Part shown: positions 1 through 42,627 of the stretch, piece by piece
Layout: each line of letters starts with the position of its first letter
How positions within the stretch are numbered: position 1 is the stretch's first letter
From: a virus
Reading direction: 5' to 3' (one strand)
Virus record (IMG/VR): IMGVR_UViG_3300015366_000097
Location: 1 to 42,627 of that record
Length of the DNA stretch: 42,627 bases
Notes under the pieces: model-generated
Database searches by the model: none
Seen by the model: the letters and a program-made list of their open reading frames with translations, nothing else
Told to the model about the DNA's origin: nothing
Made by a program: the position numbers and the translations under genes

Positions 1-53
1 AGGTTCGCGCCGTAAAGGTCCGCGCCGCTAAGGTTCGCGCTGCGAAGGTTCGC
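1..53. repeat. Terminal direct repeat, left copy
   Basis: Bases 1-53 are identical to 42575-42627. The pentapeptide gene reads through the join in frame, so this is most simply the overlap of a circular assembly. It lies inside a 15-bp tandem array, so the true number of units at the join may differ from what is shown. Confidence 0.93.
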
Positions 54-188
54 GCTGCGAAGGTTCGCGCTGCGAAGGTTCGCTTTCGCGTTTATCGCGG
101 CTTGAACGGTAATCGCCATGCTGTTGTTTTCGCATTCGTGGCTAAAAATCACTTCAAGCGAAAAACGAGATTTGATTTCAATTTTCAT
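1..188 (-). CDS. Pentapeptide-repeat protein, N-terminal part (continues at 42574)
   Basis: This is the 5' part of a gene that crosses the circle junction. Joined to 42574-42250 it encodes about 170 residues. The ATG at 188 is preceded by GGAGAGGT at 194-201. The first ~35 residues (MKIEIKSRFSLEVIF...) are followed by tandem five-residue units of the A(N/D)LxS/G type (ANLRS, ADLYG), the hallmark of right-handed quadrilateral beta-helix pentapeptide proteins. It has its own promoter (222-251) just downstream of the terminator of the preceding operon, and its stop overlaps the start of the clamp-like gene. Pentapeptide proteins of this size are common in phages and their role is usually unknown. 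DNA mimicry is known for some family members but cannot be inferred here. Confidence 0.85.
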   Translation of the reverse strand, partial: MKIEIKSRFSLEVIFSHECENNSMAITVQAAINAKANLRSANLRSANLRSANLSGADLYGAN

Positions 189-221
189 GTTTTACCTCTC
201 CAGGTGGTTAATGAGGATTCA

Positions 222-251
222 AGTATACGATAAATAATTTATCTATGTCAA
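222..251 (-). promoter_or_regulatory. Promoter with palindromic operator for the pentapeptide gene
   Basis: Reading leftwards: -35 TTGACA (246-251), 18-bp spacer, -10 TATACT (222-227). The spacer contains the perfect palindrome GATAAATTATTTATC. The 30 bases 224-253 are identical, in the other orientation, to 12921-12950, another promoter. The predicted start lies about 27 bases before the ATG at 188. Confidence 0.8.
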
Positions 252-255
252 CAAA

Positions 256-279
256 TAAAAACCCCGCGCAATGCGGGGT
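256..279 (-). terminator. Rho-independent terminator of the replication operon
   Basis: A 7-bp G+C-rich stem (CCCCGC/GCGGGG plus one A-T pair) with a five-base loop is followed on the minus strand by TTTTTATTT. It begins about 10 bases after the stop of the ParB-like gene. The U-run ends next to the -35 box of the following promoter, which insulates the two transcription units. Confidence 0.88.
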
Positions 280-288
280 GTCTTTTGG

Positions 289-1128
289 TTACTTTTTGAG
301 ATTGCTCAACAATTCATTTAAGGCACTTTGCACCAATGGTGCCAGCTTAGAAAAATTGGGGTCAGCGTGTACCGCTGTCAAGGCTGTGTGCATAGGCTCT
401 GCATGCTTTTTTATGGCTTTCTTGAAGTCGCTATTCGGCATACTTTTGGCAGTCACACGCCCGCCGCCCGCTTTGACCAAAGCGTTCAGCAAGATTTGGT
501 GGGCAGCGTCGCCGTGCTTCTTGATAACCTCAATTGCTGATGTGGCCGAAACAATGTTTTCCATGACCATGCGTCGAATTGGCAGAGGTGCGGCCGCGAG
601 CGACAACAAACCGTCAACATACTGCGTGGACGCATAGCCAAGCCGACGCGCAATCTCTTTTGAATCCCAGCCAAAACCGGCCAAGCGCTTGCACACAATG
701 GCTGATTCGTACAGGCTCAAAGGTTCGCCATCGTTGCCCACCACCAAGGCCACGGTCAAGTCTTCAATGCTTGTGCCCTTCTGACTAACGATGACGGGCA
801 CCTTAGGTACTTCAACGCCTTCACTAATAGCCAACAACACTGCTTCATGGCGACGATGACCACCGGTCACATAAATCACATTCTGGCCGTTTTCGCGTGC
901 CACGTAGCCCGATAAGGGTTTGTCTTTGTAAAAGCCGTTTTCACGGATGCTGTCGGCAATCCAGCGCACCCGAGCTTCATATGCTTGGTTTTTGATGCGA
1001 GCATTGAATCCGTCCAGCACGCGTAATTCATTTGGGGCAACTTGCCACAGGTCAGCGCTTATTGCATTGATATCCTTCATGGCGGCTTTCACATTGCCCG
1101 CCATCAATTGAGCTTCAAAGTTTTCCAT
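289..1128 (-). CDS. ParB/Srx-like domain protein
   Basis: 279 residues. The motif VTGGHRRHEAVL at about residues 87-98 corresponds to the ParB/sulfiredoxin-fold box II (G-x-R-R/H-x-x-A). A helical region near 140-185 (YESAIVCKRLAGFGWDSKEIARRLGYASTQYVDGLL) looks like the ParB-type HTH. It is the last gene of the minus-strand replication operon, its ATG overlaps the TAA of the 65-residue ORF, and GGAGAGGT precedes it. No ParA partner is present, so partition is doubtful. Phage ParB-like proteins without ParA can be nucleases or transcription or modification factors, and I cannot choose between these. A terminator follows immediately. Confidence 0.85.
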   Translation of the reverse strand: MENFEAQLMAGNVKAAMKDINAISADLWQVAPNELRVLDGFNARIKNQAYEARVRWIADSIRENGFYKDKPLSGYVARENGQNVIYVTGGHRRHEAVLLAISEGVEVPKVPVIVSQKGTSIEDLTVALVVGNDGEPLSLYESAIVCKRLAGFGWDSKEIARRLGYASTQYVDGLLSLAAAPLPIRRMVMENIVSATSAIEVIKKHGDAAHQILLNALVKAGGGRVTAKSMPNSDFKKAIKKHAEPMHTALTAVHADPNFSKLAPLVQSALNELLSNLKK

Positions 1129-1325
1129 TATTTCACCTCTCCAAGTTGTTTGATAAATCGTTCAGCAAACGCAAGCACCGATTGCCATTTTTTAAGTGAC
1201 TTCACGCGACGCCCGCCATAATAAAAATTCCAGCGAAAACAATCAACAGTGAATTCATATCGACACACCGCCCCAATGGGTTTGCAAATCAAATTGGCAG
1301 CGGCTGTGATGTGTTGAGGCCTCAT
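1128..1325 (-). CDS. Small hypothetical protein
   Basis: 65 residues, basic and aromatic-rich (KPIGAVCRYEF, RWNFYYGGRRVKSLKKW). It is not recognised. Support comes from its exact packing: its ATG overlaps the stop of the primase-helicase gene (ATGA at 1322-1325) and its TAA shares one base with the ATG of the ParB-like gene. It is therefore co-transcribed and probably coupled to both. No transmembrane segment or clear domain is visible. Confidence 0.7.
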   Translation of the reverse strand: MRPQHITAAANLICKPIGAVCRYEFTVDCFRWNFYYGGRRVKSLKKWQSVLAFAERFIKQLGEVK

Positions 1326-3709
1326 GCTGGGAACGGCACACGCGTATGGTTGTTGGCTTGCTCATAGGCGCGGGCGGCTTCGGATGCGCCCACAATCCCT
1401 TTGGCTGGCGAATCGTTCTTTACAAACAAGCGGGGCTTGCCGCCATCGGGCAACACCAAGTTGTTCACACGGCCGTCAATCAATGCGGGGTGGTACGAGT
1501 AACCCAAGGCTTCCAACATTTCTTTGCGCTTAGAGTGCGTGACACGACGTGCGACACCCAAACGCTCAAGCATGCGGTCAAGTTGAATCGATGACACCCA
1601 GCCCCCGCAAAAGCCCGGCAAGCCCTGCGCAATGGCTTCTTGCAATTCTTGTTCGACACCGCCGGTGCTGGCGCTAATAGCTGTGGCCGTCGATGTAGTC
1701 ACGGGTGCGCGTTGGCAATGCGTGGCGGGGTTGAATTCATCGGGAATGGGGTAAGTGTGAAGCAACTCAGACACGATGGCATAACCGTCGCCGTCACGCA
1801 ACCAAGCGTACAGCGCGGGGAAATACTCACCATCCATGCCGTCGCGTTTCAAGTCTTCGGCCTGTTGCTGTGCGCTGAACAACATACAAAAGCGGCGGTC
1901 GTTCTTGGTCTTCATCACAGCGTCTTTATGATTGCTGTTGAACATGAAGTTGCCACACACATCCGCGCTGATTTGGTCAACGCCTTTACCTTCAATCTCC
2001 AAGCCGTCGCCGCCCGTAATCATGGGCTTTAACTCTTCAATGATTTCGCGCTTTTGGTCGGGGACATAAATGTCTTCCACACCATAAAAGAGTTTTCCCA
2101 GCATCCATGCGTTGAACTCTTTGGACAGTTTTGACGCTTTGGGCCAATGCACATAACGACGACCAACGGCTTCGGCTACACAGCGTGTGAACAAAGTTTT
2201 GCCATTGCCTTCCACACCTTGCAGCAATGGTGCCCATTGAAACTTGACGCCCTTGTGTTGCACGCATGCGGCCATGTAGCACAGCAAAATGGTGCGGTCG
2301 CGTTCATCAGGCAACAGCTTACGCAAGTGGGTCAAGAATGGCGTGGGGTCGCCAACTTTGCGCGGCACATCCACGGGCCAATAAGTGTTCACGAAGACTT
2401 GGCCGCCATTGGATATCAAAGCGCCCGGCTGTTGGTCAGGCTTGAAGCATGGCGCATTGGCGCGGGGTGCGCGATAGGCTTGGGATTGCGTGAAGGCTTC
2501 CCACGCGTCGCGGGTGGTCTTCTCATTGGCGGCATCCATGGTGAATGTGTATCCACCATAAGCCACCTTGAATTGCTCTGGCTTGAGCATGACGCCGCCA
2601 GGCACCAACACACGGTGCAAATCTTGTATATACACGCAACCTGAAAACAAACGCAATTGTTCTTCGTTGTTGGCAAATGTTGAGCCGGTGACTAGCTTGG
2701 GGCGTGGTGGCTCCGCTGTGATTGCGCTAAGTGGCTGGGCACTACTTGGAGCGCCAGCAATTGGCTCTGGCGCTTTGTCGGTCAATACTTCAAATTGGCG
2801 ACCAACGGCACCAAGGATGGTGCGGGGTAAATAATCTTCGCGGTCCCACTTGTCACGCGCAAGAGCTGATTTGCCCATGAGTGTTCGGATGCGTTCGCAG
2901 TCTCTGCCCGTCCAAAATGCCAAGTGCTGGGCCAAGGCCGCGTCGGCGCTGCTTGAATCGTAAGCACGGGCGGGGTCAGGGTAGCACCTGGCCAAGGCTT
3001 GCACGTTTCCCGTCCACAAGTCGGCAAAGCTTGCGCGACCGCCAAAGGCCGACGCCGTGGACTGTGAGCGCAAAGCGCGACGCAAAAGCTCTTCGTCATC
3101 CGTAGGGCCACGCCATTCAGCCACGGGCCCTTCGGTCCATCCTTGTTCCAATGACTGTACAGCGTCAGGGGGAAAATATTGAGCGACAAGCGCGGGCAAG
3201 ACTGCAGAGAAATCCAAAGCGGCATTACCTGTGGCATTGATGCCCGTGAGCGCCACAAAGCGGCCTGAGTGATAGAACTCAAGATTGAGGGTGGTGTTCT
3301 TGCAACCGTGCAATGGTGGGCGTCCGGTGCCAAAGATGTGCAAGCCCTTACCGCTTTGGCTGACTTCAATAGCTGCACCTGTAAACGCCGCGCAAAGGCT
3401 CTTTCCCAAGGGCGTCCAATCGCTGCCGTCGGGCATCACGCAATTGTCAATGTCCAAAAACCAAAAGGGATCGGCTTCGGTGAACACAAAACCCACACCA
3501 TAGTTGCCGCCCATGTTGGCCGCTGCAGCAATGGCTGTTGCTTGGTCCGTCCAGTATGCGGGGTCATGCGCTGACACGACACGGCCCGTCCTGAAATCGG
3601 TGGGGAACTTGTCGGTTTTCCCTGCGCGTGTTTGGCTTGGGACTGCAATATAAACAATGAATTGTTGATATGCGCCCATTGCCGCAAAGGCTGTTGGTAG
3701 TTCACGCAT
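1322..3709 (-). CDS. Primase-helicase (AEP primase/polymerase + SF3-type helicase)
   Basis: 795 residues, a two-part replication enzyme. The N-terminal part has archaeo-eukaryotic primase (PrimPol-like) features. LDID at 85-88 would hold the two metal-binding aspartates, GKGLHIF near 121-126 carries the motif II histidine, and FYHSGRFVALTG follows. The C-terminal part is a DUF5906/D5-like SF3 helicase. Its Walker A is GVEGNGKT near residue 500, a Walker-B-like YGVEDIY follows, and GNFMFNSNHKDAV is the sensor region. The role would be to unwind and prime DNA for the phage polymerase at 10910. This architecture is known from small phages that carry a single self-sufficient primase-helicase. The start at 3709 has only a weak Shine-Dalgarno and lies 4 bases after the TetR-like gene, so translation may be coupled. 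Confidence 0.9.
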   Translation of the reverse strand: MRELPTAFAAMGAYQQFIVYIAVPSQTRAGKTDKFPTDFRTGRVVSAHDPAYWTDQATAIAAAANMGGNYGVGFVFTEADPFWFLDIDNCVMPDGSDWTPLGKSLCAAFTGAAIEVSQSGKGLHIFGTGRPPLHGCKNTTLNLEFYHSGRFVALTGINATGNAALDFSAVLPALVAQYFPPDAVQSLEQGWTEGPVAEWRGPTDDEELLRRALRSQSTASAFGGRASFADLWTGNVQALARCYPDPARAYDSSSADAALAQHLAFWTGRDCERIRTLMGKSALARDKWDREDYLPRTILGAVGRQFEVLTDKAPEPIAGAPSSAQPLSAITAEPPRPKLVTGSTFANNEEQLRLFSGCVYIQDLHRVLVPGGVMLKPEQFKVAYGGYTFTMDAANEKTTRDAWEAFTQSQAYRAPRANAPCFKPDQQPGALISNGGQVFVNTYWPVDVPRKVGDPTPFLTHLRKLLPDERDRTILLCYMAACVQHKGVKFQWAPLLQGVEGNGKTLFTRCVAEAVGRRYVHWPKASKLSKEFNAWMLGKLFYGVEDIYVPDQKREIIEELKPMITGGDGLEIEGKGVDQISADVCGNFMFNSNHKDAVMKTKNDRRFCMLFSAQQQAEDLKRDGMDGEYFPALYAWLRDGDGYAIVSELLHTYPIPDEFNPATHCQRAPVTTSTATAISASTGGVEQELQEAIAQGLPGFCGGWVSSIQLDRMLERLGVARRVTHSKRKEMLEALGYSYHPALIDGRVNNLVLPDGGKPRLFVKNDSPAKGIVGASEAARAYEQANNHTRVPFPA

Positions 3710-3713
3710 GTGC

Positions 3714-4019
3714 TTAGTCGGCCAATGTTGCGAGTGCGCGGGTCTTCAATTCGGGTGCGGCTTTTTGGGCATACTTGTCGCCGGTTGCCAAGCCTTGCGC
3801 GATAACTGACAAGTTGGCATCTTTGATGGCTGCACGCATGATGGTGCGCTTGAATGCAATCATGGTGCCAAAGTATTTGGACACCAAAGCGTCGGCGCAA
3901 TCGGCTTCACGTGCCACAGCTTCGCGTGTCAACTTGGACCAGCCCCCAGGGTGGCCTGCGACTTTGACCGCCGCATTTAGGATTTGTTCTTTTCGATTGT
4001 CAGGGTGCAAACGCATCAT
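3714..4019 (-). CDS. TetR-like HTH DNA-binding protein, short form
   Basis: About 101 residues. Residues RKEQILNAAVKVAGHPGGWSKLTREAVAREADCADALVSKYFG form a TetR-type N-terminal HTH: helix 1, then T-REAVA-REA and a recognition helix ending in the typical KYFG. TetR proteins are usually ~190-220 residues, so the ligand-binding domain is largely missing and only one or two extra helices follow. I choose the ATG at 4019 rather than the one at 4046 because 4046 lies inside the -10 box of a strong promoter. A palindrome overlapping that promoter makes autoregulation plausible (inference). It lies between the nuclease and primase genes and is probably also reached by read-through from the helicase operon. 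Confidence 0.78.
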   Translation of the reverse strand: MMRLHPDNRKEQILNAAVKVAGHPGGWSKLTREAVAREADCADALVSKYFGTMIAFKRTIMRAAIKDANLSVIAQGLATGDKYAQKAAPELKTRALATLAD

Positions 4020-4044
4020 GGAAGTCCGATATAGATTTTGGGGC

Positions 4045-4074
4045 ATTATGCAACAATATTGACGGCTTCGTCAA
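4045..4074 (-). promoter_or_regulatory. Promoter and palindromic operator of the TetR-like gene
   Basis: Reading leftwards: -35 TTGACG (4069-4074), 18-bp spacer, -10 CATAAT (4045-4050). The -35 is one arm of the perfect palindrome TTGACGGCTTCGTCAA (4059-4074). The 18-bp spacer equals that of the promoters at 222 and 12923. A closely similar half-site pair occurs at 7315-7330. Confidence 0.7.
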
Positions 4075-4156
4075 CGGGTTACGAAATGAATTAAAAGAAG
4101 TGACGCAATCCAATAATCGTCGTCATAAATAGCAATGATGAAAATTAGAAACAAAA

Positions 4157-4642
4157 TCATAAAGTTCCTTCACCTGTGCAAAAGGCAGCGTCGCCACCAT
4201 CAACCGTGACCAATTGGGCCCACGCCAACTGCGCCACTTCGTGTGGGGTTCCCGTATAGCGCCAACCGACTTTTTTGGTTTCGCGGCTGACAAATTGCGC
4301 CAGCATCGTGCCAACGTGGCGTTGTTCAATCAATACCTTACGCCAGCCAATGTAATCCGCGCTTTTTATTTTTTCGTTCATGTGCTTGGATTCATTCGCC
4401 AAACCGTAGCGAACGGGAACGCCACGCAAATCAGGCAGCACGCCCACGTTGTTGCGAAACAAGCGCACCCCTTTGCGTGAGCCTTCTAAGCGCACCACAG
4501 AGGCCACTGCGCCTTCGCTGACCCCCGTGGCTTGGCTTGGCATAACGTGGCCGCCATGCATGCCGAAAATAGCTTGCAATTCGTGAATGGCCGCCATACT
4601 CACCCCGTGACGCGCGGCCCATTGATAGACTTCGGGTGTCAT
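4157..4642 (-). CDS. VRR-NUC-like phage nuclease
   Basis: About 161 residues. LFRNNVGVLPDLRGVPVRYGLANESKHMN followed by KSADYIG, FVSRETKK and a C-terminal QLAWAQLV..GGDAAFCTGEGTL matches the layout of phage VRR-NUC-type proteins: R-N-N-x-G, an S-A-D-x-I-G aspartate motif and a V-x-x-E-x-K motif, all of the PD-(D/E)XK fold. Such proteins cut DNA structures during phage recombination or repair. The ATG at 4642 overlaps the stop of the methyltransferase gene (ATGA) and has GGAG 8 bases upstream. The longer in-frame form would start at a GTG at 4651. Downstream, 4075-4156 holds no gene. Confidence 0.75.
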   Translation of the reverse strand: MTPEVYQWAARHGVSMAAIHELQAIFGMHGGHVMPSQATGVSEGAVASVVRLEGSRKGVRLFRNNVGVLPDLRGVPVRYGLANESKHMNEKIKSADYIGWRKVLIEQRHVGTMLAQFVSRETKKVGWRYTGTPHEVAQLAWAQLVTVDGGDAAFCTGEGTL

Positions 4643-5542
4643 GGGCGGCACTCCATGTAAGCCCTTATGACGGCTTCGGCGGCCTTCGCGTTGATGGCAT
4701 TACCGTAGGCGCGTAAGCGTCCCACTCGGGCGGAAGCCCCATAAGCCAACGGGAATGTGCCGGATTCAACTGGCCGCCACTTTCCATCCCTGCACAAGAG
4801 CCAATCAGCATCTGACCACTGGCTGTTAAGCGCTTCGGGTATTCCAAATTTGGTTTGCACGGTTCCATTGCTGCCCGCCACTGTCCCGAAATTTGACCGT
4901 GAGCCGCTGGGCTTGTTGAACCCACCAGTGGCGTCGGCCACCCCGCCAATTGCGCTGTCACATCCAAACTGTCCGTGCTGATTTTCCCGTTGCGAATCCG
5001 GCCCCCTTCGTAGCCACCCTTGTAATCTCGTGTCGTAGGTGTCGGCCACGAACCAAAGTCGTTGTCGGATATGTGGCGCACCGACGCCCGCAGCGCATAA
5101 ATCGAGTGCCCCCCCCGGTGTAACCCGTGGCTTCCAAGTCAGCGTGTACAAGGTCGAACCAATTGAGGCCGTCGCCGCTTGCAACTTGTTCACCAAAAAT
5201 GACATGAGGTTGGCGCTGGCTAATGAGATGGAACCACGCTGGCCATAAATGCCGCTCGTCATCAAACCCAGCGCCTTTGCCTGCCGCGCTGAAAGGTTGA
5301 CAGGGGCAAGAGCCCGTCCAAACATTGCGGCCATCGGGCCATCCTGCATTTCGCAAGGCAAGTGACCAGACGCCAATTCCGGCGAAGAAATGGCATTGGG
5401 TATACCCGTCAAGGTCGTTCGGTCTAACATCTTCAATACTCCTTTGGTCCACGTCACCAAGCGCAATGTGCCCAGCATCAATTAAATTTTTGAGCCACGC
5501 GGCTGCGTATGGGTCAAACTCGTTGTAATAGGCTTTTGGCAC
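4639..5542 (-). CDS. DNA (cytosine-5) methyltransferase, frame interrupted at a G8 run
   Basis: The N-terminal frame has FAGIG (53-57, SAM binding), [13 protein letters not shown] (catalytic PCQ at 80-82) and FGEQV (motif IV variant of ENV), then [10 protein letters not shown]. The rest lies in another frame: [23 protein letters not shown] (motif VIII, RQR) and, at the end, [13 protein letters not shown] (motif X). The frames meet at eight consecutive C on the plus strand (5109-5116). With seven, one ~300-residue enzyme results, a normal length for a small C5 methylase. The start is a GTG at 5542 with AGGGGG upstream, 10 bases after the helicase stop. The function would be protection of phage DNA or marking of replication. 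The extra base may be a sequencing error, real inactivation or a phase-variable tract. Confidence 0.85.
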
Positions 5543-5552
5543 TCATGCCCCC

Positions 5553-7295
5553 TTAGTGTGAAAAATAGGCCATGGCGTCAACGCTTCCGTCGATTCCATC
5601 TTTTGCCAGTTCGAGACTTACGCGCTCTGCCAACTCACCGGCATCACGCGCATTCAATGCCTGTGCTGTCGCAATGTCAGTGCCGAAGCGAAGATAAAAG
5701 CGACGGTAACTTTCAGATTCCCCGCGCCCCTGTGCGTGCTGCAAGCCAGCCCACCACGCGATGACATTGCGCAATGACTTTTGGCCTTGTTGGCGTTCCC
5801 AATGTCGGCGCTTAACTGCCCCCACAACTTCTGCGCTTGCACCGTAAGGAATGACGGGGCTGTTGTCGATGCGTTCGATTTCCCCGCGCAACACGGCAAG
5901 CGTGGCCGCGTCAAGTTCCATCAAGTCACCGTCAACGAATTCGGGTGCGCTTCGGCTTGGGGGTGGCGGGTAATGGCCGCAATGTGGGCAGCATTTATAA
6001 ATTCGTTCATAAGGTTGCATGCAATGCTCATTGATGCACACACGCAAGGGAATTGCGTCCGATACCTTACTGCCACGGCTTTCGCGCCTGTCAAGTGACC
6101 ATGTTCGCACGGCATCGGGCAAGCCGTGGCGCAATACGTTGTTGACGTGGTCAATGATGATTGCCACGGGCTTAGAGCTTCGCGCAATAACTTCGCGTCG
6201 CCCCACGTCACTCAAGAAGTCATAACCCTTTAACTCTTCACCTGTGAGCATCAAACGCAATGCGCGTCCAAACTGCTGGCAAAACAATGCAAACGATTCT
6301 GTTGGACGCGCAAAGCTGACAACCTCAATCGCTGGCAAGTCAAAGCCTTCGCCAAACAAATCGACGTTGACCAATTGCAGAATTTCACGAGCTTTAAAGC
6401 GCCTAAGAATTTGAGCACGCAATGCGTCGGGCGTGTTTGAACTGACCACTTCGGCGGGTACACCGGCTGCGCGAAATGCTGCCGCCTGTTCGGTTGCCGT
6501 TTCAACGTCCACGCAAAAAGTGACACCCAGCTTACCAGGTGCCAACTTGAGATAGTGAGACACCACGTCGCCGGTGATGTGGGATTTATGAACAGCCTTG
6601 CGTAGCTTGTCGCTGTTGAAATCGCCCGTCGTTTGGCTGATAGGCACTTGCGACAAATCAAGGTCAGACGGTGGTGCAAAAATGCGGTAGTCCGTCAAAT
6701 ACCCCATGTTGATAATTTCACGCATGATTGGTGCCAACACCATGGCATCAACCAAACCGTCGGCGTGTCGCCCCAATCCCTTGCCGTCAGCGCGAAGGGG
6801 CGTGGCCGTCGGGAACAACCAGCGGGCACGCTTGCATTTGGCAGCGGCTTTGCCCCACTTGTTTTCGCGCAAAACGTGGTGCCCTTCATCTTGCACGCCA
6901 AATCTGACTTGGTCAAAGAATGGGTCGCTGCCCATGCGAATGATGGTATCGACACCACCGACGCCCGTCTTTGCGTTTGGGTCAAAGAAGTTGTAACCCA
7001 ATTCAGCGACCTGCAATGTGCTGATGACGCGGATTAACGCTGAACCTTTTTTGGCACCAACCAACCGATGACGAACGCCATTGCGTGCAAGTGCGATTGA
7101 AATTTGACTTACCAGTTCTTGACGGTGTGCAATGGCAATTGATGCGCCAGGCTCGTCGTGAAGTAACTTTGACAACACGACGGTTTTGCCTGAACCCGTG
7201 GCGGCCACGGGCATGACGTTAGCAGCGCCAGCATTCCATGCGCCGTAAATTTCAGCCTCTAGCTTGCTTTGAAATGGTCGAAGGTTGACCGACAT
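5553..7295 (-). CDS. DEAD/DEAH-box SF2 helicase
   Basis: 580 residues. LRPFQ near the N-terminus is a Q-motif-like element, Walker A is AATGSGKT (31-38), and a DEGHH near 135 replaces DEAH. TATP (motif III) is near 163 and QQFGRALR (motif VI) near 340. A C-terminal cysteine cluster CINEHCMQPYERIYKCCPHCG near 415-435 forms a probable zinc ribbon. This is the SSL2/RecQ-like phage helicase type, used in replication, recombination or repair. It is the first gene of the minus-strand replication operon, 20 bases downstream of the divergent promoter region. ACC(A/G)-rich leader sequence precedes the ATG and no strong Shine-Dalgarno is seen. Confidence 0.9.
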   Translation of the reverse strand: MSVNLRPFQSKLEAEIYGAWNAGAANVMPVAATGSGKTVVLSKLLHDEPGASIAIAHRQELVSQISIALARNGVRHRLVGAKKGSALIRVISTLQVAELGYNFFDPNAKTGVGGVDTIIRMGSDPFFDQVRFGVQDEGHHVLRENKWGKAAAKCKRARWLFPTATPLRADGKGLGRHADGLVDAMVLAPIMREIINMGYLTDYRIFAPPSDLDLSQVPISQTTGDFNSDKLRKAVHKSHITGDVVSHYLKLAPGKLGVTFCVDVETATEQAAAFRAAGVPAEVVSSNTPDALRAQILRRFKAREILQLVNVDLFGEGFDLPAIEVVSFARPTESFALFCQQFGRALRLMLTGEELKGYDFLSDVGRREVIARSSKPVAIIIDHVNNVLRHGLPDAVRTWSLDRRESRGSKVSDAIPLRVCINEHCMQPYERIYKCCPHCGHYPPPPSRSAPEFVDGDLMELDAATLAVLRGEIERIDNSPVIPYGASAEVVGAVKRRHWERQQGQKSLRNVIAWWAGLQHAQGRGESESYRRFYLRFGTDIATAQALNARDAGELAERVSLELAKDGIDGSVDAMAYFSH

Positions 7296-7314
7296 TATTT
7301 TTTGTTCGCAGTTG

Positions 7315-7358
7315 TTGACGATAGCGTCATTATCATATAAGATTCAGTCCCTAGTCAA
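7315..7358. promoter_or_regulatory. Overlapping divergent promoters
   Basis: Leftward promoter: -35 TTGACT (7353-7358), 18-bp spacer, -10 GATAAT (7329-7334), reading into the helicase gene. Rightward candidate: TTGACG (7315-7320) with TATAAG (7336-7341), a suboptimal 15-bp spacer, reading into 7377. The sequence TTGACGATAGCGTCAT (7315-7330) resembles the palindrome at the TetR-like gene promoter. The two promoters overlap, so their use is probably mutually exclusive. Confidence 0.6.
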
Positions 7359-7376
7359 CTTTTTGGAGAATTTTTT

Positions 7377-8315
7377 ATGAGTATGAAGATTGAAATCAAC
7401 CCCGCTGGGTTGAACCAAGAACAGCGCGAAGCCGTGTGCGGTTTTATCTTGGCTTTCCCCGTGGGCACTACCACATCTGCTACACCCGTGGCCGCTGTGC
7501 CTTCGGAGTTGGATAAAGAAATCGGATATCTTGCCAAAGAAGGCGAAGCGTTCGACGCATCGGTTGCATTTGATAAACCTACCGGCGACCCTGCTGCCGC
7601 TGCCGTTTTCGGGAGTGGTGTCAACCCTTTAGCCCAAGGGGCGACCGCTGCCCCCTTCACTGCGGCTGCCGTTCCGTCGCCGACTGCCCCCGTGGTGCCC
7701 GTGGATTCTTCGACCTCGACGATCGTCCCCGCAATTCATGCGCCGATCGTCCCCGTGGCGGATGCCCTAATGGCACCTGTGGTTCCCATGAACCCTGCAA
7801 GCGGCGTTGAACTTGACAAGCACGGTTTGCCATGGGATGCACGCATTCACGCCGGAACAAAGCGCAAAAACGCCGACGGTTCTTGGACTGCAAAGCGCGG
7901 CATTGACCAAGCGTTGGTGACGACTGTTGAAGCTGAATTGCGTCAAGTAATGGCAGCGGGCACACCTGTGGCCCCTTTAGCTCCAGTCGCTTCTATTCCT
8001 GCCCCACCGGCGGCGACTGTGACAATCCCGACACCTGGGGTTGCCTCTTCGGTCGCAGTTGTTCCCGCGCCCCCAGCACCACTCGTGGCACCGACTGCGC
8101 CCGCGCCCGAAGCGCCTTCGGCTGATGGTCGCACATTGTTTGTCGGTTTGATTGGCCGCGCATCCGCTGCCATGAATGCTGGTAAATTAACACAAGAAGA
8201 AGTGACGCAAATTTGTAGCAAGTTCGGCATCCCAGCGTTGCCCTTGCTTGCAAACCGCCTTGATTTGGTGGCGCAAGTTGCTTCCGAAATCGACGCCTTG
8301 ATTGCGGCACGTTAA
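7377..8315 (+). CDS. Phage protein of unknown function with P/A-rich linkers
   Basis: 312 residues. Three ordered blocks are separated by low-complexity Pro-Ala-Val linkers. The first is an N-terminal ~60-residue region (MKIEINPAGLNQEQREAVCGFI). The second is a central block ELDKHGLPWDARIHAGTKRKNADGSWTAKRGID near 140-175. The third is a C-terminal helical block (ADGRTLFVGLIGRASAAMNAGKLTQEEVTQICSKFGI). A block like LPWDxRIH...K..dGsWr.krg is widespread in phage proteins next to recombination genes, but its function is not established. The ATG at 7377 has GGAG at 7365-7368. It is the first gene of the rightward operon, followed by the DUF2800 nuclease with a TAATG overlap, so a role beside recombination and replication is likely. 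Confidence 0.85.
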   Translation: MSMKIEINPAGLNQEQREAVCGFILAFPVGTTTSATPVAAVPSELDKEIGYLAKEGEAFDASVAFDKPTGDPAAAAVFGSGVNPLAQGATAAPFTAAAVPSPTAPVVPVDSSTSTIVPAIHAPIVPVADALMAPVVPMNPASGVELDKHGLPWDARIHAGTKRKNADGSWTAKRGIDQALVTTVEAELRQVMAAGTPVAPLAPVASIPAPPAATVTIPTPGVASSVAVVPAPPAPLVAPTAPAPEAPSADGRTLFVGLIGRASAAMNAGKLTQEEVTQICSKFGIPALPLLANRLDLVAQVASEIDALIAAR

Positions 8316-9457
8316 TGAGCGGCGCACATTCAATTTTGCCCCCTTCGGGGGCTTCTGCATGGCGTCGTTGTGGCCTTTGGGTTACGATGAATCGGGCGTA
8401 CCCACAGCCCGACACGCCTGAGAGTTTGGAAGGCAATGCGGCCCATTGGGTATTTGCCGAAATGCTTGAAGGCCACATTGTTGTCGAAGGTCAGATTGCG
8501 CCAAACGGCATTGTCGTGACTGAGGAAATGATTGAAGGCGGCGAACTGGTTGTGGAGACAGTCAACGCCCGCATGCCCGTGGAATTGTTTGGCAAACCTC
8601 ATGTCGAACAACCTGTGGCAATCGGGCGCATCAATTCGCAATGCTGGGGAACGCCTGATATTTTCGCATTCTCAATTAACCCAATGGTGCTTGAAGTCAT
8701 TGACTACAAATTTGGGCACCGCTTTGTTGATGAATATGAGAACGACCAAGGTGTTGCGTATGTTGCTGGAATCATTGACCTTATTGCCCAAAAAATGGAT
8801 CAAGGTTATGGCCTGATTGACCAAGCAATAAAAGTGAATTTCACAGTCATTCAACCGCGTTGTTTTTATAAAGGTTCAAGCGTTCGCACTTGGTCTTTTG
8901 TGGGCTCCGATATTCGCGGCCACATCAACGCATTGTCAATGGCCGCTGAAGTTTCTTTGGCTTCAAATCCAACCGCCACGACGAATTTGGAATGCGCCAA
9001 TTGCCCTGGCCGCCATGCGTGCCCAGCGTTGCAGTTGGCCGCGTATGCCGACGCTGAATTTGCCGTGAAATCTTCGCCCGTGGAATTGCCCCCAGCGGCC
9101 GCAAGCCTTGAATTAAAAATGCTTGAACGGTCTTTGGAGCGCTTGCAATCTCGCGTTGAAGGTATGCGCGAAGCTGTGGCCGTGTACATCCGTCAAGGTC
9201 ATTCAGTGCCGTGGCATCGGGCTGAACAAGGCTTTGGGCGTCAGCAATGGACGTTGCCAGCGGACCAAGTGATTGCAATGGGGCAACTCATGGGCGCTGA
9301 CTTGTCAAAGCCCGGCGTCAAGACCCCGAAACAGGCTTTAAAATCTGGTGTTGACGAAGCCGTCATTAAGGCGTATACTCACACCCCATTGGGTCAATTG
9401 AAATTGATTTCCGATAACCCCGCTGACGCGCGTCGCGTGTTTGGCACTTCAACTTAA
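8315..9457 (+). CDS. DUF2800 PD-(D/E)XK nuclease (RecB/Cas4-like)
   Basis: 380 residues. The N-terminus HSILPPSGASAWRRCGLWV is the typical DUF2800 opening (S-x-S, W-x-x-C). GTPD near 112 and EVIDYKFG near 127-134 form the D...(D/E)xK catalytic core. CANCPGRHACPAL near 227-240 is a cysteine motif of the kind that can bind an Fe-S cluster in Cas4/AddB-type nucleases. A helical C-terminal region follows. In phages this family sits beside ssDNA-binding DUF2815 proteins, as here, and is thought to act as a recombination exonuclease. The ATG overlaps the TAA of the previous gene, and transcription continues into two downstream genes with good Shine-Dalgarno sites. Confidence 0.88.
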   Translation: MSGAHSILPPSGASAWRRCGLWVTMNRAYPQPDTPESLEGNAAHWVFAEMLEGHIVVEGQIAPNGIVVTEEMIEGGELVVETVNARMPVELFGKPHVEQPVAIGRINSQCWGTPDIFAFSINPMVLEVIDYKFGHRFVDEYENDQGVAYVAGIIDLIAQKMDQGYGLIDQAIKVNFTVIQPRCFYKGSSVRTWSFVGSDIRGHINALSMAAEVSLASNPTATTNLECANCPGRHACPALQLAAYADAEFAVKSSPVELPPAAASLELKMLERSLERLQSRVEGMREAVAVYIRQGHSVPWHRAEQGFGRQQWTLPADQVIAMGQLMGADLSKPGVKTPKQALKSGVDEAVIKAYTHTPLGQLKLISDNPADARRVFGTST

Positions 9458-9470
9458 AGGAGCTTTGAAA

Positions 9471-9728
9471 ATGGAAAACGTGAAAACTGAACAAGAAGCA
9501 ATTGATTTTGCAAACACTATTGCTGACGCTGGTGATGCCGCTTTGTTCCGCGATTTGTGGGAACGCAAAGAGTTTGATTTGATTCGCGGCCACTTCCCCG
9601 CATTCAATGGTGACACGACCCAAGCGCCAGCCCTTGGCACCGAAGGCACCGAAGGCACCGAAGGCACCGAAGGCACCGAAGGCAATGTGGCCGCCTCCAA
9701 AGCACCTATCAAACCATCCAAAAAGTAA
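9471..9728 (+). CDS. Small protein with GTE tandem repeats
   Basis: 85 residues. The ATG at 9471 has AAAGGAGC 9 bases upstream. The first ~55 residues (MENVKTEQEAIDFANTIADAGDAALFRDLWERKEFDLIRGHFPAF) look helical and folded. Five exact GTE tripeptides follow, then a basic end KPSKK. The function is unknown. It sits between the nuclease and the ssDNA-binding protein, so it may be an accessory to recombination (inference). The repeat probably forms a flexible acidic linker. Confidence 0.8.
   Translation: MENVKTEQEAIDFANTIADAGDAALFRDLWERKEFDLIRGHFPAFNGDTTQAPALGTEGTEGTEGTEGTEGNVAASKAPIKPSKK
9636..9680 (+). repeat. 9-bp minisatellite, 5 exact copies of GGCACCGAA
   Basis: Five perfect head-to-tail copies at 9636-9680 encode (GTE)5. 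The absence of third-base drift suggests recent expansion, and copy number can change without breaking the frame. Confidence 0.95.
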
Positions 9729-9740
9729 GGAGCCCACACC

Positions 9741-10685
9741 ATGGTAAAAACAAACATCACTTCACCCGTCGGGCGCTTTGTCATGGGGTCGCTGTATGAC
9801 TTCAGCACCACCGATGCCGAAGGCAAACCGTTGGTGATTAAAACTGGTCCGAATGCCGGTCAACCTCGCGTGAATTACTTTTTCGCGTTAGCAATTCCAA
9901 AGAATCCAGGCGAAACTCATTGGGCGCAAACGTCATGGGGCCAACAAATTTGGGCCGTTGGCAATCAAGCCCACCCCAATGTCGCACAGTCCCCAGCGTT
10001 CGCATGGAAGATTGAAGACGGTGATTCTCAAATTCCAAACAAAAAGGGTCGCAAGCCTTGCGAAAATGAAGGCTGGCGCGGTCATTGGATTTTGAAATTC
10101 TCCGGCGGCTTTGCTCCGAAGGTGTACCAACAAGAAGGTGCCGGTTACGTGCAAGTCATGCAAAAAGACTTTTGCAAGCCAGGTTACTTCGTGGAAGTGG
10201 CATTCACAGTTGAAGGCAATGGTTCGACAAGCCAGCCAGGCGTTTACCTGAACCACTCCATGGTTTGTTTCCGCGCCTATGGTCAAGAAATCCAGTTTGG
10301 CCCCGATGTGGCAAGCGCTGGTTTTGGTCAATCCGCATTGCCAGCTGGTGCCAGCATGACACCTTTAGCCGGTGCGATTCCAATGCCAGCAGCGCCAGCA
10401 GCAATGCCAGGTGTGCCGAGCATTCCAGGTGTGCCAATGCAACCTCCTGCGGTGCCCCCTGCCATCCCTGTGACGCCTAACCCTGCGTTCTTGCAAGTGC
10501 CGCCGCCCGCTGGTGCCTCAATGGCTCCCCCGGTTGCCGCTGCAATGCCACCAGCACCACCAGCCGTACCGGTTGCCCCTATGCGCCAAATGACTGCGTT
10601 GGCAAATGGTGCGTCATATGAAGCGTTCATTCAAAACGGATGGACCGACGCCCAATTGATTCAACAAGGAATGATGGTTGCTTAA
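9741..10685 (+). CDS. DUF2815-type ssDNA-binding protein
   Basis: 314 residues. The N-terminal ~190 residues (TSPVGRFVMGSLYDFSTTDAEGKP...NYFFALAIPKN...GYFVEVAFTVEGNG...GVYLNHSMVCFRAYGQEI) match the DUF2815 layout, an OB-fold-like phage single-strand-binding family found next to DUF2800 nucleases. A long Pro/Ala/Met/Val-rich low-complexity tail (about 205-285) and a short acidic-hydrophobic end (YEAFIQNGWTDAQLIQQGMMVA) follow, resembling the tail plus protein-interaction tip of SSB proteins. TAAGGAGC precedes the ATG. It ends just before a strong terminator, so the unit 7377-10685 may be expressed more highly than the genes beyond. Confidence 0.85.
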   Translation: MVKTNITSPVGRFVMGSLYDFSTTDAEGKPLVIKTGPNAGQPRVNYFFALAIPKNPGETHWAQTSWGQQIWAVGNQAHPNVAQSPAFAWKIEDGDSQIPNKKGRKPCENEGWRGHWILKFSGGFAPKVYQQEGAGYVQVMQKDFCKPGYFVEVAFTVEGNGSTSQPGVYLNHSMVCFRAYGQEIQFGPDVASAGFGQSALPAGASMTPLAGAIPMPAAPAAMPGVPSIPGVPMQPPAVPPAIPVTPNPAFLQVPPPAGASMAPPVAAAMPPAPPAVPVAPMRQMTALANGASYEAFIQNGWTDAQLIQQGMMVA

Positions 10686-10692
10686 TGAAACG

Positions 10693-10720
10693 CCCAGCCC
10701 TTCGGGGCTGGGTTTATTTT
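10693..10720 (+). terminator. Rho-independent terminator
   Basis: Perfect stem CCCAGCCC (10693-10700) / GGGCTGGG (10705-10712) with a TTCG tetraloop, followed by TTTATTTT. It lies 8 bases after the ssDNA-binding protein stop. The polymerase operon downstream therefore depends on read-through, unless an unseen promoter exists. Confidence 0.92.
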
Positions 10721-10730
10721 GGAAAGACAA

Positions 10731-10919
10731 ATGAACATTACGCGCATTAGAGCTTTGAGCGAATTGTCAAACGTCAAAGATTTTGAGTTTGTGGGTATTC
10801 GTAAAGACGGCACGCAAGTCGAATGCTATGTGAAAACTGACGCCAAAACCGGATTGCACGAAATCGCCGGTGAGGCTAAATTTGCCGACTTGCTTGGCTG
10901 GATTCCCGCATGCAAATAG
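10731..10919 (+). CDS. Small hypothetical protein upstream of DNA polymerase
   Basis: 62 residues (MNITRIRALSELSNVKDFEFVGIRKDGTQVECYVKTDAKTGLHEIAGEAKF...). It reads like a compact alpha/beta protein but is not recognised. GGAAAG lies 5 bases before the ATG at 10731. An in-frame TTG at 10719 is less likely because it lies inside the terminator U-run. Its 3' end overlaps the DNA polymerase start by 10 bases, suggesting translational coupling. Confidence 0.78.
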   Translation: MNITRIRALSELSNVKDFEFVGIRKDGTQVECYVKTDAKTGLHEIAGEAKFADLLGWIPACK

Positions 10920-12931
10920 TGCCCCCACCACCGGCCACAGAATGCCGCCCCGATGCCTTTTATGACACGGAGTGTTTCCCCAATTATTGGCTTTTGAAAC
11001 TTCGCGTCAAAGGTGGTTTGATTTACAGCTTTAGGATTCGCGCGGGTCAGGCGTTCACCGTGAGTGAAGCCGCCCGCATTCGGTTGTTGTTTAACGCTTA
11101 CCGTGCCGTCAGTTTTAACGGCAACAACTATGACGTGCCCATGATTGCGGCCGCATTGGCTGGTTATACCACCGAGCAACTCAAATGGCTGAATGACCGA
11201 ATCATTGTCGAGAAAGTCAAGCCGTGGGAACTTGGAGTTCCCGATTGGAAGCCCGTAGACCACATTGACGTGATGGAAGTCGCACCAGGTGCAGGCGGCC
11301 AAAAGCAATACGCTGGACGCATCCATTGCCCCACCATGCGCGATTTGCCGTATGACCCTGGCCACTACCTAAGTGAAGCCGAGATTGTGGAAGTTGACAC
11401 CTATTGTGAAAATGACCTTGATGTTTTGGAAATGCTGTTTGATGCGTTGCGCCCTCAAATTCGACAGCGCGAAAAGCTGGGTGCGCGATATGCAATTGAC
11501 CTTCGCAGCAAGTCAGATGCACAAGTTGCCGAGGCGGTGCTTAGAAAGCGCTGCGAACAAGCCACGGGTCAAAGAATTTACAAACCTCAAATCGATTGGA
11601 ATTTGAGTTTTCGCTATAAGGTGCCATCGTTCATTTCGTATCAAATGCCACAGCTTCAACGTGCTTTGGAATTGGTACGTGAATCTGTGTTTCAGCTTGG
11701 TGCAAAAGGCACTGTCGAAATGCCACCACAGCTTGAAGGCTTGTTGATTACGATAAATCATTCAACGTATAAGGTGGGCATTGGCGGTTTGCATAGCAGC
11801 GAAAAGACCGTGACACACAAATCCGATGAAAATTGGATTATTCGTGACAATGATGTTGCCAGCTATTACCCCACATTGATTTTGAATTCAGGCGAATGGC
11901 CGTCCGCATTGGGCCCCGCATTCCTTCAAGAATTCGGCTTGATTAAAGATGAACGACTTGCGGCCAAAGAGTTGCAAGCAAAATTGAAAAAGTTGGGACA
12001 GACCGAGGATGCCCAATACGAAGACGCGAAAACCGATAACGAAGGCGGCAAAATTATGATTAACGGCACTTTCGGCAAGACCGGAAGTCAATACAGCATT
12101 TTGTTTGCGCCGTCGATGTTGATTCAAACAACCATCACCGGCCAACTTTCGTTGCTGATGCTGATTGAATGGCATGAGCTGTACGGAATCCCCGTCATAT
12201 CGGCCAACACCGATGGTGTGGTTATCAAGTGCCCACGCAACATGGTCCACGTCAGCGAAGCTCTTATTGCCGAATGGCAAAAGCGCACGGGTTTGGAAAT
12301 GGAAACCGTGGAATATCGCGCGGTGTATTCGCGTGATGTGAACAACTATTTTGCAATCAAGACCGACGGTGACGTGAAGCGCAAAGGCGAGTATAGCAAA
12401 GCGGGTTTGGTCGAAAAGAAAAACCCTGATGTGGAAATTTGCGCCGACGCTGTGGCTGAATTCCTAGCCAATGGCACACCCATTCTTTACACCATCAGCG
12501 CGTGCCGCGACATTCGCAAATTCGTCACCATCCAAAAAGTTAACGGGGGCGGCGTGAAGATGTGGGGTGAAGGTCCGCGCAAAGGTGCGTTGGTACGTGA
12601 CATGGTTGGCGTGCTGGAAGCCAATGGCTGGGTTAAAGAAGGTCGCCAATGGCGACGCGGCGACATGTTGGCAGCGGCGGCCACGGCCTATGCTGCGTGT
12701 TTTGAACAGCAAACGCCCGAATATTTAGGCAAGGTTGTGCGCTGGTATTACAGCACTCAAGCCCCTGGGCCCATTGTATATGCCAGCAATGGCAACACGG
12801 TCAGCCTTTCCTATGGTGCCCGCCCGTGCATGAATCTGCCCGTGGAATTCCCCACCGACATTGATTATTCATGGTACGTGGACAAGGCCGAATCGATGTT
12901 GAAAGACGTTGGTTTTTATGTGTTGACATAG
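10910..12931 (+). CDS. DNA polymerase, family B-like, with 3'-5' exonuclease domain
   Basis: 673 residues. The exonuclease domain has FYDTE (D19, E21), SFNGNNYDVPM (D75) and DTYCENDLDVLEML near 163-176, the three Exo motifs. The polymerase domain has DNDVASYYPTLIL near 313 (motif A, D-x-x-x-x-Y-P), INGTFGKTGS near 385 (motif B) and SANTDGVVIKC near 430 (motif C). In motif C the usual DTD is NTD. The second aspartate, the essential metal ligand in family B enzymes, is kept, and this NTDG form seems common in phages. This would be the replicative polymerase, working with the primase-helicase (1322) and perhaps the clamp-like protein (41689). The start overlaps the preceding small gene and lacks a good Shine-Dalgarno. 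The last bases overlap the promoter at 12923. Confidence 0.9.
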   Translation: MQIVPPPPATECRPDAFYDTECFPNYWLLKLRVKGGLIYSFRIRAGQAFTVSEAARIRLLFNAYRAVSFNGNNYDVPMIAAALAGYTTEQLKWLNDRIIVEKVKPWELGVPDWKPVDHIDVMEVAPGAGGQKQYAGRIHCPTMRDLPYDPGHYLSEAEIVEVDTYCENDLDVLEMLFDALRPQIRQREKLGARYAIDLRSKSDAQVAEAVLRKRCEQATGQRIYKPQIDWNLSFRYKVPSFISYQMPQLQRALELVRESVFQLGAKGTVEMPPQLEGLLITINHSTYKVGIGGLHSSEKTVTHKSDENWIIRDNDVASYYPTLILNSGEWPSALGPAFLQEFGLIKDERLAAKELQAKLKKLGQTEDAQYEDAKTDNEGGKIMINGTFGKTGSQYSILFAPSMLIQTTITGQLSLLMLIEWHELYGIPVISANTDGVVIKCPRNMVHVSEALIAEWQKRTGLEMETVEYRAVYSRDVNNYFAIKTDGDVKRKGEYSKAGLVEKKNPDVEICADAVAEFLANGTPILYTISACRDIRKFVTIQKVNGGGVKMWGEGPRKGALVRDMVGVLEANGWVKEGRQWRRGDMLAAAATAYAACFEQQTPEYLGKVVRWYYSTQAPGPIVYASNGNTVSLSYGARPCMNLPVEFPTDIDYSWYVDKAESMLKDVGFYVLT

Positions 12932-12952
12932 ATAAATTATTTATCGTATAAT
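12923..12952 (+). promoter_or_regulatory. Promoter with palindromic operator for the small-gene cluster
   Basis: Consensus -35 TTGACA (12923-12928), 18-bp spacer holding the palindrome GATAAATTATTTATC (12931-12945), consensus -10 TATAAT (12947-12952). The 30 bases 12921-12950 are repeated exactly on the minus strand at 253-224. The stop codon of the polymerase lies inside the promoter. The start site would be about 25 bases before the ATG at 12986. Confidence 0.85.
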
Positions 12953-12985
12953 TTCAGGCATCAACAACCAAACGGAGAAAGCACC

Positions 12986-13117
12986 ATGAAATTTTTTATC
13001 GTCACTGTGGGCAACCTCATTTACCGCGATTTGCAACCATCAAGCGTTGACGCTGTGATTCACGCAATTGAGCGTTTCCCAAATGCCCGTCGCATCAGCG
13101 TGAAGGCTTGCAAATGA
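12986..13117 (+). CDS. Small hypothetical protein, 43 residues
   Basis: MKFFIVTVGNLIYRDLQPSS...HAIERFPNARRISVKACK. CGGAGAAAGCACC precedes the ATG and it is the first gene after the consensus promoter, so it is probably strongly expressed early. A beta strand then amphipathic helix pattern suggests a small soluble protein. Its stop overlaps the next start (ATGA). The function is unknown; position and size fit a host-takeover or accessory protein (inference). Confidence 0.75.
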   Translation: MKFFIVTVGNLIYRDLQPSSVDAVIHAIERFPNARRISVKACK

Positions 13118-13290
13118 CAAATGGAATTCGCTTCGTCAAATTGACACCCACAGGCGAATTCCATCAGGGCGTTGAGCTCATGTTGGCTTCTGACGTCACC
13201 GAAGACGTCAAAGCCCTTTTGAGTGCCAACATGCTGACACCGGAAATGTTTGGCAACGCCCATATTCAAGAAAACCAAGCCGTTCAATAA
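13114..13290 (+). CDS. Small hypothetical protein, 58 residues
   Basis: MTNGIRFVKLTPTGEFHQGVELMLASDVTEDVKALLSANMLTPEMFGNAHIQENQAVQ. It starts at the ATG overlapping the previous stop, so translation is likely coupled. It is acidic with helical character after residue 25, has no membrane segment and is not recognised. It is part of the eight-gene rightward cluster 12986-14427. Confidence 0.72.
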   Translation: MTNGIRFVKLTPTGEFHQGVELMLASDVTEDVKALLSANMLTPEMFGNAHIQENQAVQ

Positions 13291-13299
13291 AGGGCCACC

Positions 13300-13596
13300 A
13301 TGGAACACGATAAAAACGCGTTTGCCCAGCTTACGCCACAACAACGAAGCCGAACGCATTGCCAGTTCGCCCAAAGCGGCTGCAATGCCCCTGAAAGCGA
13401 ATGCCTAGGGGTTTGCCTCACTCACATTGGAAAACGCTACAAAGGCCACAAGATTGCTGAAATCCTGTACCGTGCGTCGCATCGGGCATTTTTGGTTTTG
13501 CTTGATGACGATTCGACCGTCTTGTTGGAAACCGAAGCCCAGCAACGTCAATTTGCACAGGATGTGATTGAAGGGAAATACGATGCCAGCGCGTGA
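13300..13596 (+). CDS. Small cysteine-containing hypothetical protein
   Basis: 98 residues. Four cysteines at 21, 28, 35 and 39 (HCQFAQSGCNAPESECLGVC) could bind one zinc. The rest (KIAEILYRASHRAFLVLLDDDSTVLLETEAQQRQFAQDVIEG) looks like a small beta/alpha domain. AAAGGGCCACC precedes the ATG. Its end overlaps the next gene by 14 bases. The function is unknown. Confidence 0.75.
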   Translation: MEHDKNAFAQLTPQQRSRTHCQFAQSGCNAPESECLGVCLTHIGKRYKGHKIAEILYRASHRAFLVLLDDDSTVLLETEAQQRQFAQDVIEGKYDASA

Positions 13597-13738
13597 ATCT
13601 GCCGCAATGGCAAAAGCCCGAAAGCTAGTCATTCAAAAGGGGCTCACAGCTTACGCAGCCGCTCAAAAGGCTGGCATCACACGGTCGGCTATTTACATGT
13701 CCGCTTGGTACAAAGAATGGAAAGGCTCACAGAAATGA
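13583..13738 (+). CDS. Small HTH-like protein, 51 residues
   Basis: MPARESAAMAKARKLVIQKG, then LTAYAAAQKAGITRSAIYMSAWYKEW. The pattern T-x-x-x-A-A-x-x-A-G-I-T-x-S-A-I-Y is a classic helix-turn-helix of the kind seen in excisionase-like and terminase-small-like phage proteins. AAGGGAAATACG precedes the ATG, and its stop overlaps the next start (ATGA). It is a candidate DNA-binding regulator for this phage. It is too short to assign further. Confidence 0.72.
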   Translation: MPARESAAMAKARKLVIQKGLTAYAAAQKAGITRSAIYMSAWYKEWKGSQK

Positions 13739-14049
13739 AAAAGCCAACACAATGCCAATCCCGCCAATACGGTGATCAAATCATTTGCGCGGCGTGTGGC
13801 CTCAATTGGGACGCCAACGACCCCGAGCCGCCGAAATGTGGCAACGTGGACCAGCGCACCAAGCAAGCCAAAGCCGTGTCGAAATTTGAAGAAGTGGGCA
13901 AGCCTCAAACGCAATTGCGCATGCCCTATGCGCTGCCCGTCGAAGTGGCACAAGAAATGGCTAAAGTGTTCCGCGCAAATTGTGCGGCCAATGATGTTCA
14001 CGGCATGCAAGCCGCATACCGCCTTTTTCTAGACAGGATGACAACATGA
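13735..14049 (+). CDS. Zinc-ribbon-like small protein
   Basis: 104 residues. An N-terminal cysteine set (C7, C18, C21, C35; IICAACGLNWDANDPEPPKCG) looks like a zinc ribbon. The C-terminal half (LPVEVAQEMAKVFRANCAANDVHGMQAAYRLFLDRM) is helical. The ATG overlaps the stop of the HTH gene, and its own end overlaps the next ATG. The role is unknown. Confidence 0.78.
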   Translation: MKKPTQCQSRQYGDQIICAACGLNWDANDPEPPKCGNVDQRTKQAKAVSKFEEVGKPQTQLRMPYALPVEVAQEMAKVFRANCAANDVHGMQAAYRLFLDRMTT

Positions 14050-14213
14050 AAATCACAATCGCTGTGACGGCTATATTGGCCGCTGTGTTTTTGTATTTCG
14101 CGCAAGTTGATTTGGAAGCCGCCCGAATCGATAGCGAACACTATTGCCAAATGGTCAAGGCTGGGCGTTGGCCTGATTATGAAAAACGGTTTGACACCGA
14201 TTGCGTGAAATGA
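14046..14213 (+). CDS. Small membrane-anchored protein, 55 residues
   Basis: MKITIAVTAILAAVFLYFAQVDLEAARIDSEHYCQMVKAGRWPDYEKRFDTDCVK. One N-terminal hydrophobic segment (residues 4-19) is followed by a soluble part with two cysteines (34 and 53), which suggests an Nin-Cout topology with a possible periplasmic disulfide. It overlaps both neighbours by ATGA-type junctions. The function is unknown. Position shortly before the lysis genes on the other strand invites an i-spanin comparison, but this is weak. Confidence 0.72.
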   Translation: MKITIAVTAILAAVFLYFAQVDLEAARIDSEHYCQMVKAGRWPDYEKRFDTDCVK

Positions 14214-14332
14214 CCGTGTGGCCCTTTCCGCAGCATCCACCCACACCGTGGACGCAAAAGCAAATCAAAGAGTACGCGCAAAAGCAACGCGACCAATTAC
14301 CGGAAAGTCCAATATGTCACAAGGCTTTTTAA
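14210..14332 (+). CDS. Very small hypothetical protein, 40 residues
   Basis: MTVWPFPQHPPTPWTQKQIKEYAQKQRDQLPESPICHKAF. The ATG overlaps the preceding stop (ATGA). It is Pro-rich at the N-terminus, then a basic helix. Packing between two supported genes is the main evidence, and no homology is recognised. Confidence 0.55.
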   Translation: MTVWPFPQHPPTPWTQKQIKEYAQKQRDQLPESPICHKAF

Positions 14333-14427
14333 TTCTCGACCTTTGGGGCACGGTTTGCGCCGTGCTGATAGTATTTGGAATAGGCGCATTGCTGGTATTT
14401 TGCGTCATGCGCCTATTCTTTGATTAA
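14314..14427 (+). CDS. Single-pass membrane peptide, 37 residues
   Basis: MSQGFLILDLWGTVCAVLIVFGIGALLVFCVMRLFFD. One long hydrophobic helix covers residues 11-32. GGAAAG lies 7 bases before the ATG. It is the last gene of the rightward cluster, and its stop overlaps the stop of the convergent endolysin gene. It could be a small holin-like or regulatory membrane peptide; this is inference. Confidence 0.6.
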   Translation: MSQGFLILDLWGTVCAVLIVFGIGALLVFCVMRLFFD

Positions 14428-14897
14428 GCGAAAGCGCGAGTGCCTTGCTTGTCAATGATTAGTTGCGAACGCTTTGCTGTATCACCAACATTCGTCACAA
14501 TTGCCACATGTGTCCAGCGGTCAAATTCACGAATAATTTGCTGATAAGGTTTACCACTTGCAATGATTGCGCGTGTCACTTCATCAGGGCTCATGCCATC
14601 GACGCGAATGTCAGCGGCACAGCCACGACGGTGGTCGCTCTTATTGCTTGAACCGACAGCGTCGTTAACATTTTCAGAACGGAACCCGCTGTTGATGTGA
14701 ATAGCACGCCCACCAAAAACGTCAAATTTCAATTCGCCTAAGAATTGCGACAACCGGGGCAAATTGGCTACTGCGTTGACGAATACTTCTTTGCCATCAA
14801 TGATGCACTTTTCATGCTCAGTTGGCGTATTGTCAAATTCGCGGTGGTCGGTGTGGGTCAATTCTTCGTATGTGAAGTTTGGATGAAAGTCAGTCAT
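14424..14897 (-). CDS. Endolysin, M15 family D,D/L,D-peptidase
   Basis: 157 residues. INSGFRSENVNDAVGSSNKSDHRRGCAADI (H89, D96: the S-x-H-x-x-G-x-A-x-D zinc motif) and RWTHVAI (H130), with an acidic residue D126 four positions before H130, form the M15A/peptidase_M15_3 active site. Such enzymes cut the peptide crosslinks of peptidoglycan. It has no signal peptide and so depends on holin. Its ATG overlaps the stop of the holin gene at 14890. It is the last gene of the late operon and runs tail to tail with the rightward cluster, with no terminator visible between them. Confidence 0.9.
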   Translation of the reverse strand: MTDFHPNFTYEELTHTDHREFDNTPTEHEKCIIDGKEVFVNAVANLPRLSQFLGELKFDVFGGRAIHINSGFRSENVNDAVGSSNKSDHRRGCAADIRVDGMSPDEVTRAIIASGKPYQQIIREFDRWTHVAIVTNVGDTAKRSQLIIDKQGTRAFA

Positions 14898-15360
14898 TTT
14901 TGTCCTTCTTACCCATAATCATGGGCAACACTTTTTCGGCAGTACGGCCGCCGAAATACGCCAGCATGACAAGTTGCCCCCATTGGCCCAGCAACGTGAC
15001 ATACGATTCGTTCACACTTTTGCCAAATGCGGACATTAGGGCGAAAAGGTTGTAAGTCGTCAGCAAGTAAATGAGCGTCATTGGGCGGATGTTTTTTGAC
15101 AGCCACGAATCTGACGCCATGTCAGCTTGCCAACGGTCGGTCACGCCCTTTTGCTCAATCTCAAACTGCTTGAGGTCAATCTCTTTGAGCTTCAAAGCCA
15201 AATCGGGATTGGCTTCAAGGGCGGCAGTCACTTCGCTGATTGCGGCTGGCACACCGAGCTTTTCAGCAATGGCCTTCACAGCCATGCCACCCATGGGCCC
15301 CGCGACCGCTGTGGCAAGGCCAGGGGCGACCGTTTTCAGTAGGTCAAAGAGTTTGTCCAT
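14890..15360 (-). CDS. Holin, GTA-type three-transmembrane family
   Basis: 156 residues. The N-terminal ~45 residues are Gly/Ala-rich (VAPGLATAVAGPMGGMAVKAIAEKLGV), a central charged helical stretch follows, then DSWLSKNIRPMTLIYLLTTYNLFALM and YVTLLGQWGQLVMLAYFGGRTAEKV. The W-L-S-K-x-I-R-P-M and YFGGRTAEKV motifs match the 3TM holin family of phages and gene-transfer agents. Function: membrane permeabilisation to release the endolysin. It overlaps the genes on both sides. Confidence 0.85.
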   Translation of the reverse strand: MDKLFDLLKTVAPGLATAVAGPMGGMAVKAIAEKLGVPAAISEVTAALEANPDLALKLKEIDLKQFEIEQKGVTDRWQADMASDSWLSKNIRPMTLIYLLTTYNLFALMSAFGKSVNESYVTLLGQWGQLVMLAYFGGRTAEKVLPMIMGKKDKND

Positions 15361-15670
15361 CTTCGTCCCCTTTTGCGCCTAGCGCCTGTCCAATGGCCGT
15401 TGTGGCTTTGCGGCCGGAAATGCCACCCAAGGTGCCCACGCCCATGAAGGCGATGGCTTTCAGGATTTCCAAAAACACAGCGTCAATTGGAGCCAAGGCG
15501 TTATCTTCGGGCACGATGGCAACCGCATACAGCACGCCAAAGGCAATGCCCATGACCATGAATGTGATTGACCGAACCACGAACGCCCAAGTGCGAACTT
15601 CGATTTCGTCGGCTGTCAATTTTTCAGGGTTTAGCCACTTGATAAGGGCCGCTTTTAATACGTCGTTCAT
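15344..15670 (-). CDS. Phage membrane protein, probable second holin component
   Basis: 108 residues with two hydrophobic segments, about 28-53 (AFVVRSITFMVMGIAFGVLYAVAIV) and 68-85 (EILKAIAFMGVGTLGGISG). The soluble C-terminus is short. Position directly before the holin, with a 17-base overlap, suggests a holin or anti-holin partner. Similar small two-TM proteins accompany holins in many phages. The assignment rests on context and hydrophobicity. Confidence 0.7.
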   Translation of the reverse strand: MNDVLKAALIKWLNPEKLTADEIEVRTWAFVVRSITFMVMGIAFGVLYAVAIVPEDNALAPIDAVFLEILKAIAFMGVGTLGGISGRKATTAIGQALGAKGDEDGQTL

Positions 15671-15855
15671 TTTTCGCCTTTCTTTTCTTGCAGTTGTTGA
15701 ATTAAATTCTCAAGTCGCTTTTCAATGACGATATTTCGCTTTTCAGCTTTTACCGCACGAATCCACATATCAAATACGACAGGGCTCACAATCAAAATGA
15801 TTGCCAGTATTAAGCATGCCACAGCAATCATTCCGCGATAAATAAATTTATCCAT
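15667..15855 (-). CDS. Small membrane protein with coiled-coil tail (spanin-like candidate)
   Basis: 62 residues from the ATG at 15855 (MDKFIYRGMIAVACLILAIILIV...). A start at 15831, overlapping the upstream stop as ATGA, is equally possible. One transmembrane helix (about 9-29) is followed by a charged coiled coil (IRAVKAEKRNIVIEKRLENLIQQLQEKK). This is the topology of an i-spanin, but no partner lipoprotein is visible. It is the first of four overlapping lysis-region genes. The first codons contain the palindrome GATAAATAAATTTATC. Confidence 0.65.
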   Translation of the reverse strand: MDKFIYRGMIAVACLILAIILIVSPVVFDMWIRAVKAEKRNIVIEKRLENLIQQLQEKKGEK

Positions 15856-16562
15856 AGTGCCCACAGCCATATTACCAATGTCAATGTCACGAACATTCCC
15901 ACGCCGAAGTCCACTTTGTTGTTGTAATCTTCTTTGCGTCGCCATGATTCGTAATTCCGTTTGATTCGTTCGCGTTCGCGTCGGTCCTGTTGCTTTTCCT
16001 CGACCTTGCCGTAAATCGAATGGAAATTGTCCCACAATGGCCCAAGCTGTGGGGGAACGTGCGCCCCGCGCATCATGCCGCTTAATTTGACATATGAGCC
16101 GTCAAGTTCGTTTTTGATTTGCGACAAAATCAAAATATCGCGCGGGTCTGGCCTGTCCATGGCTTCAACCTCAATTGACTTGATTTCGTACAGCTCACTC
16201 AGTTCCCGATGGTGCTGATAGAAGTCACCGACGTGCGTCAAAAACTGTTGAACAATCTCAGCTTCAGTGGGAATGTGCTGAATGTAGACTTCTTTTTTGG
16301 TCTTTGGGGGCGCTGTGGCCGCGCTAGGAGCGTTTAAAACGATGGGGGCTGGGGGTTTGCCTGTAACTGTGGCAAACAGACCCTTGAGGGTTTGCCAAAT
16401 ACCCCGCACATCTTTGACAATGGCTTGAGCATCCTCTGCTGCCTTTTTGATTTTCTGAACTTGAACCTTTCCATCGGACAAAGCTTCGCAGCAATACTGA
16501 ATGCCCGTGAAGGCGGTTTGCATTGCCTTGATTGCTAGGCCGATGGATATTGGGTCAAGCAC
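15828..16562 (-). CDS. Hypothetical membrane-associated phage protein
   Basis: 244 residues. A helical N-terminal region (about 1-70) is followed by a Pro/Ala linker (GKPPAPIVLNAPSAATAPPKTKKE). A long charged helical central region (about 95-210; RRERERIKRNYESWRRKEDYNNK) then leads to a C-terminal transmembrane segment (VGMFVTLTLVIWLWALWINLF). The shape, a cytoplasmic helical body with a C-terminal anchor, and the position between tail and lysis genes are seen in several phages. No function is known. Confidence 0.78.
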   Translation of the reverse strand: MLDPISIGLAIKAMQTAFTGIQYCCEALSDGKVQVQKIKKAAEDAQAIVKDVRGIWQTLKGLFATVTGKPPAPIVLNAPSAATAPPKTKKEVYIQHIPTEAEIVQQFLTHVGDFYQHHRELSELYEIKSIEVEAMDRPDPRDILILSQIKNELDGSYVKLSGMMRGAHVPPQLGPLWDNFHSIYGKVEEKQQDRRERERIKRNYESWRRKEDYNNKVDFGVGMFVTLTLVIWLWALWINLFIAE

Positions 16563-16563
16563 A

Positions 16564-16875
16564 TCACTTGGTCAAGAATCCAAACTTTGTTTGAATCCCC
16601 AAAATGAGTAAGCCACACACGGTGACGATTAAAAACAAGGTGCCCTTTTTGGCAATATCCAAACGCAAGTCTTTCCAAAATTGCGCTTGTTCTTTTGCCG
16701 ATTCAATCGTTGCCTCATGGTATCGACGATGGCCGCCGAAATCAATGTTGCCATCGTCATCTTTGGCAAAAGCACCTTCGATGTTTTTCAACTCAGCAAG
16801 AATCAAATCAAGCTTGCGTTCAATTCCAATTTCTTGCGGGGTTTCTTGTTGAACCCCTTTGTCATTGGTGAACAT
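16564..16875 (-). CDS. Hypothetical membrane protein with C-terminal anchor
   Basis: 103 residues starting at the ATG at 16875, with GGAGTAATC just upstream. The N-terminal part is charged and helical (IERKLDLILAELKNIEGAFAKDDDGNIDFGGHRRYHEATIESAKEQAQFW). One transmembrane helix lies at the end (LFLIVTVCGLLILGI). The middle DDDGNIDFGGHRRYHE motif seems familiar from proteins in the lysis region of other phages, but the role is unknown. A longer frame to 16914 would overlap the previous gene and lacks a Shine-Dalgarno. Confidence 0.78.
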   Translation of the reverse strand: MFTNDKGVQQETPQEIGIERKLDLILAELKNIEGAFAKDDDGNIDFGGHRRYHEATIESAKEQAQFWKDLRLDIAKKGTLFLIVTVCGLLILGIQTKFGFLTK

Positions 16876-16877
16876 GA

Positions 16878-17354
16878 TTACTCCGCGAAGAAGCTTTGAC
16901 GGAATGGCAGCCACACATTGGCGAATGCCGCGACATTGTCTTTGGTCACTTTCAGCACATTACCGTTTGAAAAGTAGAAGTTCGTCGGCGCAAATTCGAC
17001 GCCTTGAAATTGGGACGCAATCAGCACAGCGGTAACGCCATTTTGATCGTCGCGTGTCGCACTGCACATCACGCCCTCAAATTCAACGCCTACCAATTTG
17101 GGATTGCTGGCGCTGGTCTCGACCCATTCAGGCAATTCGGGCTTTGGTGTTTTGGCAAAATCTTTGAGCTTGAAGCCAAAGCGTTCGATTGTGGTGGTGT
17201 CGGTGACGACTTCCCAGCACTTCGCTTCGTCATTTTTGTGCAAGCTGTAAATGGTACCGACCAGCATCACCATGAAAGTGGCATGGTCAGGGGTATCGGC
17301 AATCGCGTCGAGGTCTTCGCGGCTGTTGATGATTGTGTTAGAAAGTGATCCCAT
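16878..17354 (-). CDS. Hypothetical protein downstream of the DGR reverse transcriptase
   Basis: 158 residues from the ATG at 17354 (MGSLSNTIINSREDLDAIADTPDHATFMVMLVGTIYSL...). GGATGGAAAACAGAT precedes it. It overlaps the last 17 bases of the reverse transcriptase gene, so it is co-transcribed and perhaps coupled. The fold looks mixed alpha/beta with no membrane part. Such proteins lie after tail-fiber genes in some phages and could be chaperone- or virion-associated. I do not recognise the family. Whether it belongs to the DGR is open. Confidence 0.75.
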   Translation of the reverse strand: MGSLSNTIINSREDLDAIADTPDHATFMVMLVGTIYSLHKNDEAKCWEVVTDTTTIERFGFKLKDFAKTPKPELPEWVETSASNPKLVGVEFEGVMCSATRDDQNGVTAVLIASQFQGVEFAPTNFYFSNGNVLKVTKDNVAAFANVWLPFRQSFFAE

Positions 17355-18321
17355 ATCTGTTTTCCATCCATTTGAAAAGATTATTCGTGTCTGCCCATTT
17401 TGCATGACCTTGCCACGATGCTGCAAACTTGGCCAAGCTATCCATATCGTCGTGTTTGACATAGTGTGCGACTTTGCGTTTCGCCCGTGTGACTGAATCC
17501 TTACGCAACAGCTTGTGCGTGGGCCAAATGCGATAGCCTAGGAAATTCACACCTTGCGAAATTGGCGAGACTTGCCATTTGCTGATGTTTAGTTTCAGCT
17601 TGTCCATTGAAAAGTCATTGATTCTCAAAAACGAATCGACCAACTGGTCTTTGTCGTGGCCGAGAATGACGATATCGTCCATGTAACGGGCCCATTGGCG
17701 GTGCTTCAATTCAAAGTGAATAAAGCGGTCGATTGCGTTGCCATACACATTGGCAAACAATTGGCTTGTGAGGCTCCCAATGGGGATGCCACGCCCTTCA
17801 AGCGGGATGATTTCGCGCAACACGCGAAGCGTCTTTTCGCAATCAATCTTGCGGTTAATCATTGCATGCAACACGTCATGGTCAATGCTGGGAAAAAACT
17901 TTGAATAGTCAGTTTTCAGAAAGTATGTCGCTTTTGTTGAGCGCATGGCCGCTTGCAAATACTCAACACCTTTGTGGGTGCCCTTACCAACACGACAAGC
18001 GAAAATTTGCGGCATCAAGGTGCGTTCAAATATCGGAGCAACCACATTGCATAGCGCGTGCTGAACCAATCGGTCTTTGAAGTCCAATGCGGATATGAGG
18101 CGCGGTTTAGGCTCATAAACAAGAAATTGGCGATAACCGCCAATCTTGTATTCACCCGAACGCAATTCCTCTTGCACACTCAACAAGTTGACTTCGGAAA
18201 ATTCTTTGAACTCAAGATAACCAAACGTCAACTTTTTGCCTTTGGCGGTCTTTTCATAGGCCAATCGCAAATTGTCAATGTCGGTTATTTGTTCGATTAA
18301 ATGTCGATGTTTCTTTACCAT
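17338..18321 (-). CDS. DGR reverse transcriptase
   Basis: 327 residues from the ATG at 18321. Motif A is FLKTDYSKFFPSIDH (D138) and motif C is RYMDD (213-216). Motif B is RGIPIGSLTSQLFANVY, where IGSLTSQ is the (I/V/L)GxxxSQ form that separates DGR reverse transcriptases from retroviral and group II enzymes. SQGVNFLGYRIW near 250 is motif E. Size and lack of extra domains fit DGRs. It would copy the TR-containing RNA into adenine-mutagenised cDNA that replaces the VR. The open frame extends upstream to 18939 through the TR, but that part is non-coding sequence without stops. It overlaps the following gene. Confidence 0.95.
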   Translation of the reverse strand: MVKKHRHLIEQITDIDNLRLAYEKTAKGKKLTFGYLEFKEFSEVNLLSVQEELRSGEYKIGGYRQFLVYEPKPRLISALDFKDRLVQHALCNVVAPIFERTLMPQIFACRVGKGTHKGVEYLQAAMRSTKATYFLKTDYSKFFPSIDHDVLHAMINRKIDCEKTLRVLREIIPLEGRGIPIGSLTSQLFANVYGNAIDRFIHFELKHRQWARYMDDIVILGHDKDQLVDSFLRINDFSMDKLKLNISKWQVSPISQGVNFLGYRIWPTHKLLRKDSVTRAKRKVAHYVKHDDMDSLAKFAASWQGHAKWADTNNLFKWMENRYGITF

Positions 18322-18471
18322 AAAGAAGTCGGCTGCGCGTTTGGATTTCCTACTAAGCGTTATGCCGAACCCATGTGTGTATTCCCCGAAGGAGGACAAA
18401 CCCGGCTGACCACACTTTGTTTGGTCTGCCCGCCAAGCCGTAGCGTTGACGGAGCGATGAAGTAATGTCGC
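18322..18471 (-). ncRNA. DGR spacer (Sp) region of the TR RNA
   Basis: 150 bases between the 3' end of the TR and the reverse transcriptase start, without a supported gene. In the well-studied Bordetella phage DGR a spacer of about 140 nt at the same place is part of the template RNA and needed for cDNA priming. Position and length match; the structure was not modelled. Confidence 0.65.
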
Positions 18472-18585
18472 CACAGGCAAAGCGCGACCCGATGTTACTA
18501 TTCGAGTTCGACGCGGCGTTATTCCAATTAGAGTACCGAGAACCGGAGTTCGACCCGTTGTTCCAGTTGCCCCCAAGGATGACCG
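18472..18585 (-). repeat. DGR template repeat (TR)
   Basis: 114 bases that match the VR (19008-19121) at a constant offset of 536 with 106 identities and no gaps. All eight differences (18495, 18496, 18502, 18507, 18508, 18559, 18561, 18580) are adenines on the minus (template-sense) strand. The TR is rich in AAC and AAT codons when read in the VR frame. It starts 6 bases after the Avd-like gene stop. Confidence 0.96.
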
Positions 18586-18590
18586 CCTAT

Positions 18591-18965
18591 TTACCCAGGT
18601 TGCCCCAGCTTTTGTCTCCCTTTCACCCATGCGCCTACCATTGCCCCAACATCCGCCAACAGAATTTGCGCTGTCAGTTGTTGATGTGGCGTAAGCGCAT
18701 GGATGGAAAGGAGAAATCGCATCCAGAAACGTAGCTCCGCAAGCCCTGCGTCTGCCACGTAAATTTTTGATATTTGGTTTGATTTCCCCGCCTGAAAGAA
18801 CAAGTCCGGCATCCCGAGAAGGCATTTCAAAAACATTTCCCGAGCTACCCCGTGTTTGCGCGGCATCGACTGTGCAATTGGATACAAATAGGCAATCACC
18901 CGTTCGTATTTCTCCACAATTGCCATTTGGTCGTAGCATTTGCCAAGTTCCTTAACTGGTTCCAT
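18591..18965 (-). CDS. avd: DGR accessory variability determinant (Avd-like)
   Basis: 124 residues, all helical (EKYERVIAYLYPIAQSMPRKHGVAREMFLKCLLGMPDLFFQAGK...LAELRFWMRFLLSIHALTPHQQLTAQILLADVGAMVGAW). Length, basic charge and the four-helix pattern, with Y-x-x-x-x-x-P-x-x-R-K-x-x and L-R-x-x-x-R, fit the Avd/four-helix-bundle family. Avd forms a pentameric ring that binds the reverse transcriptase and template RNA and is essential for mutagenic homing. It lies between VR and TR, the usual place. The ATG is 7 bases beyond the hairpin and lacks a clear Shine-Dalgarno. Confidence 0.88.
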   Translation of the reverse strand: MEPVKELGKCYDQMAIVEKYERVIAYLYPIAQSMPRKHGVAREMFLKCLLGMPDLFFQAGKSNQISKIYVADAGLAELRFWMRFLLSIHALTPHQQLTAQILLADVGAMVGAWVKGRQKLGQPG

Positions 18966-18971
18966 TTAGAC

Positions 18972-18987
18972 GGGCGCTTTCGCGCCC
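18972..18987 (-). promoter_or_regulatory. GAAA-loop hairpin downstream of the VR
   Basis: On the minus strand GGGCGC-GAAA-GCGCCC, directly after the tail-fiber stop and 20 bases beyond the VR end. In the Bordetella phage DGR a G+C-rich hairpin/cruciform with a GAAA loop sits just after the VR and promotes target recognition. No U-run follows, so it is not a typical terminator. Confidence 0.75.
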
Positions 18988-20652
18988 TCAATCAAGTTGC
19001 AGGTGGTCACAGGCAAAGCGCGACCCGATGCCACTATCCGAGAACGACGCGGCGTTATTCCAATTAGAGTACCGAGAACCGGAGTTCGACCCGTAGATCC
19101 AGTTGCCCCCAAGGAGGACCGTATTCGGTGCGTTGTATTCCGAACCACGGCTTGCCGTTGTGCCCGTTGCTGGGTTCCAACCGCCGGTAGCGTATGCGCC
19201 ACCACGTTCGCGGCCCCATATTTGCAACACGCCCGTGGCTTGAATCACGCCCCATTTGGATGTGTAAACCGCGTTCAAAATGGTGTTGTTTTGGTCGGTA
19301 CCGATTGACGATGCTTCGGTTGTACCGTAAGCCGCCGACATGAATTCTTGTTGCGTAGGGCAGCGCTTACCAAAGGCAGTCGCCAACTCCATGGCTTGCC
19401 ACCAGTTGTACGAACCGTAAGTGGCCGTTCCGTTGCCGCCAAACATGGTGGGCACTTTGGGTGGGCTTGCGCCGTCACCCATCAACACGTTGTATTTGCT
19501 TGAACCGTTGGTGATGGCGTCCACACCCGTCAAATAAATATCCATCCAAAAGCCACCGGCCACAAGCGTCATGCCGCGCGGGTCAGAAGCGGTGGGGCGG
19601 AATTTCAAATCCCACAGTGAATATTGGTTGATTGCCGGTGTCGTGTCACCACCCGATTGCGCAGTTGCGTTGCCGCCTGGTGCGTAATGGAAGCCGCCAA
19701 TCTTGCGCGAATTGGCCGTGGTGTAACCCGAGGGTGCGCTAAAGCTGGAATCAGCACGACAAGTGCCGTCGGTACACACGTAAATGGCGTAATCCGTACC
19801 CGCTGTGAGCGTGGGCATGGTGATGTTGGTATCTGTCGCAAAGGTCTGCAAAAGGCCAGCAACCGTAACGATGGTTCCAGCCTTGATTGTGGCCGTGCCA
19901 GCACCCGTCTTTGTGAAAACGGGAGTCGTGCTGTCCACTTTGTAAAAAGCACCAGCGTTGGTCAAATTGGAAACTGCAGCGGCCAAATAAATGTTGGTGC
20001 CGTCACCCACGATTGTTTGTGTCAATGTGACCACCACACCCGTTCCGGCGGCAGTCTTGCACGTCACGGTGTAACCGCCAGTCGTGTTGTTGATAACAAT
20101 CCAATCTTTGGCGATATTGGGGAAAATCAAATTCAAGTTGGCGGTCAATGTGCCAGTGATGACGATGATTGGTTTGCCGTATTGCAAGCCCGTGAGCGTC
20201 ACGTTTGCGTTGGTCATTGTGACAGCTGTCGCGCCGCTTGTGAAATCCGGCACCCAGCCAGCGGCTACAGCACCAGCACTTTCAGGGTCCGTGACGTTGG
20301 CGTCCACAGTGTTGAACCAATAGCCGAGGCCGTCCGAACGCAACACACGTGCGCCTTTTGGATAGCCGCCCACGTTGGTGTCATTCGCAAAAGTGCCGTC
20401 GAAGGGATAGCCGCCGCCCGCGTTGGCCCAGCGAATCACAGCCGATAGGCCATAAAGAATGCCGTTCATGTCCAAACCTGATGGCGGTGTGCCACCGGCG
20501 GCCAAAGGCGTGCGGGTTAATGGTGGAAAACCATCAGTCAGCGATGCGGCACCGTTTGTGATGCCGATTTGTGATGCGGTGGGGATTGTGTTTTTAGCGC
20601 CAGCATTGGCGAAAGGCAAAACCAGCTTTGCCGGGGCGTTAGTTAACTGCAT
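18988..20652 (-). CDS. Tail fiber / receptor-binding protein with DGR-variable C-type-lectin-like domain
   Basis: 554 residues from the ATG at 20652 (AAGGTGCCGTTT upstream). The N-terminal ~140 residues (FANAGAKNTIPTASQIGITNGAASLTDGFPPLT...SGLDMNGILYGLSAVIRWANAGGGYPF) are a common phage tail-fiber head. Beta-rich shaft sequence follows (about 150-350). From about 360 a formylglycine-generating-enzyme/C-type-lectin-like domain begins (GGFWMDIYLTGVD, WWQAMELATAFGKRCPTQQEFMSAAYG, GGYAT-like turns). It ends in the VR (GGNWIYGSNSGSRYSNWNN...SGIGSRFACDH). The protein would bind the host surface, and the DGR changes its tip. It lies directly after the DUF2612 baseplate gene with a 14-base overlap. 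Confidence 0.93.
   Translation of the reverse strand: MQLTNAPAKLVLPFANAGAKNTIPTASQIGITNGAASLTDGFPPLTRTPLAAGGTPPSGLDMNGILYGLSAVIRWANAGGGYPFDGTFANDTNVGGYPKGARVLRSDGLGYWFNTVDANVTDPESAGAVAAGWVPDFTSGATAVTMTNANVTLTGLQYGKPIIVITGTLTANLNLIFPNIAKDWIVINNTTGGYTVTCKTAAGTGVVVTLTQTIVGDGTNIYLAAAVSNLTNAGAFYKVDSTTPVFTKTGAGTATIKAGTIVTVAGLLQTFATDTNITMPTLTAGTDYAIYVCTDGTCRADSSFSAPSGYTTANSRKIGGFHYAPGGNATAQSGGDTTPAINQYSLWDLKFRPTASDPRGMTLVAGGFWMDIYLTGVDAITNGSSKYNVLMGDGASPPKVPTMFGGNGTATYGSYNWWQAMELATAFGKRCPTQQEFMSAAYGTTEASSIGTDQNNTILNAVYTSKWGVIQATGVLQIWGRERGGAYATGGWNPATGTTASRGSEYNAPNTVLLGGNWIYGSNSGSRYSNWNNAASFSDSGIGSRFACDHLQLD
19008..19121 (-). repeat. DGR variable repeat (VR)
   Basis: The 3' end of the tail-fiber gene, residues about 511-549. 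Compared with the TR-encoded sequence, six residues differ: 513 (I to L), 519 (N to I), 520 (N to Y), 537 (N to F), 539 (N to D) and 541 (N to G). Both ends of the VR are identical to the TR, as expected for a homing boundary. Confidence 0.96.
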
Positions 20653-21307
20653 AAACGGCACCTTCTTGAATGAATGGGGCTTGACCAAAAGGAGCGGCCG
20701 ACCCCGTACCAGCTTCCGAAAAGCCGAAAACCGGCGTATTGGTGTTGATGAGTATAGCACCCACCCCCGCTGGACGAGGCAATGCGCCGGACTGCGTCAT
20801 AATCGCAAATTCGTAAGAAGTCAGCAAGAATTCAAACGTGTAGCGCAAATTCATGCCGCCCAAATCATTGACGTAACAGCGACCACGCCCAGCGAACATG
20901 TTTTGCAAAAGCTGATTCAATGATGAGGCGGACGTGTTCGAGATATTCGCCAAAGCCTTGACCAAAATCAATTGGCGGTAAGCATCGTCACCCAGCAAAT
21001 AAGTTTGCGTCGCACCAACGGTACCGTCATAAAAGGGTTGTTCATCGAACGGATACGAGCCGGGCAAAGCGTCGCTAAAGCCAAAATAATTGGGAGCATT
21101 TGGTATTTTCAAAGCCCGCCCAATGTTGACAATGCGGCCCCAAACGTCAAGGCCAAAACCCTGCGCCGTTTCCACATTCCACACGAAGTTGTAAAAGGCT
21201 TCAAAGTCGGCGCGTGGGTCTAAATACTCATTCATGTTTTGAATGAGTTGGCGAATGGTCGAACTGTTGCCGTATTGGCTGATGATGGTTTGTTCAACAT
21301 TCAACAT
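20639..21307 (-). CDS. DUF2612 tail/baseplate protein
   Basis: 222 residues from the ATG at 21307 (MLNVEQTIISQYGNSSTIRQLIQNMNEYLDPRADFEAFYNFVWNVETAQGFGLDVWGRIVNIGR...). The conserved GxGLDVWGRIVxxxR block and the later DDAYRQLILVKALANIS define DUF2612, which is found between the baseplate J-like protein and tail fibers in small myophages. It probably links the fiber to the baseplate (inference from position). It starts 4 bases after the J-like gene. Confidence 0.88.
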   Translation of the reverse strand: MLNVEQTIISQYGNSSTIRQLIQNMNEYLDPRADFEAFYNFVWNVETAQGFGLDVWGRIVNIGRALKIPNAPNYFGFSDALPGSYPFDEQPFYDGTVGATQTYLLGDDAYRQLILVKALANISNTSASSLNQLLQNMFAGRGRCYVNDLGGMNLRYTFEFLLTSYEFAIMTQSGALPRPAGVGAILINTNTPVFGFSEAGTGSAAPFGQAPFIQEGAVYAVN

Positions 21308-21311
21308 AAAT

Positions 21312-22736
21312 TTAGACCAATGTGACCGAAATATCTGATGCGGACAATGTGGGCGCTTGGTCAATCCCAACGCTTAAAGTCGTAAGCGTGGGAGTTGCGC
21401 TTCCAAGCAAAATCGAAATGACCGACACGTTTGCCGCCACCGCGGATACAGCTGCGTAATAGCGGCTTGCGAAGATTGATGAACCAATGCGTTCGCGGTT
21501 CGTGCCGTCAGCACCGTTGAAACGCGCAATGATGGCCGCTTTGGTCAGCGCCACGATATTGGCTGGCAATGTGGGATTGTTGGCAATCTGCACCGCGAAT
21601 TTGATTGGCAGAGCCGAGGGGCGATTGAACTTGACCGTATAGGACGGCTGTGGGTAGCTGTACCCACTGGTATCTTGCACCACCACCGACGTGTTGCCGT
21701 TGTAGTCGCAGCCGACGTCTTTGTGGGTCCAAATGGCTTTGGCAATGTCAGCATCAGTCCCGCCCACCACAGCGATGTAAAGAGAGTTTGGAGCCAATGC
21801 GTAGTTGGTAGGGCCAAAGGCCACAGCCGTTGCCATCATTGCCACACTTGACACCGATTGCGAATTGTTGACCATATAAGTGCCAGCGCCGCCGGTTCCG
21901 GTATTCAGCGCAGTAATGATGGTGCCAGCGGTCACGCCTGTGCCCGTGATGACGCTACCGACCACCAAAGTGGCACCGGCCGCCATGGCGCTGACTGTCA
22001 ATGTCGTGCCTGAGATTGCGCCCATGAATGACGCGATGCCCTTGGGGTTGTCAAGCGCGTACACATCCAGCACGTTGGCCAGGTCGTACACGTTGGCGTA
22101 AATTGAAGGCAGCGTGCCCAACGAATTGAGCGCCACTGAGTTTTTGCGTCGGTACTCAAAATCTGCGCGACTTTCGACCACGGATCCCATGACGCCATCG
22201 GCTGGGTTGGTGATGGTGGACCAACCTGGAATGGCTTGGTAGACCGAAGTTAATGTGCCGGCCGCGCAAGCAATCGGGCCAGTTTGGACGTTTTGGAAAT
22301 TCGCCGTCACGGAACCTGTGGAATCAATCGTTACGTCACCTTCATTGATGTAGGTGTTGCCCGATGTGTCTTGGGCCAACGTACCGGCTGGGATGACGGT
22401 ACCCGTGATGCCGCTAACCGTACAAACCACAGCCGTGGATGTGGCCGCCTTGCGGGTCAGGAAATAGATTCGGGCGATTGCGTCTTGAAATCGGTCGGTC
22501 GCATATTGGGGGTCAACTTGATTGACAAAATATGCAAATTCATTGTTTTTGTCGCCGATGATGGCCGCTTGGCTTGATGCAAGCTGACCTTGTGGGGTTT
22601 CCAATGCCGAATTGAGGCCACCACCGAAGGCGGAATTCATGTCACTTTGAACACCCGCCAAAACGTCGGTTTCGGCTGGGACTACCAATCCAGCTTGGGT
22701 AAACTGAATTTTTGGCACGCTAGAAGGTGACGCCAT
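21312..22736 (-). CDS. Baseplate J-like protein
   Basis: 474 residues from the ATG at 22736 ([42 protein letters not shown]...). The opening V-P-x-x-x-x-V-L-x-G-V-x-x-D-x-x-x-A-F and [27 protein letters not shown] are typical of phage Mu gp47/P2 J-like proteins, which form the baseplate wedge. Unusually, about 60 residues near 245-305 ([49 protein letters not shown]) form a beta-rich module. The same module occurs twice in the decoration protein at 33472. It overlaps the gp25-like gene by 17 bases. Confidence 0.9.
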
Positions 22737-23079
22737 TCGCGGCCCCCGTTTCATCAATAAATTGGATTTGGCCGGTGATTTCCCGGGCGTTAAATTCTGA
22801 AATTATACATTTTGCAGTCACAACGCCAGGCACCGTAAGCGCTGCGTTTTCAATGTAACCCGTGAGCAATGACGGGGGTGGTAAGTGCCCCAAAACGTCT
22901 TCGAAATAAGGGATGCCAGCGGGCGTGTTGTACCAAAGTTCGCCCAAGAACAAGCGAACAGCGCTCGCGACATCTTGCGCCAATGCGTAAGGGGGTGACG
23001 CCATGGCAATATTGCCAGCGCTGTCGATGACCAAATCCCAATGAGATTGGTCCAAAAGTAAAGTATTGAATCGCGTCAT
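22720..23079 (-). CDS. gp25-like baseplate wedge protein
   Basis: 119 residues. [20 protein letters not shown] and an N-terminal [30 protein letters not shown] match the DUF2634/gp25-like wedge family of contractile tails. Such proteins trigger sheath contraction together with J-like proteins. The ATG overlaps the stop of the spike gene (ATGA), and its end overlaps the J-like gene. This is the usual order for spike, gp25-like and J-like genes. Confidence 0.85.
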
Positions 23080-23789
23080 ACGGGTGTTCCAGTTTGGCCG
23101 CTGCCAGGTGTAACGCCGCCATGCTTGTGATTATGAACGCTTGTGCCCTGCGCTGTCACGTCGCCGGTCACAGCCATGGCCCCATTCACAGTAAACGTGG
23201 GCGTGGTCATCGTGACTGATGTAGTGGCGCCGATTTCAACTGTCGTGGCCTTCAATTGAATATCAGGTGCTTCCAAAATCACAGCCGTCGGCGAATGAAT
23301 CTTGATGCCGCTGGCGCTGAATTGCACGTATTGTGTCGGAACCGCATTAAGCGCCCCGCCCAAATACATGCCATCCGAAAAGCTATATTGCCGAAGGCTT
23401 CCGGGATTGCCTTGGGTCTTCGTGGTCTTGATTTTGGAAATGTCGCGCGAAGCAAAAACGGCAATGCCGATATCGCCTTTTTGCGGGTCAATGATGATGC
23501 CATTGGCACCGCCTTGAATTCGCAAATATGGCACGTTGTAGATGGTCGCATGAGGTGTGGGATTGCCTTGAGCGTCCAATTGATTGACCATGGGCGTGAC
23601 GTCAACAAACCCCACGGGCGACACGCCACCCGTGTTTGTGCATGCTTCAATTCTCACCAGCGTGGCCGTTTGCATTTTGGCAAGCGCTTGGCTCACCATG
23701 AATGCGATATTGTTGAACTCACCCCAAGTGCTTTGAGGCTTTAGCTGACCGCTGGGAATGCCGTCACTGTCTTGCGATGGCGAGGCCAT
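23076..23789 (-). CDS. Baseplate spike protein (gpV / Gp138-like)
   Basis: 237 residues. An N-terminal OB-fold region (TATLVRIEAC...VGFVDVTPMVNQLDAQGNP...NVPYLRIQGGANGIIIDPQKGDIGIAVFASRDIS) is followed by a beta-helix-forming repeat (VILEAPDIQLKATTVEIGATTSVTMTTPTFTVNGAMAVTGDVTAQG). The tip is [19 protein letters not shown], where the H-x-H could hold the metal seen in the tips of membrane-piercing spikes. It is the trimeric central spike of the contractile tail. It overlaps the hub gene by 26 bases. Confidence 0.9.
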   Translation of the reverse strand: MASPSQDSDGIPSGQLKPQSTWGEFNNIAFMVSQALAKMQTATLVRIEACTNTGGVSPVGFVDVTPMVNQLDAQGNPTPHATIYNVPYLRIQGGANGIIIDPQKGDIGIAVFASRDISKIKTTKTQGNPGSLRQYSFSDGMYLGGALNAVPTQYVQFSASGIKIHSPTAVILEAPDIQLKATTVEIGATTSVTMTTPTFTVNGAMAVTGDVTAQGTSVHNHKHGGVTPGSGQTGTPV

Positions 23790-24645
23790 TAGTATTCCCC
23801 CTTATGCTGCTAAACCAAGCGCCACCCGGCTTTTCTGATTCAAGTCGATGGTTGACCGAAGTCACGACCCATTGACCGCAAGCTTGTTGAACGTCGCTTT
23901 CAATTTGCACGGAGCCGCCAAACACGACCGCCGGATTGAATAGCGTTTGAAAGTTGACACCCACACCATCGAATGTTGGATAACCAATAAGGCCGGATGT
24001 TGGGGTAATCAACGGGATGAATGTCTTGCGCGGCACATTCGGTGGCGTGATTGCCAACACCTTGTCGTCAAGGTACAAATCGCATCCCGCCGCACGCGCT
24101 AAATCTTTGGCTTGCTCCATGCCCGTGTTTGGCAAATATACATCCGCCAATTGCGTTGTGACGCCGTTGTTTTCAAAAACATACCCAAGGTCACGCGCGA
24201 TTTGGCCCATGACGGTCGCCACATCGATTCCCCCTTTGAAGCTTCGCGGGGGAATAGCTTTCAAGGTGTTGAAGAATGCGGATTGGGCTTGAATGTGCAA
24301 ATACACATCAGGCATATTTTGATAATCAGCCCATGCATTGACGATGTTTCCAGCAAACACCAGCGTTTCAACTGAACCATCGATCGCAAAAACTTCCACG
24401 GTGTTTGGAATCAACGTGCCCGGCTTCCATTGCAAGGTCGTGACGCTGTTCATGTCGAGTTGGCTCACACCATAAATTTTGGCACGCAATGTGCCCATCA
24501 TCATGCCGCCCGCCTTGTCAATGTCCACCAATGAACGGAAACCTTCAAGCGTGATGACATCGTTTTCAGACGAACCGAATTTGCCAGTGCCAAGCGTGAC
24601 GACAAACCGCAATTGCTTCTTGTTGTCAAACGAGGGCATTTTCAT
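23764..24645 (-). CDS. Baseplate hub protein (gpD/gp27-like)
   Basis: 293 residues (MKMPSFDNKKQLRFVVTLGTGKFG...GFRSLVDIDKAGGMMMGTLRAKIYGV...). Features are a beta-barrel-like N-terminal half, VFAGNIVNAWADYQNMPDVYLHIQAQSAFFN, GGIDVATVMGQIARDLGYVFENNG and a C-terminal VVTSVNHRLESEKPGGAWFSSIRG. These suit the hub that holds the spike. Position before the spike gene supports it. An ATG at 24639 is an alternative start. Confidence 0.82.
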   Translation of the reverse strand: MKMPSFDNKKQLRFVVTLGTGKFGSSENDVITLEGFRSLVDIDKAGGMMMGTLRAKIYGVSQLDMNSVTTLQWKPGTLIPNTVEVFAIDGSVETLVFAGNIVNAWADYQNMPDVYLHIQAQSAFFNTLKAIPPRSFKGGIDVATVMGQIARDLGYVFENNGVTTQLADVYLPNTGMEQAKDLARAAGCDLYLDDKVLAITPPNVPRKTFIPLITPTSGLIGYPTFDGVGVNFQTLFNPAVVFGGSVQIESDVQQACGQWVVTSVNHRLESEKPGGAWFSSIRGNTNGLAIARQ

Positions 24646-24934
24646 CCGCCGTCAAATAAACAAGGGTGAACCGTGAACCAAGACCGTCATAAGTCGGATC
24701 GTCGTGCCCTTGGGTGTCTACAAAAAGCAAATTGCCAACAAAGCCCACATATTCACGACAAATCAGCGGATCGGCGTCATGCGCCAGCACACCCGTGACA
24801 ATGTCGGTGCCATCGGAATTGATATCGACAAAAAGTCCTTGGGGCTTTTGGATGATGAAGATTTGGCAGTTTTGCCCACCCAAAACAACTTTGGTCAGTT
24901 GCGAAGGCACGGGGCGCAATGGGACGGTTTGCAT
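24626..24934 (-). CDS. Baseplate plug protein
   Basis: 102 residues (LRPVPSQLTKVVLGGQNCQIFIIQKPQGLFVDINSDG...DPLICREYVGFVGNLLFVDTQGHDDPTYDGLGSRFTLVYL). The blocks GGQNC, Y-x-G-F-x-G-x-L-x-F-V-D-T-Q-G and GLGSRF-x-L-V-Y are the signature of the small baseplate plug family of simple myophages such as cyanophage Pam3. It sits between the hub and the tail-proximal protein. AAGGGATGAC lies upstream. Confidence 0.87.
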   Translation of the reverse strand: MQTVPLRPVPSQLTKVVLGGQNCQIFIIQKPQGLFVDINSDGTDIVTGVLAHDADPLICREYVGFVGNLLFVDTQGHDDPTYDGLGSRFTLVYLTADENALV

Positions 24935-24948
24935 CAGTTTGTCATCCC

Positions 24949-25689
24949 TTAAAACATGCTTTGAATTTTCAAGCCAAGGCCTGGCAATTTGTTGGCAAGG
25001 CTTTTCAATGTGGACGTCGGTGGTGTGGTCGCTTGCACCTTGCCATTGTCAGACTGTGGGGTTGCACCGGCGTCTTTGGGCGTATCAACGCCGCCCGGAT
25101 TCGCCATGCCATACAGGGCGGACACTTGCCGAATTTCTTTCAAACTGATTTCCACAATCAACAGTGTTGCGCCCTTTGAGCTCCGACGCTGATAGTTGTA
25201 ACGCTCGACGCTGTAATTGATGTACGTCACTTCGGGCGTCACGACGCTGTAAAGGTCGGTCGATTTACACGCGCTGTCGATTGCTTTCAAAAAGCTGCGG
25301 CGGCCGCTTTCGCTACCCGTGAAGCACAACGTCACCGAGGGGGACGCTGGGGTTTCCACTTTGTTGTAGCTGGCAAAGCTGCCTTGCTCAATTGGGAAAT
25401 CACTAACGCGCGTTTCTTTGGAGTAGCCCACGGAACCGGTCGACAAGGTCGAACCAACTCCTATTGCGTCTAATGCTGCGCTGGCTAGGCCGCTCAGTTT
25501 TGAAGGGTCGCCCAGCGGACGCCCTTTGCTGTCAAAGATGCCCCAGCGGGTTTGCACTTGAAATACGCGCCAAAGTAAGCCTTGCAGCGCCCCCAAAGTG
25601 GCGCGTGCTGCCGGTGGGAAATTTGGCGAACGTGGCAACGCTGGGACGCCTGGCACGTTTGGAATGTTGGGGAAGGGGATAAGCGGCAT
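24949..25689 (-). CDS. Tail/baseplate protein downstream of the tape measure
   Basis: 246 residues. The N-terminus is Pro-rich (PFPNIPNVPGVPALPRSPNFPPAARATLG). The middle (ETRVSDFPIEQGSFASYNKVETPASPSVTLCFTGSESGRRSFLKAIDSACKSTDLYSVVTPEVTYINYSVERYNYQRRSSKGATLLIVEISLKEIRQV) matches the general layout of hub-distal tail proteins found between the tape measure and baseplate genes in small myophages. The C-terminal linker is rich in Pro and Thr. A structural baseplate role is likely by position; the exact family is not certain. Confidence 0.75.
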   Translation of the reverse strand: MPLIPFPNIPNVPGVPALPRSPNFPPAARATLGALQGLLWRVFQVQTRWGIFDSKGRPLGDPSKLSGLASAALDAIGVGSTLSTGSVGYSKETRVSDFPIEQGSFASYNKVETPASPSVTLCFTGSESGRRSFLKAIDSACKSTDLYSVVTPEVTYINYSVERYNYQRRSSKGATLLIVEISLKEIRQVSALYGMANPGGVDTPKDAGATPQSDNGKVQATTPPTSTLKSLANKLPGLGLKIQSMF

Positions 25690-25690
25690 A

Positions 25691-27553
25691 TCACATCAAT
25701 CCGTAATTGGCTTGCGAGGTAAACAGGTAGTCTAATGACTTGCCCATGTCCTTGGCAATGCCATTCGCATCCGTGGCCGCCGAATACACCTTTACCTCAC
25801 CAATATGGGTTTCAACGCTTCGATTTCCGGCGCTTGGGGCCGCTGCCAAATTGACTTGGGCGCGTACCCCTGCACCGGCACCGGCTGCGGCTTGTGCGGC
25901 CCCTGGCACGCCCCCAAGCATTGCCATTGCGAGTTGACCCCGCAATGATGCTTCGCCCGACGTATCGCGCGGGCGTTCGTAATGCGTAGAAACAGCCGCA
26001 CCGGCTGCGCTGCCCGTGGTGGTGCGTCGCAAAATGTCCCCAGCGCGTCGCTCGTTGCCTTGGGTCAATTCGTATTGCATGAAGGCCAACTGCTCTTCAA
26101 ACGATGACCCTTTAATGTCCTTACCAAACACCCGTTTGAATTCGGCTTGACGATCAGGATGCCATTGCCCAAGGCCATAGGCTTTGCCGTTGTCGCCCAC
26201 ATTCGCTGGATTGAAAGATGATTCGCGGCTGATATTGGCAACAAGGCCAGCGGCTTGTTCTTTGCTCCACCCTTGGCTTTGAAAATAAGACATGGCGGCT
26301 TTTTGCGGGATTTCCGTGCGCTGATTAACCGTGGCCGCTGCACCTGCTGGCGCTGCGCTTGGAGATTCAGCACCGTAGGTTTTCCCTGCGCCTTCCATGA
26401 AATCATTGGCAGCGGCACGCGCCCGTTTCCAATCGCGGTCGAATACTGCGGCCAAAACATTGGACGCGGCCACAGCGCGATAAATGATATCCCCCAAAGC
26501 GTCTTTGAGCCAACGAATGGCAAACGCCGCGGCTTTAAAACCAGGTTCCCATTTGTTCCAATCAATGAAGCTGTCACCGCCGCGCTTCCAAACCTGATAA
26601 TCTTGCCACAGCGCCGCGATTGCAGCACCCAAAGCAGTCACGGCCAAGATGGTGACATTGACCGGAATGGCCGCGATTGCGATGGTCGCAAGACCTGCGG
26701 CAATGATGGTCAAGAAGGCTTGCACGAATTCTTTGTTTTCACGGCACCATGCACCGAAGTCGGCCATCACAGAAAACATTTTTTCAAGCGCTGGGGTTGC
26801 CGCCGATAAGAGCTCACGCCCGAAAGCCTCAAAGCTTTGACGGCTGCCCGTCATGGCTTCGCGCAATCGGCTCGCCTCTTCGGCTTGCTGTTTGGTCACA
26901 GCCCCGTATTCTTTTTGACGACGAATGGCCAATTCAACTTCGGAACGACCTTTCAACAAAAGTTGCATCGTGCCTTGGTCAATGCCCATCATTCGACCCA
27001 TGTTGTTCGCGGTCGTGCGGTCCATCCGGCTAAAGCGGTCAGACAGTTCAAGCAATATGTCATTGACGGGACGAGCCTTGCCTGTGGCATCGGCCAAGCT
27101 CATACCCAATGCGGAGAAGTAGGGAATAAGGCCGGATTGCCCCGTAAGCTGCAATTCAGTTTGCGACTTACTGAGCATATCCATAGTGCCTTGCAAACCA
27201 TCGGCGGTACCACCCGCAAGCTCTGCCGCATTGGACCAAGCCGATATGGTAGAAACCCCAGCACCCAAATTCTTTGAAAGGCGGTCAAGCGCCGCCGACG
27301 ATTCGACGGTTTGTTCAATGAAGCGTTTGACGGCCATGGTGCCGCCAATAAGTGCCAAGAATTTGGCCGCGCTCTTGGTGACGTTGTCGAAGCCTTCGGC
27401 CCCGTCCTTGCCCGTCTTTTTGAACTTGTTGCCCGTCTTTTCGGCCTCGGCTCCGGTGCCCTGCAAGCCTTTATCGACTTTGGCTTTGCCCGCGTTGAAT
27501 TCCGACGAATCCAAGCCGAGCGTTACCAACAAGCTGTCGATGATGGTTGCCAT
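25691..27553 (-). CDS. Tape measure protein with C-terminal lysozyme domain
   Basis: 620 residues. The N-terminal helical part with Gly/Lys repeats (TGAEAEKTGNKFKKTGKDGAEGFDNVTKSAAKFLALIGG) and hydrophobic segments near 275-310 (FLTIIAAGLATIAIAAIPVNVTILAVTALGAAIAAL) are typical of tape measures. From about residue 415, AAMSYFQSQGWSKEQAAGLVANISRESSFNPANVGDNGKAYGLGQWHPDRQAEF forms a phage tail lysozyme domain (Phage_lysozyme2-like; E in SRESSF is the likely catalytic acid), for local wall degradation on injection. The short length implies a short tail. It follows the frameshifted chaperone as expected. Confidence 0.9.
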   Translation of the reverse strand: MATIIDSLLVTLGLDSSEFNAGKAKVDKGLQGTGAEAEKTGNKFKKTGKDGAEGFDNVTKSAAKFLALIGGTMAVKRFIEQTVESSAALDRLSKNLGAGVSTISAWSNAAELAGGTADGLQGTMDMLSKSQTELQLTGQSGLIPYFSALGMSLADATGKARPVNDILLELSDRFSRMDRTTANNMGRMMGIDQGTMQLLLKGRSEVELAIRRQKEYGAVTKQQAEEASRLREAMTGSRQSFEAFGRELLSAATPALEKMFSVMADFGAWCRENKEFVQAFLTIIAAGLATIAIAAIPVNVTILAVTALGAAIAALWQDYQVWKRGGDSFIDWNKWEPGFKAAAFAIRWLKDALGDIIYRAVAASNVLAAVFDRDWKRARAAANDFMEGAGKTYGAESPSAAPAGAAATVNQRTEIPQKAAMSYFQSQGWSKEQAAGLVANISRESSFNPANVGDNGKAYGLGQWHPDRQAEFKRVFGKDIKGSSFEEQLAFMQYELTQGNERRAGDILRRTTTGSAAGAAVSTHYERPRDTSGEASLRGQLAMAMLGGVPGAAQAAAGAGAGVRAQVNLAAAPSAGNRSVETHIGEVKVYSAATDANGIAKDMGKSLDYLFTSQANYGLM

Positions 27554-27558
27554 GTGAA

Positions 27559-28166
27559 TTATTCCCGGTTAGCCAATGCCGTATTGTAATCGTCAACCGT
27601 CACGACTTCCAGCATGTCGTAAACGTCCTGAACACCATAAACGGTGTCCAGTTCGTGAAGCTTCGCCATGCGTTTTGAAAGTAGCGTGCCGATTGGTGCC
27701 GACACATTTAGGTATTCTGCGAAGCCTTTTTGCTGGCCGCCGCCGGTGAGCCGCCGGAGATTGAGGGGGCGACGGCCTTCAAAAAACCCGTGTGAAGTTT
27801 CCACACCTCAGCACGCAATTTGATGCGGGTCGCAATCTCTTCAATATCTTCCTCAATCAAATTTCGTACGACGTGCGGTTTGCTTCGGTCCGGCATGATT
27901 TGCACACACTGCCACATTTCGGCAAGCAATGGTTCAGCGACTTCCCATTTCAGGCCCGATAAGGCTTTAATGCCGACTTCGGCCATGCCCGCCATGCCCA
28001 AGCGATCGAACCCTTCGGGAAGTTCCACGCCACCGGCCATGAGTGCCAAGATGGCCCGCATTGCCCACGATTCTGCTTTGCTTGCTGGGAGTTCTGTCAA
28101 GACAAACACTTTGCCGTTGTCGCGGCCTTGGTCTTGAACTGTGAAATTTGCTGTCGAACGTGCCAT
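27559..28166 (-). CDS. Tail assembly chaperone, -1 frameshift product (gpGT-like)
   Basis: The zero-frame protein (28166-27708) joins a second frame (to 27559) that encodes GFAEYLNVSAPIGTLLSKRMAKLHELDTVYGVQDVYDMLEVVTVDDYNTALANRE. A -1 slip at C-AAA-AAG (27732-27726) gives ...PAAASKK-GFAEYLN..., about 200 residues. The extra domain would bind the tape measure during tail assembly, as gpGT does in lambda. Placement just before the tape measure is universal for this pair. It ends 5 bases before the tape measure start. Confidence 0.85.
27708..28166 (-). CDS. Tail assembly chaperone, zero-frame product (gpG-like)
   Basis: 152 residues (MARSTANFTVQDQGRDNGKVFVLTELPASKAESWAMRAILALMAGGVELPEG...). ELPASKAESWAMRAILAL is typical of this chaperone family in small myophages. 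GGAGAGGT lies 9 bases upstream of the ATG. It ends in a Ser/Ala linker SISGGSPAAASKKASQNT; the slip site lies in SKK. Confidence 0.88.
   Translation of the reverse strand: MARSTANFTVQDQGRDNGKVFVLTELPASKAESWAMRAILALMAGGVELPEGFDRLGMAGMAEVGIKALSGLKWEVAEPLLAEMWQCVQIMPDRSKPHVVRNLIEEDIEEIATRIKLRAEVWKLHTGFLKAVAPSISGGSPAAASKKASQNT
27726..27732 (-). promoter_or_regulatory. Programmed -1 frameshift site C AAA AAG
   Basis: Heptamer CAAAAAG in zero-frame phase x-AAA-AAG followed by G. Both lysine codons can re-pair after a -1 slip. An upstream T TTT TTG at about 27778-27787 could also slip but would give an arginine-rich, less natural linker. Confidence 0.75.
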
Positions 28167-28213
28167 TTTTGATACCTCTCCGCATCATTGTTTGTTTCTC
28201 TCCTAAATTTGGT

Positions 28214-28268
28214 GCCCCGGGCGTGCGCTGGGAGAGGGCAACGCGGCCTTTTGGACCTTGCCCGGGGC
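28214..28268. other. Intergenic inverted repeat between tail tube and chaperone genes
   Basis: Arms GCCCCGGGC (28214-28222) and GCCCGGGGC (28260-28268) are perfectly complementary across 37 bases. An inner short hairpin GGTCC-AAAA-GGCC lies on the minus strand. No U-run follows. It may slow transcription or protect the abundant tail-tube mRNA (inference). Confidence 0.6.
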
Positions 28269-28280
28269 GAACTGGTTGCC

Positions 28281-28718
28281 TTACAGCAAAGAGCGGTTGA
28301 CGCTTTCCCAGGTGATGACGTAATCCACTGGCTGCAAGACTTTTTGCGCGTCAGGGATTTGCTTGACATTCGTGAGAATACCGCGCGTCAGCGTGAAAGA
28401 TTCGCCGGTTGAGGGCAAAGCAATCGTGCCGGAAATGTAGAACACTTCACGAGCCGTCTTCATTGCCTGAATCACAGCTGTGAAAATGTCCTTGCTCGGG
28501 CTGTCCGCTTGAAGTGTGATGGTTTGCTTGGTCGGATTCGGAGTGAAACCGGCTGTCATGCGACCATCAACGCCCATTTGGATTTCAGCCAAATCAATCG
28601 CTTCTGTTGCAAATGCCTTGTCGCTGGCATAGCCGCGAAGCTGCACCGGTGCCGGAAACAAACCGGCCACGACAAGGGTGAAAACGCTATTCGCGCTGGT
28701 GATTGTTGTATCTGCCAT
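28281..28718 (-). CDS. Tail tube protein (DUF3277-like)
   Basis: 145 residues from the ATG at 28718 (GGGGAACACC upstream). MADTTITSANSVFTLVVAGLFPAPVQLRGYASDKAFATEAIDLAEIQMGVDGRMTAGFTPNPTKQTITLQADSPSKDIF reads like the tube protein family that follows the DUF3383 sheath in small myophages. It is a beta-rich protein that stacks as rings in the inner tube. It lies 13 bases after the sheath gene, the usual order. Confidence 0.88.
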   Translation of the reverse strand: MADTTITSANSVFTLVVAGLFPAPVQLRGYASDKAFATEAIDLAEIQMGVDGRMTAGFTPNPTKQTITLQADSPSKDIFTAVIQAMKTAREVFYISGTIALPSTGESFTLTRGILTNVKQIPDAQKVLQPVDYVITWESVNRSLL

Positions 28719-28730
28719 GGTGTTCCCCAA

Positions 28731-30212
28731 TTACATGATATCGATTGAAGCGACGGTGATTTTTTGGACCGCGCCGCCGTCGGTGTACCAAAAATTAATA
28801 ATTGGTGTGCCACGGTTGCCGCGAACTTGTGCGCCTGGATCCAAAATTTGCAAGTAATAACCTTGCTGCTCAATGATGGTTGCCACATCCAAACCGGCAG
28901 CTTGATTCACTTGGGCCGCTTGCGATGCCGACAAGCTGATGCCGGTCCGAATACTGCCAAAGTTAATGCCGGATGTGATTGGGTCAATCATGGCCGCGCG
29001 AATCAGCGAGTAACCGGATTCGTTGTAAGGCACAGACTTGACGTTGGTCAACAACGACAACAAAGCCAATTGGAATTGCGCGTTCAAATACACTTGGTCA
29101 ACAAAAGTATCAACCCACTTCCACTTGCCGGACATTTGCCCGTTGTACATGAAGTTGAATTGATCGTTCGCTGTGGCGTAAGAACCGTAAAAGCTATAAC
29201 CGTTCGCCAACAAATTGGCGGCGGTTTGTTGGTCAGTTACGGTGGGCACGAAACCACTTTGTGATTTGAAAGCTGCAGTAATGCGGCCATTCAAACGTGA
29301 AAAGTCGATTGATGCCACAGAACCCAAAGTGAACGCGGCCAATTCCTTGGTGTTGTACACAGGGACCACGCCGTCATAACCCAAAGACTTGGCAACAGCA
29401 CCAAAACAGGTTGTGGAACCGTTCACGATGGCTTGCGCATCAGTATCCCAGCACACGTACATGTAACGCTGGTTTTGGGCATTCGTCCAAACTGCGAAGG
29501 CTTCTTTTTCGACAAGTGTGGGCTCCCACATCGTCATAAAGTCAACCCAATTTTGTGTCGCGGCTTTGACTGCGTCCATTGCAGTGGCAGCGGTGTCAGC
29601 AATATCACCTTGCGACAAAATCGCACCCGTTGCGCTGGTGAACATCAGACCGGCAGACAGCGTGCCAGTGGCAAATGCGATTGTCGAAGTTGCACCGGTG
29701 GTGACGCTGTTCAAACTGAACGTGCTATTCACAGCATTCCATGTGCAAGTTGGCTTGCCAGTGCCTGTGAAAGCGGCTGCAATTTTGGTTGCTGCGTCGC
29801 TAAAGCTTGTGGCTGTCGCAAGGTTGATGCTGGCTGATGTGAAGCTTGTACCGTCGACAACCACAGTCAGCACGCCGGTAAGGGCTTGAAGCTGGGTCAA
29901 GGTCATGCCAGACAAATTGCCCGATTGCAGCCATGCAGCGCGGTCAGCGTTGGCGTATGGTGCGAAATAGAGCGTGCCGGGCTTGATTGTTGAATTGTCA
30001 AAGCCCAAGAAATAAACTTGAGCAATTGCGTATTCGTCAGACGATGCGCCGAAAAATGCTTTCACCGCGTCGGCGCTGGCAAAATTGCGGACCGCCATGG
30101 TTGGAAGCAATAAGCTTTTGGAAAGGATGACGCCGTTTAGAGCCAGCGGATTACCGCCGGAACCAACGACGCCGGGATTTACGACAACAATGTCACTGGC
30201 CGGAATAGTCAT
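28731..30212 (-). CDS. Tail sheath protein (DUF3383)
   Basis: 493 residues (MTIPASDIVVVNPGVVGSGGNPLALNGVILSKSLLLP...FFGASSDEYAIAQVYFLGFDNSTIKPGTLYFAPY...). The F-F-G-x-x-S-x-E-x-x-x-A-x-x-Y-F-x-G-F block and the C-terminal QGYYLQILDPGAQVRGNRGTPIINFWYTDGGAVQKI are characteristic of the DUF3383 sheath. It proves a contractile tail. GAGGTGAAC lies 5 bases before the ATG. A middle insert (about 115-215) is Ser/Thr/Ala-rich, resembling surface-exposed decoration. Confidence 0.92.
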   Translation of the reverse strand: MTIPASDIVVVNPGVVGSGGNPLALNGVILSKSLLLPTMAVRNFASADAVKAFFGASSDEYAIAQVYFLGFDNSTIKPGTLYFAPYANADRAAWLQSGNLSGMTLTQLQALTGVLTVVVDGTSFTSASINLATATSFSDAATKIAAAFTGTGKPTCTWNAVNSTFSLNSVTTGATSTIAFATGTLSAGLMFTSATGAILSQGDIADTAATAMDAVKAATQNWVDFMTMWEPTLVEKEAFAVWTNAQNQRYMYVCWDTDAQAIVNGSTTCFGAVAKSLGYDGVVPVYNTKELAAFTLGSVASIDFSRLNGRITAAFKSQSGFVPTVTDQQTAANLLANGYSFYGSYATANDQFNFMYNGQMSGKWKWVDTFVDQVYLNAQFQLALLSLLTNVKSVPYNESGYSLIRAAMIDPITSGINFGSIRTGISLSASQAAQVNQAAGLDVATIIEQQGYYLQILDPGAQVRGNRGTPIINFWYTDGGAVQKITVASIDIM

Positions 30213-30248
30213 TTGTTCACCTCAATTCAATAAGTGGTAATCCGAAAA

Positions 30249-30764
30249 TTATGGTGCCACAACATCCGTTGGAAGCACCTTGGCCAAGGCCAAAGCATCC
30301 GCAAAATCTTGTGGAACCGTAACGGTTGGATTGTATTGCATGGAAGCCGTCAACGTCCATCGGCTTTCATACTGTTGTTCCCCCGTGAGCAATGGTGATT
30401 GCACACCATCGGACGTGTAAAGCGGTTTGATGTTCACGGGGAAATGCGCGAAGCCCCAATGGGAACGAAAGGCGGTTTTTGCCGTCTTGCAGAATTCGCC
30501 AGCTTGGGAGCCATAAAAATCAATTTGCACATCAATGCGCGATGGCCCGTAAATTGTGGCGGTACCCGCAATCGGCTGATAGTCGGTGGCCGGAACGCTT
30601 AAATCGACTTGCAAAAGCTCTGTCAGCACACAGCAAGGATTCGACGGCAACGCCACACGGTTGACCTGTGCGCGGACAACTTGCCCACCAGGGACGAAGG
30701 GCGTCAAAAAGTCTTTGAGTGCGTCAATTACTTGGTCGACGGAAATGCTTGCGGTGTACATCAT
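30249..30764 (-). CDS. Tail terminator / neck protein (LIC_12616-like)
   Basis: 171 residues from the ATG at 30764, which overlaps the preceding stop (ATGATG) and has AGGGGC 4 bases upstream. FLTPFVPGGQVVRAQVNRVALPSNPCCVLTELLQVDLSVP and RIDVQIDFYGSQAGEFCKTAKTAFRSHWGFAHF suit the neck/terminator family that sits before the sheath gene. It closes the tail tube at the head-proximal end. Confidence 0.8.
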   Translation of the reverse strand: MMYTASISVDQVIDALKDFLTPFVPGGQVVRAQVNRVALPSNPCCVLTELLQVDLSVPATDYQPIAGTATIYGPSRIDVQIDFYGSQAGEFCKTAKTAFRSHWGFAHFPVNIKPLYTSDGVQSPLLTGEQQYESRWTLTASMQYNPTVTVPQDFADALALAKVLPTDVVAP

Positions 30765-31135
30765 TGCCCCTGCAAAACGATTGCGGCTTTGGTCCAATCG
30801 GGCCAGCTTTCCAAGACCTTCACAACAAGCCAATCTTGCGACGGGTTGCCGCGTTTGATGATATCGCCGCCGGTTTGATTTGGGCGAATAACGCCCGCAA
30901 GACTGCCGCGCAAATAAATCGCGCGAATGGTGCCCTGAATATTTAAGCCGTCGAGTTGTTTAATGTCATTGGCGTCCAGCGCTTGGACTTGGGCGGGGCC
31001 GGTTACTGGTGCCGCAAAGCTGGGTATCTGCTTGGCACCCGCGCCGATGGTATAACCCGTTGACCGCAAGACGGTCACGGTTTCATTTGGATTCACAATG
31101 CTGCTCACAGCGTTGGCGATGCCACGTAAGTCCAT
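30761..31135 (-). CDS. Head-tail connector protein
   Basis: 124 residues (MDLRGIANAVSSIVNPNETVTVLRSTGYTIGAGAKQIPSFAAPVTGPAQVQALDANDIKQLDGLNIQGTIRAIYLRGSLAGV...). The pattern V-Q-A-L-x-x-x-D-I-x-x-L-D-G-L-N-I-Q-G is seen in connector or head-closure proteins of small myophages. It overlaps the genes on both sides by one to four bases, between the gp10-like and terminator genes. Confidence 0.78.
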   Translation of the reverse strand: MDLRGIANAVSSIVNPNETVTVLRSTGYTIGAGAKQIPSFAAPVTGPAQVQALDANDIKQLDGLNIQGTIRAIYLRGSLAGVIRPNQTGGDIIKRGNPSQDWLVVKVLESWPDWTKAAIVLQGQ

Positions 31136-31602
31136 TATGGTTCCACCTTCACTTGCGACCCATTGTCAACCTGATAATGGATTGAGTTAATCATGTGCGA
31201 TGTGTCAATCAACGGTTTGGCAAAGCCCTTAGCTTCAATAGTGCTAGGGGCCAACGGTGGCGATTGCAATTCATTGATGCTTTGCGCCAATGCGCCGCCA
31301 ACGTCTTCACCCATGAGCGTCAAAACCTTTTGGCCGTCATAGTTCGTGGCCTTCGCCAGCTTTCCCATTTTCTCAGCCCATGTACCAGCTTCTTTGGCAA
31401 TCATTTGGCGAAAGAAGGGGCGTGCGGGCTGACCAGAGGTGCCAAATTCGTTCCAGTAAGCCACAGCAGCCACGGGAGTGCCATCGGGGTACGTAGCGCC
31501 AGCCATGAAGCCCACATCAACTTTGCCCGCGCCCATGCGACGTGCAATATCCCCCAAGGCTTTGGAAAGTCCGTCGGCACCTTGAAGCGTGTGGGTTGCC
31601 AT
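31135..31602 (-). CDS. HK97-gp10-like head-tail joining protein
   Basis: 155 residues from the ATG at 31602, two bases after the previous stop. DVGFMAGATYPDGTPVAAVAYWNEFGTSGQPARPFFRQMI matches the gp10-like/tail-completion signature: V-G-x-x-x-x-A-x-Y-P-D-G, A-x-x-N-E-F-G-T-x-x-x-P-A-R-P-F-F-R. Its role is in neck assembly. A TTG start at 31608 is possible. Confidence 0.85.
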   Translation of the reverse strand: MATHTLQGADGLSKALGDIARRMGAGKVDVGFMAGATYPDGTPVAAVAYWNEFGTSGQPARPFFRQMIAKEAGTWAEKMGKLAKATNYDGQKVLTLMGEDVGGALAQSINELQSPPLAPSTIEAKGFAKPLIDTSHMINSIHYQVDNGSQVKVEP

Positions 31603-31604
31603 GG

Positions 31605-32003
31605 TCAATAAATGGTCGGCTGGGGGCGATAGCGGAAGCCGCGCAAGCTGCTAGTGGCTTGCCAAAATGCGGCTCCGTATTGGCTTTGTGTGAACCAAGC
31701 ATGAGTGCCTGGCGTCAGATATTCAAACCCAGCCGACACAGACCCTTCACTTGCGTTTGAAGTGCGGCCCACGGGGCGGGGCATGCCGTCCGCGCTTAAC
31801 TTGCCGCCAATGAAGGCAACATGCGCGGTCAACATGTTCAAAAGGACGGCCCGTCGCGTCACATTTTGCACGGGCGAATTGTCCTTGTTGGACAAATAAA
31901 GGCCCGCTTCATCAAAACACAATTGGAGCGTGGGGTTAGCCACGTTTGTGAATTCAGGGTAGCGGGCCTTGAAGGCCGCCGGGTCAAACACGACGGCTGT
32001 CAT
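31605..32003 (-). CDS. DUF4054 head-tail adaptor
   Basis: 132 residues. FKARYPEFTNVANPTLQLCFDEAGLYLSNKDNSPV, then AVLLNMLTAHVAFI and a C-terminal YLTPGTHAWFTQSQYGAAFWQAT, define DUF4054, the adaptor between portal and connector. It is helical and located between the small capsid-linked gene and the gp10-like gene, as usual. Confidence 0.88.
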   Translation of the reverse strand: MTAVVFDPAAFKARYPEFTNVANPTLQLCFDEAGLYLSNKDNSPVQNVTRRAVLLNMLTAHVAFIGGKLSADGMPRPVGRTSNASEGSVSAGFEYLTPGTHAWFTQSQYGAAFWQATSSLRGFRYRPQPTIY

Positions 32004-32006
32004 GGT

Positions 32007-32357
32007 TTAGTCTTCCTTGGTATTAGCAGACTTCACGCCGGATGCGCGTTCGTCTTTGCCGTCAGTACGCATGGGTTCAAAGCCGGTTACACGGTCTTTG
32101 TTTTCCTTTGCGATGGCGGTTGCGTCGCTGGCGTTCTTTGCAACAAAAATTGCACCAGATTTCAACGCAGGGAATTCTTTGTTGACACCTTCCCATTGCG
32201 CCCAAAAGTCGGCATCGACTTCGGTTGTCGCATGGTCAGAGCCAATAATCAGTGCCTTGTTTTTGCCTGTCAATTCGACTTTCACAGTCGGATTCATTGG
32301 GTGTTCAAGGGTAATTCCGTGGGGCAATCTGCAACCCACAATAACGATTTTTGCCAT
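32007..32357 (-). CDS. Small protein downstream of the major capsid gene
   Basis: 116 residues from the ATG at 32357 (GGAGAGTTTGAAA upstream). MAKIVIVGCRLPHGITLEHP...VKVELTGKNKALIIGSDHATTEVDADFWAQWEGVNKEFPALKSGAIFVAKN fits a small beta-rich structural protein commonly found after the DUF2184 capsid gene. The end is charged and probably disordered. It is the first gene after the post-capsid terminator. Its role in the virion is not known. Confidence 0.8.
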   Translation of the reverse strand: MAKIVIVGCRLPHGITLEHPMNPTVKVELTGKNKALIIGSDHATTEVDADFWAQWEGVNKEFPALKSGAIFVAKNASDATAIAKENKDRVTGFEPMRTDGKDERASGVKSANTKED

Positions 32358-32383
32358 TTTCAAACTCTCCAGTTTCTAAGTTA

Positions 32384-32413
32384 AGAACCTAGGGGCTTCG
32401 GCCCCTAGGTTCT
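32384..32413 (-). terminator. Strong hairpin terminator after the major capsid gene
   Basis: A 13-bp perfect stem AGAACCTAGGGGC / GCCCCTAGGTTCT with a four-base loop (TTCG on plus, CGAA on minus), about 15 bases after the capsid stop. On the minus strand it is followed by TTAACTT, a weak U-run, so partial termination is expected. That would leave capsid mRNA in excess over downstream genes. Confidence 0.82.
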
Positions 32414-32427
32414 CATTTACCGTTTAC

Positions 32428-33468
32428 TTACACACCCAACATTTGGGCGATAAAAGCGGGACGGAAAATAATGGTACCCCAAGTGCCTTGCGACTTCTTT
32501 TGCTTGAAGCTAGAAGATTGCACGACGATTGGGTGGGCACGCAATTTTTCGGTGAAAGCTGTGTCGGCTGTACGCTGACCTTCGGCTTCGTCCAAAATCA
32601 ATTGCACCAGTTCGCCCGACGCTGTCGAGTATTCAGGCGCGGTCTTGATAGTCAAGTTAGGGAAGTTCTTTTTCAGAATGTCCGACACGTTGACGTTGAA
32701 GTCCGTGGTCTTGGTCAAATAGACCTCAGACACGGGCGACATTGCCAAAGTCATTTTGCTATCGAGTTGCACCAGGCCACCCGCTTGAGTTTGCAATTGC
32801 TTGTACAGCTTTTGCACGTCAGCGTTGATTTCCTGCGCTGTTGCGCTTGCCCAGCCTGTGCCGCCAATTGCTTTCGTGGTTGGCACGATTGCAGCAGACA
32901 AGTTAGGGTCGTTCAACAAACCGTAGTTTTGCAGACCGGCCACACCGAAAAAGTAAGTCTTGTTTTGAAACTTGTTCAATGTCAAAACCGACGCCACGTT
33001 GGTGCGGTTTGCCCAATCGATACGAGCCAAACCGGCGCGTTCCAATTCACGTTCACCCCATTGCGTCATCACTTGATAGTGATAGCTTTGGCGTTGTGGA
33101 AAATTGGAGTTCACACCAGCCACGCCGTTTTCGGAGTAATCACCATAAGATGATGTTTCACCGGTCGATTCAACCATGGGGAACATGGCTGTTTCGGTGG
33201 TCCAATCACCTTTTTTGACTTCACCGCCAACAACTTCCGCCGCCTTCATTGGTGACACCAAAACTTCAATCAGTTTTGGGTCAACGAAGGTGGACAAGAA
33301 CGCGGGGATGCCGCTGTTGCTAGTTGTAACGAGCGCGGGTTGTGCATCACAGGCAAAACCGTCGTGAGCCATACGCAAAGACGCATTGGCGTTTTGGAAA
33401 TCGACGTTGGATTGGCCCATGAAATGGACCCCAGCGCGTTCCATAAGTGCTTGAAGAATTGGATTCAT
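32428..33468 (-). CDS. Major capsid protein (DUF2184)
   Basis: 346 residues. FLSTFVDPKLIEVLVSPMKAAEVVGGEVKKGDWTTETAMFPMVESTGETSSYGDYSENGVAGVNSNFPQRQSYHYQV and ENGVAG-like E-loop sequence match the DUF2184 HK97-fold capsid. It also has FGVAGLQNYGLLNDPNL and a C-terminal KKSQGTWGTIIFRPAFIAQMLGV. It lies after the decoration protein and before a hairpin terminator, as expected for the most abundant virion protein. Confidence 0.92.
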   Translation of the reverse strand: MNPILQALMERAGVHFMGQSNVDFQNANASLRMAHDGFACDAQPALVTTSNSGIPAFLSTFVDPKLIEVLVSPMKAAEVVGGEVKKGDWTTETAMFPMVESTGETSSYGDYSENGVAGVNSNFPQRQSYHYQVMTQWGERELERAGLARIDWANRTNVASVLTLNKFQNKTYFFGVAGLQNYGLLNDPNLSAAIVPTTKAIGGTGWASATAQEINADVQKLYKQLQTQAGGLVQLDSKMTLAMSPVSEVYLTKTTDFNVNVSDILKKNFPNLTIKTAPEYSTASGELVQLILDEAEGQRTADTAFTEKLRAHPIVVQSSSFKQKKSQGTWGTIIFRPAFIAQMLGV

Positions 33469-33471
33469 GGT

Positions 33472-34380
33472 TTAGCCCCAAGTGGAAATTTTTACGAGTT
33501 CGCCAACGGCTGCGGCTGATTGAGCTTTCCAGCCCGTCGCAGTCACACCGCCAACACTGGTCACGGTCGTAGACGCTGCGTATGCCGTTGCGGGCAAGCT
33601 CAGAGAATACACACCAACACCACCAGTTGCGCCGGAAATTTGCGAAGCAATCACAGCGCCAGCAGGGATGCCAGTACCGGTCACAGATTCGCCAACGTCC
33701 AAAGAACCGGAAGCAACTGCAGTCACGTTCAACACGTTATTGAAGCTGGTCACAGTTGCTGCGCTTGCTGTGGTCGCCACGCTTGTCACGTACACACCAG
33801 CGCCGCCAGTCGTGCCGCTTGTTTGCGAAACGATGGTGGTACCAGCAGGAACACCGGTACCGCTGATGGTTTCACCAATGCTGATAAGGCCGGTGACAGA
33901 CGAAACGGTCAGGTTTGTGCCTGAACCAGAAGCGGTGAAAGTTGCGCCCATGGAAGCTGTGGCCGATGCGTTTGCGGCAGCGGCTTGAGCCACGTTACCG
34001 TTTGCGTAATCAGCATACACAGCGTCACCGACGGCAAATGCACCAGGGCCAGCATTGACAGCAAAGAAGTCGCCTTGATTGTGCAAAGTCACGGGAAAGC
34101 CAGCGGGAATGTTCATGCCAGATTCAGCCAAGTAGGTTTGAATCAAAGCTTGTTGTTCACGGTGGACGAAACCGGCTGGGGCGGCTGCTTTGGTGCCACG
34201 GCTGTGGGCTGTTACGCCATCAGCATCGACCCAAGCAAATTTACCAACAGTCACGCCGCCATTGCCAGCAACAAGACCGCCGGGACCAGCCAAAACGGTG
34301 GCGCGGGGATTGGAAGAAGCGAAGTCACCGGCTACCGCTGGCGCGGGAGTCAGGTTGACTTGTTTTTGAAAGCCAGTCAT
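33472..34380 (-). CDS. Capsid decoration/cement protein with two inserted beta modules
   Basis: 302 residues. The flanks (GDFASSNPRATVLAGPGGLVAGNGGVTVGKFAWVD...FVHREQQALIQTYLAESGMNIPAGFPVTLHNQGDFFAVN...GDAVYADYANGNV and the final GWKAQSAAAVGELVKISTWG) resemble the structural cement protein that precedes DUF2184 capsids. Between them, about residues 155-285, lie two copies of a beta module (G-x-x-I-x-G-T-G-V/I-x-A-G-x-x-I-x-x-x-x-x-G-x-x-G-G-x-G-V-Y). The same module is in the baseplate J-like protein. A perfect AAGGAGGTCA Shine-Dalgarno indicates high expression. Confidence 0.85.
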   Translation of the reverse strand: MTGFQKQVNLTPAPAVAGDFASSNPRATVLAGPGGLVAGNGGVTVGKFAWVDADGVTAHSRGTKAAAPAGFVHREQQALIQTYLAESGMNIPAGFPVTLHNQGDFFAVNAGPGAFAVGDAVYADYANGNVAQAAAANASATASMGATFTASGSGTNLTVSSVTGLISIGETISGTGVPAGTTIVSQTSGTTGGAGVYVTSVATTASAATVTSFNNVLNVTAVASGSLDVGESVTGTGIPAGAVIASQISGATGGVGVYSLSLPATAYAASTTVTSVGGVTATGWKAQSAAAVGELVKISTWG

Positions 34381-34394
34381 GGTAATGACCTCCT

Positions 34395-35096
34395 TTAAGC
34401 GTTACGGAAGCGGCTTGCGCCAGGGAACTTCTCGGCCAAACCGGCGGCGTCTTGAGCGACATAAGCTGGTTGTGCAGAAGAAGACTTAACGGCAACCTTG
34501 AACAAAGCGCGAAGGGCTGTCATGCCTTCCACATCCTTGTGGTCAACCTTCATGTGGTCCAGTGCGAAGCCATAGACTTCGGCAGCTGAATCCATGCCAA
34601 TGACGTCACCGACGATTGCGCGGACGTCGCGACGTGCCTCTTCGGCCTCGCGCATGTCTTTACGCAAACCATCCATGGCCGCTTTCACGTCCACAGGCGT
34701 TTCGCCGTCCTTAATCATTTTCTCAGCGGGTTCATCGTAAGCGTCAGCAGCGGGCGCGGCCATGAGGCTGCATGCTTCATTGATGACCGATTCGTCCACT
34801 TTGCCAGCCAGCAACTTGCGAAGCTTGTCAGCAGGGGATTCATCAGCCGCCGCCATGGGAGTTTCCACGGCTTTGGGCTCTTGCTCAACGTCCAACAATG
34901 CGTCAATCACATTGTCAAGTTGTTGAGGGTCAAGCTCGGCATCAAGTGCCAATAACTTGGCTTTGACGTCGTCTTTCTTGAAGTTTTTGCGGGTTGCAGG
35001 GCCTACCAATGCGGGCAAAGCGGAATCCGCTGCCAGTACCGGAGAGGCCGCACAGAGTGCCGCAAAAAGGGCCTTGCCCAGTTTGGTCATCTTCAT
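34395..35096 (-). CDS. Probable nested scaffold protein (in-frame internal start)
   Basis: An ATG at 35096 inside the protease gene has AAGGAATCCGCC directly upstream, a good Shine-Dalgarno with about 7-base spacing, at the exact boundary between protease and scaffold-like parts. Starting there gives about 233 residues (MKMTKLGKALFAALCAASPVLAADSALPALV...). Nested scaffolds sharing the C-terminus of the protease are known in lambda (C/Nu3) and others. This is inferred from the sequence. Confidence 0.6.
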   Translation of the reverse strand: MKMTKLGKALFAALCAASPVLAADSALPALVGPATRKNFKKDDVKAKLLALDAELDPQQLDNVIDALLDVEQEPKAVETPMAAADESPADKLRKLLAGKVDESVINEACSLMAAPAADAYDEPAEKMIKDGETPVDVKAAMDGLRKDMREAEEARRDVRAIVGDVIGMDSAAEVYGFALDHMKVDHKDVEGMTALRALFKVAVKSSSAQPAYVAQDAAGLAEKFPGASRFRNA

Positions 35097-35663
35097 GGCG
35101 GATTCCTTGAATGTGAAGGGGTTACGGTCGGCCACTATTACATCGGCCCCGGCGCGGCCGACCTCAACTAACGCCAGGTGATTTCCTTGAATTTCCGTCA
35201 TGCGGCCATCGTAGGGTTGCCCCTCATACTCACCGGTTTCCATGATTGGAACGTAGCGATAAGCGCACGACAGTTCGCGCACCTTGTCCGTTTCAATGCC
35301 AGCGATGGCCGCCGAATCCCAAACGCAAAGGTCAGCGTCAAGGTAAGGGGCAGAAAATACAATTTCTGAACCGATAGCACCAACGACCAAATCGGGGCGT
35401 GGTGCATCAACGGTCACGGGTACATGCTCGGACAAAATTGGTAGACGGGCGAAAGTTTCAGCGCCGCGCTCCAATTCCACAGGGTCGCGGAACAGTCGGT
35501 AAATTTGGTCGGAAGCCAAGCCCAATTCTTCGTAACCTGGAATCTCGCGGCCATAGTACGGATTGACCGTCGCCTTGGAAATGTGGGAGCGGTCAACGTG
35601 CAAACGTCCGTCGGCATCAATCCGTCGGGCGGTGCGGTCAAAAGCAAGTCGGGTTACTGGCAT
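34395..35663 (-). CDS. Prohead protease (DUF2213) fused to scaffold-like domain
   Basis: 422 residues. The N-terminal ~185 residues (VNPYYGREIPGYEELGL...YRLFRDPVELERGAETFARLPILSEHVPV...VWDSAAIAGIETDKVRELSCAYRYVP...GNHLALVEVGRAGADVIV) are the DUF2213 protease, with H in SEHVPV, S in ELSCAYR and H in GNHLALV as candidate catalytic residues. The rest, from about 190, is acidic and helical (KLLALDAELDPQQLDNVIDALLDVEQEPKAVE..., MDGLRKDMREAEEARRDVRAIVGD), a scaffold-like region. It cuts itself and matures the prohead. Confidence 0.87.
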   Translation of the reverse strand: MPVTRLAFDRTARRIDADGRLHVDRSHISKATVNPYYGREIPGYEELGLASDQIYRLFRDPVELERGAETFARLPILSEHVPVTVDAPRPDLVVGAIGSEIVFSAPYLDADLCVWDSAAIAGIETDKVRELSCAYRYVPIMETGEYEGQPYDGRMTEIQGNHLALVEVGRAGADVIVADRNPFTFKESAMKMTKLGKALFAALCAASPVLAADSALPALVGPATRKNFKKDDVKAKLLALDAELDPQQLDNVIDALLDVEQEPKAVETPMAAADESPADKLRKLLAGKVDESVINEACSLMAAPAADAYDEPAEKMIKDGETPVDVKAAMDGLRKDMREAEEARRDVRAIVGDVIGMDSAAEVYGFALDHMKVDHKDVEGMTALRALFKVAVKSSSAQPAYVAQDAAGLAEKFPGASRFRNA

Positions 35664-35708
35664 AGGGCGATTGTGGCATGAAAATTAAACAGTTGGCAAT
35701 TCTTCCCA

Positions 35709-36218
35709 TCACATTTTGAAGATGCCCATTGCAGTGGAGTTGCCAGGGTTGCTGATTTTGTAGAAAGCTGTCCCCGCTGGTGCGCCGTATTGATCTTCGA
35801 TTGTGCCGCCAATTGATGCAATTTGACCCTTGGTGTTGCTGGTTTTCACACGCAAAACATCAATCAACGTGCCATTAGCGATTGTGCCGCCCGTGGTCAT
35901 TACGGCTTGCGTCTTATAAACGGGCAGGGGCAGGTTTGCCGAATTGTTTTTGGAGAAAATCGGCACGACCTCAGAAAATGAACCCGAAGGTGTGGAACCA
36001 TTATAAATCTCTGCTTTGAGTTCACCATCGGTCAAATCAAGCGAAAAGCCGCGAATGATGATGTCGCAAGTGCGTTCTAGTTTCAAAACTAACGAAGCAT
36101 CAGCGGCCAAGCTGATCTCTTTGAAAACGCGAAACTGAGTGCCTGAATAGAAGGAGGATAACTCGGAGGTCACATCTGTGCGACTTTGGCGAAATTGCTT
36201 GATACTGGACGGATACAT
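35709..36218 (-). CDS. Hypothetical structural protein
   Basis: 169 residues (MYPSSIKQFRQSRTDVTSELSSFYSGTQFRVFKEISLAADASLVLKLERTCDIIIRGFSLDLTDGELKAEIYNGSTPSGSFSEVVPIFSKNN...). It looks all-beta, jelly-roll-like, with FRVFKEISL and RGFSLDLTDGELKAEIYNG blocks seen in head-region proteins of podo- and myophages. It lies between the head morphogenesis gene and the protease gene, so it may be a head fiber or capsid-associated protein. No family assigned. Confidence 0.75.
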   Translation of the reverse strand: MYPSSIKQFRQSRTDVTSELSSFYSGTQFRVFKEISLAADASLVLKLERTCDIIIRGFSLDLTDGELKAEIYNGSTPSGSFSEVVPIFSKNNSANLPLPVYKTQAVMTTGGTIANGTLIDVLRVKTSNTKGQIASIGGTIEDQYGAPAGTAFYKISNPGNSTAMGIFKM

Positions 36219-36227
36219 GGCTGCCCC

Positions 36228-37025
36228 TTAAATTGGCAATATTGGTCGGCTGATGCAACGGCAATTGATTTCTTCACCTGGTTGCACGAATTCGCCGGAA
36301 ATTTTACAACCTTCCGCAATCTTATATCGTTTGCCGTCGGCTGCCACATGGTCAGGGCGCGGATTCTTCCCCGCGTGGCTGTGCATCCAAACTGCTTCGG
36401 TGATGCCAAGTTCCATTTGCCGCGCACGGTTGACCACAGCATTGGCCTTGTTAGATTGGTCACGCGCAATCAGTTCAGCCCGTCGGCTTGCCTTGGGGTA
36501 AAGCTGTTTCAAATCCTTGACCATGGATTCAAGGTCACGGCCAACAGCATACGAGCGCATCACGACGCCTTCGACCTGTTGCAAATACTGTTCGGGGATG
36601 GAGCGGATTAGACCCACGTTCTCTTCGAGTGACGCATTGAAAGCGTCGCGCACCGCCGGTGTCATTTTGAAGTCGACGGTCCAGCCTGAATCTTTGAGCG
36701 CTTGACGAAACGCGCTGTCACTGGCCTTGAACATGCCTTGCAAATACGCTTCGGCAATCTTGGGTGCCCATTCGTCAAACTTGGCAATCCAGCGCTTCGC
36801 CAATTCATTCAAAACCTTTTTGATATCGTTGGACGGGCTTGCGTCTTGCGCTTGCTCAACCAGCGCGGCCATGCGCGGGGGCTTCTTGCGATAGGCAGCC
36901 GCAAGCCAATATTCAACGGACCCGTGCATTTCAGCAATCAGGCGTTGCATTGACTTGCGGTATTTTGCTTCGACGCCACGGTTGGCGTGAATTGCGCGAA
37001 CCGTCTTAGGCTTGGTTGCCATCAT
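36228..37025 (-). CDS. Head morphogenesis protein (Mu F / SPP1 gp7-like)
   Basis: 265 residues. The C-terminal third ELIARDQSNKANAVVNRARQMELGITEAVWMHSHAGKNPRPDHVAADGKRYKIAEGCKISGEFVQPGEEINCRCISRPI matches the phage Mu F-like minor head family: R-D-Q-x-x-K-x-x, W-x-x-x-x-D/G-x-R-x-x-H, P-G-E-E-I-N-C-R-C. The N-terminal part is helical. It acts in early capsid assembly with the portal. It overlaps the portal gene by 20 bases. Confidence 0.9.
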   Translation of the reverse strand: MMATKPKTVRAIHANRGVEAKYRKSMQRLIAEMHGSVEYWLAAAYRKKPPRMAALVEQAQDASPSNDIKKVLNELAKRWIAKFDEWAPKIAEAYLQGMFKASDSAFRQALKDSGWTVDFKMTPAVRDAFNASLEENVGLIRSIPEQYLQQVEGVVMRSYAVGRDLESMVKDLKQLYPKASRRAELIARDQSNKANAVVNRARQMELGITEAVWMHSHAGKNPRPDHVAADGKRYKIAEGCKISGEFVQPGEEINCRCISRPILPI

Positions 37026-38583
37026 CTTTGCTCAAAAACTCTTTGCCAACTTTTTGAGGGATGCCCAAATTTGAATGACCACTTGCCGCCGCTGCCATTG
37101 CGCGATGCTGTGCTTCGCTCACACTCTTATCGGCGGCTTCCAGCCCATCGGGTGGCAATTCATTTTCGGGCGGATTGGGCGGCACCGGCATAACCGAAGT
37201 GTCCAAGCCCATGTAACCGCTATTCGGGTCTTTCGCCAACTTGTCGCGCACTTCGCTTGGGTCCAAGACGCCAGCATTGATGTAGTTCACATCGGTCGTG
37301 CCATCAGCCGTGCGAATCTCCGCCTCTTCTTTGGGCGTCATTTGATACAGCGGGATGAACTGAAAATCAATATCAGGGTCGATTTCGCCAAACAACGACA
37401 GTTGAACCGCCTTCAAAATTGTTTCAAGCGGGGCACGCCAAAACGCTTCTTGTTGCGCGGCAATCCAATCGTAGAAGATGCGGATTTCGCCATCACTTGA
37501 AGCGTTCAAGCCGCTAGGGCTGATGCCGGTCAAGATGATGGCCGGTGTACGTGATACGCTGCACATGTGTTCTTGGGATTGCGCTTGCAGTTCGTGAAGG
37601 CCCGACAAAGGCGTGTTGACTTGCACCAACTCTTCGCGTTCCTTATCAAGCAACATCAACCCGCGATTGCTGCGCGTGGCCGTGAACAGATCAGCACGCG
37701 CAAAAACGTCGGACCCATCATCGTCACCTTGAAGGACTTGATCCATAGCTGTGGCAAGCACGGTGATTGAAAAATTGTTGATTAGGTCGGCCACACTTTG
37801 ACGTGTGCGTAACCAATTATCAACGTAGGGTTCCGCCAATTGCGAAAGGCTCATGCCAGCAAAGTTGAAAGCTGGTTTGAGCATGTCAGGCAATGCGCGG
37901 GTGACGACCGTCATTAGGCGTGACGCGTGGACTTGTTGGCCCAACATGAACCAGCCGTGCGGTTTGTAGAAGTCGGGGGCCGCTGGGTCCAATGCGTTGT
38001 AGCCGGACGGTGTTGTCCAAACGGCTTCCACAGGCATGACGGCATTCAGCGAACCAAGCTTGACCGTGCGCGGGTCAAGAATCAAAGGTTTTGATCGGTC
38101 GGCACCTTCAATGTCAATGAAGATTTGTGCGCGGCCAAAGTAACAATCATGCTCAACAGCTTTTTGCAAAACTTCGCGCACGTTCAGGCGCTTGAATTCG
38201 TCTTCAATCGCTTTGATTTTGTCGGCGTTGTCGGTGTCATCGTCTTGCTTGCTGGTGAACTCAAGCCATTCGCGCGTCACTTCGGTTGATAGCGTTGACG
38301 CAAAGGCGCGATATTCGGGACGGGTTGCCAGTTGCGAAAGGTACGCAAAGCCAGGAAAACCGCCGCCGGGATATGTTTGGGCCGCAAAGCTATACGGGTT
38401 CAAATCCATTGCCATGACCGGCGCATTCTTACCCTTGGGCACAACGCCAGGCGCAAGCTCCGGCGGCTTGATTTGGTATGTGTATGGCTTGTTCATCGAA
38501 CTGTCAGCCGCCAACGTCTTGGCTTTGTTTGCAGCTCGTCGCAAACCGTCACGTTTTTGGGTCTTAGGGGTTGCTGCGGACAT
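37006..38583 (-). CDS. Portal protein (DUF1073)
   Basis: 525 residues from the ATG at 38583 with CCGGAG 8 bases upstream. PGFAYLSQLATRPEYRAFASTLSTEVTREWLEF and KRLNVREVLQKAVEHDCYFGRAQIFIDI fit the DUF1073 portal. So do KPHGWFMLGQQVHASRLMTVV, LSGLHELQAQSQEHMCSVSRTPAIILTGISPSGLNASSDGEIRIFYDWIAAQQEAFWRAPLE and QFIPLYQMTPKEEAEIRTADG. It forms the dodecameric DNA gate at one capsid vertex. No C-terminal phosphodiesterase domain of the Acb1 type is visible. Confidence 0.92.
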   Translation of the reverse strand: MSAATPKTQKRDGLRRAANKAKTLAADSSMNKPYTYQIKPPELAPGVVPKGKNAPVMAMDLNPYSFAAQTYPGGGFPGFAYLSQLATRPEYRAFASTLSTEVTREWLEFTSKQDDDTDNADKIKAIEDEFKRLNVREVLQKAVEHDCYFGRAQIFIDIEGADRSKPLILDPRTVKLGSLNAVMPVEAVWTTPSGYNALDPAAPDFYKPHGWFMLGQQVHASRLMTVVTRALPDMLKPAFNFAGMSLSQLAEPYVDNWLRTRQSVADLINNFSITVLATAMDQVLQGDDDGSDVFARADLFTATRSNRGLMLLDKEREELVQVNTPLSGLHELQAQSQEHMCSVSRTPAIILTGISPSGLNASSDGEIRIFYDWIAAQQEAFWRAPLETILKAVQLSLFGEIDPDIDFQFIPLYQMTPKEEAEIRTADGTTDVNYINAGVLDPSEVRDKLAKDPNSGYMGLDTSVMPVPPNPPENELPPDGLEAADKSVSEAQHRAMAAAASGHSNLGIPQKVGKEFLSKDDGNQA

Positions 38584-38613
38584 GGTGGTCACTCCGGTAA
38601 ATTATTAAGCATT

Positions 38614-40056
38614 CTATCGCCCCATGGCTTTGTTGATTGCCTCTTGGCTGATTTTCAGTTTATTGAACAAGGGGTACAGGCGGCGCAAGGCTTGCGTCAA
38701 GGCGTCCACTTGGTCATCGTTGGCCGACGCTGGGAATGATGTGAGCTCACCCACCAACTCTTTGACCCATGGTGAAAGGTCGGGATGTGGCAACCACACA
38801 TTGCCCGCTTCCCAATAACTTGTGACCGCATGGGCCCGCGCCAGCTTAGAGCCATCGGGTTCAATGGGAATGATGCCGGGAACGCTGGCCTTCAAAGTAT
38901 CGATAACCGCTGGCCCGTTGGCCTTGTCTTCAATGAGAATTTCGCGGCTCTTGGGCCACGCTTCGCGCAAGTCGACCACGGCTTTGACGGTCTTGGTGAA
39001 ACTCATACGTGCCCGCACTTGCGCCAGCAAATAAGAATTTGCGCCAGTCTTGCCCCAAACTTGCCCCACGACAAAGTCGGTACCGTCGGTGTCTTTGAAC
39101 GTGCAATCCCATGAGGCCAAGACCTTGTCAAACTTGCTCGGCAAATCTTTGGGCAAGTAGTAGCGAATGCCATCTTCTTTGAAGACGTTGCCGCCCAGCG
39201 GACGTGGGCATTGTTGGTACATGGCCGCCCACCAGTATTCCGAAAACAAGCTTTTGACTTCTTGCAAGAACGCAAGACTTTTGAGTTCGGGCACCAAAGG
39301 GCCTTCGGGCAAATTGGGGTTGTAGCCAATTTCACCGGGCGTGTTGATGGCTGGGAAGCGCAACACCGTCAAACGCGGGTCACCTTTGAAGTGGGAGCAA
39401 ATGCGGGCGGGCAAGTCGTCTTCGGCCCAGCTTGTCGCCATGATGATTTGTCCCGAGTTCTCCGAAAGACGGGTGGTGAAAACAGTTTGATACCAGTTCC
39501 AATGCCCTTCTTTGGTGGTGGGGCTCAAAGCTTCTTTTTCGTTTTTTACGGGGTCGTCAATGATGCCGATATCGACGGGGCGTCCGGTCAGGCCAGCACC
39601 CACACCCACACCAAGATAACCGCCAGCGCCGCCTGGTGCGGTGAATTCGCCGGTGCGGTTAATGTCATAACGCCGACGTTCGACGGGTGCGGGGAACAGG
39701 CATTTATGTTCGTCGCTTGCAATATTTCGGCGAACGTCTTGCGCCATGGCACCGGCGAGTTCGTCCGAATAGCTGGCAGCACCAACGCGCCAATCGGGAA
39801 AGCGGCCAAGAATGAACGCTGGCAATTTGCGGCTGACGATTTCGGATTTGCCATGCTGGGGTGGCGCTTGCAAAACAAGAATCGGGCGACGCCCCGCCAC
39901 CATGTCGTCAATGAACAAATCGAGGGCCGCGCATACCGATGCGGAGAAACCCGAGGTTTTGTATTTTCGATTTGTGAACGCAACGTATGCCGCAAGTTGG
40001 CGGCGGGCTTCACGTCGTCGCAACAATTCCGCTGCGGCTTCCTTGCGCCCAATCAC
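38614..40056 (-). CDS. terL: Terminase large subunit
   Basis: 480 residues. ATPase: Walker A QAPPQHGKS (63-71), Walker B-like VDIGIIDDPV near 160 and coupling motif IIMATSWAEDDLP near 210. RNase-H-like nuclease: ASWDCTFKDTDGTDFVVG near 320, ILIEDKANGPAV near 370 and NDQVDAL near 453, which give the three acidic clusters. It packages DNA into the prohead. The ATG overlaps the stop of the small subunit gene. The sequence type does not by itself reveal whether packaging is headful or cos. Confidence 0.95.
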   Translation of the reverse strand: MIGRKEAAAELLRRREARRQLAAYVAFTNRKYKTSGFSASVCAALDLFIDDMVAGRRPILVLQAPPQHGKSEIVSRKLPAFILGRFPDWRVGAASYSDELAGAMAQDVRRNIASDEHKCLFPAPVERRRYDINRTGEFTAPGGAGGYLGVGVGAGLTGRPVDIGIIDDPVKNEKEALSPTTKEGHWNWYQTVFTTRLSENSGQIIMATSWAEDDLPARICSHFKGDPRLTVLRFPAINTPGEIGYNPNLPEGPLVPELKSLAFLQEVKSLFSEYWWAAMYQQCPRPLGGNVFKEDGIRYYLPKDLPSKFDKVLASWDCTFKDTDGTDFVVGQVWGKTGANSYLLAQVRARMSFTKTVKAVVDLREAWPKSREILIEDKANGPAVIDTLKASVPGIIPIEPDGSKLARAHAVTSYWEAGNVWLPHPDLSPWVKELVGELTSFPASANDDQVDALTQALRRLYPLFNKLKISQEAINKAMGR

Positions 40057-40778
40057 TCAGCTTCCTTTTCGTCGGCTTTGAGAATCGCGGCCAACTGATC
40101 GTCGGTCAGGTCTTCGGCGGTAATGTGAGCCATTGCGACAGGGCCACCATTGGGGCCGCTGATTTCCTTGCGGTCCACCAACATGCCAAGGTAGCGCGAA
40201 ATGTTGGCAAGGGCCGCATCTTGGTCGCGCATGAGGACTTTCACGCCGTCTTTGGTTCGCTGCACGCCCGCATAAAGTCGCTTTGCGCTTCCCTTCAATC
40301 GGCGGGTGTCGGCCACATGCAAGAACTCTTGGCCGTTGCCGCCGCACTCAGGGCACTCAGGGTGGGGATCGGCATTAAGGTCGAATCCAAAGCCGCCCAT
40401 GCCGTCGGGCGCGGGCTTGCCGGTGTCGACAGCCTTGTTCACGGCCAACATGTATTCGCCTTCGGTCCACTGGTATTGATGGCCGTACCCATGGCAATGA
40501 CGGCAGCACACGCGACGCATTTGCACCAGCTCGTTGGCGTCAGCCGTTGCGATTTGCTTCCATTGTTTTAAGACCCACGCCGCGTCAATCTCAGCAATGG
40601 CGGCCAATTCCTCTTTGCGTTCTTCGATTCGCTCCGCAATCTTAGGAAGTTTTAAGAGTTCATGGCCCTGAACGCCCGCCGTTTTTTCAGAATAGCCAGC
40701 ACGAATCGCCGCCTGAGTGGCGTTGAAATCCTTGCAATACTCTTGCGCAAAGCGGGTTTGACGGTCATTGAGGCTCAT
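40053..40778 (-). CDS. terS: Terminase small subunit
   Basis: 241 residues. LNDRQTRFAQEYCKDFNATQAAIRAGYSEKTAGVQGHELLKLPKIAERIEERKEEL is the Terminase_2 HTH domain. An unusual middle part carries two cysteine pairs, CCRHCHGYG near 91 and CPECGGNG near 141, resembling a DnaJ-type zinc finger, and is followed by RLKGSAKRLYAGVQRTKDGVKVLMRDQDAALANISRYLGM. It recognises phage DNA for packaging. It is the first gene of the late operon. The ATG lies only ~10 bases from a possible -10 box (40788-40793). Confidence 0.92.
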   Translation of the reverse strand: MSLNDRQTRFAQEYCKDFNATQAAIRAGYSEKTAGVQGHELLKLPKIAERIEERKEELAAIAEIDAAWVLKQWKQIATADANELVQMRRVCCRHCHGYGHQYQWTEGEYMLAVNKAVDTGKPAPDGMGGFGFDLNADPHPECPECGGNGQEFLHVADTRRLKGSAKRLYAGVQRTKDGVKVLMRDQDAALANISRYLGMLVDRKEISGPNGGPVAMAHITAEDLTDDQLAAILKADEKEAE

Positions 40779-41157
40779 AGTGTCTTAATTCTAACCACAG
40801 GATTCCACAATTTGCAACCACAACAAACAGCCCTTCGAGTTGCGTGCTCCATCTACCCCGTTACCCCACACAACAAAATTACGGGGTGGGTAAAAATTAT
40901 TCAATTAAATCAATAACTTATATGCACTTTACCCCTATACCCCGCAATTTATAAAAATCCGTGTAGTGGGCAACCCTTCATATGTTAAGGTATATACATA
41001 TACGCCTTACCTTACATAAGACACATATTCTAGCCACCGGATGAAACCGTTGGGAAATTGAATTGCGGGGTTCTTACTTTTACCGATAGTTAAGACTTAC
41101 CTTGCGGCTCTAGGTAAGATGAGTTACAATAAAAATTCAATTTTTAGGGGTAAAACC
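40779..41157. promoter_or_regulatory. AT-rich intergenic control region (largest gene-free stretch)
   Basis: 379 bases between divergent genes. Leftward candidate promoter: TTGCAA, 18-bp spacer, TAGAAT (40788-40793), immediately before terS. Rightward candidate: TTGCGG, 17-bp spacer, TACAAT, ending about 26 bases before the ATG at 41158. It also has inverted repeats CTTACCT/AGGTAAG (around 41096-41118) and ACCCCGT/ACGGGGT (around 40856-40887), repeated ACCCC motifs and TATATACATATA. No gene is supported. Late-promoter control and a replication origin are both possible. Confidence 0.5.
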
Positions 41158-41667
41158 ATGCAATCTTATACCAGCAGAGGCGAAGCCAAGTTAAGACAGC
41201 AAAGCCAATATTTCACAGGATTGCCATGTAAGAATGGGCACGTAACGTATCGCTACACGTCCAGCGGTGCATGCAGCGGCTGTATTCGTCAACATAACAA
41301 GCCTTTGAGCGGAGCAACTGAGATCGCCCGCAAGAATGCCAAAGCCCAATTAGTGCAAATTCGGCTTCGTTGCCACCATGTAGACCGTGAAGCATTGGCG
41401 GCGGCCATGTGGTCGTTTGCCCTTATGCGCTATCCTGAATTGACCTTGCGTGATATTGACCCGCATTTGTTGCCTAAAGATGCCGACGGCAACGCTGGGT
41501 TGTTTGCGTTCTATTGTCATTTGGATGATGTTGCGGCGGCCCGTGGTTTGGCCGACAAGCTGGTGAAAACACATCACATCAATATTGAAGACGCCCAGCA
41601 AAAAGCCAAAGAAATCGCCTTGGGTTATCTTGGGCCAGATACAACGCCCCCGATGTCCTTCAAATAA
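41158..41667 (+). CDS. Hypothetical protein with HNH-like zinc motif
   Basis: 169 residues from the ATG at 41158 (AGGGGTAAAACC upstream). An ATG at 41119 lies inside the predicted promoter and is rejected. The motif YFTGLPCKNGHVTYRYTSSGACSGCIRQHN (about 19-48) has the C-x-x-G-H...R...G-x-C-x-x-C pattern of phage endonuclease VII/HNH-like zinc modules. The rest is helical, with no recognised catalytic HNH. It is the only gene of its transcription unit. It could be a DNA-binding regulator or a degenerate endonuclease. Confidence 0.8.
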   Translation: MQSYTSRGEAKLRQQSQYFTGLPCKNGHVTYRYTSSGACSGCIRQHNKPLSGATEIARKNAKAQLVQIRLRCHHVDREALAAAMWSFALMRYPELTLRDIDPHLLPKDADGNAGLFAFYCHLDDVAAARGLADKLVKTHHINIEDAQQKAKEIALGYLGPDTTPPMSFK

Positions 41668-41676
41668 CACGGGGGC
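41645..41676 (+). terminator. Hairpin at the end of the zinc-motif gene
   Basis: CGCCCCCG (41645-41652) and CGGGGGCG (41670-41677, within one base) are perfect complements around a 17-base loop containing the stop codon. Only a weak T-rich stretch (TAAAGTTACTTTTA) follows. It lies between convergent genes and may act in both directions. Confidence 0.55.
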
Positions 41677-41688
41677 GTAAAGTTACTT

Positions 41689-42253
41689 TTACCTAAACGA
41701 TGGGATAGCGAACGGCATATTCCAAACGGGAATGCCTCGCAAGCACATTACGACGCCAATGGCATTCGTCTTTTCAGCCGTGAACACCGCTTGCCCACCA
41801 TTGTTTTCATGGCTAAACATTTGCGTCGGCCCAGCCTTCAAGTACATGAACGCCTTTTTCATCTTCGCCAACAACAGCGGGTTGAAGTTCAAACCCACGC
41901 ATGGGCCTTTTTTTGGGTATCACGCGACGCCATTCAGGATAGGTGCCTTCCAGCCCCTTAAATGCCACCTGGCCAACCGTGTGGGGTGTCAACAGCAATT
42001 CGCCATTAATGCCTTTTATGGCACGTTCAATGTCATCACGAGGAATGGTGAACGCTTGAGGTGCATCAAAAGCGTCGCCTGTCCACTTAGAGGGCAACTT
42101 GGTCACAAGCAACATTTGACCGTCAGTCGTAATCAAGAAGGCGTCACCATTGGCGCATACTTCAAAGCGCGTGCCGTTCAAATAGTTACGCACATCACTC
42201 TTTGGGCAAATCTGCAAATGCGCCTTGAACTGCGCTGCGTCAATCCTAATCAT
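41689..42253 (-). CDS. Sliding-clamp-like (beta-clamp) protein, frame interrupted at an A7 run
   Basis: The first frame (from the ATG at 42253) reads MIRIDAAQFKAHLQICPKSDVRNYLNGTRFEVCANGDAFLITTDGQMLLVTKLP...IERAIKG...GQVAFKGLEGTYPEWRRVIPKK. The second continues GPCVGLNFNPLLLAKMKKAFMYLKAGPTQMFSHENNGGQAVFTAEKTNAIGVVMCLRG. TDGQMLLV, YPEWRRVIP, LNFNPLLLAKMKKA and GVVMCLRG are the recurring blocks of DnaN-type clamps. The frames meet at seven A (minus strand, about 41909-41915). With six, one protein of about 187 residues results, about half of bacterial DnaN. It would raise polymerase processivity. GGGGTGCGA lies before the start, and the ATG overlaps the pentapeptide gene stop. Confidence 0.8.
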
Positions 42254-42627
42254 TTCGCACCCCACAAAACAAAGTGTGCTTCAATCAAAAACAAAGCTGC
42301 CTTGTATTCTTTGCCGTGCTGGTTGTCGCCGTGTTCAGCTTCCAGCTTTGCGCCAAACTCTTCAAGTGACCCAAAGAAGCAACCGGCACGCAAGTACACG
42401 CCCTTTTCTGTTTGGAACGCGAGCAAATTATCAGACCGCGAGCCAATGGGGCCAACTTGGAAGAACGGGCGATCACCGGCCAATTTTCCAAAATCGCCAA
42501 GGTTCGCGCTGCCAAGGTCCGCGCTGCAAAGGTTCGCGCTGCCAAGGTTCGCGCTGCCAAGGTCCGCGCTGCAAAGGTTCGCGCCGTAAAGGTCCGCGCC
42601 GCTAAGGTTCGCGCTGCGAAGGTTCGC
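42250..42627 (-). CDS. Pentapeptide-repeat protein, C-terminal part (continued from 188)
   Basis: This is the 3' part of the junction-spanning gene. It holds the rest of the repeat run (ADLGS, ANLGS, ADLYG types), ending in ANLGDFGKLAG. A non-repeat tail of about 75 residues follows, containing GPIGSRSDNLLAFQ, RAGCFFGSLEEF and HGKEY. A tail of this kind (GPIGSR, a C-G-C-F-x-G-T/SLEEF core) follows pentapeptide repeats in other phage proteins. The stop TGA at 42250-42252 overlaps the ATG of the clamp-like gene (ATGA), so the two are probably translationally coupled. The opposite strand also carries a long open frame across here, which is a shadow of the repeats. Confidence 0.85.
   Translation of the reverse strand, partial: ANLRSANLSGADLYGANLCSADLGSANLGSANLCSADLGSANLGDFGKLAGDRPFFQVGPIGSRSDNLLAFQTEKGVYLRAGCFFGSLEEFGAKLEAEHGDNQHGKEYKAALFLIEAHFVLWGAK
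42498..42627 (-). repeat. 15-bp tandem array encoding pentapeptides (continues into 1-83)
   Basis: Units of the form AAGGTTCGCGCTGC(G/C), with small variants such as AAGGTCCGCGCCGCT, repeat head to tail across the junction. About nine units lie in 42498-42627 and about six in 1-83, partly duplicated by the terminal overlap. On the minus strand each unit encodes one pentapeptide. The DNA-level near-identity makes unit gain and loss by slippage likely. Confidence 0.85.
42575..42627. repeat. Terminal direct repeat, right copy
   Basis: Identical to bases 1-53. Removing one copy gives a circle of about 42,574 bp in which the gene at 188 continues into 42574 without a break. Confidence 0.93.

Follow-up and report, generated by a model that had tools for sequence, protein, structure and literature searches.

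What does the minus-strand unit at positions 20652-17338 do for the phage that carries it, and how does its history relate to that of the surrounding virion genes? The window, that is, the whole stretch of DNA analysed, is the 42,627-bp virus record IMGVR_UViG_3300015366_000097 (positions 1 to 42,627). Our answer, held at a probability of about 0.93, is that the unit is a diversity-generating retroelement (DGR) of the BPP-1 lineage, very probably functional, which diversifies the C-type-lectin tip of a dwarf-myovirus tail fibre. In the BPP-1 system the reverse transcriptase (RT) and Avd copy the RNA of the template repeat (TR) into cDNA with errors at adenines, and this cDNA replaces the variable repeat (VR) at the IMH and hairpin. 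By analogy, in the window the TR RNA would be copied by the RT with Avd into adenine-mutated cDNA, the VR would be replaced at the IMH/hairpin, and the new fibre tips would change the receptor specificity of the phage.

Organisation of the locus

The late genes of the window include terminase, portal, major head protein, tail sheath, tape measure, baseplate hub, wedge and Baseplate_J, and judged from these genes the virion that hosts the unit is a dwarf myovirus with a sheath, a baseplate and a contractile tail. Its sheath is 47% identical, over the full length, to that of the dwarf myovirus Aeromonas phage vB_AsaM-56. The features on which the argument draws are the following:

30212-28731, minus strand: tail sheath (305 bits)
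20639-21325, minus strand: DUF2612 gene of baseplate/fibre-attachment type (PF11041, 188 bits)
18988-20652, minus strand: tail fibre, the target gene, 554 aa, start at 20652
18993-19121, minus strand: VR; adenine-variable core 19121-19019, then an IMH-type 3′ end ending in TGTGACCACCTGCAACTTG
18972-18987, minus strand: hairpin/cruciform GGGCGC-GAAA-GCGCCC, by direct reading
18591-18965, minus strand: avd (accessory variability determinant), 124 aa (NCBIfam DivGenRetAVD 101.5 bits, cut-off 80)
18457-18585, minus strand: TR; core 18585-18483, with 24 adenines and ten AAC/AAT codons in the VR frame
18328-18455, minus strand: DGR RNA spacer (Sp) between TR and RT (Rfam RF03022 Phage_DGR)
17338-18321, minus strand: reverse transcriptase, 327 aa, motifs IGSLTSQ and YMDD
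16878-17348, minus strand: Bbp4-like gene, 37% identical to BPP-1 Bbp4 over residues 1-59

The transcription order within 20652-17338 is thus tail fibre with VR, hairpin, avd, TR, spacer and RT, and the unit is, as far as its letters tell, a complete, intact-looking DGR. The DUF2612 gene lies directly upstream of the fibre gene and overlaps its start, and the VR forms the last 42 codons of that gene. The 3′ boundaries of VR and TR were placed by homology to the BPP-1 repeats; the range 19008-19121 given earlier for the VR is the portion that aligns with the TR. The 533-aa RT reading frame in the mechanical list starts too early, the start homologous to Brt being 18321.

The original prediction, made from the letters of the window, had described a small contractile-tail phage in which a complete DGR, aimed at the receptor-binding tip and with all its parts in one minus-strand unit (17338-20652), directly follows a DUF2612 gene. 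The sheath, baseplate and DUF2612 genes agree with that description, and every part that it listed (variable-domain tail fibre, hairpin, Avd-like gene, TR/VR pair, RT with IGxxxSQ and YMDD) was recovered at its place and on its strand.

A 15-nt tandem repeat of the same type occupies both ends of the window (1-83 and 42495-42627); the contig probably breaks inside this repeat array, and the window may represent a nearly complete genome. A 43-nt inverted repeat is also present (221-263 and 12911-12953, 95% identical), the second copy of which is found in the closest relative, L002, as well. No tRNAs were found in the window, and a near-DNA search of phage records with the 13 kb around the cassette gave no match. 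No host was found, because the single match of the RT in the genome collection is a segment of 47% identity in a Bacteroidetes MAG.

Differences between the template and variable repeats

The TR (18585-18472) and the VR (19121-19008), which lie 536 nt apart, are 93% identical in an ungapped alignment. The 103-nt core has eight mismatches, every one of them at one of its 24 TR adenines (hypergeometric p = 3.1e-6), and the two repeats agree at 80 of 80 non-A letters. When TR adenines were treated as free, no second VR was found in the window, the next best position matching 39 of the 80 non-A letters. With the proteins aligned, each of the ten AAC/AAT codons of the TR coincides with one of the ten AAC codons in that of BPP-1.

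The closest relative, IMGVR_UViG_3300022746_000042 (L002), belongs to the same phage family (sheath 95%, RT 92%, fibre 92%, DUF2612 98% identity) and has a different VR, changed at 12 adenines of its own TR. The VRs of the two phages differ at 11 of 23 shared TR-adenine sites and at 6 of 84 others (odds ratio 11.9, p 2.6e-5), and three of these six correspond to the three non-A differences between the TRs, each of which is mirrored in its own VR. In wider comparisons, where the elements are related and the counts are accordingly non-independent, 151 of the 159 VR/TR mismatches counted in 13 elements coincide with a TR adenine. When the window is set against 11 relatives, the TRs differ at 120 non-A sites, and at 118 of these each VR has the letter of its own TR (L020, out of register in the pairwise TR comparison, is left out of the latter count). 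Such counts are what repeated copying from TR to VR would leave. Comparison of VRs in related genomes had been proposed as a check of the original prediction, and in L002 and in the 11 relatives it supports TR-to-VR transfer. An exact-pattern scan of the IMH region found no near-identical viral contigs with other VRs beyond L002.

Several related contigs (L021, L025, L010 and L013) end within or near the Mtd/VR-TR region, as is expected if the population is variable in the VR or if assembly is disturbed by the repeat. Mtd-type targets, each with a Bbp4-like gene directly after Mtd, are present in L022 (1050-1230), L023 (2650-2830) and L024 (6850-7030). The VR of L022/L023 differs from that of L024 at 26 sites in about 90 nt, against 24 sites in the 700 nt upstream; RT, Avd, a TR copy and the GRNA hairpin were not found on these three contigs, and a DGR acting in trans, or one lost recently, would explain the VR differences.

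Alternative explanations

Could the RT come from a retron, a group II intron or a defence system, with the TR/VR pair being an ordinary duplication of a gene end? The RT matches Pfam RVT_1 (70 bits) and the PHROG reverse transcriptase family (399 bits), and its RT domain has a weak similarity to group II, retron and DRT models, as this explanation would have it, but the scores are far below the curated cut-offs (104.9 bits against 300 for the group II intron type, 56.7 bits against 235 for the retron type). The protein carries the DGR-type motif IGSLTSQ (IGxxxSQ replacing QGxxxSP) together with YMDD (YxDD), it shares 65% identity with Bordetella phage BPP-1 Brt over residues 1-326, and its best five matches among phage records are all from Bordetella phages. 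When solved structures were searched with phmmer, the Brt chain of 8ub7 gave an E-value of 3e-147, about 130 orders of magnitude better than that of the next RT (6e-16). By sequence score the RT therefore groups with the BPP-1 DGR RT and not with retrons or group II introns, the grouping that had been named as contrary to the original prediction. The duplication of a gene end is opposed by three DGR-specific characteristics, which are the adenine-only mismatches, Avd and the DGR RNA. Avd exceeds the cut-off of Pfam bAvd as well as that of DivGenRetAVD, is 68% identical to BPP-1 Avd and matches the BPP-1 Bbp7/Avd structures with E 2e-54 (phmmer), and the spacer matches RF03022 over model positions 1-127 of 127 (104.1 bits, cut-off 50, E 2e-17); on a priming site in the spacer the literature offered nothing usable. 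The mismatch pattern, the RT scores, the structure matches and the DGR RNA refute this explanation, and the probability left to it is negligible.

The hairpin raises a different doubt, namely that the DGR was recently inactivated, so that all its parts are present, homing is no longer efficient and the VR records past events only. The hairpin lies directly 3′ of the fibre stop codon, 5 bp past the VR end; as in BPP-1 and the relatives, a GC-rich VR end is followed by TGTGACCACCTGCAACTTG, the stop codon and the hairpin. In position and in its GAAA loop it fits the DGR type, but its 6-bp stem is shorter than the 7-10 bp of published phage DGR hairpins, and in BPP-1 the removal of 2 bp from the 8-bp stem leaves homing markedly lower (PMC3240598). 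The VR is changed at only 8 of the 24 TR adenines, two thirds of them being unchanged, which could also be taken as a sign of lost activity. On the other hand, the RT, Avd and Sp RNA are all intact. The VR has an open frame, its differences from that of L002 are mostly at adenines, and each VR has taken up changes specific to its own TR since the window and L002 split. Moreover, the hairpin is present in 14 of 14 related elements at a near-constant distance and with a GRNA loop, its stem varying in sequence yet remaining complementary, and by a simple perfect-pair count 8 of the 14, the window among them, have 6-bp stems, which in this clade stand beside heavily diversified VRs. The natural range of stem lengths is therefore wider than the published one. 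Recent inactivation is accordingly improbable in our judgement, and the reading of the unit as a functional BPP-1-type DGR is retained.

The relatives of the window provide comparative data on which features of the hairpin, IMH, spacer RNA and fibre junction such elements have to retain: the GRNA loop and its distance hardly vary, the sequence of the stem is free, and natural stems of 6 bp are common. The picture of how a DGR works is not changed by the element in the window.

Relation to BPP-1 and the composite tail fibre

Identity to the BPP-1 counterparts is 65% for the RT, 68% for Avd and 56% for the C-terminal fibre part; together with the ten shared AAY codons, this places the element in the founding DGR lineage, that of BPP-1. 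The likeness to the BPP-1 DGR (mtd-avd-TR-brt) extends to the gene order, the DGR RNA family, the GAAA-loop hairpin and the AAY codon positions. The differences are that the hairpin stem has 6 bp where that of BPP-1 has 8 bp, that TR and VR share less sequence past the GC-rich core, that another and longer N-terminus precedes the Mtd part, and that BPP-1 is short-tailed whereas the window phage is a contractile-tailed dwarf myovirus. This lineage, whose closest named relatives are Bordetella phages, had been missed in the original prediction, and the element is less novel than was held there. Its value is that of a well-supported natural homologue of the BPP-1 model system, which occurs in a virion unrelated to that of BPP-1 and has a dozen relatives at graded distances.

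The fibre itself is composite. Residues 213-553 match Mtd structures (phmmer, E 3e-108), residues 245-348 match Pfam mtd_2nd (107 bits) and residues 235-554 are 56% identical to BPP-1 Mtd; on these alignments residues 235-554 are a homologue of the Mtd second domain and C-type-lectin domain. Residues 1 to about 213, by comparison, are a fibre/adaptor N-terminus of dwarf-myovirus type, with matches to tail fibres of Pseudomonas, Klebsiella, Pantoea and Xanthomonas phages, and L021, from the same myovirus family, keeps this N-terminus at 74%. In the relatives whose fibre start is available, the closest ones excepted, the fibre matches begin at residues 183-236, mostly 212-236, and this interval marks, by alignment, a recurrent fibre junction. 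A natural joining point of an Mtd tip to another fibre is thereby provided, which is useful for studies of fibre modularity.

When the whole BPP-1 genome was compared with the window, only the Mtd C-terminal part, Avd, the RT and the N-terminus of the Bbp4-like protein matched, apart from a weak 25% match between the DUF2800 protein of the window and the BPP-1 exonuclease. Since the matches are limited in this way to the cassette genes, the cassette and the virion have different histories. We infer that Mtd from about residue 235, the DGR and the Bbp4-like gene form a module that was grafted onto another fibre N-terminus and would be exchanged between phages of different virion type. In Vibrio cholerae HE-09 a 2.9-kb BPP-1-type mtd-atd-TR-RT cassette is likewise found in an unrelated phage, a kappa-type prophage (PMC3521204), the phage and the host being different ones and the likeness resting on the published description; mtd-like DGR targets in small myoviruses have also been mentioned (PMC10743442). 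The DGR of the window is therefore of a known kind.

The Bbp4-like gene has no match in Pfam, but the N-terminal 60-90 residues of its product are conserved after the RT in related cassettes, and L003, L005, L010, L012-L015, L017, L018, L020 and L022-L024 carry a homologous segment next to the RT or Mtd. Because the gene also follows Mtd genes that have no adjacent DGR, its product is probably a partner of Mtd in assembly or anchoring rather than a part of the DGR. We lean slightly towards a more general proposal, in which one transferable tropism module would consist of the DGR, the gene for this Mtd partner and the second and lectin domains of Mtd. The module would be attached to unrelated fibre N-termini, in podoviruses and dwarf myoviruses among others, with a break that recurs near fibre residue 212-236. 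In the 50.7-kb relative L018 (G001) a sheath was not found and a DNA ejection protein was matched. L013 contains two tandem Mtd-like genes (12627-14251), of which the second is truncated where the contig stops; a hairpin follows the first VR, and a Bbp4-like gene lies upstream. According to its annotation, the deposited record L032 (LR745708.1) is a laboratory T7 whose fibre is a gp17-Mtd chimaera, and thus an artificial counterpart of the Mtd fusion that occurs naturally in the window.
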